Source: Chlorobiota bacterium (GTDB taxonomy: Bacteria; Bacteroidota; Ignavibacteria; Kapaibacteriales; UBA961). Taken from it: a stretch of DNA of 64,000 nt. Positions 1 through 64,000 of this stretch are shown in pieces (within the stretch, counting starts at the first letter, position 1; every line of letters starts with the position of its first letter). Below the pieces are notes generated by a model. It was not told the DNA's origin and ran no database searches. It was given only the letters and a program-made list of their open reading frames with translations. The stretch covers positions 124,001 to 188,000 of the forward strand of contig BJGZ01000002.1 in assembly GCA_014191195.1 (NCBI GenBank), read 5' to 3'. Position numbers and translations under genes: made by a program.

Positions 1-87
1 ACTCCTGATGAAGTAAAGTCAGTTCGAGATCAGACAACAGGTCGTGCTGGTGCATATGAAGAAGCTGAACTTCAGCAAGCTTTGTAA
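1..87 (+). CDS. C-terminal fragment of an unidentified protein (start outside window)
   Basis: An open frame enters from the left edge and stops at TAA (85-87), leaving 28 residues ending in EEAELQQAL. The fragment is charged and Glu/Gln-rich with no recognisable motif, so no function is proposed. It lies 47 nt upstream of coxB on the same strand. The gap contains the 10-bp palindrome TTAACGTTAA (109-118) and no convincing terminator, so it could be the preceding gene of the same transcript. It is real coding sequence only if the frame continues upstream, which cannot be seen. Confidence 0.4.
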   Translation, partial: TPDEVKSVRDQTTGRAGAYEEAELQQAL

Positions 88-134
88 TTATTTTAGATAT
101 TATTTTCGTTAACGTTAAAGTTCTGAGTGTTTGT

Positions 135-1019
135 ATGAATTTTGATTTATCTAAAGGTTTAGAGTGGGCATACAAAGATATGCTTACATTTTTTCCCGAA
201 AACGTTAGCACATTTGGCGCTCAACTAGATTCAATGTTTGCATTAATATATTGGTTTTCTGTTGGTACATTCTTCCTTACCTACGGATTGCTAGTTATAT
301 TTATGATTAAGTATAGATATAATGAAAATAGAAAAGCGTACTATTTCCATGGTAATAATTTGATTGAATTTACATGGACATTATTACCTACTATTTTCTT
401 TGTAGGTTTAGGTTTATGGAGTGATGGTGCATGGACAAAGACAAAATATGCTTCAAGGGTACCGAAACCAGATGTAGAAATTGATGTTATGGGATATCAA
501 TCAGGATTTGGATGGGAATTTCGTTATGCTGGACCCGATGGTGTATTTGGGAATAAGGATCGTGAACAAATAACAATTTCAAATCCATTTGGTATAGATT
601 CTAATGACATACATGGAAAAGATGATTTTGTTATTATAAGTCCTGGTGGAGCAAGACCTATACCGATTCATTTGCCTGTAAATAAGAATATTTTAGTAAA
701 TCTATCTTCGAATGATGTATTACATAGTTTCTTTTTACCAAACTTTAGAGTAAAGCAGGATGCATTGCCTGGACAATGGATTAAAGTATGGTTCAATGGA
801 TCTAAAATAGGTACATATGAATTAGCATGTGCTGAATTATGTGGTACAGGACATTACAATATGAGAGGCCAAGTCTTTATTGATAGTCAGGCAGATTATG
901 ATAAATGGCTAGACGAGCAATATAAAATAACAAAGCCGGTTTTAGAAGCTCCTGTTTCTTCAGATACTACAATTGTTGCATCTGTTGATACAAAAGATAG
1001 TAAAACAACAAAGAATTAA
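135..1019 (+). CDS. coxB: Cytochrome c oxidase subunit II
   Basis: Subunit II of an aa3-type terminal oxidase, which receives electrons at the binuclear CuA centre and passes them to subunit I. There are two N-terminal membrane spans (about residues 33-59 and 76-95) and then a cupredoxin domain. The CuA ligands are all visible: His197 in VLHSFF, then Cys232, Glu234, Cys236, His240 and Met243 in CAELCGTGHYNM. Length is 294 aa. No CXXCH follows the cupredoxin domain, so this is not a caa3-type fusion and a separate cytochrome c must deliver electrons; ActE, encoded downstream, is a candidate. The C-terminal 25 residues are a Ser/Thr/Lys-rich tail. It is the first gene of the cox-act operon; the ATG at 135 has only a weak ribosome site. 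Confidence 0.96.
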   Translation: MNFDLSKGLEWAYKDMLTFFPENVSTFGAQLDSMFALIYWFSVGTFFLTYGLLVIFMIKYRYNENRKAYYFHGNNLIEFTWTLLPTIFFVGLGLWSDGAWTKTKYASRVPKPDVEIDVMGYQSGFGWEFRYAGPDGVFGNKDREQITISNPFGIDSNDIHGKDDFVIISPGGARPIPIHLPVNKNILVNLSSNDVLHSFFLPNFRVKQDALPGQWIKVWFNGSKIGTYELACAELCGTGHYNMRGQVFIDSQADYDKWLDEQYKITKPVLEAPVSSDTTIVASVDTKDSKTTKN

Positions 1020-1049
1020 TCAATTGTCAAGATTTATTGGTACTACACT

Positions 1050-2915
1050 ATGCAAACGGCAGTAGCTAATGCGAATGATATTCATAGTCATGATACTCAC
1101 CACGGTGCAGACCATGCTCATCATGAGCTCTCATTTATAAGAAAGTACATTTTTTCAACAGATCATAAAGTAATTGCCAAACAATTTATGGTAGTTTCAT
1201 TATTCTTCCTTTTTGTAGGTGGTCTGTTTGCGCTGATGATTAGATGGCAATTAGCATATCCTGGTTCAGCAATTCCGCTTATTGGTAATATATTACCAAC
1301 TAATTGGGTTTCTGATGGAGCAGTAACTGCTAATTTTTATACACAACTACTTACTCTTCATGGAACAGTGATGATATTCTATGTTATCATTCCATTGGCA
1401 GTAGGTATGTTTGGTAACTTCTGTATACCGTTGATGATTGGAACAGATGATATGGCATTGCCGAGATTGAATATGTTTTCATTTTGGTTGGTACCGCCTG
1501 CCGGATTAATACTGCTTTCAGGATTCTTTTATGATTCTGGTACAGCAGCTGCTGGTTGGACTGGTTATCCTCCATTGGGCCCAACATCTGGCCCTGGGCA
1601 AACTACATGGCTTGTTTCACTATTCATGATTGGTTTTTCATCAATCATGGGTGGTACAAATTATATGGCAACTGTTTTAAATAAGCGTGCTAAAGGAATG
1701 CAATTATTCCAAATGCCATTAACCGTATGGGGTTTATTTATCACAGCAATTCTTATTGTTTTAGGAACACCTGTATTAGCAGCAGCAATATCTATGCAGT
1801 TATGCGATCAGTATTTGCATACCGGTTTTTTTATGCCTGATAATTTATTAGTTACTGCTCCAGATAATACATATGTAACAAATGCATTTATTGCTCAGGG
1901 AAATCAGTTATTAGAGCATAAGCAATTATTAGGTGGTGGTGGACAACCAATTTTATGGCAACATTTATTTTGGTTCTATTCTCACCCAGCTGTGTATATC
2001 ATGATTTTACCAGGAATGGGAATAGTATCGGATGTTTTGTCAACGTTTGCCCGCAAGCCACTTTTTGGTTATAAGGCAATGATTTTTGCAATTATGGCTA
2101 TAGCATTTTTAGGCTTTCTTGTTTGGGGACATCATATGTTCCAATCAGGAATGAATCCTTTATTAGGCACAACCTTTATGCTTTCTACAATTGTTATTGC
2201 AGTGCCATCTGCTATTAAGATTTTCAATTGGTTAGGAACTATTTGGAAAGGTAATATCAGATTTACAGCTGCCAATATGAATGCTTTGGCATTTATTGCA
2301 ACATTTATTATTGGTGGATTAAGCGGTGTTTTTATGGCATCTGCACCTGTAGATATTTATATCCATGATACATATTTTATTGTAGCACATATTCACTATG
2401 TATTATTTGGTGGAGCTCTTTTTGCAATTTTTTCTGGCATATATTATTGGTTTCCAAAAATGTATGGTAAGATGCTTAGTGAAAATCTTGGTCGTAAGCA
2501 TTTTTACTGGTCTTTTATTTTCTTTAATTTGACCTTTTACCCTATGCATATTTTGGGGGTAGGTGGACATATGAGAAGAATATATAATCCATATATCTAT
2601 GAGTTTTTGCAACCATTACAACCAATGAATCAATTTGTAACATTTGCAGCTATTGTCTTGGGATTTTCTCAATTGATATTGATTGTCAATATATTTTGGT
2701 CATTAAAGTATGGTAAAGCAGCACCAAGAAATCCTTGGCAAGCTAATACATTAGAGTGGTCTGCACCAGCTCATCCAGGCCATGGTAATTTTGATACAGA
2801 CATTGTGGTATATCGTGGTCCTTACGAGTTTTCTGTTCCAGGAAGAGATTCTGATTTCTATCCGCAAACAGAACCGCCTTCAGAGAATGAAGTACCGATA
2901 CATTCTGGTCATTAA
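1050..2915 (+). CDS. coxA: Cytochrome c oxidase subunit I (type A2 haem-copper oxidase)
   Basis: Catalytic subunit that reduces O2 to water and pumps protons. Visible ligands are His104 (low-spin haem), His312, His361 and His362 (CuB), Tyr316 (Tyr cross-linked to CuB His), His447 (high-spin haem) and His449 (low-spin haem). The helix VI motif reads YSHPAVY, with Ala where type A1 enzymes carry the D-channel Glu (GHPEVY). The preceding Tyr310-Ser311 pair marks a type A2 oxidase as in Thermus caa3. The N-terminus (residues 10-26) is unusually His-rich, and about 30 extra residues lie at 262-292 before WQHLFW. Similar insertions are known in Bacteroidota, as far as I recall. Length 621 aa. It lies 30 nt after coxB. 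Confidence 0.97.
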   Translation: MQTAVANANDIHSHDTHHGADHAHHELSFIRKYIFSTDHKVIAKQFMVVSLFFLFVGGLFALMIRWQLAYPGSAIPLIGNILPTNWVSDGAVTANFYTQLLTLHGTVMIFYVIIPLAVGMFGNFCIPLMIGTDDMALPRLNMFSFWLVPPAGLILLSGFFYDSGTAAAGWTGYPPLGPTSGPGQTTWLVSLFMIGFSSIMGGTNYMATVLNKRAKGMQLFQMPLTVWGLFITAILIVLGTPVLAAAISMQLCDQYLHTGFFMPDNLLVTAPDNTYVTNAFIAQGNQLLEHKQLLGGGGQPILWQHLFWFYSHPAVYIMILPGMGIVSDVLSTFARKPLFGYKAMIFAIMAIAFLGFLVWGHHMFQSGMNPLLGTTFMLSTIVIAVPSAIKIFNWLGTIWKGNIRFTAANMNALAFIATFIIGGLSGVFMASAPVDIYIHDTYFIVAHIHYVLFGGALFAIFSGIYYWFPKMYGKMLSENLGRKHFYWSFIFFNLTFYPMHILGVGGHMRRIYNPYIYEFLQPLQPMNQFVTFAAIVLGFSQLILIVNIFWSLKYGKAAPRNPWQANTLEWSAPAHPGHGNFDTDIVVYRGPYEFSVPGRDSDFYPQTEPPSENEVPIHSGH

Positions 2916-2961
2916 GCATATAAATTAGCTGTATAGCTGTCACATTTTATTGATTTTAACT

Positions 2962-3873
2962 GTGTCAAATAAAGAAAGAATCAGCTTCAGCGATTTAATA
3001 AAAGCGTACTTTGAATTAACAAAACCCGGAATTACCCGGATGATAGTATTAACGGCTGCTACAGGATATTACTTAGCAATACCTGTTCATTTTGAAGAAT
3101 ACTGTTCATCATTTGGAAATATCCTATTATTTCTTTTTGCTATGGTAGGCACTGCATTAACGTCTGCTGGGAGTTGTGTTCTCAATAATTATTATGAAAG
3201 AGAGTATGATCAACAGATGAAAAGAACAGTTTCAAGGGCATTACCCTCTGGAATAATATCAGCAAATTCTGCATTGATATTTGGAATATTGATAAGTATT
3301 GTTGGATTAAGTATACTGTACGTATATGTGAATGCATTCACGGCACTATTATCCTTTATAACGATACTATCCTATGTTTATCTTTATACACCGTTAAAAA
3401 GAAAAACTAAGATGTCCTTATATGCTGGCACATTACCTGGAGCTTTACCTGCTTTAGGTGGTTGGACAGCATACACTGGGGAAATTGGATTATCAGGTAT
3501 ATTATTGTTTTTAATAGTCTTATTTTGGCAAATACCTCATTTCTTAGCTTTAGCTTGGATATATAGAATAGACTATAAACAGGCAGGCTTTAAAATGCAT
3601 ACCTATGAAGGTGATTCCAGTGGAAATAGAATTTCAGTATTATCTATAGTATACACAATCTGTGCAATAGCATCAGCTTTATTACTATGGCAATATTCTA
3701 AACTAGGTTTTGTTTATTTATTGGGAGTTTTTTTACTTTCATTATTCTTGTTGTATGCATGCATACAATTTATGCTACATAAGGATAATAAGAGTGCAAA
3801 GCTTCAACTATATGCATCATATGCATATTTATCGGGAATATTTTTGTTAGTGTTTGTCAATAAACAATTGTAA
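2962..3873 (+). CDS. cyoE: Protoheme IX farnesyltransferase (haem O synthase)
   Basis: UbiA-family membrane prenyltransferase that converts haem B to haem O, the precursor of haem A for the neighbouring oxidase. The first Asp-rich site is present in variant form as NNYYEREYDQQMKRT, and the second conserved loop as HFLALAWIYRIDYKQAG. Seven to nine hydrophobic spans follow the usual pattern, and the length (303 aa) is normal. The frame can be extended four codons to a TTG at 2950, but GTG at 2962 (MSNKERISFSDL) is preferred; neither has a good Shine-Dalgarno site. It sits between coxA and coxC, 5 nt before the latter, as is common for oxidase operons that carry their own haem-maturation gene. 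Confidence 0.94.
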   Translation: MSNKERISFSDLIKAYFELTKPGITRMIVLTAATGYYLAIPVHFEEYCSSFGNILLFLFAMVGTALTSAGSCVLNNYYEREYDQQMKRTVSRALPSGIISANSALIFGILISIVGLSILYVYVNAFTALLSFITILSYVYLYTPLKRKTKMSLYAGTLPGALPALGGWTAYTGEIGLSGILLFLIVLFWQIPHFLALAWIYRIDYKQAGFKMHTYEGDSSGNRISVLSIVYTICAIASALLLWQYSKLGFVYLLGVFLLSLFLLYACIQFMLHKDNKSAKLQLYASYAYLSGIFLLVFVNKQL

Positions 3874-3878
3874 CAGCA

Positions 3879-4472
3879 ATGTCAGGTTTATCACTTTCTC
3901 ACGAACCAGTAACCGGCGTCCCTCATGGGAAGCTGGCAATGTGGATCTTCTTAGCCTCAGAGATCATGTTCTTTACAGGTTTTTTTGGAGCATTTATAGT
4001 GCTTAGAAATTCCAATTTAGAATTATTTTCACATTCAGCAGGCGAACTTAGTAAGGGATTAGCCTTATTAAATACATTCATACTTATCGGAAGCTCATTA
4101 ACAATGGCTTTATCGATATTAAACTTAGAGAAGGGCAATACAGCAAAGTTTCGTTTATTCTTAGGATTAACAATACTTTGTGGATTTGGCTTTTTGATAG
4201 TAAAATCGATAGAATATTCAACCAAGTTTGGACATCACATCTTCCCTTGGACAAATGTATTCTTTAGTTTTTATTTTATAATGACAGGATTTCATGCATT
4301 GCACGTAATTGCTGGTATGATACCCATGTTTTTTATGTTCATAAAGTCATTTACAAAAAAAGGATATAATCATCCCGCTAAGGTTGAAACATTGGGTCTT
4401 TATTGGCACTTTGTGGATTTAGTATGGATTTTCTTATTCCCTGTATTGTATCTAATATTTCCATCCCATTAA
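3879..4472 (+). CDS. coxC: Cytochrome c oxidase subunit III
   Basis: Haem-copper oxidase subunit III, a non-redox membrane subunit that stabilises subunit I and its proton uptake. Typical motifs are GVPHGKLAMWIFLASEIMFF, with the conserved membrane Glu at residue 30, then GFHALHVIAG and YWHFVDLVWIFLFP. It has five hydrophobic spans, and the 197-aa length matches the short bacterial form that lacks the first two helices of the mitochondrial protein. The gene starts 5 nt after cyoE and is followed 18 nt later by the subunit IV gene. Confidence 0.95.
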   Translation: MSGLSLSHEPVTGVPHGKLAMWIFLASEIMFFTGFFGAFIVLRNSNLELFSHSAGELSKGLALLNTFILIGSSLTMALSILNLEKGNTAKFRLFLGLTILCGFGFLIVKSIEYSTKFGHHIFPWTNVFFSFYFIMTGFHALHVIAGMIPMFFMFIKSFTKKGYNHPAKVETLGLYWHFVDLVWIFLFPVLYLIFPSH

Positions 4473-4490
4473 ATGTAGGACAGAGTTTAC

Positions 4491-4799
4491 ATGAGCAATC
4501 ATCAACATCCAGATCCAGAATCTATGTTCAGTTCTTATATAAAAGTAGCATCTGCACTTTTTATATTAACTGTTCTAACATGGATAGCTGCTTTAGATTG
4601 GGTTCCAAGAAGTTGGGGCGAAGCAGGAAATTCTCTACATATTGGTATAGGATTATTCATAGCATTGATTAAAGCATCTATGGTGTTTTATATATTTATG
4701 CATTTGAAGTTTGACAATAAATTTATTAGGGCTTTTGTATTTGTTCCTATATTTTTATTCTTTGTTTTAACGTTTGCATTAAATGTTTTAGGACCTTAG
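4491..4799 (+). CDS. Cytochrome c oxidase subunit IV (prokaryotic COX4 family)
   Basis: Small three-span membrane subunit of 102 aa. The first helix is about residues 17-37, the second 52-74 and the third 82-99. The motif KASMVFYIFMHLKFD in helix 2 and its loop is characteristic of the prokaryotic subunit IV family found in caa3/aa3 operons. Its role is structural. The stop codon (4797-4799) abuts the start codon of the SCO gene, which suggests translational coupling. Confidence 0.9.
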   Translation: MSNHQHPDPESMFSSYIKVASALFILTVLTWIAALDWVPRSWGEAGNSLHIGIGLFIALIKASMVFYIFMHLKFDNKFIRAFVFVPIFLFFVLTFALNVLGP

Positions 4800-5402
4800 A
4801 TGAAGATTGCTATTGTTCTTAAAAACTTAGCTTTCTATTTATGTACTTTAATTCTATTATTTGTTATTGGTTGTTCACAAGACACAAATCAAGATACAAA
4901 CAGTAAAATCCTTGAAAATCTTCCTAATATCAAAAAGGTTCCATCATTTTCAGGTATGCTTGATAATGGAAAAGCTTTTTCTGAAAAAGACATTCAAGGC
5001 TCTATTACAATAGTTTCTTTCTTTTTTGCTTCTTGCTCGGATATATGTCCTAGAATGAATACAATATTAGCTGATATTGTTACAAGGCATACATCAAAAA
5101 AATTGTCTTTTGTATCCATAACTGTAGATCCAGAAAATGATACAATACAAGCTTTAGAAAAGTATAAAAAAAAGTTTAACTACAATGATAGTAGGTGGAA
5201 TTTTCTAAGAATTGAAAAAGATTCTTTACTGACTTTAACAATTAATGGTTTTATGGTAGGAAGTTCTGATAATCCTGCAAATCACTCTGCGAGATTTATA
5301 GTGTTGGATGAAAAATCCCAGATAAGAGCTTATTATGATCCATTTGACAAACAAAAATTACGTGAATTAGAAAATTTACTTTCAGAAATATCAAAGAAAT
5401 GA
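4800..5402 (+). CDS. sco1: SCO1/SenC-family copper chaperone lipoprotein
   Basis: Thioredoxin-fold copper chaperone for assembly of the CuA site in subunit II. The N-terminal signal peptide ends in the lipobox FVIGC (Cys25), so the protein is probably anchored to the outer face of the inner membrane. The copper ligands are the CXXXC pair Cys79 and Cys83 (ASCSDICPRM) and a distal His162 in NPANHSARF. These are the three residues that define the family. Length 200 aa. It begins directly after the subunit IV stop codon and overlaps the next small gene by 4 nt (ATGA), so it belongs to the same translation-coupled block. Confidence 0.94.
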   Translation: MKIAIVLKNLAFYLCTLILLFVIGCSQDTNQDTNSKILENLPNIKKVPSFSGMLDNGKAFSEKDIQGSITIVSFFFASCSDICPRMNTILADIVTRHTSKKLSFVSITVDPENDTIQALEKYKKKFNYNDSRWNFLRIEKDSLLTLTINGFMVGSSDNPANHSARFIVLDEKSQIRAYYDPFDKQKLRELENLLSEISKK

Positions 5403-5635
5403 TGAAAACACTAAAATATATAAGCCTATACTTATTGATAAACATCTATCCTTTATTAGCATGTCCAAATTGTAAAGATGCCTATTCATCTGGAACAACA
5501 CAGGCAGCTATAGGAGAAGGTTATTCAATAAGTGTATTCTTCATGTTATCTATGCTATTGCTGGCAATTAGTATTGTTGTCGGCAGAATTGTGTACGCAA
5601 TAAGAAAGAAAAATAGAAATCAAATACTTGCATAA
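5399..5635 (+). CDS. Small membrane protein with a CPNC motif, between sco and actA
   Basis: 78-residue protein. A hydrophobic N-terminal segment that could be a signal peptide (residues 5-20) is followed immediately by CPNCKDAY, then a Gly/Ser-rich stretch, a second membrane span (about 44-66) and a basic tail RKKNRN. The CXXC pair would lie just outside the membrane. I do not recognise a named family. Position between a copper chaperone and the haem-rich ActA suggests a role in oxidase or ACIII maturation, for example thiol redox or metal handling, but this is inference from context and the motif alone. The start overlaps the sco stop by 4 nt; two ATG codons are adjacent (5399 and 5402). 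Confidence 0.75.
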   Translation: MMKTLKYISLYLLINIYPLLACPNCKDAYSSGTTQAAIGEGYSISVFFMLSMLLLAISIVVGRIVYAIRKKNRNQILA

Positions 5636-5659
5636 ATATATCATTGTGAGTTTGTAAAA

Positions 5660-6481
5660 ATGTTAACTAAAGAATTAGACAAGAAACTAAAACGTGCTTT
5701 TACGATGGGTGGAGGCATAGTGGTTGTGCTTGCGCTTGTACTTATTTTTGGTCAGAATAATAAAGTAACCGATGTAGGTTACAGGCCTGATCAACCAATT
5801 CCTTTTTCTCATAAACTTCATAGTAATGAAGACACTATTTCACATAATGGTGTAAAAATGAAAGGATTGGGTATAAAATGTATGTATTGTCATGCACAAG
5901 CGGAAATATCATCACATTCCCCGGTACCCACAACAAGTACTTGTATGAATTGTCATGTACTGCCTATGAAGCTAGAAAATGAACGTGGCAATCCTGGACC
6001 ATTAGAATTAATCCGTACTTCTTATGAAAAGAATAAACCTATCGAATGGGTTCGCATTCATAAGTTACCCGATTATGCTCACTTCAATCATAGCAGACAT
6101 ATAAGAGCTCAAGTTGACTGTAAATCTTGCCATGGCCCCGTAGAAACAATGGGAGTAATATCTCAATTTAAACCATTGTCAATGGGTTGGTGTTTAGATT
6201 GCCATAGGAATCCAGAACAATTTGTTGTTCCAGCCAGGCCGATTTCTGGCATCTATGCATATGACTATGAGAACAGAATTCAGATAGATAAATTTATTGG
6301 AGTTCGAGCAAATTCATATGATGCAAGTGCAACAATTAAACTTGCAGCAATGAAACCACTTGTACAACCATCCTATGGAATGGTTGAGACAGCTGATTTG
6401 CCAAAGCCTGTAGTAGAAGGAATGCTTGTTCCCAAGCATGCTCAATATGGACCGGAAAATTGTTCTTCCTGTCATCATTAA
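5660..6481 (+). CDS. actA: Alternative Complex III subunit ActA, pentahaem cytochrome c
   Basis: Multihaem c-type cytochrome subunit of the quinol:acceptor oxidoreductase ACIII. One N-terminal membrane anchor (about residues 16-31) is followed by five CXXCH haem-attachment sites at Cys74, Cys95, Cys154, Cys178 and Cys268, the last ending at the extreme C-terminus (CSSCHH). Many additional His residues (for example HFNHSRH) can serve as distal ligands. Five haems and 273 aa match ActA of known ACIII complexes. The gene follows the CPNC protein by 24 nt and leads the act block ActA-B-C-D-E-F. Confidence 0.96.
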   Translation: MLTKELDKKLKRAFTMGGGIVVVLALVLIFGQNNKVTDVGYRPDQPIPFSHKLHSNEDTISHNGVKMKGLGIKCMYCHAQAEISSHSPVPTTSTCMNCHVLPMKLENERGNPGPLELIRTSYEKNKPIEWVRIHKLPDYAHFNHSRHIRAQVDCKSCHGPVETMGVISQFKPLSMGWCLDCHRNPEQFVVPARPISGIYAYDYENRIQIDKFIGVRANSYDASATIKLAAMKPLVQPSYGMVETADLPKPVVEGMLVPKHAQYGPENCSSCHH

Positions 6482-6522
6482 ATACAAAAAAAGTACAAAC
6501 AACTATAGAAGTAGCTCAAGAA

Positions 6523-9500
6523 ATGTCACAGCGACAACACTCAACTTACTTCCGCCACTATGGCGAGCTTGACAACCCATCTAATGGGAATGGACAAGAA
6601 TTTGAATTCGATACAAATAAACCATTATTAGATTCTGGTGTTTCACGCAGAACGTTTATGACTGTTCTGTCCGCCTCTATGGCCATGGCTGCTGCTAGTT
6701 GCAGACGCCCTGATCATAAACTTGTGGCAGCAGTAACACCTACAGAATATCAAATACCTGGTTTACCGAATTATTATACATCAGTTTATCAACACAAAAA
6801 TGCTGCTTTTGGATTGCTTGTAAAAGCCCGAGAAGGTCGTCCTATTAAAGTTGATGGTAATGAAAAGCATAGTGCTTCTTTAGGAAGTTCATCTGCTTTT
6901 ATTCAAGGTACATTGCTTTCATTATACGATCCTGACAGAATACGTAGATCCAGAGTTAATGGTGGTGATTCTAGTACCTCAAATGCTGCATCTACGATTG
7001 CTGGAGCTATCAAAAGCACTGCAAATAATGGTAAAAAAACAGCAATTATTATTGATGAACATTGCTCTCCATCCTTCTTGGCATTAGCTCAAGCAATAAC
7101 AAGCACAAATTCATCAATTCAATTTTATACTTTACCAGCTATAGTATCTCATTCTGCTTTAGCAAATCAAGCAGTGTTTGGACTAGATGCAGAGTTGGTA
7201 CCAGATTTATCTAAAGTAGACTTTATCTTATCTGTAGATAATGACTTTTTAGGTACTGATAAAAATGCTGTGTACTATACCAAGGGATTTTCTGCTAATC
7301 GTAAGCCAAGCAAAGAAAATCCTTCTATGAATAAATTAGTTTCAATAGAATCTGGATTCTCATTAACGGGTGCAAATGCCGATGCTAGAATGGCTATTCA
7401 ACCCAATGATTATTCAGCTTTCCTAAGTTCAGTTCTTGTAGAGGTAGCTTCACTTAAAGGCAAAGCTGTTCCTGGTGGCATACAAGCAAATCCCAATAAT
7501 GATCATAAAGAAATAGCAAAACAGTTAGTAGCTGCAAAATCTCCATTGATTATGGTAGGCGATCATCTTCCGGTACGTATGATAGCTTTAGGACAAATCA
7601 TTAATCAAATGTTAGATGTTGTTGGTGAAGGTAAGCCATTATCTTTTAGCAATAAGTATTTTAATAGTTCAGACAAAATACAACACATAGCAAATTTAAC
7701 TTCAGATTTAAAAACAGGCTTAATTGAATCTGTTGTGTATGTAGAAGTAAATCCAGAGTATTATGCTGATGCAAATCTTAAAAAATTACTCTCAGAAAAA
7801 GTAAGTTTTGCTGGTTCATTATCTTGTTCATCACATGAAACATCCGAGAAACTATCAAAAGTAAATGTGCCAACATCTCATTATTTAGAAAGTTGGGGTG
7901 ATGCAATAAGTTTTGATGGAACATATTCTATACAACAGCCAATCATAGCACCTTTAAATGAAAATTCATTAAGTGCGCAGGATATGTTGATGTTAATCGT
8001 AAGCTTTGTAAATCCAGCTACTTTTGCAGGAACAGAGACATATTATGATTTTATACGTAAGCAAAACCCTCAATATTCATCTACAAATGCTTGGGAAACC
8101 TTATTAAGAGATGGAGTAGCGAATACCACTGTAAGTAGTGAACTAGGAAATCCATTAGGATATTCTGCATTACCATTAGAACAAATCTCATTAAAAGGAA
8201 TTATTGCATCAATTAAACCATCTTATTCTTTTTATGATGGTAGCAATACGAATAATTCTTGGTTGCAAGAATTACCCGACCCAATAACAAAAAATACTTG
8301 GGGAAATTTGGTTGTTCTTAATAAAAAGACAGCAGATTCTCTATCGATACAATTAGGTGAAATTGTAAGGGTATCTAATGAAAAAGGAAGTATAGAATTA
8401 CCAGCATTTATTCAGCCAGGAGTTGCAGATAATGTAATTACACTTACATTAGGTTATGGTAAAACTGTAGGAGGAAATGTTCATGCGAATGTTGGAGAAA
8501 ATGTATACAAATTACTTTCTGCAAATTCTTCGCTATATACTTCTGTATCAATTGAAAAAGTAGGAAGAAAAGAGAAGCTTGCTACAACACAAGGACATCA
8601 TGCAATCGAACGTTATGATAAACCAAGTCCTTTTGATAATGATTGGCAAGAAAGAACAAAAGATATTTTAGGCGTTCAAGAAGGGTATGTAACTTTTGCA
8701 TCTTTAGCAGCTGCAAGTAATGAAAATCATGGCCATGAAGCAGGTGAGCATTCACATCATATTGCTGATACATTAAGTATTGTTCCATCCTATAATTATT
8801 TAGGACACAGATGGGCAATGGCAATTGATATGAGTGCATGTACAGGCTGTAGTGCTTGTGTAATTGCATGCCAAGCAGAAAACAATATACCATCTGTAGG
8901 AAAGAAATATGTAGCCAATAGCCGAGAAATGCATTGGATACGAATAGATAGATATTATAGAGAAGATGAAAAAGGTAATGTAACTACTGTGTTTCAGCCA
9001 ATGCTATGTCAGCATTGTGAAAATGCTCCATGCGAAAATGTTTGCCCTGTAGCAGCTACAACTCATAGCCCAGAAGGCTTAAATGAAATGACATATAATC
9101 GCTGTGTGGGTACACGTTATTGTTTAAATAATTGTCCTTATAAAGTGCGTCGTTTTAATTTCTTAAACTGGCATAAAGATAAAAAGACACCATTAGATTT
9201 AGCATTTAACCCAGATGTAACAGTACGTATGCGTGGAGTTATGGAAAAATGTACATTCTGTGTACAGAGATTAAATGAAGTAAAAATGCATATTAAAGAT
9301 CTTGGCCGTACTAGGGTGCATGATGGTGAAGCAATAACAGCTTGCCAACAGGCTTGCCCTGCTAATGCAATTATATTTGGAGATATCAATGATCCAAAAA
9401 GTAAAGTTGCGCAGGCATCAAAGATTAAACGTGGTAATGATACTCAAGAATATAAAGAAAAGAATGGTGCTTTCAAGGTACTGAGTGAATTAAATGTGCG

Positions 9501-9558
9501 GCCATCGATTACCTATTTGGTAAAGGTTCGTAATACAAATGATGTACCGAAAGTATAA
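6523..9558 (+). CDS. actB: Alternative Complex III subunit ActB, Fe-S cluster protein with vestigial molybdopterin-oxidoreductase domain
   Basis: Large peripheral subunit that wires electrons from quinol oxidation to the ActA/ActE haems. After a leader with SRRTFMT (a Tat-type twin-Arg, Arg42-Arg43) and a possible lipobox ending at Cys60, residues about 60-700 resemble the MopB oxidoreductase fold, which in ACIII carries no molybdenum cofactor. The C-terminal ferredoxin part has four cysteine groups: [11 protein letters not shown] (from 773), [14 protein letters not shown] (from 829), [12 protein letters not shown] (from 861), and CTFC (910) with CQQACP (from 941). The frame extends upstream to a TTG at 6460 inside actA, but ATG 6523 ([10 protein letters not shown]) is the better start, giving 1011 aa. 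Confidence 0.95.
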
Positions 9559-9587
9559 TACAACGATATTTTAAGCAGGAATTAAGT

Positions 9588-11048
9588 ATGTCGGTTGAAA
9601 ATGTCACACAAACGGGCCAAGGAAGTTCTCAGGAACATCTAACATCCGCCTCATATCAGAATAATCCTTATCCGGTACCTGATTCGCAGCGTGAGCCGTT
9701 AGTTCTTGGAAATCCATCAATACATGATGTTACTGAGAAAATTGCAGGTATTATAGAAGGAAAAGCCAATGCTAAATATTGGGTAGCAGTATTAATATGT
9801 GCTTCTATAGCTGGTATAGGTTTTGCGGCAATTGGAGAAACTGTAACTACTGGTATTGGAGTATGGGGTTCTAATAATACTATTGGTTGGGCTTGGGATA
9901 TAACAAATTTCGTTTTTTGGATTGGTATAGGCCATGCAGGAACATTGATTTCAGCTATTCTTTATTTATTCCGTCAAAAATGGCGTACTGCCATTAACCG
10001 CTCTGCAGAGGCGATGACAATATTTGCTGTTTTGTGTGCTGGAATATTTCCAGTTATCCATACTGGGCGTCCTTGGTTTGCATATTGGCTTACACCATAT
10101 CCTAATCAAATGCAATTATGGGTGAACTTTAGATCTCCGCTTGTATGGGATGTATTTGCTGTAACCACATATTTAACAGTATCTGCATTATTCTGGTTTA
10201 TCGGATTGGTACCGGATTTAGCAACCATCAGAAATTATGTAAAGGGTAAAACGGCAAAATCATTATATACATTTTTCAGCTTTGGTTGGACTGGTTCTAT
10301 GCGTGCATGGCATCACTATGAAATTGCCTATTTGATTTTAGCTGGTTTGTCTACACCATTGGTAATATCAGTTCATACAATCGTTTCTATGGACTTTGCA
10401 ACATCTGTTCTACCTGGCTGGCATACAACTATTTTCCCTCCTTACTTTGTTGCTGGAGCTATCTTCTCTGGTTTTGCAATGGTAATGACATTGCTTGTAA
10501 TAGCAAGAGAAATTTTAGGATTAAAAGACTATATCACATTAAAGCATCTTGAAAACATGAATAAAATCATTCTTGCAACAGGAATGATGGTAGGTTATGC
10601 ATATTCAATGGAGTTCTTTATAGCATGGTATAGCGGTAATGAATATGAAAGAACTGTTTTTATTAATAGAGCTTTTGGTGAATATTGGTGGGCTTATTGG
10701 TCTATGCTTTCTTGCAATGTTTTATCGCCTCAGATTTATTGGTTTAAAAAAGCTAGAAGAAATATTCCATTGATGTTCGTGATATCTATATTTGTAAATA
10801 TTGGTATGTGGTTTGAACGATTTACAATCATTTCAACATCATTACATCACGATTTCTTACCATCTAGTTGGAGCTATTATACACCAACAATGGTAGAAGT
10901 AGGAATATTTGTAGGAACAATAGGACTATTCCTTACATTATTCTTATTGTTCTCTAAATATTTACCAGTTATAGCAATTTCTGAGATCAAAGGAATTATG
11001 CCAGGATCTCAGCCAGTTCATCATCATGATGAAGAACATCACCATTAA
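9588..11048 (+). CDS. actC: Alternative Complex III subunit ActC, NrfD/PsrC-like quinol-binding membrane protein
   Basis: Integral membrane subunit of ACIII thought to bind and oxidise quinol. It has about ten hydrophobic spans after a 60-residue polar N-terminus. Family landmarks include [29 protein letters not shown] and the Trp/Tyr-rich EYWWAYWSM. Length is 486 aa, and the tail is His-rich (HHHDEEHHH). It starts 29 nt after actB. The paralogous subunit ActF is encoded 1.2 kb downstream, as expected for ACIII, which contains two NrfD-like proteins. Confidence 0.95.
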
Positions 11049-11079
11049 TTAGAAAAGAATCTCTAAGGAAATAAAATAA

Positions 11080-11616
11080 ATGAGTGATTCAAAAAATATA
11101 GCAGTATTAGGTAATTTCAAAGATCCTAATAAGATTATGCATGCTGCAAACAAAGTACGGGAAAGTGGATATACCGATTTTGATATTTATACTCCTTATC
11201 CGATACATGGATTAGATAAAGCAATGGGAGTTAAAAGGTCAATCTTACCTTATATCTCATTTGCTGGAGCAATGTTTGGATTAAGTAATGCTGTGTTTTT
11301 AATGTGGTGGACAGGTGCTGTAGATTATAAATTGAATATTGGTGGAAAACCATTCTTTTCTGTTCAATTTGGAATTCCTATCATGTTTGAATTAACAGTA
11401 TTATTAACAGGATTAGCTACTTTCGTGGCCTTATGGGCATTATGTGGTTTACCAAAGTGGTATTCAGATTTACAGGATGATGCAGGATTTAAGTCTGCAG
11501 TTGATGATACATTTGTATTAAGCATCTTTGCTACTGATCAACGTTTCTCGCTTGAAACTACTACCAAATTTATGAATGAAATTGGTGCAGATGATGTGCG
11601 CCTAATAGAAGCTTAA
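11080..11616 (+). CDS. actD: Alternative Complex III subunit ActD (DUF3341)
   Basis: Membrane-anchored subunit of 178 aa belonging to the DUF3341 family, found only in ACIII operons. A cytoplasmic-type N-terminal domain (IAVLGNFKDPNKIMHAANKVRESGY) is followed by two membrane helices at about residues 57-77 and 97-122, then a C-terminal domain ending in GADDVRLIEA. No redox cofactor motif is visible; the subunit is structural. AAGGA lies upstream of the ATG. Position between actC and actE is standard. Confidence 0.95.
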   Translation: MSDSKNIAVLGNFKDPNKIMHAANKVRESGYTDFDIYTPYPIHGLDKAMGVKRSILPYISFAGAMFGLSNAVFLMWWTGAVDYKLNIGGKPFFSVQFGIPIMFELTVLLTGLATFVALWALCGLPKWYSDLQDDAGFKSAVDDTFVLSIFATDQRFSLETTTKFMNEIGADDVRLIEA

Positions 11617-11631
11617 GAGGAAATACCAGCA

Positions 11632-12249
11632 ATGGAACAACAAACAAATAATCGTGGATTTGGATTCTATCTCAAAACTGCTATCCTCATATTTCTTGCA
11701 GGATTTATCGTTTTAGTATTGAGTGGTAATTACACTTGGTTTTCAAAGACAACACCAGTTATGGTTATTAATGATATGGATGACCAATTTAAAGTTAAAC
11801 CTCAAGTTTCATCTAGTTTTTTTAATGATGGTAGAAGCGGAAGAAATCCTGTAGAACATACTGTTTCTAGAAATGGTTCAGCTTATCCCTTGGATAAACC
11901 AGATTTTGATAAAGCAGATTCACTTGTAGGTTCAAATCCTTTAGACATAACTACTGCATCTACAAGAGAATATGTCCTCTCTAGAGGTAAGAATCGTTTT
12001 GAAGCATTTTGTACCCCTTGTCATAATTATGATGGCCAAGGTAATGGTAGTGTAGTTGCTCGTGGCTTCCAAAATCCACCAAATCTTAGAGATGAAGTAA
12101 CTAAAGCTAAGTCTGATGCTCATCTATATCATATCATCTCTGCTGGACAAAACATAATGAATGGCTATGGTGATAAAATTCAATCAAATGATCGTTGGGC
12201 AATAGTTGCCTATGTACGCGAAATGCAAAAACTAGGCGTTAAGCCTTAA
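11632..12249 (+). CDS. actE: Alternative Complex III subunit ActE, monohaem cytochrome c
   Basis: Membrane-anchored monohaem cytochrome c of 205 aa. The N-terminal hydrophobic anchor spans about residues 15-31. The haem site is CTPCH (Cys127, Cys130, His131) and the probable distal ligand is Met176 in NIMNGYG. In known ACIII complexes ActE can hand electrons towards the oxidase; because CoxB here lacks a fused haem c domain, that role is plausible. It starts 15 nt after actD with an AGAGGA-type ribosome site. Confidence 0.95.
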   Translation: MEQQTNNRGFGFYLKTAILIFLAGFIVLVLSGNYTWFSKTTPVMVINDMDDQFKVKPQVSSSFFNDGRSGRNPVEHTVSRNGSAYPLDKPDFDKADSLVGSNPLDITTASTREYVLSRGKNRFEAFCTPCHNYDGQGNGSVVARGFQNPPNLRDEVTKAKSDAHLYHIISAGQNIMNGYGDKIQSNDRWAIVAYVREMQKLGVKP

Positions 12250-12293
12250 TTTCTAATGTACCACAGAAGTATATCGTTGACTCAAGAGGAAAT

Positions 12294-13466
12294 ATGAAGC
12301 CCGTCAATCTCGGTGGAACACAGTTTCAACAAAATGTTAATAAAACATCAATTATCTGTATTGGTGTCGGTATTGTTTTAGCAATAGCGGGAATGGCTAT
12401 GAATCAAGCATCCATCCTACCAGCTTATTTAGTTGGTGCTATGTATGTTATAGGTATAAGCGTTACTGCATTGTTTTTCTCTGCCTTACAGTTTTTAGTT
12501 CGTGCAGGTTGGAGTGCTTCTATACGCCGTATTCCTGAAATGTTAGGATGGTTTGCTCAGTTTGCACTCATCATTTTACTACCAATCTTAATCTTTAGAA
12601 ATAGTTTCTATCATGGCATAGAGAATATTCCATCGAAGGCTCCTTATACCAATACCCCTTTTTTTATTGCTAGAGTTATTGGCTATTGCTTGTTTTGGTT
12701 TTGGATGCATCGTTATATTATAGGTAATTCAATCAAGCAAGATTCAATGCCTGGTGATTATGCCCCTACATTAAAAAATTATAAGAGGTCAGCACCTTTT
12801 GTCTTAGGATATGCATTAACAATTACTTTTGCTGCTTTTGACTTGATGATGGCTCTAGAACCTCATTGGTTTAGTACTATTTTTGGACTTTATTACTTTG
12901 CTGGTAATTTTGTTTCAACCATTTCTGTAATTACCCTTTTGTTTATTTCCGTGTATAATTCGGGTGAATTAAAAGGATTTATAAGCAAAGAACATATGCA
13001 TGATCTTGGTAAATTGATGTTTGCCTTTACAATCTTTTGGACATATATTCATTTCTCTCAATATTTCTTGATTTGGTATAGTAATCTTCCAGAAGAAACT
13101 TTCTACTATATTGATAGAACTAAAAATGGTTGGGAAATACTTGGTTGGGCATCATTGTTCATTCACTTTATTGTGCCTTTCATTTTATTATTACGTCAAG
13201 ATGTAAAGCGTAATTTTACCATCGTAAAAGCTGCTGCAATCATTATATTAATTGCCCATTTTATTGATTTATCATGGATCATCATTCCAGGATATCGTGA
13301 ACATGGAATAGAACATTTTGACATAATTGCTTTGATGTCAGCAGGTGGTATGGTTCTCTTCTTTATGGGGCTATTGCTATTTTTTACTGCTAAAAGAATG
13401 AATAGCATTAGTGGAATAGCTCATAATGATCCTTTTTTACAAGAATCTATAGACTTAATATCATAA
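12294..13466 (+). CDS. actF: Alternative Complex III subunit ActF, second NrfD/PsrC-like membrane protein
   Basis: Integral membrane subunit of 390 aa, paralogous to ActC, with about ten hydrophobic spans. Recognisable stretches are GWSASIRRIPE, MALEPHWFSTIFGLYYFAGNF, FWTYIHFSQYFLIWYSNLPEE and WIIIPGY, typical of ActF. A good ribosome site (AGAGGA) precedes the ATG at close spacing. It is the last gene of the cox-act transcript, and the hairpin at 13500-13531 lies just after its stop. The TAATG junction with the next frame is a one-base overlap. Confidence 0.95.
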   Translation: MKPVNLGGTQFQQNVNKTSIICIGVGIVLAIAGMAMNQASILPAYLVGAMYVIGISVTALFFSALQFLVRAGWSASIRRIPEMLGWFAQFALIILLPILIFRNSFYHGIENIPSKAPYTNTPFFIARVIGYCLFWFWMHRYIIGNSIKQDSMPGDYAPTLKNYKRSAPFVLGYALTITFAAFDLMMALEPHWFSTIFGLYYFAGNFVSTISVITLLFISVYNSGELKGFISKEHMHDLGKLMFAFTIFWTYIHFSQYFLIWYSNLPEETFYYIDRTKNGWEILGWASLFIHFIVPFILLLRQDVKRNFTIVKAAAIIILIAHFIDLSWIIIPGYREHGIEHFDIIALMSAGGMVLFFMGLLLFFTAKRMNSISGIAHNDPFLQESIDLIS

Positions 13467-14590
13467 TGTTTACATTGACAATATGGTGTAATAATCTTAA
13501 AAAGGGTGTACCACATATGGCACACCCTTTTTCATTTTGTATCATATTTATTCTTTTATTACATAGCTGCACTAATCAGATAGAACCAATCCCTGATACT
13601 TGTATTATCAATGAAAATACGGGTGTATTTATTCTATGTGAAGGATTATATGGATATAATAATTCTTCTTTATGGTATCATGCAGCTTTATCAAGCCCTC
13701 CAATTAATATATTCCCTTGTAAAAATAATGGATATACTTTAGGCGATACTGCAAATGATATGATAAAGATTAATGATTCATTAATGGCTTTAATTATATC
13801 TACAAGCAATGAAATTCATATTATTAACTCTAAAATTGCTAAAGTTATACGATCTATTGTTATTGAAGGTAATGGACATTTTTTAAAAAAGGGTGTGATA
13901 TTACATGATAGTCTATTACTTGTTACAGATCTGTATGCTGATATTGTCTATCAAGTTAATATCAATTCTTCTGAATATATTCCATTAATCAATCAACAAT
14001 TATGTGCTCCAGAAGGAATTGCTATATATGGTAATACGATTGCTATATGTAATTCTGGATATGGAATATTTCGATTTAAAGAACCATATGCTGGAACTGT
14101 TCTCTTTTATGATATCAAAACCAATAAGTATACAAGCGTAAAAACTGGCCTTAATCCTCAATCAATTTACTATTCAATACCAAGTAAATCGTGGCTTGTT
14201 TTATATTCTCATATAACTAGTATGAAAGATTCATTAGGTGGAATTACAGAGATTGATGCAAATTCAATGAATCCAATACGGGAACATAAAGAAACCTTTA
14301 CTGGAAGAGGTTTTTATGATACTTCACTTCATATCTTATATGCAATTTCAAAAAAGGGTATGCATCACATTCAATCACAAAACTCTACATTTAAAGATTC
14401 ACTTATTATACCTGCAATAATTGGAAATCAAATGTATGGAATAGCAAGAAATCACAGTAATCTCTATATACTAAATGCCAGAAACTTCATGGTGAGTGGT
14501 CAAATACTAATATATGATCTACTTACAAATAGATATACATATTCGCATGAAGTCGGTATCAATCCATCTAAACTACTATTTAAAGAGTAA
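13466..14590 (+). CDS. DUF5074/YncE-like beta-propeller lipoprotein
   Basis: Exported protein of 374 aa (357 aa from the internal ATG at 13517). The leader ends in the lipobox LLHSC, followed by a short linker and TGVFILCEGLYGYNNSSLWYH, which matches the opening of the Bacteroidota DUF5074/YncE-like surface propellers (pattern GVFILNEGNFG..NASLS). Repeated beta-strand units follow, such as NDMIKINDSLMALII and NEIHIINSKIAKV. Such proteins often sit near TonB-dependent receptors; none is adjacent here. Start choice is uncertain. ATG 13466 overlaps the actF stop and gives a basic n-region (NNLKKG); ATG 13517 lies in the loop of the terminator hairpin and gives a leader without positive charge. 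I favour 13466 weakly. Confidence 0.75.
   Translation: MFTLTIWCNNLKKGVPHMAHPFSFCIIFILLLHSCTNQIEPIPDTCIINENTGVFILCEGLYGYNNSSLWYHAALSSPPINIFPCKNNGYTLGDTANDMIKINDSLMALIISTSNEIHIINSKIAKVIRSIVIEGNGHFLKKGVILHDSLLLVTDLYADIVYQVNINSSEYIPLINQQLCAPEGIAIYGNTIAICNSGYGIFRFKEPYAGTVLFYDIKTNKYTSVKTGLNPQSIYYSIPSKSWLVLYSHITSMKDSLGGITEIDANSMNPIREHKETFTGRGFYDTSLHILYAISKKGMHHIQSQNSTFKDSLIIPAIIGNQMYGIARNHSNLYILNARNFMVSGQILIYDLLTNRYTYSHEVGINPSKLLFKE
13500..13531 (+). terminator. Rho-independent terminator of the cox-act operon
   Basis: Perfect 10-bp stem AAAAGGGTGT (13500-13509) with ACACCCTTTT (13522-13531). An inner CCA/TGG pairing shortens the loop to CATA. The right arm ends in a run of five T. It lies 33 nt after actF stops. 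Unusually it overlaps the beginning of the next reading frame, so it may act as an attenuator for that gene rather than as a complete stop. Confidence 0.8.
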
Positions 14591-14693
14591 CAAAAATCTC
14601 ATTCATATTTTAATACAAGGTTGATATTCTAAAAAATTATAATTTGATGCAATGAGATTATATGAACTCTTTTTTTACTCATAGTTTTCATGT

Positions 14694-16805
14694 ATGAGCA
14701 CTTCAATTACATATTTTCTAGTTTGCTTCTTTATGATGGTATCCTTTTCTTTTGCTCAACAAAGATCTGGATATGGAATTTTAGCAGGGTATGGTATTAA
14801 TGCTCATCTAGCAGATTTTAGGTCTTTTCCTCAATATCCTAATTGTTGTCCACAATTTTCACATGGAAAAGGGAATGCACCAATATTTGGCATTTTCTAT
14901 GATTTCCCATTAACAAGCACATCATCATTTTCTACAAGAATTTCTTATAATGATTATCAAGCTACTTTAACTTCTTCAGAGTTTATAATCTTAAGTGGTA
15001 ATATACAAGGGGAATATCAACATATCATAGAGGCTTCTTTACAGAATATTGGTATAGAATCATATTATCAATACTCACCTTATCATCAATTGAATATAGC
15101 ATTAGGATTACGTTATGCATTTTATGTACAACCAACATTCTCTCAAAAAGAATTACTTATTAAACCTTTAGTAGGTACATTCCCAAATGGTAGTAGATCC
15201 AGAAATGAATTTATAGATCAATCTATTCCATTTTATCAATCTAATAGCTTTGGCCCTGTGCTTGGCTTATCCTATCAATTACCATTAAATGCTTTGCAAA
15301 CATTATTTGTATTGCCAGAACTACAAGTGTATTATCCTCTAAATGATATTGTTTCACAAAATGATTGGCATATTCACCAGTATAGATGTGGACTTTCCAT
15401 TCGTTATTCTCCTTTTCCTCATAAAGATATTCATAAAACATATAAAGATATCACTCTAATAGATACAATTACTATATCAGTAAAACCACCTTTTACTGAA
15501 TTTACAAGAGGTATTTCTGCACTTTCTGTTGATACACTCATGTCACCAGATAGTATCGTGTATCTAACAATTCAAAAGAGAACAGATACTATCAAATATG
15601 GACACATAAAGCAATTGCAGGTTAATATATCTGCATGGGCAGTATATGATAATAATAGGGAAGAGCCACTGATTAAAATTGTCGATGAAGAATTTACTTC
15701 TGTTCTTATGACGCCATTATTGCCTTATGTTTTCTTTGATAAAGGGTCTGCTTCCATACCAAATCGCTATCAAATACTAGAACATCAACAATTACTCTCA
15801 TTTTCTGAAGATAGCGTCAATAGTGATGATAGGCTTTCCACATATTATCATATAATGAATATCATTGCTAAAAGAATGAAGCTTTATCCTCAAGCAACCT
15901 TAAAAGTAATAGGATGTAATGCAGATATAGAGGAAGAACAAGATAATATTTCTCTATCTAAACAAAGAGTTGAATCGATTAAGCAATATTTAATACATCA
16001 ATGTGGGGTAGAATCTAGCAGACTCAAACTAGAATATAGAAATCTCCCAGAAAAAGCTGCTAATTCTAAAACAAAAGATGGCGCACAAGAAAACCGACGT
16101 GTAGAGCTTATAGGCTCTATACCAGAGATAAATGCACCAATCCTAACAAATGAAACAATCAGAACGATTAACCCTCCCATAGTGCGCTTCAAATCGAAAG
16201 TGATACACGATAATCCATTAGAAAAATGGAGCTTGAAATCAAGGCTTACAGATTCTGTCTTTCAGCTATATAAAGGAGTAGGGGATGTTCCTGCAATTCT
16301 CGAATGGAATATAGATAAACAAAAAGGTAAGGCTGCATTCAAACAAAGTAAACTGGACTATACATTAATCGTTGACGATATCGAGGGAATGTCTACAGTT
16401 AATAAAGATTCTATACCAGTAGAATACTTATCAATAAAAAAGAAAAAAACAGAACGTATAGCAGATAAAGAGATAAATAGATTTAGCTTAATTCTCTTTG
16501 ATGTTAGATCTTCTGATATAAATGCTATCAATAAACCTATAATCCAGCTTATAAAAACATATATAAAGCCAAATTCATCAATTATAGTAAAAGGATTTAC
16601 TGATAAACATGGTGATATCAAAAAAAATGAAAAACTAGCAGATGAACGTGCTAAAAGTACTGCAAAAGCACTTGGATTTAGTGAGTCATCAGGTTCAGTA
16701 TATTCTCAAGGTAATGCAGATACATATTCACCAGAATATCCTGAAGGCAGATTATATACAAGGACAGTTGATGTCATAATAGAAACACCAATAGTGAATG
16801 AATAA
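14694..16805 (+). CDS. Two-lobed OmpA-family outer-membrane protein
   Basis: 703-aa protein with signal peptide (cleavage near SFSFAQ), an N-terminal region of beta-barrel character (about residues 25-250), a linker, and two OmpA-like lobes. Lobe one runs from PYVFFDKGSASIPNRYQ to LSKQRVESIKQYLIHQCGVESSRL and AQENRRVEL (about 345-475). Lobe two begins FSLILFDVRSSDI and includes IIVKGFTDKHGD, LADERAKSTAKALG and GRLYTRTVDVIIETP (about 598-700). Between them lies an Ig-like strand set (IVRFKSKVIHD...PAILEWNID). This arrangement is typical of FCB-group proteins, particularly Kapabacteria-like genomes. It probably links outer membrane to peptidoglycan. The stop codon directly abuts the next start, so the two are likely coupled. 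Confidence 0.85.
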   Translation: MSTSITYFLVCFFMMVSFSFAQQRSGYGILAGYGINAHLADFRSFPQYPNCCPQFSHGKGNAPIFGIFYDFPLTSTSSFSTRISYNDYQATLTSSEFIILSGNIQGEYQHIIEASLQNIGIESYYQYSPYHQLNIALGLRYAFYVQPTFSQKELLIKPLVGTFPNGSRSRNEFIDQSIPFYQSNSFGPVLGLSYQLPLNALQTLFVLPELQVYYPLNDIVSQNDWHIHQYRCGLSIRYSPFPHKDIHKTYKDITLIDTITISVKPPFTEFTRGISALSVDTLMSPDSIVYLTIQKRTDTIKYGHIKQLQVNISAWAVYDNNREEPLIKIVDEEFTSVLMTPLLPYVFFDKGSASIPNRYQILEHQQLLSFSEDSVNSDDRLSTYYHIMNIIAKRMKLYPQATLKVIGCNADIEEEQDNISLSKQRVESIKQYLIHQCGVESSRLKLEYRNLPEKAANSKTKDGAQENRRVELIGSIPEINAPILTNETIRTINPPIVRFKSKVIHDNPLEKWSLKSRLTDSVFQLYKGVGDVPAILEWNIDKQKGKAAFKQSKLDYTLIVDDIEGMSTVNKDSIPVEYLSIKKKKTERIADKEINRFSLILFDVRSSDINAINKPIIQLIKTYIKPNSSIIVKGFTDKHGDIKKNEKLADERAKSTAKALGFSESSGSVYSQGNADTYSPEYPEGRLYTRTVDVIIETPIVNE

Positions 16806-19800
16806 ATGAGCTACATTATGCATATAATAACATATATAAGTGTAATATTTTCAATTAGTTGTATAGCTAGTGGACAAATAATTTCACTGTTTAATATTGA
16901 TCCTTCATCGTATCCAATTATTCATGCAAAATTCTTGGCATTTGATAATTCTGGCAATAGGATAAGTCCAAATATTAATGAGATAATCATTAAGGAAAAC
17001 AGCATACCAAGGAATATTATCTCAGTTATATGTCCGCCTATAATTCCACCTAAAGTATTATCTTCAGCATTAGTAATTGATATTTCTGGCTCTATGAAAA
17101 GGGGAGCGGGTTCCATAAGTAATATTAATTTAGCAAAAGCAGCTGCAAATGCTTGGATTCAGGGTTTACCACAAGGCAATAGTGAATGTGCAATTTCATC
17201 TTTTGATAATAAGAACTTTCTTAATCAAGACTTTACATCAGATAGGAATATACTTTTACAGGCAGTGTCTCAATTGCAGCCAGTAGCAGGGACAGATTAT
17301 GATATGGCTTTATTAAATCCTCCTGCAGGTGGATTACAGATTACAAAGCGAGGCAAATATCAAAAAATCATCGTATTCTTAACAGATGGAGGCCCTAATA
17401 GACCCCCTAATGTAGCCTCTATGGTTGCAGAAGCAAAAGCTCAGCAATGTATCATCTATTGTGTTACATTAGGAATGGCTGCTCCACAATGCTTAAAAGA
17501 TATCGCAAATCAAACCGGTGGCCTTGTATTTGAAAAAGTTACCACTATACAAGAAGCAGAAGAAATCTATAAAAAAATTCTTTTTATTTCTCAACAAGGA
17601 GATCCTTGTGAAATTATATGGGAAAGTGGAAGAATATGCCAAGAAGATGCTAAGCCATTAACAGAGGTTGAAATTAATTTTCAAAATACATCTGATTATG
17701 GATTTTATAATAATCCAAATGCACCCTTACCATCTATTTCAGTAATACCTTCTACTATTGCATTTGGCAGAAAAAAGCCAGGTAAATTTTATGATACTAC
17801 GATAACAATTTCAGTTAAAAATGCAGACTTTACCATCAATGCAATCAAAAAGGAAAATCAGTTTTCATGTTTTAGTGTTCTCGGTAATTCATTTCCACTA
17901 ATTATACCAAAAAATACCAGTAAAACCCTAACATTACGTTGTTATCCACTAGATTCTACATTGAATTATTCTCCTTTTATATTAGAATCAGATTATTGTC
18001 CAGGTTATTTTTCAGCTTCATGTGGATTCCCAGGCAAAAGATCTGCTTCTGAGTCATTACGATTAATTCACCCAAATGGAGGTGAAGTATTCGTTGTAGG
18101 ATGCGATACTTTGATACAATGGACAGGTATAGGAAAAAAAGATACTGTAATTCTTGAACTAAGTAGAGACAATGGTAATACATGGTCAATGCTAACAGAT
18201 AAAGCCTCATATTTAGAATACTCTTGGAATAAAGTGCCAAGACCTACCAGTAATCAATGTTTAGTACGTGTACGTCAAAATCCATTAAGAGTTGGTGCTT
18301 CTCCTTTAAAAATAAAGACATTATTAGGCCATAGTGCTCCTGTTAATAGTATAACGTGGAGCTATGATGGATTAAAATTAGCGAGTGCAGTTAATGGAGC
18401 AGGCACAATCAAAATATGGAATACTATAACAGGATTAGAATTACGGTCAATAAGTGGCTTGCCAAATGGAGCTTATACATTATCATTTAGTCCTGATGCC
18501 TTACGAATAGCAGTTGGATGCCCAGATAATAGTATTAAGATATATAATGTTGCAAATGGTGTTTTATTAAAAACATTTTTAGGACATTCTAAGCCTGTTT
18601 CAGATATAGCATGGAGCCCGAATGGTGTAAAAATAGCAAGTGCCAGTTTTGATAAAACCGTCAAAATATGGCTGGATTCAACTGGCTTGGAGCAATATAC
18701 ATTGATAGGTCATACAGATTCAATTTCATGTATAGGTTTTAGTAAAGATTCTAAAAGAATTGCTAGTGGTTCTTTTGATGGTACAATTAAAATATGGCAT
18801 AGCGATAGTGGAACTATTTTAAGAACATTAACAAGCCATACCAATAAAGTTCACTCATTAAGTTGGTGTCCAGATGGAAGATTGACAAGTTGTTCTGTAG
18901 ATAAAACTATCAAGGTATGGGATGCTGGCAGTGGGGGAGTAATTAGGACAATTTTAACCAATAACGGAATTCCAAGAACAGTAACATTCTCATCAGATGG
19001 ATCAACTATAGCTGCAGGTTTTATCGATGGATCATTACATCTATATGATTCATTTATTGGCGTAGAACTCATGCCTTTATATGGTCATATAGGTTCTATA
19101 TTAGATGCTGAATGGAGTCCAGACGCAATTCGAATTGCTACTTGTGGAGCAGACAAAACTGTCAAAATATGGGACATTGATATTCCATATCTTCAAAATG
19201 ATATAAGTGATGCTGAATTTTCTATAGTTGAACCAATACCAGCCGGACAAGATGTGCATATGTTGCAATGTTTATTAGGTTCATCTAAAGATTCATTAAT
19301 CATTAATGAAGTAACAAATCTAGGTAGCTTTCCATTTACAGTAAAATCTATTCAATTTAAAGGTATTGATTCTGCTGCTTTTGAACTTGTCTCTGGCTTT
19401 CCACCTTTTATGTTAAAAGGAAATTCAAATCAAGATATTGAATATAGATTTACGCCATTACATGCTGGATATCATAAAGCAGAGATGTTCATTATTACCC
19501 AATCAGATACATTGAAGCATATCATTGATGGAGAGGGAATTATACCATCTATTGAAGTAATCGGGAATATTATAGACTTCGATTCCGTGCATATAGGTGA
19601 TTGGAAAGATTCAATGCAAGCGATAACCATCAAAAATATAAGTTCAATTCCTATTACTGTTGCCAACATTAGAAATTCAGGACCAAATAATTCGGATTTT
19701 TCAATTCTTTCTCCGCCAGGAACATTCACATTGCAACCTGGTGATACTAATCGATTGAATCTCCGATATACTGCACACTCAATTGGTAGGACAAGTGGTC

Positions 19801-21479
19801 AGTTATCATTTGATTATAATGCAATTGGAAGTCCGGCAATTGTACAATTATTTGGTGAAGGCTATGGATTGGGTGCCTTATTAGAAGCCCAGACACAACC
19901 TTTACAATTACTTTGTAATAGTATGATTACTGATACACTGTATATTAAAAACAAAGGGTTAGACACTCTTAAAGTGTCTAATATTAGTATTGAAGGAAAT
20001 AATAAATCAGAATTCACATTGTTGTCTACTATACCTTTCAATATACCAAGTAATCAAAGTGTGCAATGTGTTTTTGAGTTTAAACCTATAGATATTGGAA
20101 GTAAATCAGCTGAATTTAGAATTTATAGTAATTCAGAATTGAATCCTACTTATGTATTGCCTATAAAAGCAAAAAAGGAATTGATTGATTTTATACTTTC
20201 TACTGATACAATTGATATCGGGATTCTTTGTCCGAATGAAAAGAAAGACACATCATTTCATGTAAAAAATACAGGCTCAATTCCATTTACTTTCTTTATT
20301 GAAAGTCAGAATATTAATGCAATGGGCCAAACATATGTATGGCCAGGTGATTCTGTTCAAGTGTTATTATATTTTAAAGGTAGCTCAGTTAATGGGTATT
20401 TTTATGAAACAATAACCATTAAAGACACAAATTGTTTGCTTGAACGTAAAGTAGTACTAAAGGGATTTATTGGAAATCCAACTATTTTTGCACAAAAAAC
20501 ATATGATCTTGGTTCGATTCCAATTGGTATATCAAAACAATTTACAATAAGTGCTGTGAACGCTTCCGGCAGAATCATCATTGCTGATAATCCTACACTA
20601 TTACAATTCCCTTTTACTTTTATTGGTATGAACCCGTCCAAAGGTTCCATGATTTTACCTGAAGATTCACTTCATTTTATCATAGAATGTGTAGGTGTTC
20701 TAGGTAAACAACAATCATTATTAGATTGGAATTCTACATATCCTTGTTTGGGAACTGCATATAGTGATATTATTGTTGAAGGAAATAATACAATTGATAC
20801 TATTTCAACAACAATTGTCATACAAGATATTATTGGCAAACCTGGCGAAAAAACAAATATTATCATGTATATCAAAAATCATAAAAACTATGATTTATTA
20901 CCAGTTAATAGACCATTTAGAGCATCAGTTAAGCTGAATAATACAATTCTCTTTGTACACGATTCAAGTAATCAAACAAAGCTTGATCAATATCATTCAC
21001 AATTACTTTTTAGCGGTTTTGCCCAAGATAAAGATACACTTTTAAGCATTCCAAGTGTATTGACAGTAGGAGTTACAGAAAGAGCGCCTATTGAATTGCT
21101 ATCATTTGATTGGTTGCAAACTACTAAGCCAACTTTAGTGACTCGGGTTGATGGTTTTGTATCAGTAAAGGATATTTGTGATAGTGGGGGAGTAAGACTC
21201 TATATACCTGGAAACACAATGAGTTCGCTAACATCTAGGCCCAATCCTGCAGATGAAACTTTGCACATTTCATTTGGATTAGCTGAAAATATTCAGATAA
21301 CCATCGATATTGTTAATTCTTTAGGACAAACCATCACTAATATTATAAATAATACTAATTATGCAATTGGTGAATATTCTGTATTATTCAATATATCTTC
21401 ATTGAATAATGGATTGTATTTTTTAAGAATGCAATCTAAAAGAGGTGTTCTACAATCCCGATTCGATATTATTCATTAA
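16806..21479 (+). CDS. Giant secreted protein: VWA domain, WD40 propeller, Ig-like repeats and type IX sorting tail
   Basis: 1557 aa with an N-terminal signal peptide (ending near IASGQ). A von Willebrand A domain (about 85-250) has an intact MIDAS: Asp92-x-Ser94-x-Ser96 in DISGSM, the Thr of VAGTDYD, and Asp194 in FLTDGG. Choice-of-anchor-D/ASPM-like beta repeats follow. Residues about 503-795 contain seven WD40 units (for example DKTVKIW, DGTIKIW, DKTIKVW), enough for one closed propeller. More Ig-like repeats follow, then a C-terminal tail SRPNPADETLHISFGLAENIQ...GLYFLRM of type IX sorting type. The protein should be surface-exposed. WD40 propellers inside secreted VWA proteins are unusual. 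It starts directly after the OmpA gene and ends 23 nt before the MbnP gene. Function is unknown; adhesion or scaffold is an inference. Confidence 0.85.
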   Translation: MSYIMHIITYISVIFSISCIASGQIISLFNIDPSSYPIIHAKFLAFDNSGNRISPNINEIIIKENSIPRNIISVICPPIIPPKVLSSALVIDISGSMKRGAGSISNINLAKAAANAWIQGLPQGNSECAISSFDNKNFLNQDFTSDRNILLQAVSQLQPVAGTDYDMALLNPPAGGLQITKRGKYQKIIVFLTDGGPNRPPNVASMVAEAKAQQCIIYCVTLGMAAPQCLKDIANQTGGLVFEKVTTIQEAEEIYKKILFISQQGDPCEIIWESGRICQEDAKPLTEVEINFQNTSDYGFYNNPNAPLPSISVIPSTIAFGRKKPGKFYDTTITISVKNADFTINAIKKENQFSCFSVLGNSFPLIIPKNTSKTLTLRCYPLDSTLNYSPFILESDYCPGYFSASCGFPGKRSASESLRLIHPNGGEVFVVGCDTLIQWTGIGKKDTVILELSRDNGNTWSMLTDKASYLEYSWNKVPRPTSNQCLVRVRQNPLRVGASPLKIKTLLGHSAPVNSITWSYDGLKLASAVNGAGTIKIWNTITGLELRSISGLPNGAYTLSFSPDALRIAVGCPDNSIKIYNVANGVLLKTFLGHSKPVSDIAWSPNGVKIASASFDKTVKIWLDSTGLEQYTLIGHTDSISCIGFSKDSKRIASGSFDGTIKIWHSDSGTILRTLTSHTNKVHSLSWCPDGRLTSCSVDKTIKVWDAGSGGVIRTILTNNGIPRTVTFSSDGSTIAAGFIDGSLHLYDSFIGVELMPLYGHIGSILDAEWSPDAIRIATCGADKTVKIWDIDIPYLQNDISDAEFSIVEPIPAGQDVHMLQCLLGSSKDSLIINEVTNLGSFPFTVKSIQFKGIDSAAFELVSGFPPFMLKGNSNQDIEYRFTPLHAGYHKAEMFIITQSDTLKHIIDGEGIIPSIEVIGNIIDFDSVHIGDWKDSMQAITIKNISSIPITVANIRNSGPNNSDFSILSPPGTFTLQPGDTNRLNLRYTAHSIGRTSGQLSFDYNAIGSPAIVQLFGEGYGLGALLEAQTQPLQLLCNSMITDTLYIKNKGLDTLKVSNISIEGNNKSEFTLLSTIPFNIPSNQSVQCVFEFKPIDIGSKSAEFRIYSNSELNPTYVLPIKAKKELIDFILSTDTIDIGILCPNEKKDTSFHVKNTGSIPFTFFIESQNINAMGQTYVWPGDSVQVLLYFKGSSVNGYFYETITIKDTNCLLERKVVLKGFIGNPTIFAQKTYDLGSIPIGISKQFTISAVNASGRIIIADNPTLLQFPFTFIGMNPSKGSMILPEDSLHFIIECVGVLGKQQSLLDWNSTYPCLGTAYSDIIVEGNNTIDTISTTIVIQDIIGKPGEKTNIIMYIKNHKNYDLLPVNRPFRASVKLNNTILFVHDSSNQTKLDQYHSQLLFSGFAQDKDTLLSIPSVLTVGVTERAPIELLSFDWLQTTKPTLVTRVDGFVSVKDICDSGGVRLYIPGNTMSSLTSRPNPADETLHISFGLAENIQITIDIVNSLGQTITNIINNTNYAIGEYSVLFNISSLNNGLYFLRMQSKRGVLQSRFDIIH

Positions 21480-21502
21480 TCTTTAAACATTCTTTTACTA
21501 TT

Positions 21503-22297
21503 ATGAAACATACAATTCTGTCTATATTTTGTATTTGTCTTTTTTTAGCTTCTTGCGCTAATGATAATGTTAGCCCAATTACTAAAAAAGGTGGTTCTGT
21601 AATACTTAAGATTGATAATGTTATAGGAATTCAAAATCTTGAATATGATAAAACATATTCAATTGCAAGTGGTGAAAAGTATACAATTAAAAAATTGAAA
21701 TACTATATAAGTAATATTCAATTTATGAAGAGTGATGGCAGTGTAACTTTTTTACAACAAGATAGTTCTTATTTTTTAGTGGACGAATCAAATTCAGCTT
21801 CTATGATTCTTTCATTGCCGCAGGTAGAGATAGGTAAGTATTTGGCTATCAGATTAATGATAGGCGTAGATTCTGCTAAATCGATGGCTCCATTAGAGAA
21901 AAGAAGAGGTGTTCTTGATATGTCAGGCTTAGGACAAGATATGTATTGGACATGGAATCAAGGTTATATTTTCTTTAAAATGGAAGGTATTTTTACCGAT
22001 TTTAGTGGTAAAAACGATGATTACACATATCATATAGGTGGATTTGGGAATAATGGATCATCCTTGAATAATATCAAGGTTATTACAATTCCTTTAGGAT
22101 CAACCGAATGTGAAGTTTCTGAAGATAAAAAACTTACTATCAATTTAATAGCTGACATTTCTAAAGTATTTAATGGGAAAAAAGAGATAACGATTGTAGA
22201 CCATCCTATAATTACTTTTTCTCCGTTCTCTACAGATATTGCTGATAATTATTCAGCGATGATGTCTTTCTCATCATTACAATACACTATTAAGTAA
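21503..22297 (+). CDS. MbnP-family copper-binding lipoprotein
   Basis: 264-aa lipoprotein (lipobox LASC, Cys19). The body matches the MbnP family: KKLKYYISNIQFMKSDGS, SSYFLVDES, IRLMIGVDSAKS, and the signature MYWTWNQGYIFFKMEG, followed by YHIGGFG. In characterised methanotroph systems, MbnP binds copper after its diheme partner MbnH oxidises a Trp to kynurenine. Several Trp and His residues are available here, but I cannot tell which would be modified. The partner gene follows immediately, with its frame opening at the next base after the MbnP stop, which strongly supports the assignment. A specific role with methanobactin is not implied; the family is widespread in Bacteroidota. Confidence 0.88.
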   Translation: MKHTILSIFCICLFLASCANDNVSPITKKGGSVILKIDNVIGIQNLEYDKTYSIASGEKYTIKKLKYYISNIQFMKSDGSVTFLQQDSSYFLVDESNSASMILSLPQVEIGKYLAIRLMIGVDSAKSMAPLEKRRGVLDMSGLGQDMYWTWNQGYIFFKMEGIFTDFSGKNDDYTYHIGGFGNNGSSLNNIKVITIPLGSTECEVSEDKKLTINLIADISKVFNGKKEITIVDHPIITFSPFSTDIADNYSAMMSFSSLQYTIK

Positions 22298-22318
22298 TTG
22301 CAAAAAATGGAAACATAT

Positions 22319-23386
22319 ATGAGAAATCAAGAATTCCAGAAAACAATGAGTATAAGCTTCAAATATGTCACATTATTTGTCTTAATGATTATACTTACTT
22401 CGTGTAAAGATATTAGTGAGCCCATAACAGATACATTCCCAGGTTTTTATACTCCTGCAAATTTTCCACAACCTAGTTATGCTTTTGCTTCAAATCCGGT
22501 TACAAAAGATGGATTTGCTTTAGGTAAAAAGTTGTTTTATGATGGAATTTTGTCGCGCACAGGACTAATTGCATGTGGTACTTGCCATTTACAAAATTCA
22601 GCATTTACACAAGTTGGACATGCCAAAAGCCATGGCGTAGATGACGGTGAGACAGAGTATAATGCACCTCCAGTTATCAATTTGGCTTGGAATGAAGCTT
22701 TTATGTGGGAAGGTGGCGTTTTACAATTAGATAATTTCCCAGTAAATCCAATTACTTCGCATATTGAAATGGATGAAACATTAGATAATGTTGTCAAAAA
22801 GTTAGCAGCACATCCACAATATCCATCTTTATTTAAAGCAGCTTTTGGTACAAATGAAATTACATCTGAACGCATGATAAAAGCATTATCACAATTTCAA
22901 GTTATGTGTATATCTGCTGATTCTAAATATGATAAAGTAAAGCGTTCTGAAGGGGCTCAATTTTCAACAGATGAACAGGCTGGATATACACTTTTTAAGG
23001 CTCATTGCGCTTCATGTCATTCAGAGCCATTATTTACAGATAGTAAATTCCATAATAATGGAATTGTAATCATGGATCCAAAAGAGCTTGGAAGACAAAA
23101 TATAAGTTTAAACCCTAATGATGCTTATAAATTCAAAACTCCTACGCTGCGAAATGCAATATGGACATCACCATATATGCATGATGGAAGATTTGAGACA
23201 TTAGAGCAAGTGGTCAATCATTATTCCAATGGAATCATTGATCATCCTACAGTAGACACTTCACTTAATAATCCAATAAAAAGAGGATTGCAATTTAGTG
23301 ATACACAAAAAAAACAATTGCTTACTTTTTTGAACACTTTGTCTGATACAAGTTTTATTCGTAGAAGATTATTATCTGAATTTTAA
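22319..23386 (+). CDS. MbnH/MauG-like diheme cytochrome c peroxidase-family enzyme
   Basis: Diheme c-type enzyme of the MauG/cytochrome c peroxidase family, about 355 aa, lipoprotein-type leader (Cys29 in ILTSC). Haem sites are CGTCH (from Cys86) and CASCH (from Cys230). Family sequence includes GFALGKKLFYDGILSRTG, NAPPVINLAWNEAFMWEGG, and FKTPTLRNAIWTSPYMHDGRFETLEQVV. Adjacent to an MbnP gene, the likely role is oxidation of Trp in that partner during maturation of its copper site. Start is unclear. The frame opens at TTG 22298; ATG 22307, 22319 and 22346 all precede the leader. I chose 22319, which has GGA about 8 nt upstream. Confidence 0.88.
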   Translation: MRNQEFQKTMSISFKYVTLFVLMIILTSCKDISEPITDTFPGFYTPANFPQPSYAFASNPVTKDGFALGKKLFYDGILSRTGLIACGTCHLQNSAFTQVGHAKSHGVDDGETEYNAPPVINLAWNEAFMWEGGVLQLDNFPVNPITSHIEMDETLDNVVKKLAAHPQYPSLFKAAFGTNEITSERMIKALSQFQVMCISADSKYDKVKRSEGAQFSTDEQAGYTLFKAHCASCHSEPLFTDSKFHNNGIVIMDPKELGRQNISLNPNDAYKFKTPTLRNAIWTSPYMHDGRFETLEQVVNHYSNGIIDHPTVDTSLNNPIKRGLQFSDTQKKQLLTFLNTLSDTSFIRRRLLSEF

Positions 23387-23395
23387 CATTGATGT

Positions 23396-23435
23396 ATGAC
23401 ACTTAAATTTATCACTTGATAATTTTAAGTGTCAT
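23396..23435. repeat. Long near-perfect palindrome after the mbnH-like gene
   Basis: Two 19-nt arms, 23396-23414 (ATGACACTTAAATTTATCA) and 23417-23435 (TGATAATTTTAAGTGTCAT), are complementary except for one position and are separated by only two bases. It begins 10 nt after the gene stop. As RNA it forms an 18-19 bp hairpin, but no T run follows, so it may be a processing or stability element, a weak terminator, or a DNA-binding site. A more ordinary terminator lies about 80 nt downstream. Confidence 0.75.
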
Positions 23436-23516
23436 ATCATAATATAAAAACAGTAATTTACTTGGTAATGATTAAAGAAATCACATGTACCATTAACATT
23501 ATCTATATGAGAACAT

Positions 23517-23556
23517 ACCTCGATTCAAGCGTATTTACAGCTGTTTCGAGGTTTTT
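23517..23556 (+). terminator. Probable Rho-independent terminator between the mbnH-like gene and recQ
   Basis: Stem ACCTCGA (23517-23523) with TCGAGGT (23546-23552), 22-nt loop, followed by a run of five T (23552-23556). It lies between the OmpA-VWA-MbnP-MbnH group and recQ. The long loop lowers confidence. Confidence 0.5.
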
Positions 23557-23626
23557 CATGATATATACAATTGCAATATAATTTGCATTATGTAAAGTAA
23601 ATTAAAAAGGAAATCTCCCCTATACG

Positions 23627-26275
23627 ATGAATGCATCTGAAATACATAAACAAGCTCTTTCAATACTAGAACAGTTTTTTGGATATTCATCTTTTCGTGA
23701 AGGTCAATTAGACATAATTCAATCTGTTTGTAATCATACTGATACATTAGTTGTTATTCCAACTGGTGGCGGAAAATCAATATGTTATCAAATTCCAGCT
23801 TTATTGCTTCCTGGTTGCGCTATTGTGATTTCCCCACTTATCGCTTTAATGAAAGATCAGGTAGATGGATTAATTCAGCGTGGTATTCCTGCAGCATTAA
23901 TTAATAGTACATTAAGCACCGAAGAACAATATCATATACAACAATTGGTATTAAATGGACAATTAAAATTATTGTATATATCTCCAGAACGCCTTCAAAA
24001 TCAACAGTTTATGGAGTTCTTGTCTCATGTTGCAATATCCCTTATTGCAATCGATGAAGCACATTGTATTTCTGAATGGGGGCATGATTTTAGGCCTGCT
24101 TATACGGCAATTTCTATTTCTTTAAGACAATTAAAGAAATTACCAGTATTAATAGCATTAACTGCAACTGCTACTCCCGAAGTTCAACACGATATCATCA
24201 AACAATTATACCTTCATAATCCATATTGTCATATTGGTGGATTTGATCGTAAAAACCTTCATTATCAAGTAGTTAAGACAGATAAAAAATCTACATGGCT
24301 TATTTCTTTTTTAAAAGAGTATCTATCTAATCCGGATGCCGAACAAGGATCAATTATTATTTACTGTGGATCCAGGCGTAGAACCGAAGAATTCTCTTTA
24401 GCATTGAAACAACAGAATATTCCTATTCTGCTTTATCACGCTGGATTACCGGATATTCAGCGTAAACGAATGCAGGAGCAATTTATACACGAGAAGCATC
24501 CAATATTGATAGCTACAAGTGCTTTTGGTATGGGAGTAGATAAATCAAATGTTAGATATGTAATTCATTGTGATTTGACTCTTACAATAGAAGCATATTA
24601 TCAAGAAGCAGGCCGTGCAGGTAGAGACGGTATAGAGTCTCAGTGCATACTTCTGTATCATACAAGTGATAGAGACTTAATGGATTATTTCCTGAGGCAA
24701 ACATATCCATCTAAAAAGGATATTATTTCAGTTTATGAAACTATATATGCCCAATGCCCTATAGGTTTTTATCAAACACAGCCCGTGTATATGTCTGCAT
24801 TGCAGATAGGTAATGCATGTGGCTTAACACAGAATACAGTACAGACAATTTTACAGATAATTGAAAAGAATGCTATAATAACTATAGGAAATTCTAAGCA
24901 ATCAATTACGATGGTTCAGATCATAGCAAATGAAGAACAAATCAAGAATTATATAGATAGAATATCAGAAGAAAAAAGAAATGTATTGCTTGCAGTATTA
25001 AGAATGCTTGGAGCAGAATCATTTATACGTCCTGTGAAATGTGATATTCATCGTATACTCAGAACATATCAAATTACAGCAGTTCAGTTTGAAAAAGCTA
25101 TGCAATCGTTCGAAATGGCTAGAATCATCAGTACTACAAAATCTCAATATGGAAGTGGAATAAGTTTATTATTAGAACGAAATACTGTTCAATCGATACC
25201 TATTGATTTTGAAGGACTTGAAGCCCGATATCAATATGCTTTAAGAAAACTAAATAGTATGCAAAGATATGCCGAAACCCTTGGGTGTAAGCGAAATTTT
25301 ATATTGGAATATTTTCAAGATATATCTCCAATTGATAATAAGCCTTGTCTAACATGCTCTTCTTGTAAGAATCAGCATATATCTACACAAAAACCTGCAT
25401 TTTCTCATCAAGAACAATTTATTAGACATTCCCTATTAGTTGCTGCAGCTGAATTAGATGGAAAGTTTGGCAAAAAAACTGTCATTGCTGTTGCTATAGG
25501 AGATATAAAAGATACTAATGTCAAAAAATATCAACTTGATAAAGCACAATCTTTTGGTAGGCTTAAAGGCATAGCATTGTATTCAATACAAGATGCTGCT
25601 TCTACATTGGTGGGTGAAGGGCTTTTGCATATAACTGCATCACAATACCCTATGTTGATGATTGAAACGAAAGGAAAAGAAGCCCTAAAAGAAAAAGTAA
25701 AGCCATTACAGATAAAGTATACTATCGATGAATCAAAAAAAGTACTACAATCACTACAGAAAGTTCGTACTGAAATCGGACAAAGGGCAATTGAAGTACA
25801 TGATTATTTTACTGATAATGTATTAGTAATGATGTCTTCAATGTTGCCGGAAACCACCGATGAAATGGCCAAATTGTGTAATCTTCCACCTGAAATCACA
25901 AAAAAATATGGGAATCTGTTCCTGATTAATCTGAAGTCTCATATGGAAGATGAAAAAGATCAAATTAATGGAATGACACAGACAATTCTTGTCACCTATA
26001 AATTAGCAAAGAATGGTTTGTCTCTGCATGATATATCCCAAATCAGAGCTTTATCAATAGGTACGATTGCACATCATATTCAGATTATCATAGAAAATGG
26101 ATTATTTTTAGAACCTTCGCAATTTGTATCTACTCCCCTGTTACATGCAATAAAAACCTATCTTCTTAAGTTTCCTTATGCACTATTGAAAGAAATAAAA
26201 AAAGAAATCGGTGATTCTTATGATTATGCTGAAATTAGAATAGCTTTATGCTTTGCTCGAAAAGAAATCAAGTAA
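23627..26275 (+). CDS. recQ: ATP-dependent DNA helicase RecQ with extended C-terminus
   Basis: 3'-5' DNA helicase of the RecQ family acting in recombination and fork repair. Motif 0 is FREGQLDIIQ, Walker A is TGGGKS (46-51), Walker B is DEAH (142-145) with the RecQ-specific CISEWGHDFRP, and motif VI is QEAGRAGRDG. The RQC zinc ligands are visible as the Cys of LGCKRNFILEYF and the cluster PCLTCSSC. At 882 aa it is much longer than E. coli RecQ (about 610). The C-terminal third contains a RQC-type winged helix, a region around KKVLQSLQKVRTEIGQ of HRDC/linker character, and a final helix-turn-helix module (GLSLHDISQIRALSIGTIAHHI). Long RecQ proteins of this form are usual in Bacteroidota. It overlaps the convergent glycosyltransferase gene by 8 bp. 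Confidence 0.95.
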   Translation: MNASEIHKQALSILEQFFGYSSFREGQLDIIQSVCNHTDTLVVIPTGGGKSICYQIPALLLPGCAIVISPLIALMKDQVDGLIQRGIPAALINSTLSTEEQYHIQQLVLNGQLKLLYISPERLQNQQFMEFLSHVAISLIAIDEAHCISEWGHDFRPAYTAISISLRQLKKLPVLIALTATATPEVQHDIIKQLYLHNPYCHIGGFDRKNLHYQVVKTDKKSTWLISFLKEYLSNPDAEQGSIIIYCGSRRRTEEFSLALKQQNIPILLYHAGLPDIQRKRMQEQFIHEKHPILIATSAFGMGVDKSNVRYVIHCDLTLTIEAYYQEAGRAGRDGIESQCILLYHTSDRDLMDYFLRQTYPSKKDIISVYETIYAQCPIGFYQTQPVYMSALQIGNACGLTQNTVQTILQIIEKNAIITIGNSKQSITMVQIIANEEQIKNYIDRISEEKRNVLLAVLRMLGAESFIRPVKCDIHRILRTYQITAVQFEKAMQSFEMARIISTTKSQYGSGISLLLERNTVQSIPIDFEGLEARYQYALRKLNSMQRYAETLGCKRNFILEYFQDISPIDNKPCLTCSSCKNQHISTQKPAFSHQEQFIRHSLLVAAAELDGKFGKKTVIAVAIGDIKDTNVKKYQLDKAQSFGRLKGIALYSIQDAASTLVGEGLLHITASQYPMLMIETKGKEALKEKVKPLQIKYTIDESKKVLQSLQKVRTEIGQRAIEVHDYFTDNVLVMMSSMLPETTDEMAKLCNLPPEITKKYGNLFLINLKSHMEDEKDQINGMTQTILVTYKLAKNGLSLHDISQIRALSIGTIAHHIQIIIENGLFLEPSQFVSTPLLHAIKTYLLKFPYALLKEIKKEIGDSYDYAEIRIALCFARKEIK

Positions 26276-27479
26276 GTCGTTGAAAATCAAGTATAATAGA
26301 CTTCCCAATTTCATCCCAAGAATGATTCTGAACGATATATTTTCTTGCTTCTACACCTAATGTTAGTGCAATATGGGGATGATTCATTAAGAACACTGAA
26401 TGTTTGGCAAAGTCTTCGGCATTATCACAAATAATCAAACCTTGATCTGTTGTAGCTAGAATTCCTTCTGCAGCTATAGAAGAAGCAAGAACAGGCAAAC
26501 CTAGGCTCATTGCTTCAAGAATTTTTATTCTGATACCACTACCAACAAATAATGGTGCGATAAAAAAAGAAGCTGCCGAGTATTCAGGAATTATGCTAGG
26601 AACAAAACCTTTGGCAAAAATATCTTGATTTTTCATATTCAAAATGCGCTCAGGAATATGTTTGCCTAAAACAACTAATTCTGCATAAGGTATATGTGCT
26701 TTTATAGCAGGAAAAACCCCTTTTAAGAACCAATACAATGCTTCACGATTATGAATCCAATCAAAAGTAGAGGCATGAATCATTCTATGTGGAATTTTCT
26801 CTATTGTATAATCAGGAATTAGTGTTTTAAAGTAAACACCAGCAGTTAAAGTAGATATTGAAGCATGTGGGCTGATGTGTTTAGCTATCATTGCATCATG
26901 ATTTGTAATTGCATAACACATAGAAACTTTATCATAATGGGTAGCTTCGAATGATTTCAATTTTTTTGCCTGTGAAGCAATATACCAATGAACTGGATTG
27001 AATCTAGAGAGTCTATCAGCATACCGTTCCCAAATCTTACATTCAATATTATGAAGTCTTACAAATACTGGAATTCCCTTTTGTTTAGTAGCCCCCCATA
27101 AAGCTGATTCAATCATGCTAGAATGATCACAAAAAATCCCATCAAAAGTGAATTTATTTAGAATATCTTTTATTGCAAGTTGAAAATGAGCTGATCGATG
27201 TTTTGTTATATATAAAGGATAAGTAGCATTAAATACAGAAAGAAATATACTCATCAATGTATTTTTCGTATTGTGTTGAATACATGTAATGTCTGCTCCT
27301 GTATATTCCTTAAAACCCTGAATATCTTTATCTGAAGGTATGGTTCTAGATAAACACAGTACATGAACATGCGCTCCATTTTCTACTAATGATTTCGTAA
27401 TGGAAAGCATACCAATTTTTCCACCATCAGTAGGTGGAAATGGAAATTGCGGACATAATTGTAAAATTCTCATAATCAT
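26268..27479 (-). CDS. GT4-type glycosyltransferase
   Basis: 403-aa GT-B fold glycosyltransferase. The N-terminal donor-independent half starts MRILQLCPQFPFPPTDGGKIGM, with the Gly-rich loop typical of family 4 enzymes. The C-terminal half carries the nucleotide-sugar site PLFVGSGIRIKILEAMSLGLPVLAS, where the Glu of ILEAM is the expected conserved residue. The acceptor and sugar cannot be inferred. No other polysaccharide genes are adjacent. It is convergent with recQ and divergent from the CAP-domain gene. The frame begins MIMRI; the second Met (27473) may be the true start. Confidence 0.88.
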   Translation of the reverse strand: MIMRILQLCPQFPFPPTDGGKIGMLSITKSLVENGAHVHVLCLSRTIPSDKDIQGFKEYTGADITCIQHNTKNTLMSIFLSVFNATYPLYITKHRSAHFQLAIKDILNKFTFDGIFCDHSSMIESALWGATKQKGIPVFVRLHNIECKIWERYADRLSRFNPVHWYIASQAKKLKSFEATHYDKVSMCYAITNHDAMIAKHISPHASISTLTAGVYFKTLIPDYTIEKIPHRMIHASTFDWIHNREALYWFLKGVFPAIKAHIPYAELVVLGKHIPERILNMKNQDIFAKGFVPSIIPEYSAASFFIAPLFVGSGIRIKILEAMSLGLPVLASSIAAEGILATTDQGLIICDNAEDFAKHSVFLMNHPHIALTLGVEARKYIVQNHSWDEIGKSIILDFQRLT

Positions 27480-27526
27480 GTATGAATCAAACTCTTAAAA
27501 CAAATGTCTTCATTAAAAAAAGTAAG

Positions 27527-27557
27527 TTGTGCATGAGAAAAACTATCTTTATTTTTG
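27527..27557 (+). promoter_or_regulatory. Candidate Bacteroidota-type promoter of the CAP-domain gene
   Basis: TTG (27527-27529), a 20-nt spacer, then TATTTTTG (27550-27557) match the TTTG/TAnnTTTG promoter form of Bacteroidota primary sigma factors. It lies about 50 nt upstream of the ATG at 27607. Because it would start transcription inside the longer open frame, it supports the shorter start of the downstream gene. Confidence 0.4.
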
Positions 27558-27594
27558 GGCTTTAAAAAGCATTAATTATTATAAAATTACAGAA

Positions 27595-27600
27595 GAGAGG
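27595..27600 (+). promoter_or_regulatory. Ribosome binding site deciding the CAP-domain gene start
   Basis: GAGAGG ends 6 nt before ATG 27607, an ideal spacing. The alternative GTG at 27529 has no comparable site. Confidence 0.6.
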
Positions 27601-27606
27601 AATAGC

Positions 27607-29778
27607 ATGCATCACTTTGCGCATTTTCTTGTGAAAAAAAGTGTAAAAGCTATAGTTGGATTATCAATTATTGGCCTACTTAGTACAGACTTTGTATCGG
27701 CTCAAACACGTGTACCAGCTACCAATCCGATACGATTAACATCTAAGATTACAAAAGATGATAATCCCAAAACACTAAAAACTGTATTAACTCAATATAG
27801 CCATGGTGACCCAACAGTTCAAGAGCAATATACTCTAGAATTAATGAATAGGGCCAGAGCAAATCCAAAAGAAGAAGGACAACGCTTAATAAATACAGCC
27901 GATCCAGACGTTCAAAATTCTTTCACATATTTTAATGTTGCTAAGTCATTAGTTACAAGTCAATTTAATACATATCCTTCACGCCCACCATTAGCTTTTA
28001 ATGAAAAGTTACTTAAGGCTGCCAGAGATCATTCTCAAGATATGAAAGAAAAAGACTTTCAGGGTCATACTGGTTCAAATGGAAGTGTATTATCTGGAAG
28101 ATTAGATAAAGCAGCATATACTGGTTGGTCAAATTGTGGTGAGAATGTTTTTTCTTATGCTCAAAGTATGTGGCATGCACATGCAGGATTCAATGTGGAC
28201 TTTGGCCCAGACAATCAAGCTCAATTAGGCCATAGAGAAAATATTATGAATTTTGGAAATTATGTCTACACTGAAGTTGGTGTTGGCGTAAAAGAAGATA
28301 CCGATCCCTCTACCCAAGTAGGTAAATATATTGTTACTCATGATTTTGGCAAGCGTGGTGATGTATATGTTTTAGGTGTGGCATATAAAGACAATAATAA
28401 TAATGGTTTTTATGATATGGGTGAAGGCCTTCCTGGAATAACTATTAAGGTTTCTAAAGGGAATTATTTTGCCATTACATCGTCTTCTGGTGGATATGCT
28501 ATTCCTGTAACTGGAATTACTGGCTCGGTTACTTTAGAAGCATCTGGAACAGGCTTAGGTGGTACAATTACTAAAAATACAAGCCTTTCAGGAACAAATG
28601 TTAAAGTAGATTTTACTTCTGCTTTACCTGGACAAGTTTCTTTGATTTATCCTTCTAATGAAAGTACTGAAGCAATTAAAGATATTACATTTACTTGGTA
28701 TAAAAGCCCAGGAACAGTTTCGATGTACAATTTTGTATTATCAGAAACTGAAAACTTTACTTCCCCATTAATCAATGTTGAAATCACCGATACATCAAAT
28801 GTTGTAAAGGGTTTATTAAAAAATGCAAAAGATTATTTCTGGAAAGTAAGAGCTAAAACTCAAGCAGGTTGGGGTGATTTTGCTTCAGCTAATATGTTCC
28901 AAATTCGCATTTATCCAAAATATGTAAAGATTATCTCACCAGATAGTAATGCTCCAATTTTAAGAGATACAACTACTCTGTTATGGACAAGAACCGATAC
29001 AACAGCAATCAAATATTGGGTGCAAATGTGCGAGGATGAATGGTTTGAAACAAATGTAGTTGATGATTCCTCAATTGTTGGATCTGCAACTACACTAAAA
29101 GTAAATGTAGAATATGATAAAACGTATTTCTGGCGTATTTGTTCCAGAAATGCAGAACTTTGGAATGAGTTTAGCACACCTGGCGTATTTTACACAGTGC
29201 AAGTTCCACAAGGCATTCAATTAGTTGCACCAGCTAATGGATTTACTACATCAAATAAAAATATCCGCTTTACTTGGAATAAAGATCCAATGGAAAAAAT
29301 CATTGTAGATAATCCTTTCTATCCAAAAGGTATCTTTTATTGGTTTGAACTAGCTGAGGATTCAGAATTTTCAAAAATGTTTGTACGTGATACTGCTACA
29401 AAAGATTCTACCAAATTTATTGGTAATATGAAGCCAGGAATTACTTACTATTGGCATTTAAAAGCCCATCATGAAATGGGAGAAGGCCCCTTTGGTGAGA
29501 CTAGAACCGTTAAGATAACTGATCCGTCTTCTGTAGAAGATGATTTAAAAGCTGCTGGAATACTCTATCAATACACACAGAATGGTATTTCTCTTATTGC
29601 TCCTTCTTCATCTAAAACCTTAAAGGTTTCTGTTTATAGTATTGAAGGAAAAACACTCTTTAGCAATAATCACACACAATCTATGAATATAGAATGTCCA
29701 AATAATTCTGAAATTATCTATATTCATATTGAATATGGCTCAGCATCTTGGATTCTTCCAATGCAATGTATTCGTTAA
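27607..29778 (+). CDS. Secreted CAP/SCP-domain protein with SdrD-B-like and fibronectin III-like repeats
   Basis: 723 aa from ATG 27607, with signal peptide (IIGLLSTDFVSAQ). Residues about 75-225 form a CAP (SCP/PR1) domain: YTLELMNRARANPKEEG, AARDHSQDM, FQGHTGSNGS, NCGENV and LGHRENIMNF, including the expected His and Glu cavity residues. Next is an SdrD B-like Ca-binding unit (YKDNNNNGFYDMGEGLPGITI), then three fibronectin III-like repeats each starting near a LIYP, IISP or LVAP strand and holding a YFWKVRA or YFWRICS type motif. The end resembles a divergent type IX sorting tail (SVYSIEGKTLFS). Bacterial CAP proteins have varied or unknown activity. The frame runs back to GTG 27529, but promoter and ribosome-site evidence favours 27607. 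Confidence 0.85.
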   Translation: MHHFAHFLVKKSVKAIVGLSIIGLLSTDFVSAQTRVPATNPIRLTSKITKDDNPKTLKTVLTQYSHGDPTVQEQYTLELMNRARANPKEEGQRLINTADPDVQNSFTYFNVAKSLVTSQFNTYPSRPPLAFNEKLLKAARDHSQDMKEKDFQGHTGSNGSVLSGRLDKAAYTGWSNCGENVFSYAQSMWHAHAGFNVDFGPDNQAQLGHRENIMNFGNYVYTEVGVGVKEDTDPSTQVGKYIVTHDFGKRGDVYVLGVAYKDNNNNGFYDMGEGLPGITIKVSKGNYFAITSSSGGYAIPVTGITGSVTLEASGTGLGGTITKNTSLSGTNVKVDFTSALPGQVSLIYPSNESTEAIKDITFTWYKSPGTVSMYNFVLSETENFTSPLINVEITDTSNVVKGLLKNAKDYFWKVRAKTQAGWGDFASANMFQIRIYPKYVKIISPDSNAPILRDTTTLLWTRTDTTAIKYWVQMCEDEWFETNVVDDSSIVGSATTLKVNVEYDKTYFWRICSRNAELWNEFSTPGVFYTVQVPQGIQLVAPANGFTTSNKNIRFTWNKDPMEKIIVDNPFYPKGIFYWFELAEDSEFSKMFVRDTATKDSTKFIGNMKPGITYYWHLKAHHEMGEGPFGETRTVKITDPSSVEDDLKAAGILYQYTQNGISLIAPSSSKTLKVSVYSIEGKTLFSNNHTQSMNIECPNNSEIIYIHIEYGSASWILPMQCIR

Positions 29779-29797
29779 ACAATCTGACATAAAAAGT

Positions 29798-29828
29798 AAA
29801 AGGCCTTTGATATTTTCAAAGGCCTTTT
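29798..29828. terminator. Bidirectional terminator between CAP-domain gene and trmD
   Basis: Perfect 12-bp stem AAAAGGCCTTTG (29798-29809) with CAAAGGCCTTTT (29817-29828), 7-nt loop, T run on the plus strand and A run on the left arm side. It separates two convergent genes and can serve both. Confidence 0.88.
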
Positions 29829-29835
29829 TTTATGA

Positions 29836-30531
29836 TTACATATACTGTTTATATAAGTCAGGTCTTAATTGCTTCGTCTTTTCTATAGACTTCTCCAATC
29901 TCCATTTCTTAATCAATTCATGATTGCCACTTCTTAATACTTCGGGTACCTCTAAATCCCTAAACTTAGCTGGTCTAGTATAATGAGGACAATCCAATAA
30001 ACCATCATTCATAAATGCATCACTTAATGAAGATTCAGCATCACCTAATACGCCAGGAATTAATCGTACAATGGCATCAATAATCATTAAAGCAGGCAAT
30101 TCTCCCCCACTAACCACATAATCTCCAATAGATATTTCGGATGTGATTAAATTCTCTCTAATGCGCTGATCGATACCTTTATAATGTCCAGCTAAAAAGA
30201 TAATATTACCACATAAAGAAAGAGAATTTGCCATGTCTTGATGAAATTTTTGTCCATCAGGACTCATATACATAATATGATCATATGTTCTTTCTGCTTT
30301 CAATTGTTCTATGCAAGCAAAAATAGGCTCACATTGCAATATCATTCCTGCGCCACCCCCAAAAGGAGTATCATCTATATGTTTATATGTATCGGTTGCA
30401 TAATCATGTAAATTATGGACATGAATTTCCACCAATTGTTTGTCTTGAGCTCTTTTAAGAATACTAGTTTGCAAGGGAGATATGAAGATATCAGGGACAG
30501 CAGAAATCAAATCTATGCGTAATAAACTCAT
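29836..30531 (-). CDS. trmD: tRNA (guanine-N1)-methyltransferase TrmD
   Basis: SPOUT-class enzyme making m1G37 in tRNAs with a G36-G37 anticodon context. Family motifs are RIDLISAVPDIF, DDTPFGGGAGMILQ, FLAGHYKGIDQRI, EISIGDYVVSGGELPAL, and the C-terminal LDCPHYTRPAKF, which forms part of the trefoil-knot SAM site and the substrate loop. Length (231 aa) is standard. It is usually found with rpsP, rimM and rplS; here it is instead the last gene of a three-gene group with an unknown membrane protein and a HicB-like protein, 3 nt apart. Confidence 0.96.
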   Translation of the reverse strand: MSLLRIDLISAVPDIFISPLQTSILKRAQDKQLVEIHVHNLHDYATDTYKHIDDTPFGGGAGMILQCEPIFACIEQLKAERTYDHIMYMSPDGQKFHQDMANSLSLCGNIIFLAGHYKGIDQRIRENLITSEISIGDYVVSGGELPALMIIDAIVRLIPGVLGDAESSLSDAFMNDGLLDCPHYTRPAKFRDLEVPEVLRSGNHELIKKWRLEKSIEKTKQLRPDLYKQYM

Positions 30532-30534
30532 ATC

Positions 30535-31176
30535 TTATCCGATAATAGAATGTAAATAAATGAGTATTTCATCGGCATGCAAATAGGTTATATAACATAG
30601 AAAATAAAAAAGGACAGCATCCCAAGAATTACGGGTAACATTCCTTAGATGCGCTGCAAAAAGTGATATGATATATATACAAGCTAATATGGATACAGTT
30701 AGTATTGTTTTATCTAAGATAAAACTAAAAAAAACGAGAGAGAGAATACTGCTACATTGTATACCTATCCATGCACTAAAACCTCTTCTATTCATAAATT
30801 CTACAAAATATCCCATGCATAAAATAATACAGGCAATTGCCAATTGTACTTGTTCTGGTTGAATGAATGATGCATAGGTGTAATCTGTTAAAATAAGACT
30901 ATATCCATAACCACATAAAAAACCTCTTAACATTAATGCCGGAAGAAAACTTGAACCAGGCATTGCAGAAAATCCAATTGCAGCTGGATGTATTGATTTT
31001 GAAATAAAGAATAAAAAAAAGAGTATCAGATATATCAAGATCATAGGATATAACATAGCTGCCATTATCATAATTGCAATGCTAGTTAATCCTATTGATA
31101 TTTCATGCGATTCAGTAAAAAGAATAATCTGAATTGGAAATTTATCACGATATTGAAGCATATCAGCGGTTTTCAA
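30535..31176 (-). CDS. Unknown polytopic membrane protein
   Basis: 213-aa protein with about six hydrophobic segments (for example IGLTSIAIMIMAAML, PMILIYLILFFLFF, QLAIACIILCMGYF, LTVSILACIYIISLFAA). No conserved motif or family is recognised. It lies 3 nt upstream of trmD and 5 nt downstream of the HicB-like gene on the minus strand, so it is probably cotranscribed with both. Function cannot be inferred. Confidence 0.7.
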   Translation of the reverse strand: MKTADMLQYRDKFPIQIILFTESHEISIGLTSIAIMIMAAMLYPMILIYLILFFLFFISKSIHPAAIGFSAMPGSSFLPALMLRGFLCGYGYSLILTDYTYASFIQPEQVQLAIACIILCMGYFVEFMNRRGFSAWIGIQCSSILSLVFFSFILDKTILTVSILACIYIISLFAAHLRNVTRNSWDAVLFYFLCYITYLHADEILIYLHSIIG

Positions 31177-31181
31177 GGAAA

Positions 31182-31376
31182 TTAACCTAATTGTTTTTTT
31201 ATATCTTCAATATAGACAAGAATATATTCCTTCATTGCATTTTCTACTTCTTCATGCGCAGTTCCTTTTATCATATGTGCAAGTTGTGGACAATATGATG
31301 CATAATTAGCATCATTATCATAACGTCTTATTAGAACATCATAATCCGAAGGATTTGTGCTTGTATTCGTGCTCAT
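31182..31376 (-). CDS. HicB-like small protein (no HicA partner)
   Basis: 64-aa protein from ATG 31376 (MSTNTSTNPSDY). The core DVLIRRYDNDANYASYCPQLAHMIKGTAHEEVENAMKEYI follows the HicB/YcfA-partner pattern of a short beta-strand, YCPxL, then GxTxEEAxxxxxxxI. No DNA-binding C-terminal domain is present and no HicA toxin is adjacent, so it is a solo HicB-like protein rather than a recognisable toxin-antitoxin pair. A longer frame opens at 31424, but ATG 31376 gives the usual family start. It heads the group with the membrane protein and trmD. A TAATTTTG-like element (minus strand, 31429-31436) upstream could be its -7 box. Confidence 0.7.
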   Translation of the reverse strand: MSTNTSTNPSDYDVLIRRYDNDANYASYCPQLAHMIKGTAHEEVENAMKEYILVYIEDIKKQLG

Positions 31377-31565
31377 AGTTTCTCTATAAAGTAAGGTGAA
31401 AGAAGATTCTGAATTGTATATCACACAACAAAATTACATTAATTTAGCGTAAATTTGCCATTGCTTTACAGCATTATATTCTCTCAGACTTATACGTGTT
31501 TATAGAGAATGAATTCCCTATTGGATTCTGTTCTTGTATCGTTATACTATTAATTAAGTGTCCAT

Positions 31566-33974
31566 ATGTTTATCAAGAAAAAATTGCTCTTTATTTGCCT
31601 ATATCTTATAGGTATGATATCTATTCATGCACAAGAAACATATCATAAGGTCATCATTCATAATCCCGATGGCATCGGAATTCCTCAGCTTATTCAGTAT
31701 GGCTTAGATGCAGATCATGGAATGGAAATAAAAAGTAAAACGATAGAATGCATTATTTCTCATTCATCATATAAGTCTTTGAAAAACAATGGTATTAATG
31801 TAGATATTGCTGTGCCTGATATGCAAGAATATTATGCTGAGAAGCTTAAATCAGCACAAAATCAAGCAGTAAAAGATCAATTAATCCCTAAAAATCTAAT
31901 AAAACCAGATAATTTCAATACAGGATCAATGGGCGGATATTATACGCTAGAAGAAATCTATAATGAAATGAAAAAAATGCAAGAATTTTCCCCGGAATAT
32001 ATTGGGAAGCCCGATACACTTGGATATACAGGTGAAAATAGACCAATTCTTTCTTGGCAAATCACCTCGCAACCATTTAAACAATTACCTAAAACATTGT
32101 ATACCGCATTGCATCATGCAAGAGAACCAGCAGGTGCAACTACACTTATATATTTTCTTTGGGATTTATTAGAAAAAGGTAAAAAAGGAGATACCCAGGC
32201 ACAATATCTCTTGGCTAATAGATTATTGGTGATGATACCATGTTTAAATCCGGATGGTTATGCATTTAATCAAGAACAAAAACCACAAGGTGGTGGACTT
32301 TGGAGAAAAAATAGACGAATCATAGATGCAGAAAATGGAGTAGATCTTAATCGTAATTATGGACCAGAAACATATTGGAATGCTAATAATGGTGGTTCTT
32401 CTACAGATCCCAAATCTGATGTCTACAGAGGTGAAAAACCATTTAGTGAGCCCGAAACGCAAGCAATTAAAAGACTTTGCGAAACATATCAATTTGGCTT
32501 CATTATGAATTATCATACATACAGCAATTTATTTATTTATCCATTTGCAGCGATATCTCAAGAAACACCCGATTCTATGCTATTAAGAGGCTTTGCTGCT
32601 GATATAACACGATATAATAAATATTCAGCTGGTAGAGATTTAGAAACTGTAGGTTATACTACAAGAGGAAATTCTGATGATTGGGCATATAGTACTTTTG
32701 GAGCAATGGCATTTACTCCAGAAGTGGGTAATCGATTCGAAGGATTTTGGCCTGGAATTCAAAGAATTATACCACTTGCTGCAGAGAATCTTCATTGCAA
32801 TTATCAAGGATTATGGAGTTCTGCCGATAATATATGTTTAAGACAAGCAGTTCAAAATATATCAACATTACAAGATGATGGTGGAATAATAGATATAGAT
32901 TTTCAAAATATTGGTAGGTTATCAGCTGATTCACTTACGCTGATTTCTATTAGATTTTTGAATGATTACATAATCAAAAGTGATACATCATTTGGTATGA
33001 AATATATTAAATCAGGTGATTTTATTCGAGCTTCAATCTCCTATCGTTTACAAAAGAATTTTCGAAATGGTGATACTGTTCCTTTTATCGTTTCAAGAAA
33101 TCAATATGGCGTAATAAGGTCTGATACTTTATCTATGCGATTATATAAACCAGAAATCATTCCTGTTTTTTCAACGATAAAAGATACCTCAAACTTTATC
33201 TTAAATTCATGGAAGCCAATATATATTAAACAATTAAATTCTTATGCTTTAACCGATAGTCCAAGCAAGAATTATATACCACAAGTCGATTCATATACCG
33301 AATCCTCTGTATTATTTGATCTATCACAATATCGTGCTGCAGAATTTCAATTTATTGCTAAATGGAGTATTGAACCTAGGTCAGATTTTGCAGTAGTACA
33401 GTTATCTGATAATGAAGGTAGAACATGGAATTCTTTACAAACTTCAAGAATGAAGCTTGGTTCAGGTATTGGAGGTGGTAAACAAGACCCCAAAAGTTAT
33501 GGCTTTGAAGGAAATTTTCCTGATTGGGAATATCAAACTGTATCTTTACAGGATTATATTGGAAAAAAAATCAAACTTCGTTTTGGTGTGTTAAGTGATG
33601 AAGGTGCTGAATTTGATGGTTTTTATATTCGTGATGCAAAAATACTTGGATTCCAAGATACAATGAGTGATATCAAAGATACACCTCAAAATTCTCATGA
33701 ATTTGTGTCTGAATTATTTCCAAATCCAGTGTCTTCTCCTACTATATATATTACTTTAGCCTATAAACAAGCTCAATTACCTGCAATGAATTATCGGTTA
33801 ATGATTCATGATATTAAAGGAAAAGAATTATATAGACAATCATATTCTACTCTAGGAAGTAATGAAGAAATAATACCAATCAATGTATCAGGTTTCTCTA
33901 ATGGAATGTATACAGTCTCGATTTATGTGGATGATTCAATAGTATATTCTCATTCATTACACATCGCATATTAA
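31566..33974 (+). CDS. Secreted M14 zinc carboxypeptidase with type IX sorting tail
   Basis: 802-aa exported metallocarboxypeptidase. Signal peptide (IGMISIHAQ), a propeptide-like region to about residue 120, then the M14 catalytic domain: zinc ligands His184 and Glu187 in HHAREPAG and His315 in MNYHTYSN, substrate-binding GVDLNRNYG, and catalytic Glu384 in FTPEVGN. A beta-sandwich domain follows (about 540-690, FDLSQYRAAEFQFIAKWSIEP, resembling an immune-inhibitor-A-like MAM/jelly-roll fold). The C-terminal tail ELFPNPVSS...GMYTVSIY is of type IX sorting type. Predicted to trim C-terminal residues of extracellular peptides for nutrition. The next gene overlaps its stop by one base (TAATG). 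Confidence 0.92.
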   Translation: MFIKKKLLFICLYLIGMISIHAQETYHKVIIHNPDGIGIPQLIQYGLDADHGMEIKSKTIECIISHSSYKSLKNNGINVDIAVPDMQEYYAEKLKSAQNQAVKDQLIPKNLIKPDNFNTGSMGGYYTLEEIYNEMKKMQEFSPEYIGKPDTLGYTGENRPILSWQITSQPFKQLPKTLYTALHHAREPAGATTLIYFLWDLLEKGKKGDTQAQYLLANRLLVMIPCLNPDGYAFNQEQKPQGGGLWRKNRRIIDAENGVDLNRNYGPETYWNANNGGSSTDPKSDVYRGEKPFSEPETQAIKRLCETYQFGFIMNYHTYSNLFIYPFAAISQETPDSMLLRGFAADITRYNKYSAGRDLETVGYTTRGNSDDWAYSTFGAMAFTPEVGNRFEGFWPGIQRIIPLAAENLHCNYQGLWSSADNICLRQAVQNISTLQDDGGIIDIDFQNIGRLSADSLTLISIRFLNDYIIKSDTSFGMKYIKSGDFIRASISYRLQKNFRNGDTVPFIVSRNQYGVIRSDTLSMRLYKPEIIPVFSTIKDTSNFILNSWKPIYIKQLNSYALTDSPSKNYIPQVDSYTESSVLFDLSQYRAAEFQFIAKWSIEPRSDFAVVQLSDNEGRTWNSLQTSRMKLGSGIGGGKQDPKSYGFEGNFPDWEYQTVSLQDYIGKKIKLRFGVLSDEGAEFDGFYIRDAKILGFQDTMSDIKDTPQNSHEFVSELFPNPVSSPTIYITLAYKQAQLPAMNYRLMIHDIKGKELYRQSYSTLGSNEEIIPINVSGFSNGMYTVSIYVDDSIVYSHSLHIAY

Positions 33975-34795
33975 TGAAAAATATATATATCAATCATTGG
34001 TATCAAAGGCTTTTAGCAGGTTTAATGCTTGTATTGATATATATAGGAATCTCATTACTTTTTCCTGCTTTTCAACTATTTGGTATTTGGCTTCTTCCAT
34101 TTGGTATGATAGCAATTGAGTATATGCGCGGTGGTAATACAAGCACTGCTGGTTTTGCATTAGATTCTTATACAATAAAAGAAATAGTGATAGGAACTCT
34201 GTCCGGAATTATACCTATACTACTTGCAATAGTTATCCTTTTCAGTGCTGGTATGCTATCGATAGAGTATGGGAAAGGTATTTCTTTTTCAACTATGATG
34301 ATTATATTTTCTTCAGCTTTATTGGAAGAATGTATTTTTAGGGGGATAATATTTCAGGCTTTAGCAGATAGATTCTCTCCAACTAGAACTATTATCATTA
34401 TTTCTATTGTATTTTCATTATTGCATCTATCAAATCCCAATGCAGATCTGATATCAACAATAAATACGTTTTTGGCTAATTGTTTCATGAGTATAGCTTG
34501 GTATCGTAGTAAAGCACTTTGGTTGCCAATTTTGTATCATGCATCTTGGAATATTACACAAAGTGCTGTAGGAATAGAGATCAGCGGAATTAAATTTGGT
34601 GATGGTTTTTTAAAAACAACAATACATGACTCAATATTTTCCTCGTTTTTTATAGGCCCATATGGTATTGAAGGAACTGTATATTGTACTATTGTTTTGC
34701 TTCTTTTAATTGCATATACATATACATTAGGAAACTCGCCAATTCGTCATGCCACATTGTTCAGATTAATGTATCCAAACATTCAATCTTCATGA
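33974..34795 (+). CDS. CPBP-family intramembrane metalloprotease
   Basis: 273-aa membrane protein of the CAAX protease/bacteriocin-processing (CPBP, Rce1-like) family. The active-site motifs are LEECIFRG (EExxxR), FSLLHLSN (FxxxH) and LYHASWN (HxxxN/D type). About eight hydrophobic spans. Family members cleave membrane-bound substrates, but the substrate here is unknown. It overlaps the carboxypeptidase stop by one base, so the two are probably translationally coupled. Confidence 0.9.
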   Translation: MKNIYINHWYQRLLAGLMLVLIYIGISLLFPAFQLFGIWLLPFGMIAIEYMRGGNTSTAGFALDSYTIKEIVIGTLSGIIPILLAIVILFSAGMLSIEYGKGISFSTMMIIFSSALLEECIFRGIIFQALADRFSPTRTIIIISIVFSLLHLSNPNADLISTINTFLANCFMSIAWYRSKALWLPILYHASWNITQSAVGIEISGIKFGDGFLKTTIHDSIFSSFFIGPYGIEGTVYCTIVLLLLIAYTYTLGNSPIRHATLFRLMYPNIQSS

Positions 34796-34836
34796 TCATC
34801 ATTAATCATATTCTTGTTTCAGTATAATTATTAATT

Positions 34837-35985
34837 ATGAAAATCTTACTAGTATTATTTTTCTGTTGTATGTGTTCAACAAGTACATTGAAAGCCCAAT
34901 GGATAATGATGAGATCTGATGCAGATACATTGGTTCAAATGGGCGCAACAATGATTTATAATATGGAATTTGATGCTGCAAGTGCATTGTTTAATAAAGT
35001 TATCAATCTATATCCTAAAAATCCTGCAGGATATTTTCTTGATGCAATGGTAGAATGGTGGCGAATTCAAGCAGACAGAAAAAGCAAACAAAATGATGAA
35101 AAGTTCCTCTATAAATGTGCTCAAGTAATAACATTATGTGATGAATTATTAGAAGCCAATCCAAATGATTTATCAGCACTATTTTTTAAAGGTGGAGCCT
35201 TAGGATTTAGAGGAAGATTTTATGCCGGCAGAGAATCATGGTTAAAAGCAGCAGATGATGGACATGTAGCATTTGAAATATTGCAAAGATGTCACCAAAT
35301 TGCTCCAGGAAATCACGATATCATGTTAGGAACAGGTTTATATAATTATTATGCAGCCGTATTACCAGAACAATATCCAGTATTAGCAAGTGTGATGATG
35401 TTTTTGCCTAAAGGAGATAAGAATCTAGGTCTCATGCAATTATCAGCAGCAGGAAGAAGTGCTAAATATGCAAAAACAGAAGCCAAAGTTTCCTTGTTAC
35501 AAGCATATTTTCAATTTGAAAAAAATCCATCAGAAGCCTTAAAAGTAGCCCAAGACTTATTAAATCAATATCCCCAAAACCCATATTTTCACAGATATGT
35601 TGGAAGATGTCAAGTTATGATGGGAATGTATCCACAGATGGAACAAACATGGAGAAATGCAGTACAGGCATGCATTGATAAAAAAGTAGGATATGATCAA
35701 CAAACCGCCAGAGAAGCCATGTACTATGTTGGTTTAGCATTAATGAATAGAAAAGAATTAGACTCATCATTAAAATATTTTTACAAATGTGATGAAGCAG
35801 GAAGATTTTTGGATGAAGATGTTTCTGGATTTACAGTCAAAGTAAATCTAAAAATTGGCAATATATATGATATCAGAGGGCAAAGAGAATTAGCAATTCA
35901 GCAGTATAAAAAAGTATTAGCATGGGAAGAAAGACAAAATTCACATGAAGAAGCTAAAAGATATTTGCAAAATTCTTATAAATAA
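34837..35985 (+). CDS. Exported TPR-repeat protein
   Basis: 382 aa with signal peptide ([21 protein letters not shown]). The rest is helical with tetratricopeptide-like units: [46 protein letters not shown], and [23 protein letters not shown], ending in [19 protein letters not shown] central part contains [24 protein letters not shown]. No enzyme motif. Such proteins usually mediate envelope protein contacts. It lies 41 nt after the CPBP gene and 25 nt before the mutase start. Confidence 0.82.
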
Positions 35986-36000
35986 TAATTTTCTTCTACT

Positions 36001-36004
36001 GGAG
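36001..36004 (+). promoter_or_regulatory. Ribosome binding site deciding the methylmalonyl-CoA mutase start
   Basis: GGAG lies 6 nt before GTG 36011. An ATG further upstream (35945) would force a 41-bp overlap with the TPR gene and add a non-family N-terminus, so the GTG start is preferred. Confidence 0.6.
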
Positions 36005-36010
36005 AATAGC

Positions 36011-38155
36011 GTGTCTGAACTTGAACAGAATGCATATCTTTCTTGGAAAGCTATTGCACAGAAAGAATTGAAAAATCAATCTCCTGATTTACTTGAAAAA
36101 GTAAATGCAGAAGGAATTACTATTAAACCCTTATATACTGCAGCAGATCTAGAATCATTAGCTATTCAAGAATCTATGCCAGGTATATTCCCTTTTACTC
36201 GTGGTCCATATGCTACAATGTATGCAAATAGGCCTTGGACTATCAGGCAATATGCTGGTTTTTCTACTGCTGCAGAATCCAATGCTTTTTATAGAAGAAA
36301 TCTTGCTGCCGGACAAAAAGGGTTATCCGTAGCTTTCGATTTAGCAACTCATCGCGGCTTTGATTCTGATCATCCCAGAGTAGTTGGTGATGTTGGAAAA
36401 GCTGGTGTTGCAATCGATAGCGTAGAAGATATGAAAATTCTCTTCGATCAAATCCCTTTAGATACGATGTCAGTTTCCATGACAATGAACGGCGCTGTTA
36501 TCCCAATATTAGCCATGTTTATTGTTGCTGCCGAAGAACAAGGAGTTCAACAACATCAATTATCTGGTACAATTCAAAATGATATTCTTAAAGAATTTAT
36601 GGTTCGGAATACATTCATATATCCTCCAGAACCTTCAATGCGAATTGTTGCTGATATTATCGAATATACTAGCAAGCATATGCCCAAATTCAATAGCATT
36701 AGTATAAGCGGTTATCATATGCATGAAGCCGGTGCAAGTGCTGTTCAAGAAATGGCCTTTACCGTTGCAGATGGACTAGAATATGTACGCATAGCCTTAG
36801 CAAAAGGTTTAGATATTGATGAATTTGCCCCAAGACTTTCATTCTTTTGGGGTATTGGAATGAATTTCTTTATGGAAATTGCCAAAATGCGTGCTGCCAG
36901 ACGCTTATGGGCAGAACAAATAAAACAGTTCTCACCCAAAAAAAATAGCTCACTAATATTAAGAACACATTGCCAAACCTCTGGTTGGTCTTTAGCTGCT
37001 CAAGATCCTTATAATAATATCATTAGAACTACAATCGAAGCGATGGCTGCTGTATTAGGCGGCACTCAATCACTTCATACGAATTCATTTGATGAAGCTT
37101 TAGGATTACCTACAGATGCATCCGCCAGAATTGCCAGAAATACTCAATTAATTATTGCTGAAGAAACACATATTACTGAAGTAGCTGATCCAATGGGTGG
37201 TTCTTATTATGTAGAATCCTTAACAGAATCATTATATCAAGAAGCTAAAAAGATTATTGCAGAAATAGAATCCATTGGTGGTATGACAAAAGCAATCCAA
37301 ATGGGAATTCCCAAAAGGCTTATCGAAGAATCTGCTGCAAGAAAACAAGCTTTAATCGATCAAAAACAAGAAATTATCGTAGGTGTAAATAAGTATGTGC
37401 CAGATGAACAAACTGAAGTAGATGTATTAGATATCGATAATACAACTGTTAGAGCATTTCAAATTGAATTATTACAGACCATAAAACAAAATCGAGACCA
37501 AAAAGCAGTTCAAGAATCTTTAACTGCATTATATACTATAGCTGAAAATAATTCTGGGAATCTTTTAGAAGCTGCCATTCATGCTGCTCGATTAAGAGCA
37601 ACTCTTGGAGAAATTTCCGAAGTAATGGCTTCATCATTTGGACGATATGAATCACAGGTATCAATAGTAAGTGGAGTATATGCACATTATAATGAACATA
37701 ATGAAGGATTTCATGCTGTGCAAAATGAAATAATCGCTTTTGAACAAAAATATGGAAGGCGTCCAAGAATTATGGTTGCCAAACTTGGACAAGACGGACA
37801 TGATCGCGGGGCGCATGTTATTGCTACTGGCTTTGCAGATGCTGGTTATGATGTCGATTTAGGACCATTATTCCAAACACCTGAAGAAGCTGCAAGACAA
37901 GCCATAGAAAGCGATGTCCATGTAATTGGGATTTCTAGTCAAGCGGCAGGACATAAAACCTTGATTCCCCTTTTGATTGAAGAATTACATAAACAAGGTT
38001 CATCTGATATCATTGTAGTTGCTGGAGGAGTAATTCCACCAAAAGATTATGAGGAACTCTATCATGCTGGAGTTAAGGCTATATTTGGTCCTGGAACAAA
38101 TGTATTGGATGCTGCCCGAGAAGTTCTCCATAAAATAGATCAAACTCTTAGTTAA
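36011..38155 (+). CDS. scpA: Methylmalonyl-CoA mutase, catalytic chain
   Basis: Adenosylcobalamin-dependent mutase that interconverts methylmalonyl-CoA and succinyl-CoA, linking propionate metabolism to the TCA cycle. The N-terminal TIM barrel carries [40 protein letters not shown] and [11 protein letters not shown]. The C-terminal B12-binding domain has DGHDRG with the cobalt-ligand His597, then [12 protein letters not shown] and the GG loop [15 protein letters not shown]. Length is 714 aa from GTG 36011, equal to the single-chain E. coli type. No small subunit gene (mutA) or epimerase is adjacent. It ends at a clear terminator. Confidence 0.95.
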
Positions 38156-38160
38156 AACAC

Positions 38161-38190
38161 AAAAGGCATTCAATAAAATGAATGCCTTTT
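38161..38190. terminator. Terminator between methylmalonyl-CoA mutase and gapA
   Basis: Perfect 12-bp stem AAAAGGCATTCA (38161-38172) with TGAATGCCTTTT (38179-38190), 6-nt loop, T run on the plus strand and A-rich left flank. The two genes are convergent, so it may act in both directions. Confidence 0.88.
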
Positions 38191-38211
38191 TTATGATTAA
38201 GCTTATATATT

Positions 38212-39204
<993 letters not shown>

Positions 39205-39252
39205 TCAATTTCCTTGAAAAGAAATAAGAGATAAATCAGAATTCAACTTAAA

Positions 39253-39260
39253 CAAAATTA
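39253..39260 (-). promoter_or_regulatory. Candidate -7 element (TAATTTTG) for gapA
   Basis: Read on the minus strand the octamer matches TAnnTTTG and lies about 50 nt upstream of the gapA ATG. No good TTG partner is seen at the expected distance, so this is weak. Confidence 0.25.
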
Positions 39261-39325
39261 CAAATTAGATGGAAGTATTCTAAGATTGTGATAAAAAGTG
39301 CTCAATTAAAATTATTATATGGTGC

Positions 39326-39355
39326 TTGTTGAGTTAAATTTAAGCAGTAATTTTG
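39326..39355 (+). promoter_or_regulatory. Candidate Bacteroidota-type promoter of the methyltransferase gene
   Basis: TTG (39326-39328), a 19-nt spacer, then TAATTTTG (39348-39355), fitting the TTTG-N19-TAnnTTTG consensus, about 36 nt upstream of the ATG at 39392. Confidence 0.45.
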
Positions 39356-39391
39356 CGAATGCTCTTGGCTTTTATGGTTAACTAAGATTCT

Positions 39392-40249
39392 ATGGCTATT
39401 CATCCCCTACTTACTAATTCTGTTGATTTTGAACTTCGTTTTTGTGTCGAAGTTCTCAAACTGGAGTCTCTTCATTTGGGATATTCAGATAATCAGAATG
39501 ACATTATCTACTCTTTAGACACACTTCGTAGTGCTCAACAACGATATACTCAAAGTTTATTAGATTGGACGCCATCAAATGTGCAATCTATTGTTGATGT
39601 TGGTTGTGGTATTGGTGATGTTGCTTTTGCATTCGAAAAATCTGGTAGAATAGTTCAAGGCATTTCTCCTGAAAAAAATCATGCCTCGATGTTTAAAAAT
39701 ACGCTTCCTGGTAGTTCATTTATACATTCTAAGATTGAAGATTATTATCCTAAACAACAAGTTGATATGTTATTGATGAGCGAATCAAATAATTATTTCT
39801 CTCTGAAAGATGGATTAGATGCTGCACATCGTTGTGTTAAGCCCGGTGGATATATTCTTATTTCTGGATTTTATCGAACTTCCGATCATCCCTTAATTAA
39901 TACCAATATGGTGTATACGTCTGATTTAGAGCGTGAATGTGCTCAAAGAGGAATTGCTGTCATAAAGTCTGAATGTACAAGCCATAAAATATTACCGAGT
40001 CTCAGGTTTACTGAATCTTTGTTTAGACACTATATGTTACCAACATTACATATTGTTCAAGATTTACTTATGGGTTTCTCTCCTATTATTCGTCTGTTTC
40101 TAAAACTTTTTATGAGAAAATCAGGTGGCTTTTTACATACTCTATCCGAATGGTATGATGCTAATTTAAGCGAGGGCTTTTTTACTCAGCATATGGCTTA
40201 TCATAGATTTTTATTACGTTTACCTGTTGATAAGAATCAAAGCGTATGA
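39392..40249 (+). CDS. SAM-dependent class I methyltransferase
   Basis: 285-aa methyltransferase. The SAM-binding motif I is IVDVGCGIGDVAF and the motif after strand four is AHRCVKPGGYILISGFY. The N-terminal LESLHLGYSD recalls the tocopherol/sterol methyltransferase group, where a conserved HxGY segment precedes the Rossmann domain; the C-terminal part has hydrophobic helices and may contact membrane lipids. The substrate is not predictable. The stop overlaps the next start by 4 nt (ATGA), so it is coupled to the DUF2279 gene. Confidence 0.85.
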   Translation: MAIHPLLTNSVDFELRFCVEVLKLESLHLGYSDNQNDIIYSLDTLRSAQQRYTQSLLDWTPSNVQSIVDVGCGIGDVAFAFEKSGRIVQGISPEKNHASMFKNTLPGSSFIHSKIEDYYPKQQVDMLLMSESNNYFSLKDGLDAAHRCVKPGGYILISGFYRTSDHPLINTNMVYTSDLERECAQRGIAVIKSECTSHKILPSLRFTESLFRHYMLPTLHIVQDLLMGFSPIIRLFLKLFMRKSGGFLHTLSEWYDANLSEGFFTQHMAYHRFLLRLPVDKNQSV

Positions 40250-41328
40250 AGAAGTTCATTCTGATCATATTATTCTTTTTTGCTGTTCGCGTACAAAGTA
40301 CTGAACAAGTAGAATATGTAAGCGTTAAAGGTAGTGTCACTTCTCCACCAGTAGAGAGTTTGGTAGATTATCCCTGCTTAGAAGAATGCTTAGAACTTAC
40401 TATGTATACAGAATCAGAAATACCATTTTCTGATGATATTCCTGACACTTTATCCCCTCAAGAATTTACATATGCTGGGTATCCACGAACAACATTAATG
40501 GGGACAGCAGCATTAAAAAAAACATCAATTAAAAAGACACCTTTTTATGTATTAACAGGAACTTATGCTGCAGCAATTACTGCATTACATATCTATCAAG
40601 TAAATACAATTTGGGATTCTACTTCTTCTTTTAGAATTATAGAAGACGGTAATTATGGATTATATGTAGATAAACTAGGACATTTTTGGGGTGGATATTT
40701 GAATGCATATATATTAAGTGAATTTTTAATGGGTTCTGGATTAAGCCATGAAGCAGCAACAAATTGGGGCGCTGCAATGTCTTTTACATATCAAGCATAT
40801 GTAGAAATATTAGATGGCTTTGGTACTAATTGGGGATTTAGCCCTTCTGACATGATATCTAATATAGCTGGTATTGGATTCTTTTTAGGACAACATTATT
40901 GGCCATTTTTACAAAATTTTACACCAAAAGCTAATTATTTCCCACCATCTTGGTTTGGTTCAAATAGCAGACAAGCTTCCTCATCTTTTATCGATGATTA
41001 TAGTGGTTATACTTTTTTGTTGAGTGCTAATGTCCACAATCTATTACCTAATAGTATAGCCTCATATTGGCCTAAATGGCTAAATCTCGGGATTGGATAT
41101 ACTGCTAGAAATTTGATCTTTAAAAATGGAGATAGAAAATATTTATTGGGTTTAGATATTACACCTGCTATGGTTTTACCTGATGGCCCCCCATTCTGGA
41201 ATTGGATAAAACAATCATTGAATTATATTCTTTTACCATTACCAACTATAGAATTTAGCGATAAAGAAGGCCCAAAGTTTAATCTCTTTTATCCTTTTAG
41301 AATCACAATTGGAAATGTCCATTTTTAA
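40246..41328 (+). CDS. DUF2279 (YfiM-like) envelope protein
   Basis: 360 aa with signal peptide (LIILFFFAVRVQS). The DUF2279 core is YVDKLGHFWGGYLNAYILSEFLMGSG, then AAMSFTYQAYVEILDGFGTNWGFSPSDMISNIAGIGFFLGQHYW, with conserved membrane-proximal Gly and Asp residues. A beta-rich C-terminal third (LSANVHNLLP, NLGIGYTARNL, YPFRITIGNVHF) suggests an outer-membrane barrel. Function is unknown. It is coupled with the methyltransferase and precedes ssrA by 65 nt. Confidence 0.82.
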   Translation: MKKFILIILFFFAVRVQSTEQVEYVSVKGSVTSPPVESLVDYPCLEECLELTMYTESEIPFSDDIPDTLSPQEFTYAGYPRTTLMGTAALKKTSIKKTPFYVLTGTYAAAITALHIYQVNTIWDSTSSFRIIEDGNYGLYVDKLGHFWGGYLNAYILSEFLMGSGLSHEAATNWGAAMSFTYQAYVEILDGFGTNWGFSPSDMISNIAGIGFFLGQHYWPFLQNFTPKANYFPPSWFGSNSRQASSSFIDDYSGYTFLLSANVHNLLPNSIASYWPKWLNLGIGYTARNLIFKNGDRKYLLGLDITPAMVLPDGPPFWNWIKQSLNYILLPLPTIEFSDKEGPKFNLFYPFRITIGNVHF

Positions 41329-41393
41329 TACATAAACTATTTTTACAAGCTAGCAATATCACTCAAGGCAAGGCGTCTATGCAGCGCACCCAT

Positions 41394-41762
41394 GGGGATG
41401 AAATGGTCTCGACGGGGTGAATGTAGTACGAAGAAGCATGCCGAGCTACGCTGGTGGAGCTCGTTAATACAACCGGCGGAACACATAAGTGGCAACACTA
41501 TGAACTACCGTTTAGCCGCCTAATCCATAGGATAAAGCCGTTAATCCATTCGACCATCGTCGGCCCTTAGGCGATGAATCGGGTGTAACTTCTTAAAGGG
41601 ATGCTTTCAGGACATTGAATCGGTACCTGAATTAAGATTATGATTCATCGTATAATTGGCCTGTCTATTGGTGTACGATTATACTAAAATTATTAATAGA
41701 CTGAGCATGGAGAGGCTTCGGCTGCAGCATTTCGGACGCGGGTTCGACTCCCGCCATCTCCA
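41394..41762 (+). ncRNA. ssrA: Transfer-messenger RNA (tmRNA)
   Basis: Rescues stalled ribosomes and tags nascent chains for proteolysis. The 5' end GGGGATGAAATGGTCTCGAC and the 3' end (GCGGGTTCGACTCCCGC T-arm, then CATCTCC) form the tRNA-like acceptor stem, GGGGATG pairing with CATCTCC with one G-U. CCA is not encoded. The tag frame is best read from GGC at 41491 to TAA at 41521-41523, encoding GNTMNYRLAA. The TAAGT just before GGC resembles the signal upstream of the E. coli resume codon. Length 369 nt is typical of a one-piece tmRNA. A terminator follows at 41789. Confidence 0.95.
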
Positions 41763-41788
41763 CAACCTTCTGGTTGTTAGGATACATT

Positions 41789-41824
41789 AACCGATAATTA
41801 CATCATGTAGCTATCGGTTTTTTT
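41789..41824 (+). terminator. Terminator of ssrA (first copy of a duplicated terminator)
   Basis: Stem AACCGATA (41789-41796) with TATCGGTT (41812-41819), followed by seven T (41818-41824). The sequence from 41790 recurs almost unchanged at 43067-43101 after fic. Confidence 0.85.
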
Positions 41825-41969
41825 GTGGGTGTACTTTAAGTGTAGCTTTATACTACATTAATCCTGCATATTTCTTATGTTCACATCTTTAAGCCTTCAT
41901 ACATACGAATAAATTACGGATAGAAACGTATATTAGCGTATATTAACAGATAAATACGGATATATTATT

Positions 41970-43010
41970 ATGAGTGTATTGATTCATACCTTACATCTTG
42001 ATTTAGACATGAAACTGTTGACTTCACTAAGTAAGATTGACAGATTTGATGCTGGATGGGCCTCCATAGAAAAGCGTGAATCTTTTTCTTTGCTTCAGCT
42101 TAAGGCTATTGCTACTATTCAAAGTATTGGTGCATCTACTCGAATAGAAGGATCTCTTATTACAGATGACGAAGTAGCATTATTGATAGAACATTTCACT
42201 TCTGCAACTTTAGATAAAAGAGATGAGCAAGAAGTAATCGGATATTACGAAGCTATGGACTTGATTACTGAAAACTATAAAGTGATTGATATATCAGAAA
42301 ATCAAATCAAATTTATTCATCATGTATTATTGAAATATGTTGAAAAAGATCAATGGCATAGAGGTAGCTATAAACAAGTAAGCAATGTTGTTGCTGCTGA
42401 TATGTTTGATGGCACAAAGCATTTTTTACATCATACAACAGAACCTGGCTTGGCTACTGAAGATGCAATGATGAGCTTAATTGCTTGGTATCATACTGAT
42501 AAAGAAACATTACCATTGATCAAGATTGCGGTATTTGTATATGAGTTTTTAAGTATTCACCCTTTTCAAGATGGAAAAGGAAGGCTAAGTAGATTGTTGA
42601 GTAGCTTATTACTGCTTAAACATGGATATTCTTGGATTCATTATATGAGTTTTGAACATGAAATTGAACAAAGAAAAAACGAATATTATTCAGTTCTCAT
42701 GAAAACTCAAAGAAATAGGCCGAGCGAAAATATCACCGAATGGCTGATGTATTTTATTAGTTGCTTGTTAAATATGCAAGTAAAATTAATGAAATCACTA
42801 GAAGCAAGTAATGTTGCAATTTCTTTGTCACAAAGAGAACATCAAATGGTTACTTTTATTCAATATCATGCTGGTTGTAGCTCTTCTTCTATTTCCTTAA
42901 AGCTACAGATTCCCCTACCTACAATAAAAAAATCACTCAATACTTTAATCAATAAAAATATCATAATGAAATCTGGAATTGGTAAATCTACTGGGTATTT
43001 TGTTAAGTGA
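41970..43010 (+). CDS. Fic-domain protein (putative AMP transferase) with N-terminal inhibitory motif
   Basis: 346 aa. The Fic motif is HPFQDGKGRLSR (catalytic His197, Asp201, Arg205, Arg208), with Lys203 where most AMPylating Fic proteins have Asn. An N-terminal inhibitory motif of the form (S/T)xxxE(G/N) is visible as Ser56...Glu60-Gly61 in GASTRIEGS, making it a class II, self-inhibited Fic protein. The C-terminus (about 285-346) is a winged-helix type module (SSSISLKLQIPLPTIKKSLNTL) that may bind DNA. Targets are unknown. The gene is alone, between ssrA and a second copy of the ssrA terminator. Confidence 0.9.
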   Translation: MSVLIHTLHLDLDMKLLTSLSKIDRFDAGWASIEKRESFSLLQLKAIATIQSIGASTRIEGSLITDDEVALLIEHFTSATLDKRDEQEVIGYYEAMDLITENYKVIDISENQIKFIHHVLLKYVEKDQWHRGSYKQVSNVVAADMFDGTKHFLHHTTEPGLATEDAMMSLIAWYHTDKETLPLIKIAVFVYEFLSIHPFQDGKGRLSRLLSSLLLLKHGYSWIHYMSFEHEIEQRKNEYYSVLMKTQRNRPSENITEWLMYFISCLLNMQVKLMKSLEASNVAISLSQREHQMVTFIQYHAGCSSSSISLKLQIPLPTIKKSLNTLINKNIIMKSGIGKSTGYFVK

Positions 43011-43066
43011 ATCTAATCATTCTATTCACATTGTTTACAGTTAATGAATGTATCTAAACACATTTT

Positions 43067-43101
43067 ACCGATAATTACATCATGTAGTTATTGGTTTTTT
43101 T
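43067..43101 (+). repeat. Direct repeat of 41790-41824 (35 nt, two mismatches)
   Basis: The two copies share ACCGATAATTACATCATGTAG and the following stem and T run; they differ at 41811/43088 and 41815/43092, both C to T. Weaker similarity (ACATT before, TG-TGTA after) extends on both sides. The pair flanks fic at a distance of 1277 nt. Confidence 0.85.
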
Positions 43102-43102
43102 A
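43067..43102 (+). terminator. Terminator after fic (second copy of the ssrA terminator)
   Basis: Stem ACCGATA (43067-43073) with TATTGGT (43089-43095), then a seven-T run. The C-to-T change at 43092 keeps pairing as G-U. It lies 57 nt after the fic stop. Confidence 0.8.
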
Positions 43103-43189
43103 TGTGTATTTGAGTTTATAATTTATCATCAATACATTGAAAAATATAATAGTTACAGTAAACATTAAGATCTTTGCTGAATAAAACAA

Positions 43190-43217
43190 GAAAGCCAATG
43201 CATAAGCATTGGCTTTC
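43190..43217 (-). terminator. Terminator of the phytase-like lipoprotein gene
   Basis: Perfect 12-bp stem GAAAGCCAATGC (43190-43201) with GCATTGGCTTTC (43206-43217) and a 4-nt loop. On the minus strand it is followed by TTGTTTTATT. It lies 27 nt beyond the gene's stop. Confidence 0.88.
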
Positions 43218-43244
43218 TATGATAGTGTTACTACAGTAAATATC

Positions 43245-44516
43245 TTATTTAAGTGACTTTAGAGTTGGAACAAAATAGATAACATTTTTATCAGCATTAT
43301 TTGATAAAAGTGGCATTGATTTTTGCTCATATACTCCTGTTCCACCAATACCAAAATCATCATCATTAATAATTCCAATCATATTATTATTAATAATAAC
43401 GATGCCTTCTGGTTTATCATGTGGATAATTTGGAATACTCATTATATCTACGATCTCTGATTTAGAAACAGCAATTATACCTGCGGCCTTTATCTCATCT
43501 GAAGTAGATTGTTCAATTGTTTTTGCATTAATTAGTTTACCACCTGCATCTGCAACAGTTATATCGGATGCATTTGCAATATCAATCTTGAATATTTTTT
43601 TGAAATTTGTAGCATCTTTACCTGGAATATTTCCATCTCTTTCTAATACTAAAAATGTAGTATTTGTAATCGCTACAATTTCACTAACAGCATAATTTAC
43701 ATTGTCAAGAATATATACATATTCTTTAGCGGTTCCGGTAGCAATTTCATAGAATAAAATTCTTACTGCTACTGCTGTGCTTTTAACTTTGCTATCAGGA
43801 TTATATAATGGAGATTGCATCATACCAACTAGATATTTTTGATCTGGTGTAATTGTTATTCCTTCCATTCCTCTATTGGCACGTCTTTTTGCGAATACAG
43901 AAGGAATCTTCTTTCCACCAATTCCACTTCCAAATGGATTAATTCTCTCAATTGTTTTTCCAGTCTGATCTAAATGCAGGATATGTGGACCATATTCATC
44001 ACTTACCCAAAATGTACCATCATTTGCAATAACAAGTCCCTCTGGATCAATTCCATTTACATCAAGATTTATTGCATTCCCTGTTAAATCTAAAGCAATT
44101 TCACCTGTTCCACCTGCACCTGCTGGATTTGGTAAACCAGTTAATGCTTTACCATTTTCGTCTTTGAATGATATAATACTTTGTAATACTAATGAATCTC
44201 CAACTAGTTTAAATTTACCCATGTGAGGATTAAATTCTGGATTGGAAAACACTTTAACACCCGAAGCAGATCCATCAATATTTGGGCCTCTATCTGTCAT
44301 AATATAATAGATGCCTTCAGCATTAGAAGTAATACCAGAGCCATAACCTCCATTAATAACTTTTATGCCATTAGGAGTTGTTGACATAACAACGTTTTTA
44401 TTGACAAATGCTTGTTCCGGATAGGACATTGGCGTGATAGTATTGTTAGTACTTTCTGTACATCCAATAAACATACTTACATAACATAATACACAAAAAA
44501 GAAACACATTTTTCAT
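43245..44516 (-). CDS. Phytase-like (esterase-like) beta-propeller lipoprotein
   Basis: 423-aa lipoprotein (lipobox MFIGC). The body matches the phytase-like domain family (PF13449 type): YIMTDRGPNIDG, GIDPEGLVIANDGTFWVSDEYGPHILHLDQTGK, RANRGMEGITITPDQKYLVG, TTFLVLERDGN and PEGIVIINNNMIGIINDDDFG. Acidic residues of these loops could bind metal. Family members are annotated as esterase-like; true phytase activity is not shown. It is monocistronic, with its own terminator and a 400-nt upstream region shared with a divergent lipoprotein gene. Confidence 0.88.
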   Translation of the reverse strand: MKNVFLFCVLCYVSMFIGCTESTNNTITPMSYPEQAFVNKNVVMSTTPNGIKVINGGYGSGITSNAEGIYYIMTDRGPNIDGSASGVKVFSNPEFNPHMGKFKLVGDSLVLQSIISFKDENGKALTGLPNPAGAGGTGEIALDLTGNAINLDVNGIDPEGLVIANDGTFWVSDEYGPHILHLDQTGKTIERINPFGSGIGGKKIPSVFAKRRANRGMEGITITPDQKYLVGMMQSPLYNPDSKVKSTAVAVRILFYEIATGTAKEYVYILDNVNYAVSEIVAITNTTFLVLERDGNIPGKDATNFKKIFKIDIANASDITVADAGGKLINAKTIEQSTSDEIKAAGIIAVSKSEIVDIMSIPNYPHDKPEGIVIINNNMIGIINDDDFGIGGTGVYEQKSMPLLSNNADKNVIYFVPTLKSLK

Positions 44517-44913
44517 ACTACTCTATACTAAAAATGAACATAAAGACTATATTTCATAGTCAATATGTGCGTTTGTATATTATTGAATTGTTTTGATTGT
44601 ATTATGAAAACGTTATGTCAATGTAAATGTGCTCTATTCACATCCTTTTGACTGATTCCTATCTTTAGTACAATTTGTTTAACAGAATAAATACGTATAT
44701 TGTTCAGAAATTAGGCAATGATAATTGTGAATTGATTATAGGTTTTAATGTTATTTTAGAGTTTTAAAGAAGGGTATACTTATCAGAAAGTATTAATTTC
44801 TATACATGTAAAAACGCGGGTATTATCAATTTGTAGACAAAAATATTTTTCAATCATATCTTCAATAAATGGGAAGATAGGATTTGTATTTTATATTATC
44901 AGGAGGACATACG
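44517..44913. other. Long intergenic region between divergent lipoprotein genes
   Basis: About 400 nt of very AT-rich sequence. I see two small hairpins: GACTAT/ATAGTC at 44545-44561 and ATCTTC/GAAGAT at 44858-44878, the latter ending 22 nt before the AGGAGG ribosome site. No RNA gene, repeat or clear promoter pair is recognised, and no open frame of coding character is present. Confidence 0.5.
44901..44906 (+). promoter_or_regulatory. Strong Shine-Dalgarno site deciding the small lipoprotein start
   Basis: AGGAGG, an exact match to the anti-Shine-Dalgarno core, lies 7 nt before ATG 44914. Such sites are rare in this window, so translation here may be unusually strong. Confidence 0.65.
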
Positions 44914-45396
44914 ATGATGAGAGGTTTACTTCTAACTTCTTTGCTTTCATTACTTGTTTTGGGTTGTTCACCAAAAATATATGAACATCAACTTAACTGT
45001 AAAAGTAATACTGAACAGATTTTATCAAAGTTTGTTCAATTGGTAACTTCTGAAGGATTGACAGTAGAAAATCAAGACTCTAAATTAGGTTTTGCTAATG
45101 CAAGTTCATCCGAAGATTTTAGCTTTTGGACAGGTGTGTACACAAGAAGGTTTTGGACAATTTCGGTGGTAGAAGGAAAAATATTTGCTACTGCAAAAAC
45201 TAATACCTATACCAAAAATATTTTTGGTACTATGACTGGTAATACAGATACATATTATAAAGATGATTCAAGCCAAGACTGGGGTTGGTATTGGAATGTA
45301 AGAGATGGTTTAGAAGCATTGTGCGGAACTAAATTAGTGATTGTAGAAAAAGATACCTGGGAAAGACAATCCACTAGAAAAAAACAAGTCAACTAA
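44914..45396 (+). CDS. Small lipoprotein of unknown function
   Basis: 160-aa lipoprotein from ATG 44914 (or the next ATG at 44917); lipobox LVLGC. The mature part (for example QILSKFVQLVTSEGLTVENQDSKLGFANA, YTRRFWTISVVEGKIFATAKT) has the alternating helix/strand look of small periplasmic alpha/beta domains, and includes a Trp-rich segment DWGWYWNVRDGLEALC. No family is recognised with confidence. The open frame begins earlier at TTG 44884, but the AGGAGG site fixes the start at 44914. A hairpin terminator follows. Confidence 0.75.
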   Translation: MMRGLLLTSLLSLLVLGCSPKIYEHQLNCKSNTEQILSKFVQLVTSEGLTVENQDSKLGFANASSSEDFSFWTGVYTRRFWTISVVEGKIFATAKTNTYTKNIFGTMTGNTDTYYKDDSSQDWGWYWNVRDGLEALCGTKLVIVEKDTWERQSTRKKQVN

Positions 45397-45427
45397 TTCG
45401 CTTGACATTACTTATATCATTTCGTTT

Positions 45428-45453
45428 ATGGGTAGACTTTATCATCTACCCAT
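45428..45453 (+). terminator. Terminator of the small lipoprotein gene
   Basis: Perfect 9-bp stem ATGGGTAGA (45428-45436) with TCTACCCAT (45445-45453), 8-nt loop, then TATTATTTG. It lies 31 nt after the gene's stop. Confidence 0.7.
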
Positions 45454-45625
45454 TATTATTTGTGCTAAGTATGCTCAAAAGGAGGACATCTACCCTTTGT
45501 GTTTTTTTCAGAAAAATTGATTTTGTCTTAATTCCCTATCTTGTTTCCTATTATTCTTATTTCTTCAAAAAACCATATTCATATACTTTGGGTAAATAAT
45601 CATGAATCCAAAATCTCAGAGTTCA

Positions 45626-46018
45626 TTACATCAGCAATAAATACGCAGCTGCGGCTGCACCACTCATTCTTCCGCCATTTGTGGTGGCTATAATGGTTCC
45701 GGAAGGAGAATTTCCTTTTCTTACTTTATTGCCATCAATAAAGGCAAGTATTTTTCCTGCAGATGAATTGCCTTGTCTAACAAAATTACCAATAACGGTT
45801 GCAATGATAGTTCCGGACGGTGAATTTCCTTTTCTGATACGCTCTCCGTCAATTGTCATTACTATCTCACCAGAAGGTGAATTCCCTCTTCTAATCCTAT
45901 TCTTATCCATTGTTAATATGATATTTCCAGATGGGGATTGTCCCATACGCATAATTTGAGCAGATATATCATCTGCAAGTGCAAACAACATGAATAAGCA
46001 CACAATTATCATTCTCAT
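45626..46018 (-). CDS. Secreted protein of five exact 19-residue repeats (beta-flower type)
   Basis: 130 aa. A signal peptide (ending near DDISAQ) is followed by five repeats of 19 residues each with no gaps: the consensus is (M/I/V)RxGNSPSGxIxxTxDGxx, for example IRRGNSPSGEIVMTIDGER. A 13-residue tail MSGAAAAAYLLLM ends the protein. The strict length and Gly/Ser turns suggest a closed five-bladed beta structure like the 5-fold beta-flower proteins named in Bacteroidota. Binding partner and role are unknown. It starts 11 nt after the serine hydrolase stop on the same strand, so the two form an operon. Confidence 0.82.
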   Translation of the reverse strand: MRMIIVCLFMLFALADDISAQIMRMGQSPSGNIILTMDKNRIRRGNSPSGEIVMTIDGERIRKGNSPSGTIIATVIGNFVRQGNSSAGKILAFIDGNKVRKGNSPSGTIIATTNGGRMSGAAAAAYLLLM

Positions 46019-46029
46019 ACATACCTCTT

Positions 46030-47298
46030 TTATTCAGAAAGAATACTTTTTATTATTTCTTTTTCGATTTCAGCAAAACCCATATCACCTTTTGGCTGAT
46101 ATTTCATTCCATTAATAAGTATTATGATTCCTTTTTTATGCAAAGGACTCATATACACTATTGTATAAGCACCATTTGCTCTGCCAATATGTCCTATCCA
46201 AGGAAAATCCTTTATAAATGGCCCTTGCTTCGTTTGAATAATATGGCAAGCCAAACCCCATTCTTTGAATAAATTATCAAATTGTCCAGCATTATTATTA
46301 AGCTTTTCTTTCCACGATGAAGTAAACATCTTTGTTCTTAAAGCCTGCATCGCAGAATCTAATAAAAATTGTCTAAAAAAAGAGGCTAATCCAGTACAAT
46401 TAATTCGTAAACCAGCTTGTGGAGAAAAACGTAAGACATTTAAGCCAGGTGTATAATGGAGAATAGATGTAAAGACGGAATCATAATGCTTGGTATAATA
46501 ATCTGCTTCTGGATGCCATGTTTGATTCTTCCATAGATATTGTGGGCTTAATATTGCGTCTTTAGGTAATTCTTGGACAATGAATCCTCCATGGACGGAA
46601 TATCTTTGTAAAAGCCTTTCACGAACAGATAGATAAAAAGGTTTTTTTTCAATTGTCTCGATGATATGAGCAAGAATTACAAAATTCAGATTTGTATAAT
46701 GAAAATATTCTCCTGGTTTTATAGCAATAGACTCCCCTTTTTTTGTTGTACTAATTGCAGGCAGAAAATGATAATTCCCTTTTGTAGATATGTGCTTTAA
46801 AGGTTGTATTGACTGTGTTTGCAGTGAAGAATCTCTAAAAATAGTTTTCATTGCATAATCTACAATAATCTTACTATCCTTTAATGTGGATGTATGATTC
46901 AAAAGCATCTTTATAGTAATAGGTATTTTGGGATAAGCAGCATTATACAGAGGAAAATCTAGGAATTTCTTGATATCATCATCAAGCGAAAGCTTCCCTT
47001 CTTCACATAATTGCATGGCAATCATGCCGGTAAACATTTTAGAAATGCTTGCAATCCTTAGGAATGTTGAATCAGAAAATGCTATACTATCGGGGAATGC
47101 ATATCCATAAGAAAAAGAGTGAATATTCTTCTCCGAAAATGAAGCAACTGAACCCCCAAGAACTCCATATTTCTGAAATATATGCCTTAAAATTTCTTGC
47201 TTTTCTTGAGGCAATGCTTGTGCTATTTGCCCCAAACTTTTTGACTCATTAGCTAAAAGAAAAGTAATCAATAGAAATTGTACAAGTATTTTCATCAT
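46030..47298 (-). CDS. Serine hydrolase of the beta-lactamase (class C-like) family
   Basis: 422-aa exported serine hydrolase. The leader is hydrophobic (LVQFLLITFLLA). The catalytic SxxK is Ser84-Lys87 in IASISKMFTG, and the YxN motif is Tyr201-Thr-Asn203 in YFHYTNLNF. A GHIGRANG segment near the C-terminus fits the HxG/KTG strand. Such proteins include esterases, D-aminopeptidases and penicillin-binding-like enzymes; resistance is not implied. It shares an operon with the 19-residue repeat protein. Confidence 0.9.
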   Translation of the reverse strand: MMKILVQFLLITFLLANESKSLGQIAQALPQEKQEILRHIFQKYGVLGGSVASFSEKNIHSFSYGYAFPDSIAFSDSTFLRIASISKMFTGMIAMQLCEEGKLSLDDDIKKFLDFPLYNAAYPKIPITIKMLLNHTSTLKDSKIIVDYAMKTIFRDSSLQTQSIQPLKHISTKGNYHFLPAISTTKKGESIAIKPGEYFHYTNLNFVILAHIIETIEKKPFYLSVRERLLQRYSVHGGFIVQELPKDAILSPQYLWKNQTWHPEADYYTKHYDSVFTSILHYTPGLNVLRFSPQAGLRINCTGLASFFRQFLLDSAMQALRTKMFTSSWKEKLNNNAGQFDNLFKEWGLACHIIQTKQGPFIKDFPWIGHIGRANGAYTIVYMSPLHKKGIIILINGMKYQPKGDMGFAEIEKEIIKSILSE

Positions 47299-47315
47299 GT
47301 ATATGGAGTAAAAAA

Positions 47316-47341
47316 AAACGAGACGAATAATCGCCTCGTTT
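47316..47341 (-). terminator. Terminator of the outer-membrane barrel gene
   Basis: Stem AAACGAG (47316-47322) with CTCGTTT (47335-47341), extended by an inner CGA/TCG pairing across one mismatch, loop ATAA. On the minus strand it ends in a T run of eight. It lies just after the 47365 gene stop. Confidence 0.85.
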
Positions 47342-47364
47342 CTAAAAATTCTCTTTTGTAATGA

Positions 47365-48015
47365 TTACATATTATAATGTAATTGCAAGATAAACGGTGA
47401 TGGGCCGGTTTGTGCTTTATACACATTTAAACCAATTGCAGCCTTCATATTTTTGGAAATTTCATAAGATCCGCCAACATTCAAGCCATTCATCCAATGC
47501 TTGCCAGACATATATTCTGCTGTTACATGAATTTTATCATTAATTACTTGATATTCAATGCTTGCCATTAAGCCTATTGTAGATTCACCAAACATACTTT
47601 CATTACCATAAAATAAACCAGCATTAATGTTGGCTTTGGCAAGTAATTTATTTGCTGTTACTAAACCATAGACATAATAAGCATTTTTAGAATTCAAATA
47701 ATATGCTCCACCTATTGTAAGATTATGGTCAGCAGTTAATACTTCGCGATGTTGGGAAGTAATACCATACCAACTACTACCACTAGAATAGTTTAAGAAA
47801 TTTAATCCTACTTCTGTGTCTTTATTGACACCATACATTCCATACACTTGTGTTCTGTCTAATGAGTTTGTTAAAAAAGTATTTGCTTGAAAATGCATTT
47901 TACCCTCTGGTGTAACTACAGAGTTAGGTACATTAAAATGCGTCTGCTGTGACCAAGAAGTAAGGCTACCCATAATAATACATACCAAATAAACGAGAAA
48001 TTTTGTGGATTTCAT
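47365..48015 (-). CDS. Probable outer-membrane beta-barrel protein
   Basis: 216 aa from ATG 48015 (MKSTKFLVYL); the frame can be extended to a TTG at 48027 without better support. Signal peptide (MGSLTSWSQ) and then alternating hydrophobic/polar strands such as VYGMYGVNKDTEVGLNF, KANINAGLFYGNESMFGESTIGLMASIEYQV and KAAIGLNVYKAQTGPSPFILQLHYNM, ending in an aromatic-Asn-Met pattern fit for outer-membrane insertion. No known family. It is divergent from the DUF4856 operon across 205 nt and has its own terminator. Confidence 0.75.
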   Translation of the reverse strand: MKSTKFLVYLVCIIMGSLTSWSQQTHFNVPNSVVTPEGKMHFQANTFLTNSLDRTQVYGMYGVNKDTEVGLNFLNYSSGSSWYGITSQHREVLTADHNLTIGGAYYLNSKNAYYVYGLVTANKLLAKANINAGLFYGNESMFGESTIGLMASIEYQVINDKIHVTAEYMSGKHWMNGLNVGGSYEISKNMKAAIGLNVYKAQTGPSPFILQLHYNM

Positions 48016-48160
48016 ATGTCTTCCCAATAAAATATAAAATGAAGGGGCTAGTAGTTCCCCATTTGCTGCATATTCAAATTACTAAAAAAATATGCATTGT
48101 AAAATACTCTCATAATATTTTGTTTGATAGCATTTGTTTGTCATCAATAGAATCTTTAAT

Positions 48161-48179
48161 TTAGACTAAATCTAAATAA
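48161..48179. promoter_or_regulatory. Perfect 7-5-7 inverted repeat, candidate DtxR/IdeR-type metal operator
   Basis: ATTTAGA (48161-48167), spacer CTAAA, TCTAAAT (48173-48179). The 19-bp size and the TTTAG...CTAAA core resemble DtxR/IdeR/MntR-family sites (consensus of the form TTAGGTTAG-CTAACCTAA). It lies 41 nt upstream of the DUF4856 start, where a repressor could block the promoter. No regulator gene is in the window. Confidence 0.5.
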
Positions 48180-48220
48180 GATGCATTTGATTTCTTCACA
48201 TATTTTATTGGAAAGGTTCT

Positions 48221-49297
48221 ATGATACGCATACTTATACCTTTATATACGACTATTTTAGTCTTGTTTTTATCATCATGTGTTGATAATTCAATTGCCCC
48301 TTTGAATACCCCATCGATTTATGATTCTACTCAATATTCTCATATTTCTAGTTCAACAATTAGGATGAGAGCGGATGTAAATACATTATTAGATACTATA
48401 CAGTCTGCTAGAATAAACGGAAGAGCCCCAGATTCATTAACATTATTTGAATTATTAAAGCCTTTTTCAACATTAGGAACAAGTACTTTTCAGAATACTA
48501 GTATAGGTTTTATACAAGAGTTTTCTAAAACGAATAATGGCATATATAATCCACGATTATCAATAGCAGAAAACAAAGAAGGTGGAGTGTTTGCGGGAAG
48601 AGTTTTTGATGAAAATGGACTAGAATATCAAGAGATAATCGAAAAACTATGTTTTGGGAATCTGTTTTATCATATGGCATCGCGTTTATCATTACATGAT
48701 AGTACCACGCATCTTTTCATAGCATTATTTGGGGCTCACCCTTCTTTTCCAAATTCTGATATCACACAAAGCAATCCTGATGTGTTTAGTGCAGCATATG
48801 CAGCAAGAAGAGATAAAAATGATGGAAATGGTTTTTACACCAATGCAAAGAAGGAATTAATTCGATTACAAGCTGCAATAAAAGCTGGAACTAATTATAA
48901 AGAGGATGCATTATCGGCAAGGAAGCAATTCTTTACTATATGGGAAAAATCTTTGATGGCATCTGCAATTTCATATTGTTATGCTGCACATGCAAAGTTT
49001 ATTCTTACAAATCCAAGCGATGAAGATCTTGCTTCAGGACTTCATGCTATTAATGAGTCAATAGGATTTGTACTAGCATATAAAGGAGTTTCAGAGAAAT
49101 TAATTTCTGATACAGAACTTGATGCGATACTTTCGCTCTTACATTCAATGCGTCCTTCACTATTTATAACAGACGCCTATAATACCACACCAGATATCCT
49201 AAAAGTTATAGGAAGGATTCAAATGGTTTATGGCTTTTCTTCTCAGCAATTAGAAGATTTTAAAATCAATTGGGTTACTGTTCAAAACAGAAAATAA
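48221..49297 (+). CDS. DUF4856-family lipoprotein
   Basis: 358-aa lipoprotein (lipobox LFLSSC, Cys20). The core GRVFDENGLEYQEIIEKLCFGNLFYHMA matches the DUF4856 pattern NGLEYxQxIEKGLMGA, followed by ALFGAHPSFP and FSAAYAARRDKNDG. The protein is mostly helical, reminiscent of imelysin-type folds. DUF4856 genes in Bacteroidota typically precede imelysin, HTTM and TonB receptor genes, exactly the order seen here. Role is unknown; binding of a metal or chelate at the cell surface is an inference. One nt separates it from the next gene. Confidence 0.82.
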   Translation: MIRILIPLYTTILVLFLSSCVDNSIAPLNTPSIYDSTQYSHISSSTIRMRADVNTLLDTIQSARINGRAPDSLTLFELLKPFSTLGTSTFQNTSIGFIQEFSKTNNGIYNPRLSIAENKEGGVFAGRVFDENGLEYQEIIEKLCFGNLFYHMASRLSLHDSTTHLFIALFGAHPSFPNSDITQSNPDVFSAAYAARRDKNDGNGFYTNAKKELIRLQAAIKAGTNYKEDALSARKQFFTIWEKSLMASAISYCYAAHAKFILTNPSDEDLASGLHAINESIGFVLAYKGVSEKLISDTELDAILSLLHSMRPSLFITDAYNTTPDILKVIGRIQMVYGFSSQQLEDFKINWVTVQNRK

Positions 49298-49298
49298 T

Positions 49299-50393
49299 AT
49301 GAAATATATACTTGTCATATTGATATTACTGCAATTCTCTTGTACGGGGAATGCTCCATCTAATCCAGATTCTCAATTTGATAGAACGCGAATGCTTGAT
49401 TTTACTGCCAAACAGATTATAATACCAATGTATGCTGATGTATTGAGCCATTCATATACTTTGGATAGTTTGTGTGCAAACTTTATGCTTCAACCAAATG
49501 AGACAATGGTTATAGAGATGAGACAAGCATGGAGATCCTTGGCAATTTCATGGCAATATTGCTCGATGTTTGATTTTGGCCCTGCCGAATTTTCTGATGG
49601 AACCCTTTTTGAAAATATTGGCATATATCCTGTTTCAGTTACAAAGATGATAAGTAAGATAGAGACAAAAGATACCCTGTTTGCTAATTTTGATAGAGAT
49701 ACCAGAGGTATTTATGCAATTGAATATCTATTGTTTAATGATTCCTTGAATACATATAAGTTGTTGACAAATAAAGCAAATAACGATGTAATTTATCTAA
49801 AAAAATTGATTCAACATGTCATAATAAAAGTACAAACAGTGCATAATGCTTGGATTAATGGATATTCACAAACATTTATTCAAAACACTGGTGTACAGGC
49901 AGGATCTTCTATTTCTGAATTGTACAATTCATTTGTTCATTCATATGAATTAATGAAAAACTATCAATGCGGATTACCTTTTGGATTAAAGGTTGGCCAA
50001 GTATCAACAGAGCCAACAAAGACAGAGGGATTTTATAGTGGAATTTCGACAGAATTACTGTATCATCATAATCAGGCATTATTATATTTTTGGCGAGGAT
50101 ATGCAAGGCTAAGTCCTCTATCAAGTCTGAGTGGTATAGGATTTAAAGAGTATTTGTTGTCTATAGCAACTGGAAAACAATTAGTAGAAGATACTGAATA
50201 TCAATGGGAACAGATTTCAAAACAAATATCACTATTAGACAGATCGATACCATTATCAGTGATGATAGATCAAAAAATGCCTATTCTTTTAGATGTATTT
50301 ACAGAATTATCTAAACATACACATTTCTTGAAAAGTGATATGTCTTCTCTATTAGGTATTTCAATTACATATACTAGCAATGATGGTGATTAG
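49299..50393 (+). CDS. Imelysin-like (M75 peptidase-family) lipoprotein
   Basis: 364-aa lipoprotein (lipobox LQFSC). The helical core includes MRQAWRSLAISWQYCSMFDFGPAEF, typical of imelysin repeats (WxxW-type helices followed by GPxxF), and the site TRGIYAIEYLLFND. The classical imelysin motif GxHxxE is present only as GIYAIE, with Tyr in place of His, as I recall for other lipoprotein members of this branch. Imelysin-like proteins are usually linked to iron uptake. It is translation-coupled with its neighbours and overlaps the HTTM gene by one base. Confidence 0.85.
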   Translation: MKYILVILILLQFSCTGNAPSNPDSQFDRTRMLDFTAKQIIIPMYADVLSHSYTLDSLCANFMLQPNETMVIEMRQAWRSLAISWQYCSMFDFGPAEFSDGTLFENIGIYPVSVTKMISKIETKDTLFANFDRDTRGIYAIEYLLFNDSLNTYKLLTNKANNDVIYLKKLIQHVIIKVQTVHNAWINGYSQTFIQNTGVQAGSSISELYNSFVHSYELMKNYQCGLPFGLKVGQVSTEPTKTEGFYSGISTELLYHHNQALLYFWRGYARLSPLSSLSGIGFKEYLLSIATGKQLVEDTEYQWEQISKQISLLDRSIPLSVMIDQKMPILLDVFTELSKHTHFLKSDMSSLLGISITYTSNDGD

Positions 50394-51742
50394 TGCAATT
50401 CTTGCAATCATTATCTGCTCCAGTTTCTTCTGTTTCATTGGGAATATTTAGAATTTCCTTTGGTGCTTTGATATTGTTAAGTACCATTCGTTTTATAGCT
50501 TTAGGCTGGATAGAAGAACAAATAATAAAACCTAAAATACATTTTCAGTATTATGGTTTTGAATGGATAACTGTTCCTTCGGCATTCTATGTATATATTC
50601 TGTATTCTGTATTAATCATTGCTTCATTCTGTGTAATGATAGGCTATAAATATCGCATAATGAGCGTACTATTATTTTTAGCCTTTACATATACTGAATT
50701 ATGGGATATATCCTATTATCTTAATCATTATTATGCAGTAAGCTTATGCAGCTTTTTATTATGCTTTTTACCTGCCCATTGCATATTCTCTGTCGATAGC
50801 ACATCTAAACCATCTATTTATCAAGCACTTATACCAAGATATTATATATTACTTTTACAATTTCAAATTGCTATCATTTATCTGTATGCTGGAATAGCAA
50901 AGATTCAGTATGATTGGTTGATAGAGGCTTTACCTCTTTCTTTATGGCTTCCTTCGCATGGTGATATGCCAATTATTGGTAATGTATTATCTGCACGCTG
51001 GACAGCATATGTGTTCTCGTGGTTTGGAATGCTGTATGATTGTACCATTCCCCTGTTTTTATCAATACAAACTACAAGAATATATGCATATATAGCTGTT
51101 ATATGCTTTCATACAATAACAGGGATATTGTTTCAGATTGGAGTATTTCCTCTAGTAATGATAGTGTTGACATTAATATTTTTTCCTCCAGAACAGCTAT
51201 TACAGATAATAAACAGAACTCTCACTGTGTTTAATACTTCAGTTAAGGTAAGAGCTGATATAACTAAGTATACAAGCTTTTCTATTCATCCAATTATCTA
51301 TGGTTCATTGATTGCATATTGTCTATTTCAACTATTATTTCCTTTCAGATATGTATTATATCCCGGTAATGTTTTTTGGACAGAGCAAGGCTATAGATTT
51401 GGTTGGCGAGTAATGTTAATTGAAAAGTCTGGATATACTCAATTTACTATCAAAGACTCATTAACAGGAAAAAAAGGCATTATCGATAATGCTGAATGGC
51501 TAACTGATCATCAAGAAAAGCAAATGAGTATGCAGCCAGATTTGATAGTACAATTCGCGCATACTTTATCTACCTATTATCAAAAGAATGGATATACTCA
51601 TCCGATTATTACTGCAGATTCATGGATAACATTGAATGGCAGAAAATCATATAGATTTATTGATCCTTCTATAAATTTAGCAAGTATCAATGATTCATGG
51701 TTTCATAAAGAATGGATATTATCAGAAGGAGTATCTAAATGA
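50393..51742 (+). CDS. HTTM-domain membrane protein (vitamin K-dependent gamma-carboxylase-like)
   Basis: 449 aa with about ten hydrophobic segments. The HTTM domain signature is visible as LGIFRISFGALILL, FTYTELWDISYYLNHYYAVSL and LLLQFQIAIIYLYAGIAKIQYDWL, followed by a soluble C-terminal region (about 310-449, FRYVLYPGNVFWTEQGYRFGWRVML). The family is named after vitamin K-dependent gamma-carboxylase, but bacterial members have unproven chemistry. It starts with GTG 50393 overlapping the imelysin stop (TAG), and the TonB receptor gene overlaps its end by 4 nt. Confidence 0.88.
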   Translation: MQFLQSLSAPVSSVSLGIFRISFGALILLSTIRFIALGWIEEQIIKPKIHFQYYGFEWITVPSAFYVYILYSVLIIASFCVMIGYKYRIMSVLLFLAFTYTELWDISYYLNHYYAVSLCSFLLCFLPAHCIFSVDSTSKPSIYQALIPRYYILLLQFQIAIIYLYAGIAKIQYDWLIEALPLSLWLPSHGDMPIIGNVLSARWTAYVFSWFGMLYDCTIPLFLSIQTTRIYAYIAVICFHTITGILFQIGVFPLVMIVLTLIFFPPEQLLQIINRTLTVFNTSVKVRADITKYTSFSIHPIIYGSLIAYCLFQLLFPFRYVLYPGNVFWTEQGYRFGWRVMLIEKSGYTQFTIKDSLTGKKGIIDNAEWLTDHQEKQMSMQPDLIVQFAHTLSTYYQKNGYTHPIITADSWITLNGRKSYRFIDPSINLASINDSWFHKEWILSEGVSK

Positions 51743-54198
51743 AGATATTCTTGATAATCATCTCGATATGTATACATGCACACGCATTTGGATATTCGCA
51801 TATAACCAGCAATGAGATACTAACATCAAAAACAGTAAAAATATTGTGCATGATTATGTCATCTGAAACTCAGACAGCAATTCCATTTGCAAAAATTTAC
51901 TTTTTTGATGACTTGCAGAAAGTAATGCGATCAGATAGCAATGGAATCTTCCAAAAAATTATAGTATGTAGAAAAGATAGTATAGCATTAAGAATACAAG
52001 CAAATGGATATGAGTCTATTATTGCTACTATAGCATGCAGTGAAGAAAAACAGATGATAATGCTTCAAACCAAAAAAATGCAGGTTAAAGACATCATCGT
52101 GAATGCAGAGAAGAACTCATTAATAAGTGCAAATAAAGTTGAATCAATACAAGAATCTGCTATTTATGAAGCTAAAAAGACAGAATTAATTATTCCAGAT
52201 TTATTGAATCCTAATAAAGCAGTAATGCTAGCAAGACAATTGTTTTCTAGGGTACCAGGATTGAATATTTGGGAAAGCGATCAAGCTGGACTTCAGCTTG
52301 GTATTGGAGGCAGAGGATTGAGTCCAAATCGTACAGCCCATTTTAATACAAGAATGAATGGCTATGATATAGCAGCAGATCCACTTGGTTATCCAGAATC
52401 ATATTTTACTCCGCCAATAGAAGCAATTGAAAGAATCGAGATAGTTCGAGGGGCTGCTTCGCTTCAATATGGACCTCAATTTGGTGGTATGATTAATTTT
52501 AAGATGAAAAAAGGTATAGATTCTGTGCCATTGCATGCAGAATTCAGAATGAATGGCGGATCTTTTGGATTAATGGGTATATCTGCATTAGTTGGAGGAG
52601 AATCTAAAGGATTAAATTATATCAGTTTTTACTCATATAAACAAGGCAATGGATGGCGTCCGAATTCCGATTTTTCAGCTCATACAGTGTATTCTGCTTT
52701 ATCATATAATATAAGTGAACATCTGACGCTAACATTTGATGTGACAAATCATCATTCACTAAGTCAGCAACCAGGTGGTTTAACAGATAGGCAATTTCAG
52801 GTAGATCCTTCGCAATCAAGTAGATCAAGAAATTGGTTCTTGATAGATTGGCAGATATATGCTTTGAATATCCTCTATGAAATATCGCCTATAACCAGAA
52901 TACATTCTCGAACATTTTCTGTTATAGCACAAAGATCATCTGTAGGTAATCTTCAGAATATTTCAGTGTTAGATAATGGAAAAGAAAGAACATTAATAGA
53001 TGGTGTTTTTGCAAATATTGGCAATGAAACACGGTTAATGCATACAATTTTTATCAATGATATACCGGCTAATATTGTATTGGGTGCAAGAATATATCAA
53101 GGATATTCAGTTCAAAAACAAGGATTTGGTTCAAAAGGATCGGATGCAGATTTTACATACTTAGATCAAGATAATCCGGAGCAATTATTGTATAAAAATC
53201 CAGGTAAAAATATTGCAGGATTTCTTGAATGTGTAATCAGGCCCACAGAAAACTGGAGCATTGTTCCAGGTATACGAGTTGAATATATTGCCACATATGC
53301 CAATGGATGGTATAAAGATAGAATAGTAGATCTTTCTGGTAATTTGGTACAATCATCTACATATAATGAACAGAAATCAAATCTACGATCCTTTGGATTG
53401 TTTGGTCTTGGAACAAGCTATGTATTTGATAATGGACTTGAATTATATGCTAATTATGCGCAAAATTACAGAGCAATGACATTTAGTGATATGCGCATTG
53501 TTAATCCAAATTTTATTGTTGATACTAATTTATCTGATGAAAAAGGATTTAATGCAGATCTAGGAATTCGTGGCTCTTTATTTAACGGCTTATTCTATAG
53601 CGATATTAGTTGCTTTTATTTAGAATATGATAAAAGGATAGGAACAATCTTAGCAGCAGATAAAGCCCCTTACTATATACCATATAGATTAAGAACCAAT
53701 ATTGGATCATCTAGAACGATTGGGATTGAAGCAATTGTAGAAACAGATATATGGAAACTGTGGATTGATGATGATTCAAGAAGTGTAAAGGCATTTATCA
53801 ATGTTTCATATCTAGATGGAATATATACTTCTTCTTTGCAGACAGGAATAAAAGGCAAACAAGTAGAACAAGTATCTCCTTTTACATTAAGGACAGGATT
53901 ACAATATGAACAAGATAAACTAAAAGCAAGTATTCAATATTCTTATGTGTATAAACAATATTCAGATGCAACCAATGCTGAATATACATCAAATGCTGTG
54001 ATTGGTTTAATCCCCTCTTATTCGATTATGGATATTTCATTGAGTTATAGACTATTACAATCATTGATTGTTGATATGCATATACAAAATGTATTTAATG
54101 AATCATACTTTACAAGAAGAGCCGAATCATATCCAGGACCAGGCATTTTACCTTCAGATCCCAGAAATATTACCTGTAGTATTCAATATTCATTATAA
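51739..54198 (+). CDS. TonB-dependent outer-membrane receptor
   Basis: 819 aa. A signal peptide is followed by a carboxypeptidase-regulatory-like beta domain (IPFAKIYFFDDLQKVMRSDSNGIF), a plug domain (ARQLFSRVPGLNIWESDQAGLQLGIGGRGL, IEAIERIEIVRGAASLQYGPQFGGMINF) and a 22-strand type barrel ending SDPRNITCSIQYSL. It imports a substrate through the outer membrane with TonB energy; the DUF4856/imelysin/HTTM partners suggest iron or another metal chelate, similar to FecA-like receptors. Its stop codon touches that of the convergent OmpA gene. Confidence 0.93.
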   Translation: MKIFLIIISICIHAHAFGYSHITSNEILTSKTVKILCMIMSSETQTAIPFAKIYFFDDLQKVMRSDSNGIFQKIIVCRKDSIALRIQANGYESIIATIACSEEKQMIMLQTKKMQVKDIIVNAEKNSLISANKVESIQESAIYEAKKTELIIPDLLNPNKAVMLARQLFSRVPGLNIWESDQAGLQLGIGGRGLSPNRTAHFNTRMNGYDIAADPLGYPESYFTPPIEAIERIEIVRGAASLQYGPQFGGMINFKMKKGIDSVPLHAEFRMNGGSFGLMGISALVGGESKGLNYISFYSYKQGNGWRPNSDFSAHTVYSALSYNISEHLTLTFDVTNHHSLSQQPGGLTDRQFQVDPSQSSRSRNWFLIDWQIYALNILYEISPITRIHSRTFSVIAQRSSVGNLQNISVLDNGKERTLIDGVFANIGNETRLMHTIFINDIPANIVLGARIYQGYSVQKQGFGSKGSDADFTYLDQDNPEQLLYKNPGKNIAGFLECVIRPTENWSIVPGIRVEYIATYANGWYKDRIVDLSGNLVQSSTYNEQKSNLRSFGLFGLGTSYVFDNGLELYANYAQNYRAMTFSDMRIVNPNFIVDTNLSDEKGFNADLGIRGSLFNGLFYSDISCFYLEYDKRIGTILAADKAPYYIPYRLRTNIGSSRTIGIEAIVETDIWKLWIDDDSRSVKAFINVSYLDGIYTSSLQTGIKGKQVEQVSPFTLRTGLQYEQDKLKASIQYSYVYKQYSDATNAEYTSNAVIGLIPSYSIMDISLSYRLLQSLIVDMHIQNVFNESYFTRRAESYPGPGILPSDPRNITCSIQYSL

Positions 54199-56079
54199 TT
54201 ATTTGATCATTTCTATTGTAATACAATCATTATATGATCTTCCATAGGGTAATTCTTGCGTAAATAATACTCTATTTGGGTCTTCACCATAGTTTAAAAG
54301 CTTTATAGTACTATGTTTTCCTGTTTTAGCTACGTTGAGTTCTATTTGACTCTTAATACGCTCTAGAAGCTTTTGTACCCTGTTTTCATTCTCTTTGGTA
54401 TCTCCATTTGCTCCAGAGCTTCCGATCAATACTATTTCTGTGTGATTATTGAGTTTTGACTGAACTAAAGAGACAATTTCTTCTATGAAATATTCTGGTT
54501 TTTCATATCCTTCATGTAACACTGTAAATCGTTCTGCACTCATCTTTGCAGCATTACTCATTGTTAATGCAAAAGAAGTATCCGCTTGTAATTGAATACC
54601 TGTTGATTTTTCTGCTTGAACCGAAGCTGTGAATTTTCCTGAAGCTAATGCACCATTCAATAATGAAGTTGCATTTATAAAGGTTTTTTGAGTTGAAAAA
54701 GGACCGATATTCTTCATAAATTCATCAGGGCCTTGTAACTGCATTGTCCATGATGAAAGATCAGATGGTGAATATACTCGAATCTCTATTTCATTTTCTG
54801 GTGGATCTACGCTTTCAAAATGTAATAGTACTGGTTTTAGCAAAGATGAAGAGTTGGACTTAAGAACAATTCTTCTACTATCTTGTCTTTTAAAAACAAT
54901 ATCTACACTATCATCACTATCATAGTTTCTTATGTTTTTTTGATTATTATCTTCTAATTGTTTGATTCGCCCTCCATCTATTCTAAATATTCCAGTTAGA
55001 TAGTCCTTGATATATCCAGCAATAATAATCCCATCTTTTTCTTCTGGTGCAATACCTGTAATATATAGTGTGTCCTTGGAATGCGTCATCCTTGAACCGA
55101 TAATATTCAACATTTGTTGATAAACCATTATTCTTTTTGAAGCATGTTTCTGCTTATCACTATCGGTAATTATATCATCTAATTGAGATTCTGAAAAAGA
55201 CGCTGCTTGCTCGCTAGAAAGTTGTTGATAATAAAATGGAATATTTGAGTTATTGGGTCTGAAATATACTATAGGAAGTAAAGGGAAATTCTCTGCGATT
55301 CTTCTTTTTCCGGCTATCTCTTTTGGAGTTTTAACATAAAAAGATAAACTATCAGTAGCTGGAAATTCTTTATCAATAGTACTCTTATTGAATTGAAAGT
55401 GCAGTGAAATGCCGGCTCTGATTGATACAGTAGACCAAATATTTGCCAAACCGCTATTATTTACTGAAAACTCCCCTTTTCTTTGATTAACCATCCAAGA
55501 AGATTCTAAAAATGTATATAGTTTGGATGAGAAAGATCCTGCAGAAAATGATAATGGAGTTTTATACATAATGCCACTAAGAAAACCGGGACATACAGCA
55601 TTCATAGCAGGAATGGGATTGTCATTATCACTTGCATCAATACGGTTAATTTTATTGTGAATAAGAAAAGATATGCTTGGTCCAATATATAAAGACAATG
55701 TTGGTAAAACTGAATAATGAAAAGATATATCATTAGTGATATAAGCTAAAGAAGGCATCATTTGTCTGGAATTTGCAATAAACTCATCTTGAATAATCCC
55801 ACTTCTATTATCATAAGAAGTACGTAATCTAAACCCAATTGTAGGTGATGAATATGAAACAAAACCACCTGTATACATAAGAGGATTACTTATTTCAGAT
55901 TTTCCTTTATTAGCAAAATTAGTAGCTAAACCAATAGATGTTAAGTCTTGATAACCTACACCAATGGCATTGATACCAAAGCCAAAATCTGTTCCATATG
56001 TATAAGAAAATTGGGCAGAAACTGGCAGATAGATCAATAGACACAGTACACTTGAAAAAAAAGTATAAATAAAATTCAT
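54199..56079 (-). CDS. Degenerate two-lobed OmpA-family protein
   Basis: 626 aa with signal peptide (LIYLPVSAQ), an N-terminal barrel-like half (GFGINAIGVGYQDL, FRLRTSYDN, LSLYIGPSISFLIHN), then LPIVYFRPNNSNIPFYYQQL, corresponding to the first OmpA lobe start of the 14694 gene (PYVFFDKGSASIPNRYQ). The peptidoglycan-binding residues of OmpA lobes (GxTD..., LSxxRAxxV) are not conserved: the equivalents read VLIGSSGANGDTKENENRVQKLLERI and LYITGIAPEEKDG. It is a diverged paralogue that may no longer bind peptidoglycan. It lies 5 nt downstream of recG on the same strand. Confidence 0.78.
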   Translation of the reverse strand: MNFIYTFFSSVLCLLIYLPVSAQFSYTYGTDFGFGINAIGVGYQDLTSIGLATNFANKGKSEISNPLMYTGGFVSYSSPTIGFRLRTSYDNRSGIIQDEFIANSRQMMPSLAYITNDISFHYSVLPTLSLYIGPSISFLIHNKINRIDASDNDNPIPAMNAVCPGFLSGIMYKTPLSFSAGSFSSKLYTFLESSWMVNQRKGEFSVNNSGLANIWSTVSIRAGISLHFQFNKSTIDKEFPATDSLSFYVKTPKEIAGKRRIAENFPLLPIVYFRPNNSNIPFYYQQLSSEQAASFSESQLDDIITDSDKQKHASKRIMVYQQMLNIIGSRMTHSKDTLYITGIAPEEKDGIIIAGYIKDYLTGIFRIDGGRIKQLEDNNQKNIRNYDSDDSVDIVFKRQDSRRIVLKSNSSSLLKPVLLHFESVDPPENEIEIRVYSPSDLSSWTMQLQGPDEFMKNIGPFSTQKTFINATSLLNGALASGKFTASVQAEKSTGIQLQADTSFALTMSNAAKMSAERFTVLHEGYEKPEYFIEEIVSLVQSKLNNHTEIVLIGSSGANGDTKENENRVQKLLERIKSQIELNVAKTGKHSTIKLLNYGEDPNRVLFTQELPYGRSYNDCITIEMIK

Positions 56080-56084
56080 ATATA

Positions 56085-58409
56085 TTATGCTATGTTCATA
56101 AAAAAGGTATCAGACATTCTTAAGCGTTCATATTCATTTCTTATCACATTATGAAGCGGCATTCTTAATTGTGGATCTTGTTCTATAATCTGTTCGGCAG
56201 TTTTCTTACTATGTTCAATTATTTCGCTATCATTAATCAAATCAATAAATAAAAATTTAGGAATACCAGATTGTCTTGTCCCCATAATATCCCCAGGCCC
56301 CCTCAATTTCATATCTGCTTCAGCAATCTGAAATCCATCATTAGTTGAAATCATCGTTGTTAATCTTGCAATTGCAGATGCTCTTTCTAGGTGTAGATCT
56401 TCGGATTTTTGTTTATTGATATGAAAGCGAAAATGATCTTTTGTAGCAAGAAAACACATTGATTGTAGATCATTTCGCCCAACTCTTCCCCTTAATTGAT
56501 GTAATTGTGCTAATCCAAAACGTTCGGCATTTTCAATTAACATTACTGTTGCATTTGGTATATCTATGCCAACTTCTATAACAGTTGTAGATATTAAAAT
56601 CTGATATTCTTTATTCTTAAATGCTTTCATCACTCGTTCTTTTTCATGCCATGGCATTTGGCCATGCAGTAAACCACAAGAATAGTCAGTAAATACTTCG
56701 GTTTTTAGAGATTCATAATGTTCAATTGCCGATTTGGCATCAATAGTTTCTGATTTTTCAACCAAAGGATAGATAATATACGCTTGTCTTCCGGCTTTGA
56801 TTTCTTGTTCTATCGTTTGATATGCCCTATCTATGGTAGAATCAAAAACAATTTCAGTTTTGACTGGTTTTCTACCTATTGGCATTTCTTTGATTGTAGT
56901 ACTATCTAAATCCCCATATAAGGTCATAGATAATGTTCTAGGAATAGGAGTAGCACTCATTACTAATATATGCGGAGATAATGAATGATGTTGTGGGGAT
57001 TCGATCAAGGATGCCTTTGCTAATTGTTTTAATTGGGCTCTTTGCATCACTCCAAAACGATGTTGTTCATCAACGATTATTAATCCTAATTTATGATAAG
57101 AAAGCCCAGCCATTTGATCTTTGCCATGTGAAGCAAACAGGGCATGGGTTCCTATAACAATTTGTGCTTGGCCGGAAGCAATTTCTGATAATACTTGTTT
57201 TCTTAATGATGTTTTTTGTCCACCAACTAATAGTGTGACATGAATATTATAAGGCTCTAAAAAAGTAGAAATAGAATGAAAATGCTGTTCAGCTAAAGTT
57301 TCAGTTGGAGCCATTAACATTGTTTGATATCCTGCATCGATAGCCATTAGCATAGCAAATAAGGATACGATAGTTTTTCCGCATCCAACATCTCCTTGAA
57401 TCAAGCGATTCATTGGTTTGCCAGATTCAAAATCATAAGCAATATCCCATAAAGCTTTTTTTTGATCTTTTGTTAATTCAAAGGGTAATGCTTGATGTAA
57501 ATTTTTAGCTAATGAACTTTTGCTTGGAATATAAATTCCCTGTTCACTTGTCTTTTTTCCTTGTTTTCTTAGTGCGATAAACAATTGAAAGAAAAATAAT
57601 TCTTCGAATTTCATTCTATTTCTGGCATCAAGTAATTCTTTTGTTGACAGGGGTTTATGTAATGCTTGTATTGCTTTATCTTTAGGCATTAAGCTTTGAG
57701 AATTAAGAAATGAATCAGGCAACGATTCATCAATTAATGATTCAGAATATTCAAATACAATATCAAACATAGAACGCATCGTTTTAATTGAGATATGCGC
57801 ATTTTTCATTGCTTGATTAATTGAATATTTTGGTAGAATGACCCCTTTTTTAAATTCTTGTTCATCTTGAGTATCTAAAATGATGATTTCAGGATGCTGA
57901 AAAGTTAATTTTCTCCATTTTTCATCATAATCTGGTAAACCACTAATTCCAAGTACAATTCCTATTTGTAATACTTTTTTAAAATATGGTACCATATTAA
58001 AAAAAACGATCTCTGCATATGCATTAGATTCATCGGAAACTTTTGCAATCAACATTTTGCGACCCTGTTTTCCGAAGGATTTTTCTTGAATTGATTGAAT
58101 CGAAGCAACAATTGTGATTTCTTTTTTAAGAGAAATAGCTTCATCTATATCCATAGATACAGAATTGAATATATCATTCTCTTTCTTAAATTTATGGTGA
58201 ATACTTGCTATGCTTTGGACAGAGGTTCTATCTATATATCCATAAGGAATATAGTACAATAAATCTTTAACGGTGTGAAGTCCTACAGATGCTAATGCTT
58301 CTGCTCTTTTAGGTCCTACTGATTTTACATATTGTAGTGGAGTATGTGCATAAATCACATATGCGGATTCTTCTTCACTTTTCTTCATGGATATATTTTC
58401 ATGAATCAT
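56085..58409 (-). CDS. recG: ATP-dependent DNA helicase RecG
   Basis: Fork-reversal and branch-migration helicase, 774 aa. An N-terminal wedge/OB domain (SVGPKRAEALASVGLHTVKDLLYYIPYGYIDR) is followed by helicase motifs: GDVGCGKTIVSLFAM (Walker A), MAPTETLAEQHF, DEQHRFGVMQR (Walker B), MSATPIPRTL, and ILISTTVIEVGIDIPNA, QLHQLRGRVGRND, then the RecG C-terminal sequence DMKLRGPGDIMGTRQSG. The start codon abuts the rfbA stop. A later Met (58388) would remove seven residues. Confidence 0.96.
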   Translation of the reverse strand: MIHENISMKKSEEESAYVIYAHTPLQYVKSVGPKRAEALASVGLHTVKDLLYYIPYGYIDRTSVQSIASIHHKFKKENDIFNSVSMDIDEAISLKKEITIVASIQSIQEKSFGKQGRKMLIAKVSDESNAYAEIVFFNMVPYFKKVLQIGIVLGISGLPDYDEKWRKLTFQHPEIIILDTQDEQEFKKGVILPKYSINQAMKNAHISIKTMRSMFDIVFEYSESLIDESLPDSFLNSQSLMPKDKAIQALHKPLSTKELLDARNRMKFEELFFFQLFIALRKQGKKTSEQGIYIPSKSSLAKNLHQALPFELTKDQKKALWDIAYDFESGKPMNRLIQGDVGCGKTIVSLFAMLMAIDAGYQTMLMAPTETLAEQHFHSISTFLEPYNIHVTLLVGGQKTSLRKQVLSEIASGQAQIVIGTHALFASHGKDQMAGLSYHKLGLIIVDEQHRFGVMQRAQLKQLAKASLIESPQHHSLSPHILVMSATPIPRTLSMTLYGDLDSTTIKEMPIGRKPVKTEIVFDSTIDRAYQTIEQEIKAGRQAYIIYPLVEKSETIDAKSAIEHYESLKTEVFTDYSCGLLHGQMPWHEKERVMKAFKNKEYQILISTTVIEVGIDIPNATVMLIENAERFGLAQLHQLRGRVGRNDLQSMCFLATKDHFRFHINKQKSEDLHLERASAIARLTTMISTNDGFQIAEADMKLRGPGDIMGTRQSGIPKFLFIDLINDSEIIEHSKKTAEQIIEQDPQLRMPLHNVIRNEYERLRMSDTFFMNIA

Positions 58410-59297
58410 TTAATCATATTGAGGAATAAATTCCTGAGCCACTCGTTCGCAATACTCTCTATAAGAAGATTTTGGTAATCTTTGTATACATTGATTATAG
58501 TCTTCAGCTGTAATATAGTTCATTTGTAAGGCAATTTCTTCTAGGCATGCAATCTTTAAATTTTGTCTTTTTTCTACTGCATGAATAAATTGGCTTGCTT
58601 CTAAAAGACTTTCGGGTGTACCTGTGTCTAACCAAGCAATACCTCTTCCCATTAATTCTACCCGTAATTTTCCTTGTTGGAGATACTGCTTTTGAACATC
58701 TGTTATTTCTAATTCGCCACGTGGGCCAGGTTCCAAATTTTCTGCAATAGAAATTACATCATTATTAAATACATATAATCCTGGAATTGCATATCGTGAT
58801 TTAGGATGTTTCGGTTTTTCTTCAATGCTGATGACTGTACCATCTGGGTGTAATTCAACTACTCCATATCGTTCTGGATCATGAACTTGATAGCCAAAAA
58901 TAGTTGCACCTGTATTGGATTGTAAGGCTTTTCGAAGAAAATCTAGCTTGCCATAAAATAAATTATCCCCTAAAATCAAACATACTTGATTATTCCCTAT
59001 AAATTCTTTTCCATAAATGAAGGCTTCTGCAATACCTTTTGGTGCAGCTTGTGCCTTATATTCGATATTGATACCCCATTGATTTCCGTTTCCTAAAACT
59101 GATTCAAAATGAGGTAAATCATGTGGTGTAGAAATAATCAGAATATCTTTAATCCCTGCCAACATCACAGTTGCCAATGGATAATAAATCATTGGTTTAT
59201 CATAAACAGGCTGTAATTGCTTACTTATAACAGCAGTTAAGGGGTAGAGTCTTGTGCCACTTCCACCTGCAAGAATAATTGCTTTTGTTGCCGTCAT
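58410..59297 (-). CDS. rfbA: Glucose-1-phosphate thymidylyltransferase
   Basis: First enzyme of dTDP-L-rhamnose synthesis, joining dTTP and glucose-1-phosphate. The nucleotide-binding loop is [14 protein letters not shown], with [16 protein letters not shown] next. Further family motifs are [50 protein letters not shown] and [18 protein letters not shown]. Length is 295 aa from ATG 59297 (MTATKAI), which has GGA about 8 nt upstream; the frame also opens at 59306. The rest of the rhamnose pathway (rfbB, C, D) is not in the window. It lies directly upstream of recG. Confidence 0.93.
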
Positions 59298-59348
59298 AAT
59301 TCTCATCCGTTTTTAAAGTAATAGATAATATAAGTACAAAAATAAAAA

Positions 59349-59390
59349 AAGGCAATAGAACAGAACTAATAATTCTCTTGCTATAGCCTT
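59349..59390 (-). terminator. Terminator after phoU
   Basis: Arms AAGGCAATAG (59349-59358) and CTATAGCCTT (59381-59390) pair with one mismatch around a 22-nt loop that itself folds (AGAA/TTCT). Read on the minus strand it ends in a run of seven T. It ends the pst operon before rfbA. Confidence 0.8.
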
Positions 59391-59421
59391 ATAATAACTT
59401 GAACGTAGAATACTTATTTAT

Positions 59422-60126
59422 CTAATCTTCAATTCCTTGATCTAAACTAAGAGGATTGAGAGGATCATATTCTAGATGACGATGACGAACTAATTTAGCT
59501 TCAATTAAAAAGATGACATTTTCAGCAATATTTGTAGCGTGATCAGCAAGTCTTTCTATATTACCTAAAATCAAAATAAGTTTGATACCTGTATCAATAA
59601 TGTCAGCATCAGATTTCATTAATGTAATGATGTCCTGAACATGTTCGCGTTCAAGATTATCAACTGTTGAATCTGTAGGTAATACATGTTTTGCTAAATC
59701 GGGATCATTATTCACAAATGCATCAAGGCTTGCTTTTACCATAGTATAGGCTGCATTAGTCATTTTATCGATACCTAAATCTTTTACAAGAACATGAATA
59801 TTTGGGTCTGCAACAACATATTCAGCAATCTCGGTTGCCATATCACCAATTCTTTCTAATTCATTGTTTATTTTAATTGCTGCCAATAAAAGACGCAGAT
59901 CCGAAGCTACTGGCTGTTGTAAAGCAAATATTCTTTGACATTGTTTATCAATTTTAATATCAAGTTTATCTACTTTATCATCCCTTTCAATAATAAACTT
60001 AGCTAATTCTTCATTACCTTCTAATAAAGCACGAAAAGCTAGTTCTACTTGTTCTTCTACCAAACTGCCCATACGGATAAGCCTGGTTCTTAATTTATCT
60101 AAATCATCTTCGAATGAACGATGCAT
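59422..60126 (-). CDS. phoU: Phosphate uptake regulator PhoU
   Basis: 234-aa helical protein with two PhoU repeats. The first contains LDKLRTRLIRMGSLVEEQVELA and DDKVDKLDIKIDKQCQRIFALQQPVASDLRLLLAAIKINNELERIGDMATEIAEY; the second ends GIKLILILGNIERLADHATNIAENVIFLIEA. These metal-binding E/DxxxD-type helices are characteristic. PhoU restrains Pst transport and signals phosphate sufficiency. GGAG lies before the ATG. It is the last gene of pstSCAB-phoU. Confidence 0.95.
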   Translation of the reverse strand: MHRSFEDDLDKLRTRLIRMGSLVEEQVELAFRALLEGNEELAKFIIERDDKVDKLDIKIDKQCQRIFALQQPVASDLRLLLAAIKINNELERIGDMATEIAEYVVADPNIHVLVKDLGIDKMTNAAYTMVKASLDAFVNNDPDLAKHVLPTDSTVDNLEREHVQDIITLMKSDADIIDTGIKLILILGNIERLADHATNIAENVIFLIEAKLVRHRHLEYDPLNPLSLDQGIED

Positions 60127-60195
60127 ATATATATATCTCCGAATCTAAATGCTTGAATGTATAGATTATATCATGTTGTAAAATACAGAAAAAGT

Positions 60196-60963
60196 TTATC
60201 CGAATCTTCCGGTAATATAATCTTCTGTCTCTTTTTTTGTAGGACTTGTAAACAATGTTCTTGTTTTATCAAATTCTATGAGATTTCCCATATAAAAAAA
60301 TCCAGTTACATCACTTACTCTGGCAGCTTGTTGCATATTATGAGTAACAATTACAATAGTATAAGATTTCTTTAATTCTTCAATTAACTCTTCAATCTTT
60401 GCAGTAGAAATTGGGTCTAGAGCAGAACAGGGCTCATCCATTAATAGTATCTCTGGATTTACCGCTACCGCTCTAGCGATACACAATCTTTGCTGTTGTC
60501 CACCAGATAAACTAATTGCTGAATCGTGTAATCTATCTTTTACTTCATTCCACAAGGCAGCCTTTCGCAAGCTTGTTTCTATGATGCCATCTAATTCAGA
60601 TTTTGATGGTGAATCTGTTAATCGCAAGCCATAAGCAACATTTTCATATATGGATTTAGGAAATGGTATTGATTTCTGAAAGACCATTCCTACTTGTTTT
60701 CTTAAACTAACTACATCAATTTCAGAATCATATACATTTACATCATCGATAAATAAACTTCCTTTGGCGCGAAAAGAATCTATCAAATCATTCATTCGAT
60801 TAATAGAACGCAATAAAGTAGATTTACCACAACCAGAAGGGCCAATAAATGCCGTTACTTTATGTAATTGTACTTCTAGAGAAATATCATTTAAAGCATG
60901 TTTTTCACCATAAAACACATTGAAATTATTAACTCGAATCTTGGATGAACTTTCTTTAGCCAT
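60196..60963 (-). CDS. pstB: Phosphate ABC transporter ATP-binding protein PstB
   Basis: ATPase of the high-affinity phosphate importer, 255 aa. Walker A is GPSGCGKST, the Q-loop [19 protein letters not shown] is typical of PstB, the signature is [14 protein letters not shown], Walker B is [12 protein letters not shown] and the H-loop is VTHNMQQA. The spacing to pstA is 23 nt and to phoU 69 nt. Confidence 0.97.
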
Positions 60964-60986
60964 GATGATTTCTTTATATGTCTGAA

Positions 60987-61907
60987 TTATTTATGTGAAC
61001 GACGAATTCTTAATCTAATATATGCTGCAGTAAGATTTAAACTAAAGGCTAAGATAAGCAATACTAATGTTGAAGCATATTGCAATGGAAGTGCATCTGC
61101 AGCATTAGGTGATTGAGTTGCTAATACATAAATGTGATAGCCCATATGCATAAATTGATCTGCTAAGCTGTCAGGCAACTGAGGTAATGAATATACTGCT
61201 CCAACAAAAATTACTGGTGCAACTTCTCCGGCTCCTCTTCCTATGGCTAAAATTGTACCAGTTAGAATGCCCGTTAGAGAATTAGGTAAAACTACTCTCC
61301 AAATTGTTTGCCATTTGGTTGCACCTAAAGCTAAGCTTGCTTCTCTTAAATCTTGTGGTACATTCCTTAATGCTTCTTCTACGGCCACAATAACAACAGG
61401 TAATGTTAATACAGATAACGTTGCAGCTGCCCATATCAGCGATGGTTTACTCCAAATTGTTGTCTGTGCTGCTGTATCTATGCCTTTACCAATAAATTGA
61501 ACAAAAAATCCAACTCCAAATAATCCAAATACGATAGATGGAACTCCAGCTAAAGTATTGACTCCAAATCGAACAGATCTGGAAAAGAATGATTGTTGCC
61601 TTGCATATTCGGAAAGATATATTGCGGTGGCGGTTCCAATAGGAACACCCAATAAAGACATAATAAAAACTAGAAAAACAGTGCCATAAATAGCAGGAAA
61701 AATACCACCTTCAGTATTATTATTTCTTGGAGCTTCCGTTAGAAATGCCCATGTTATTCCAGGTGCTCCATGCCAAATAAAATGTAAAAGAAGTAATGCT
61801 ATCAAGAGCACAAGAAAGATAGCAGCAAAAAGAGGCAATCCTGTTGAAAGTTTACTTTTTACATAATAATATGATGAATGCTTTTTTTGAAGCAATAATT
61901 CTGACAT
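60987..61907 (-). CDS. pstA: Phosphate ABC transporter permease PstA
   Basis: 306-aa membrane permease. About six spans; the binding-protein-dependent permease loop reads [41 protein letters not shown], the EAA motif that contacts Pst[21 protein letters not shown] is typical of PstA. It is 2 nt after pstC, so translation coupling is likely. Confidence 0.96.
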
Positions 61908-61909
61908 GA

Positions 61910-63073
61910 TTATGCTCCTTGGAATTTTTTAGATAAATACTTTTTTACAAATAACTCAGTAAGAGCATTTATTATAAAACTTACCAAGAATAATAAAATT
62001 CCTAAAAAGAATAGAATATTATAATGTAAAGATCCCCATTGAACTTCGCCAGTTTCAGATCCAATAGTAGCAGCTAGTGTTCTTACTGGATGAAAAATAT
62101 TCCAAGAAAATAAAGCAGCATTTCCAGTTGCCATTAATGCAATCATTGTTTCTCCAAAAGCTCTTCCTATCCCTAATAAAATTGCAGCAACTACTCCTGG
62201 TAAAGCAGCTGGCAGCATAACCTTAAAAGCAGTTTCAGATTCTGTAGCTCCTAATGCTAATGAGGCTTCACGATAACTGTTAGGAACTGCCGATAAAGCA
62301 TCTTCAGATATCGTAAATATGATTGGTATAACAGCTAATCCTAAACCTATTCCACCTACAACTGCAGAATAATGAAAATCACTTATTGTTAATGCACTGT
62401 GAATCCACCGATCACTAAATGGTAGAATCCAGCTGATGATATCTGCTATATTGGTACATAATGGCTGTAAGAATTGAGTAGTACTATATACGCCCTGCAC
62501 TACAGTTACTAAGCAGAAAAAACCTAATACAACCGATGGAAATCCAGCTAATACTTCTACTGTAGGTTTGATGATATCTCTTATCCATGCTTTAGCAAAA
62601 AACGCACAATAAATTGCTGCAAGAATTGATAATGGGGTTGCAAATAAAAGTGATACCAGAGTTACTTTAAATGTTCCAATGAGTAAAGGTTGAATTCCAT
62701 ATTTAGGCTTTTTACCTACAGGCTGCCAAGTATCAGAAAACAGATTAGCCCAAATGGATTGTGATTCGGTTTCCTTAGCTTTAACTAGTTTCTTTACTTC
62801 TACTATTTTTACTATCTCTCCAGTTTCTGGATTGTAAATTTCTGGTTTAACTTTTTCTTCTGATTTATCTTGCACTTTTTCAGAAACTGCTTTCTTTGGT
62901 TTTAATTCTTTTGCGGTACCAAAAATCAAGCCGCCAGCTTCTTTAAAGATGAAGATAAAAATGAGAAATATAATAATAATAGAAAAACTCGCTGTTAAGC
63001 GGATAATCCATTCTATTATAGCTTCAAAAGGACGAAATTTACTTTTTTTATATAATGTGGAATTACTACTCAT
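61910..63073 (-). CDS. pstC: Phosphate ABC transporter permease PstC with charged loop insertion
   Basis: 387 aa from ATG 63073 (MSSNSTLYKKSKF), preceded by AAGG. The longer frame starts at 63127 and would overlap pstS. After the first span (about 21-44) there is an extra, highly charged region of about 50 residues (55-105: KPKKAVSEKVQDKSEEK... VKIVEVKKLVKAK), before WQPVGKKPKYGIQPLL. The rest is standard: AGFPSVVLGFF and the EAA loop [38 protein letters not shown]. coli PstC is about 319 aa, so most of the excess is this loop, which would face the periplasm. Confidence 0.93.
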   Translation of the reverse strand: MSSNSTLYKKSKFRPFEAIIEWIIRLTASFSIIIIFLIFIFIFKEAGGLIFGTAKELKPKKAVSEKVQDKSEEKVKPEIYNPETGEIVKIVEVKKLVKAKETESQSIWANLFSDTWQPVGKKPKYGIQPLLIGTFKVTLVSLLFATPLSILAAIYCAFFAKAWIRDIIKPTVEVLAGFPSVVLGFFCLVTVVQGVYSTTQFLQPLCTNIADIISWILPFSDRWIHSALTISDFHYSAVVGGIGLGLAVIPIIFTISEDALSAVPNSYREASLALGATESETAFKVMLPAALPGVVAAILLGIGRAFGETMIALMATGNAALFSWNIFHPVRTLAATIGSETGEVQWGSLHYNILFFLGILLFLVSFIINALTELFVKKYLSKKFQGA

Positions 63074-63092
63074 CAAAAGGACCTTAGGTGAT

Positions 63093-63920
63093 TTATAATT
63101 TTTTTGTTGGAAAATAACCAACATCAAGAACTACTTTCTGTCCTTCTTTACCAATTACCCAATCTATAAATTGTTTAGTTTCATGTAAAGGGCGTTCACG
63201 CAAATAAAAATATAAAAAACGGGAAATTGGATATTTTCCATTTAAAATATTTTCTTCTGTAGGTAGATAAGCTATTGAATCTTTGTGTACCGAAACTTTA
63301 ACTTCATTCACGCCTTTAGTATATGCAGCTCCTCCATATCCTATTCCCCATTGATCCATTGCAATTGCTCCAACCACAGCTGATGTTCCAGGCATATGTT
63401 GTGCTGAGGGGTCAAAATCTTTATTCAGTAAGACATGTTCTTTAAAAAATTCATATGTACCTGAATTATTTTCCCTGCTATATAATATTATCTTATGATC
63501 AGGACCACCAATATCTTTCCAATTCTTGATCTTACCAGTAAATACATCACCTAATTGTTTAATTGTTATAGACTTAATAAGATTTGTTTTATGAACATAT
63601 ACACTTAAACCATCACGAGCAACCCTGATTTCTATAGGTGGTTTGCCATATTTTTGCTTCATTTGTAGTGCTTCAGCAGATTTCATCGGACGGCTAGATG
63701 AACAGATATCTGTAGTACCATTAATCAAAGATGCTATGCCTGTTCCTGAACCTCCACCGGTAACTTGAAATTGAACTGATTTGTCTGGATATTCTTCGGT
63801 CCATTTTTGAACCAAAATCACCATAGTATCAGAACCTTTCAGAGTTAATACTTTTTCTTCAAAAGTAGTACCTGTAATAAGCAAAGAAATTGTAAAAAAG
63901 AGAATCAATCGTCTTTTCAT
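63093..63920 (-). CDS. pstS: Phosphate-binding protein PstS
   Basis: Substrate-binding protein of the Pst importer, 275 aa from ATG 63920 (MKRRLILFFTISLLITG), which gives a normal signal peptide; the frame extends to 63992 without one. Phosphate-contact regions are LTLKGSDTMV, VTGGGSGTGIASLINGTTDICSSSRPM and LYSRENNSGTYEFFKEHV. The C-terminal LYFYLRERP...FIDWVIGKEGQKVV fits the family. It is the first gene of the operon; about 80 nt of its upstream region are visible and hold no clear Pho box. Confidence 0.95.
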   Translation of the reverse strand: MKRRLILFFTISLLITGTTFEEKVLTLKGSDTMVILVQKWTEEYPDKSVQFQVTGGGSGTGIASLINGTTDICSSSRPMKSAEALQMKQKYGKPPIEIRVARDGLSVYVHKTNLIKSITIKQLGDVFTGKIKNWKDIGGPDHKIILYSRENNSGTYEFFKEHVLLNKDFDPSAQHMPGTSAVVGAIAMDQWGIGYGGAAYTKGVNEVKVSVHKDSIAYLPTEENILNGKYPISRFLYFYLRERPLHETKQFIDWVIGKEGQKVVLDVGYFPTKKL

Positions 63921-64000
63921 ATGTTTCACATCTATTGGTTCAAAACAATTATCACAAAATACAATATTGATTTTTAGCTCAGAATTTTCCAAGTATTATC

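What the first reader, a model, noticed from the sequence alone, without database searches (positions are those of the whole stretch)
48221..54198. Uncharacterised four-gene uptake cassette: DUF4856, imelysin-like, HTTM membrane protein, TonB receptor
The four genes are packed with spacings of +1, -1 and -4 nt, so they act together. Two helical lipoproteins, a gamma-carboxylase-like membrane protein and an outer-membrane receptor form no well-understood pathway. The HTTM protein could chemically modify a cargo or a partner. This is my best candidate for a poorly described system in the window.
Basis: partly seen in the sequence, partly recalled or inferred. Interest (0 to 1): 0.6.

Follow-up and report, generated by a model that had tools for sequence, protein, structure and literature searches.

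The report
Iron-uptake operon with vitamin-K-carboxylase-like enzyme
Four tightly packed bacterial genes, kept in the same order across the Bacteroidota phylum and very likely switched on when iron is short, pair an iron-uptake receptor and two lipoproteins with a relative of the human vitamin K clotting-factor enzyme whose reaction centre is intact, which gives a testable job to a puzzling family of bacterial enzymes.

Summary
In detail: four ORFs at 48221-54198 (+), spacings +1/-1/-4, encode a DUF4856-family lipoprotein (A), an imelysin-fold lipoprotein (B), an HTTM/GGCX-like membrane protein (C) and a TonB-dependent receptor (D). The cassette is real and widespread: 84 of 100 related loci, from Kapabacteria to Flavobacteriia, keep A-B-C-D in order. 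It is an iron operon. A 19-bp palindrome 44 bp upstream of A recurs upstream of A across the phylum (about 350-fold over the rest of the loci); in this genome the other clear promoter copy precedes feoAB, and elsewhere the box precedes TonB receptors, feoB, suf and hemA genes. The same four annotations are already listed, but not treated as an operon, among iron-starvation-induced Fur targets of Riemerella anatipestifer. So the regulation is partly known; the system is not described. C carries the whole GGCX reaction centre (K218, H160, N159, quinone-pocket Phe/Trp), near-invariant in 101 sequences; no VKOR is encoded here. Best explanation: Fur-controlled TonB-dependent uptake of an iron source, in which C uses menaquinol to modify A and/or B. 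The iron part is well supported; the modification is inferred.

The parts
48159..48177 (.). 19-bp palindromic Fur-type operator ATTTAGACTAAATCTAAAT, about 44 bp before the ATG of A
   Evidence: Only exact copy in the genome; conserved upstream of A in about 80% of 85 loci against 7% of shuffles; about 350-fold enriched there; same form as the Riemerella Fur box, tested by EMSA at other promoters (PMC5609570)
48221..49297 (+). A: DUF4856-family lipoprotein, 358 aa, all-helical
   Evidence: 30 of 36 family members hit PF16148; AF2 model pLDDT 93.8; invariant lipobox Cys20
49299..50393 (+). B: imelysin-fold (M75) lipoprotein of the GxxxxE variant, 364 aa, ends in conserved DGD
   Evidence: PF09375 67.7 bits; AF2 model matches ICMP 7xrx Z 32.3 and 3pf0 Z 32.2; motif and C terminus
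50393..51742 (+). C: HTTM/GGCX-like integral membrane protein with VKGC lumenal (periplasmic) domain, 449 aa
   Evidence: PF05090 243.7 bits, PF22777 182.4 bits; 226 bits to human GGCX structures over profile 4-437; reaction-centre residues near-invariant
51739..54198 (+). D: TonB-dependent outer-membrane receptor, siderophore-receptor-like, 819 aa
   Evidence: PF07715 and PF00593; best NCBIfam TIGR01783 132.7 bits, below its cut-off of 223.5

Best explanation
The cassette is an iron-starvation-induced operon under a Fur-type operator. D imports an iron source (probably a ferric chelate) across the outer membrane; A and B are lipoproteins that bind or relay the iron or the chelate in the envelope. 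C, in the inner membrane with its lumenal-type domain in the periplasm, is a menaquinol- and oxygen-using enzyme of the GGCX type that modifies the partner lipoproteins (probably carboxylation or oxidation of acidic residues in A and/or B) as they are exported, equipping them for metal binding. SHOWN HERE: gene content, operon order, phylum-wide conservation, operator and its iron regulon, imelysin fold of B, intact GGCX reaction centre of C. PUBLISHED: iron induction of the corresponding genes in R. anatipestifer. INFERRED: the identity of the cargo, that C is catalytically active, and that A or B is its substrate.
For: Conserved A-B-C-D order in 84/100 loci. 34 of 37 sampled genomes with a DUF4856 hit also carry a C relative, against 55 of 247 overall. 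Operator conserved; in G000 it otherwise lies 35 bp upstream of feoA-feoB; one FUR protein in the genome. At 30 sites elsewhere in the phylum, neighbouring genes include 9 TonB receptors, 3 SufBD, 2 FeoB, 2 glutamyl-tRNA reductases and 3 AraC regulators. RAYM_09779/84/89/94 (TonB receptor, gamma-carboxylase, imelysin, hypothetical) rise 2.1-3.1-fold on iron restriction. Imelysins in general are Fur-linked iron proteins (PMC3143127). A canonical imelysin and/or DHOR di-haem oxidoreductase sits within about 7 kb of the cassette in 10/100 loci, in several arrangements, three times inserted between B and C. GGCX base K218 = K170, N159 = N111, H160 = H112, quinone pocket F286/F294/F299/W223 = F239/F247/F252/W175, all in 100-101 of 101 (residue roles from PMC12589487).
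Against: No VKOR in this genome, and VKOR is not enriched in cassette-bearing genomes (9 of 48 against 49 of 199), so a classical recycling vitamin K cycle is not conserved with it. K217, which couples GGCX to its propeptide-binding domain, is replaced by Ala. No substrate has been identified, and the same reaction-centre residues are present in the three other HTTM proteins checked, so they do not point to A or B. In R. anatipestifer the iron response persists in the fur mutant (2.7-3.1-fold) and derepression in iron-replete medium is weak (1.4-1.9-fold), so Fur may not be the only regulator. That RAYM_09794 is a DUF4856 protein rests on gene position, not on sequence compared here.
Confidence: 0.5

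Rival explanations
1. Same iron-uptake operon, but C acts on the imported chelator (or on menaquinol itself) rather than on a protein: for example menaquinol-driven carboxylation or oxygenation of the ligand to release iron.
For: Reaction centre intact; the propeptide-coupling Lys217 is lost, so no propeptide binding is evident; D resembles siderophore and ferric-citrate receptors.
Against: In the human enzyme vitamin K epoxidation needs a Glu substrate (PMC9146348). The only neighbours kept with C besides the receptor are two proteins, A and B.
Confidence: 0.2
2. Same iron-uptake operon, but C is not a chemical modifier: a quinol-linked redox or oxygen-consuming component, or a membrane anchor or assembly factor.
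For: No VKOR, no evident substrate. Canonical imelysins pair with DHOR peroxidases (PMC3143127), while this genome has an imelysin but no DHOR, so C could fill a redox role.
Against: Near-invariant catalytic base and Glu-pocket residues at about 50% mean identity imply selection for GGCX-type chemistry.
Confidence: 0.18
3. The cargo is another metal or a haem (copper, manganese, haem) and iron starvation is an indirect cue.
For: Imelysin-type proteins can bind several metals in vitro (own knowledge); the Leptospira operon LIMLP_04285-04270, of superficially similar layout, is PerR-controlled and affects superoxide tolerance (PMC7567364).
Against: The operator is shared with feoAB, suf, hemA and TonB receptors; Riemerella induction is by iron restriction.
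Confidence: 0.12

Closest known systems
Riemerella anatipestifer RAYM_09779-09794 (Fur and iron regulon, PMC5609570 Table 4)
   Same: Same four annotations in the same consecutive order (TonB receptor, vitamin K-dependent gamma-carboxylase, imelysin lipoprotein, hypothetical); induced 2.1-3.1-fold by iron restriction
   Different: Listed as single genes, not described as an operon or system; sequences not compared here; fourth gene only 'hypothetical'
Pseudomonas PA4370-PA4373 type imelysin-DHOR operons and EfeUOB (PMC3143127)
   Same: Imelysin-fold envelope proteins in Fur-regulated or iron-transport operons; B has the GxxxxE motif of the IPPA/PA4372 family
   Different: No DHOR in this cassette or genome, no cupredoxin domain on B; adds DUF4856, an HTTM enzyme and a TonB receptor
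Human gamma-glutamyl carboxylase (GGCX)
   Same: C aligns over profile positions 4-437 at 226 bits including the lumenal domain; catalytic base, Glu pocket and quinone pocket conserved
   Different: C is 449 aa against 758; K217 is Ala; no VKOR in the genome; substrate unknown
MbnP-MbnH-MbnT copper uptake (own knowledge, works-like comparison only)
   Same: A TonB receptor encoded with a periplasmic metal-binding partner and an enzyme that oxidatively modifies that partner
   Different: Different families throughout; the enzyme there is a di-haem protein, here GGCX-like; copper there, iron here

Membership tests
GGCX / HTTM-VKGC family | HTTM transmembrane domain plus VKGC lumenal domain | tested here: met
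   PF05090 243.7 bits and PF22777 182.4 bits; GGCX structures 226 bits
GGCX / HTTM-VKGC family | Catalytic base Lys218 and Glu-pocket residues N159/H160 | tested here: met
   K170, N111, H112 in 101 of 101
GGCX / HTTM-VKGC family | Vitamin K-dependent Glu carboxylation activity | not testable with these tools
   Needs biochemistry
Vitamin K cycle | VKOR partner in the genome | tested here: not met
   No PF07884 match in G000; not enriched in cassette genomes
Imelysin (M75) superfamily | Imelysin fold and family score | tested here: met
   67.7 bits; Z 32.3 to 7xrx, 32.2 to 3pf0, 30.5 to 4ecg
Canonical ICMP/IrpA imelysins | GxHxxE motif | tested here: not met
   GIYAIE in the window; His at that place in only 3 of 97 rows: GxxxxE variant, as in IPPA/PA4372
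Imelysin-DHOR operons | DHOR (PF06537) partner in the genome | tested here: not met
   None in G000; present in 18 of 48 cassette-class genomes
DUF4856 (PF16148) | Pfam match of the window protein itself | tested here: not met
   No hit
DUF4856 (PF16148) | Homology to DUF4856 proteins at the same operon position | tested here: met
   30 of 36 alignable relatives match
DUF4856 as an imelysin-fold protein | Structural match of A to solved imelysins | tested here: inconclusive
   Not among matches for A though the same search finds them readily for B; profile comparison weak, 76% over 64 columns
TonB-dependent receptor | Plug and beta-barrel domains | tested here: met
TIGR01783 siderophore receptor | Curated score cut-off | tested here: not met
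   132.7 against 223.5 bits
Fur regulon | Fur-type operator at the promoter and a FUR protein in the genome | tested here: met
   other sites of the same pattern lie at iron genes
Fur regulon | Direct Fur binding to this promoter | not testable with these tools
   EMSA exists only for other R. anatipestifer promoters

The most novel reading that the evidence does not exclude
A bacterial vitamin K (menaquinol)-dependent carboxylase that makes gamma-carboxyglutamate, or an equivalent acidic modification, in an iron-handling lipoprotein on Fur demand: a physiological role for the bacterial GGCX family and a link between Gla chemistry and iron acquisition.
Probability: 0.25. Interest if true: 0.85.

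Novelty: new variant of a known kind. Interest (0 to 1): 0.6.

Why it matters
Bacterial relatives of the vitamin K-dependent carboxylase have had no clear job. Finding a near-invariant GGCX reaction centre locked in a four-gene, iron-regulated uptake operon across a phylum supplies candidate substrates (two neighbouring lipoproteins), a growth condition (iron starvation) and a cofactor these bacteria are expected to have (menaquinol), so the question becomes directly testable. It would also add a protein-modifying enzyme to the parts list of TonB-dependent metal uptake.

Tried and rejected
(1) The conserved C-terminal DGD of B (95 of 97) as an HTTM-specific modification tag: rejected as specific, because the solved imelysin-like protein 3pf0 also ends in DGD. 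(2) DUF4856 as a second imelysin: no support, inconclusive. (3) Testing the oxygen requirement through COX1: uninformative, 236 of 247 genomes have it. (4) VKOR as obligate partner: not supported. (5) DtxR-type control: the only Fe_dep_repr_C match in the genome is a domain fused to a metal ABC-type permease, so Fur is the better candidate. (6) Leptospira operon LIMLP_04285-04270 as the same cassette: layout similar in text, but no Leptospira sequence could be compared; left as a lead. (7) HTTM proteins on plasmids: in Paracoccus and Bernardetia not next to a cassette. (9) Viral fold library for A: nothing.

Full report
OBSERVATION. Four ORFs on the + strand occupy 48221-54198 with spacings of +1, -1 and -4 nt. 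Pfam assigns B to the imelysins (PF09375, 67.7 bits), C to HTTM (243.7) plus the VKGC lumenal domain (182.4), and D to TonB-dependent receptors. The window copy of A has no Pfam match, but an alignment of 36 proteins from the same operon position gives 30 DUF4856 matches. The window belongs to a 2.41-Mb genome in 29 contigs whose close named relatives are Kapabacteria and Ignavibacteria MAGs.

CONSERVATION. C relatives occur in 16 of 41 nearest genomes and 55 of 247 genomes drawn across the phylum. Among 100 loci (20 from whole genomes, 80 from named contigs; a few are the same locus met twice) 84 have A-B-C-D in the same order and strand; most exceptions are at contig ends or lack a detectable A. 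Source groups include Kapabacteria, Thermochlorobacteriaceae, Flavobacteriaceae, Cytophagales, Saprospiraceae, Chitinophagales, Sphingobacteriales and Rhodothermaceae. DUF4856 was found in 37 of 247 genomes, 34 of which also have a C relative. The four distance matrices agree, r = 0.72-0.87, although no null was computed and shared phylogeny alone can give high r.

IRON CONTROL. Upstream of A lies ATTTAGACTAAATCTAAAT (48159-48177). Scored against TTTAGAN5TCTAAA, 81% of 85 upstream regions have at least 10 of 12 matches against 7% of first-order shuffles, and sites with 11 or more matches are about 350-fold denser in the 150 bp before A than in the rest of the loci. The consensus was taken from the window copy, so the other loci are the test. 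The form equals the Riemerella Fur box ATTTAGAATTATTCTAAAT, tested by EMSA at four other promoters (PMC5609570). In G000 the exact box is unique; of two further places with two mismatches, one lies 35 bp upstream of feoA-feoB and the other near carA. The genome has one FUR protein. Across the phylum the pattern with up to one mismatch occurs in 110 of 247 genomes; 38 neighbouring proteins of 30 sites include 9 with a TonB plug, 3 SufBD, 2 FeoB, 2 glutamyl-tRNA reductases, 3 AraC regulators and a DUF4856 protein. So the box is very probably an iron-regulon operator.

PUBLISHED PRECEDENT. In R. anatipestifer, RAYM_09779 (TonB receptor), 09784 (vitamin K-dependent gamma-carboxylase), 09789 (imelysin) and 09794 (hypothetical) are induced 2.11-, 2.64-, 3.07- and 2.41-fold by iron restriction, and 1.36-1.93-fold in iron-replete fur mutant cells. 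The response to iron persists in the fur mutant, so another input is possible. The table and passages read here list the four as separate genes. In the paper library searched, no listed paper contains the term DUF4856. Most subscription papers are not held, so this is a limited novelty check.

PROTEIN B. The AF2 model (pLDDT 91.9) matches ICMP 7xrx (Z 32.3, 321 residues, 2.6 A), 3pf0 (Z 32.2) and 4ecg (Z 30.5), then EfeO and EfeM (Z 21-22). It lacks the motif His (GxxxxE), like the IPPA/PA4372 family (PMC3143127). It ends in DGD in 95 of 97 rows, a feature shared with 3pf0.

PROTEIN A. Confident all-helical model (pLDDT 93.8) with no clear solved relative: best Foldseek E 0.2, best Z 7.8 to a helical bundle. 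This does not show a new fold.

PROTEIN C. The profile aligns with human GGCX over 4-437 at 226 bits. Mapping residues named in the cryo-EM study (PMC12589487) gives K218 = K170, N159 = N111, H160 = H112, W223 = W175, F286 = F239, F294 = F247, F299 = F252, A214 = A166; all are identical in 100-101 of 101 sequences, whereas K217 is Ala in most. Three further HTTM proteins (Paracoccus, Bernardetia, Persicobacter plasmids) keep the same residues, so the centre is a family property. VKOR is absent here and is found in 9 of 48 cassette-class genomes against 49 of 199 others. 'Cassette-class' here means a C match with E of 1e-100 or better, plus the split G037 copy.

ADDED PARTS. In three Saprospiraceae-type loci (L072, L075, L078) DHOR, in two of them with a canonical GxHxxE imelysin, lies between B and C. 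In all, 10 of 100 loci have an imelysin and/or DHOR within about 7 kb, in inserted, divergent, downstream or upstream positions. Two of the ten (L056, L099) appear to be copies of one locus, so independent cases are fewer than ten.

MECHANISM. Well supported: an iron-starvation-induced TonB uptake operon (about 0.9). Inferred: A and B bind or relay iron; C is active with menaquinol as its quinol; C modifies A or B. I place about 0.5 on the full statement. The nearest works-like analogue, from own knowledge, is MbnPH with MbnT in copper uptake.

LIMITS. No expression, binding or mass data were available here. Nothing identifies the iron source, the substrate of C, or its product.

Noticed in passing
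L072:4363-6932, L075:4015-6958, L078:1254-2738: Canonical imelysin and/or DHOR di-haem oxidoreductase genes inserted inside the cassette between B and C in Saprospiraceae-type loci.
   Followed up: yes
window 49299-50393, C terminus of B: The last three residues are DGD in 95 of 97 relatives and in PDB 3pf0; an unexplained, very strongly conserved extreme C terminus.
   Followed up: partly
L012 (G023) and L016/L017 (G037): HTTM genes with an in-frame stop or split into two frames: possible decay of the cassette, or assembly error, in some relatives.
   Followed up: no
L150:325-1725: Metal ABC-type permease fused to a DtxR C-terminal-type domain, about 4.5 kb from the single FUR gene of this genome.
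   Followed up: partly
G253:C1:1487658-1490346: Two tandem DUF4856 genes in one genome, suggesting duplication of A.
   Followed up: no
L148 (Persicobacter pPP1), L146 (Paracoccus p1): HTTM/GGCX-like genes on large plasmids; in Paracoccus beside a DUF393 gene and not in a cassette, yet with the same reaction-centre residues.
   Followed up: partly
G045:C1:1111123-1178280: Three exact copies of the palindromic operator within 67 kb of a genome without a C relative: a possible iron-regulated region.
   Followed up: no
window 1173-2657: A haem-copper oxidase subunit I (COX1) gene lies near the start of the window.
   Followed up: no
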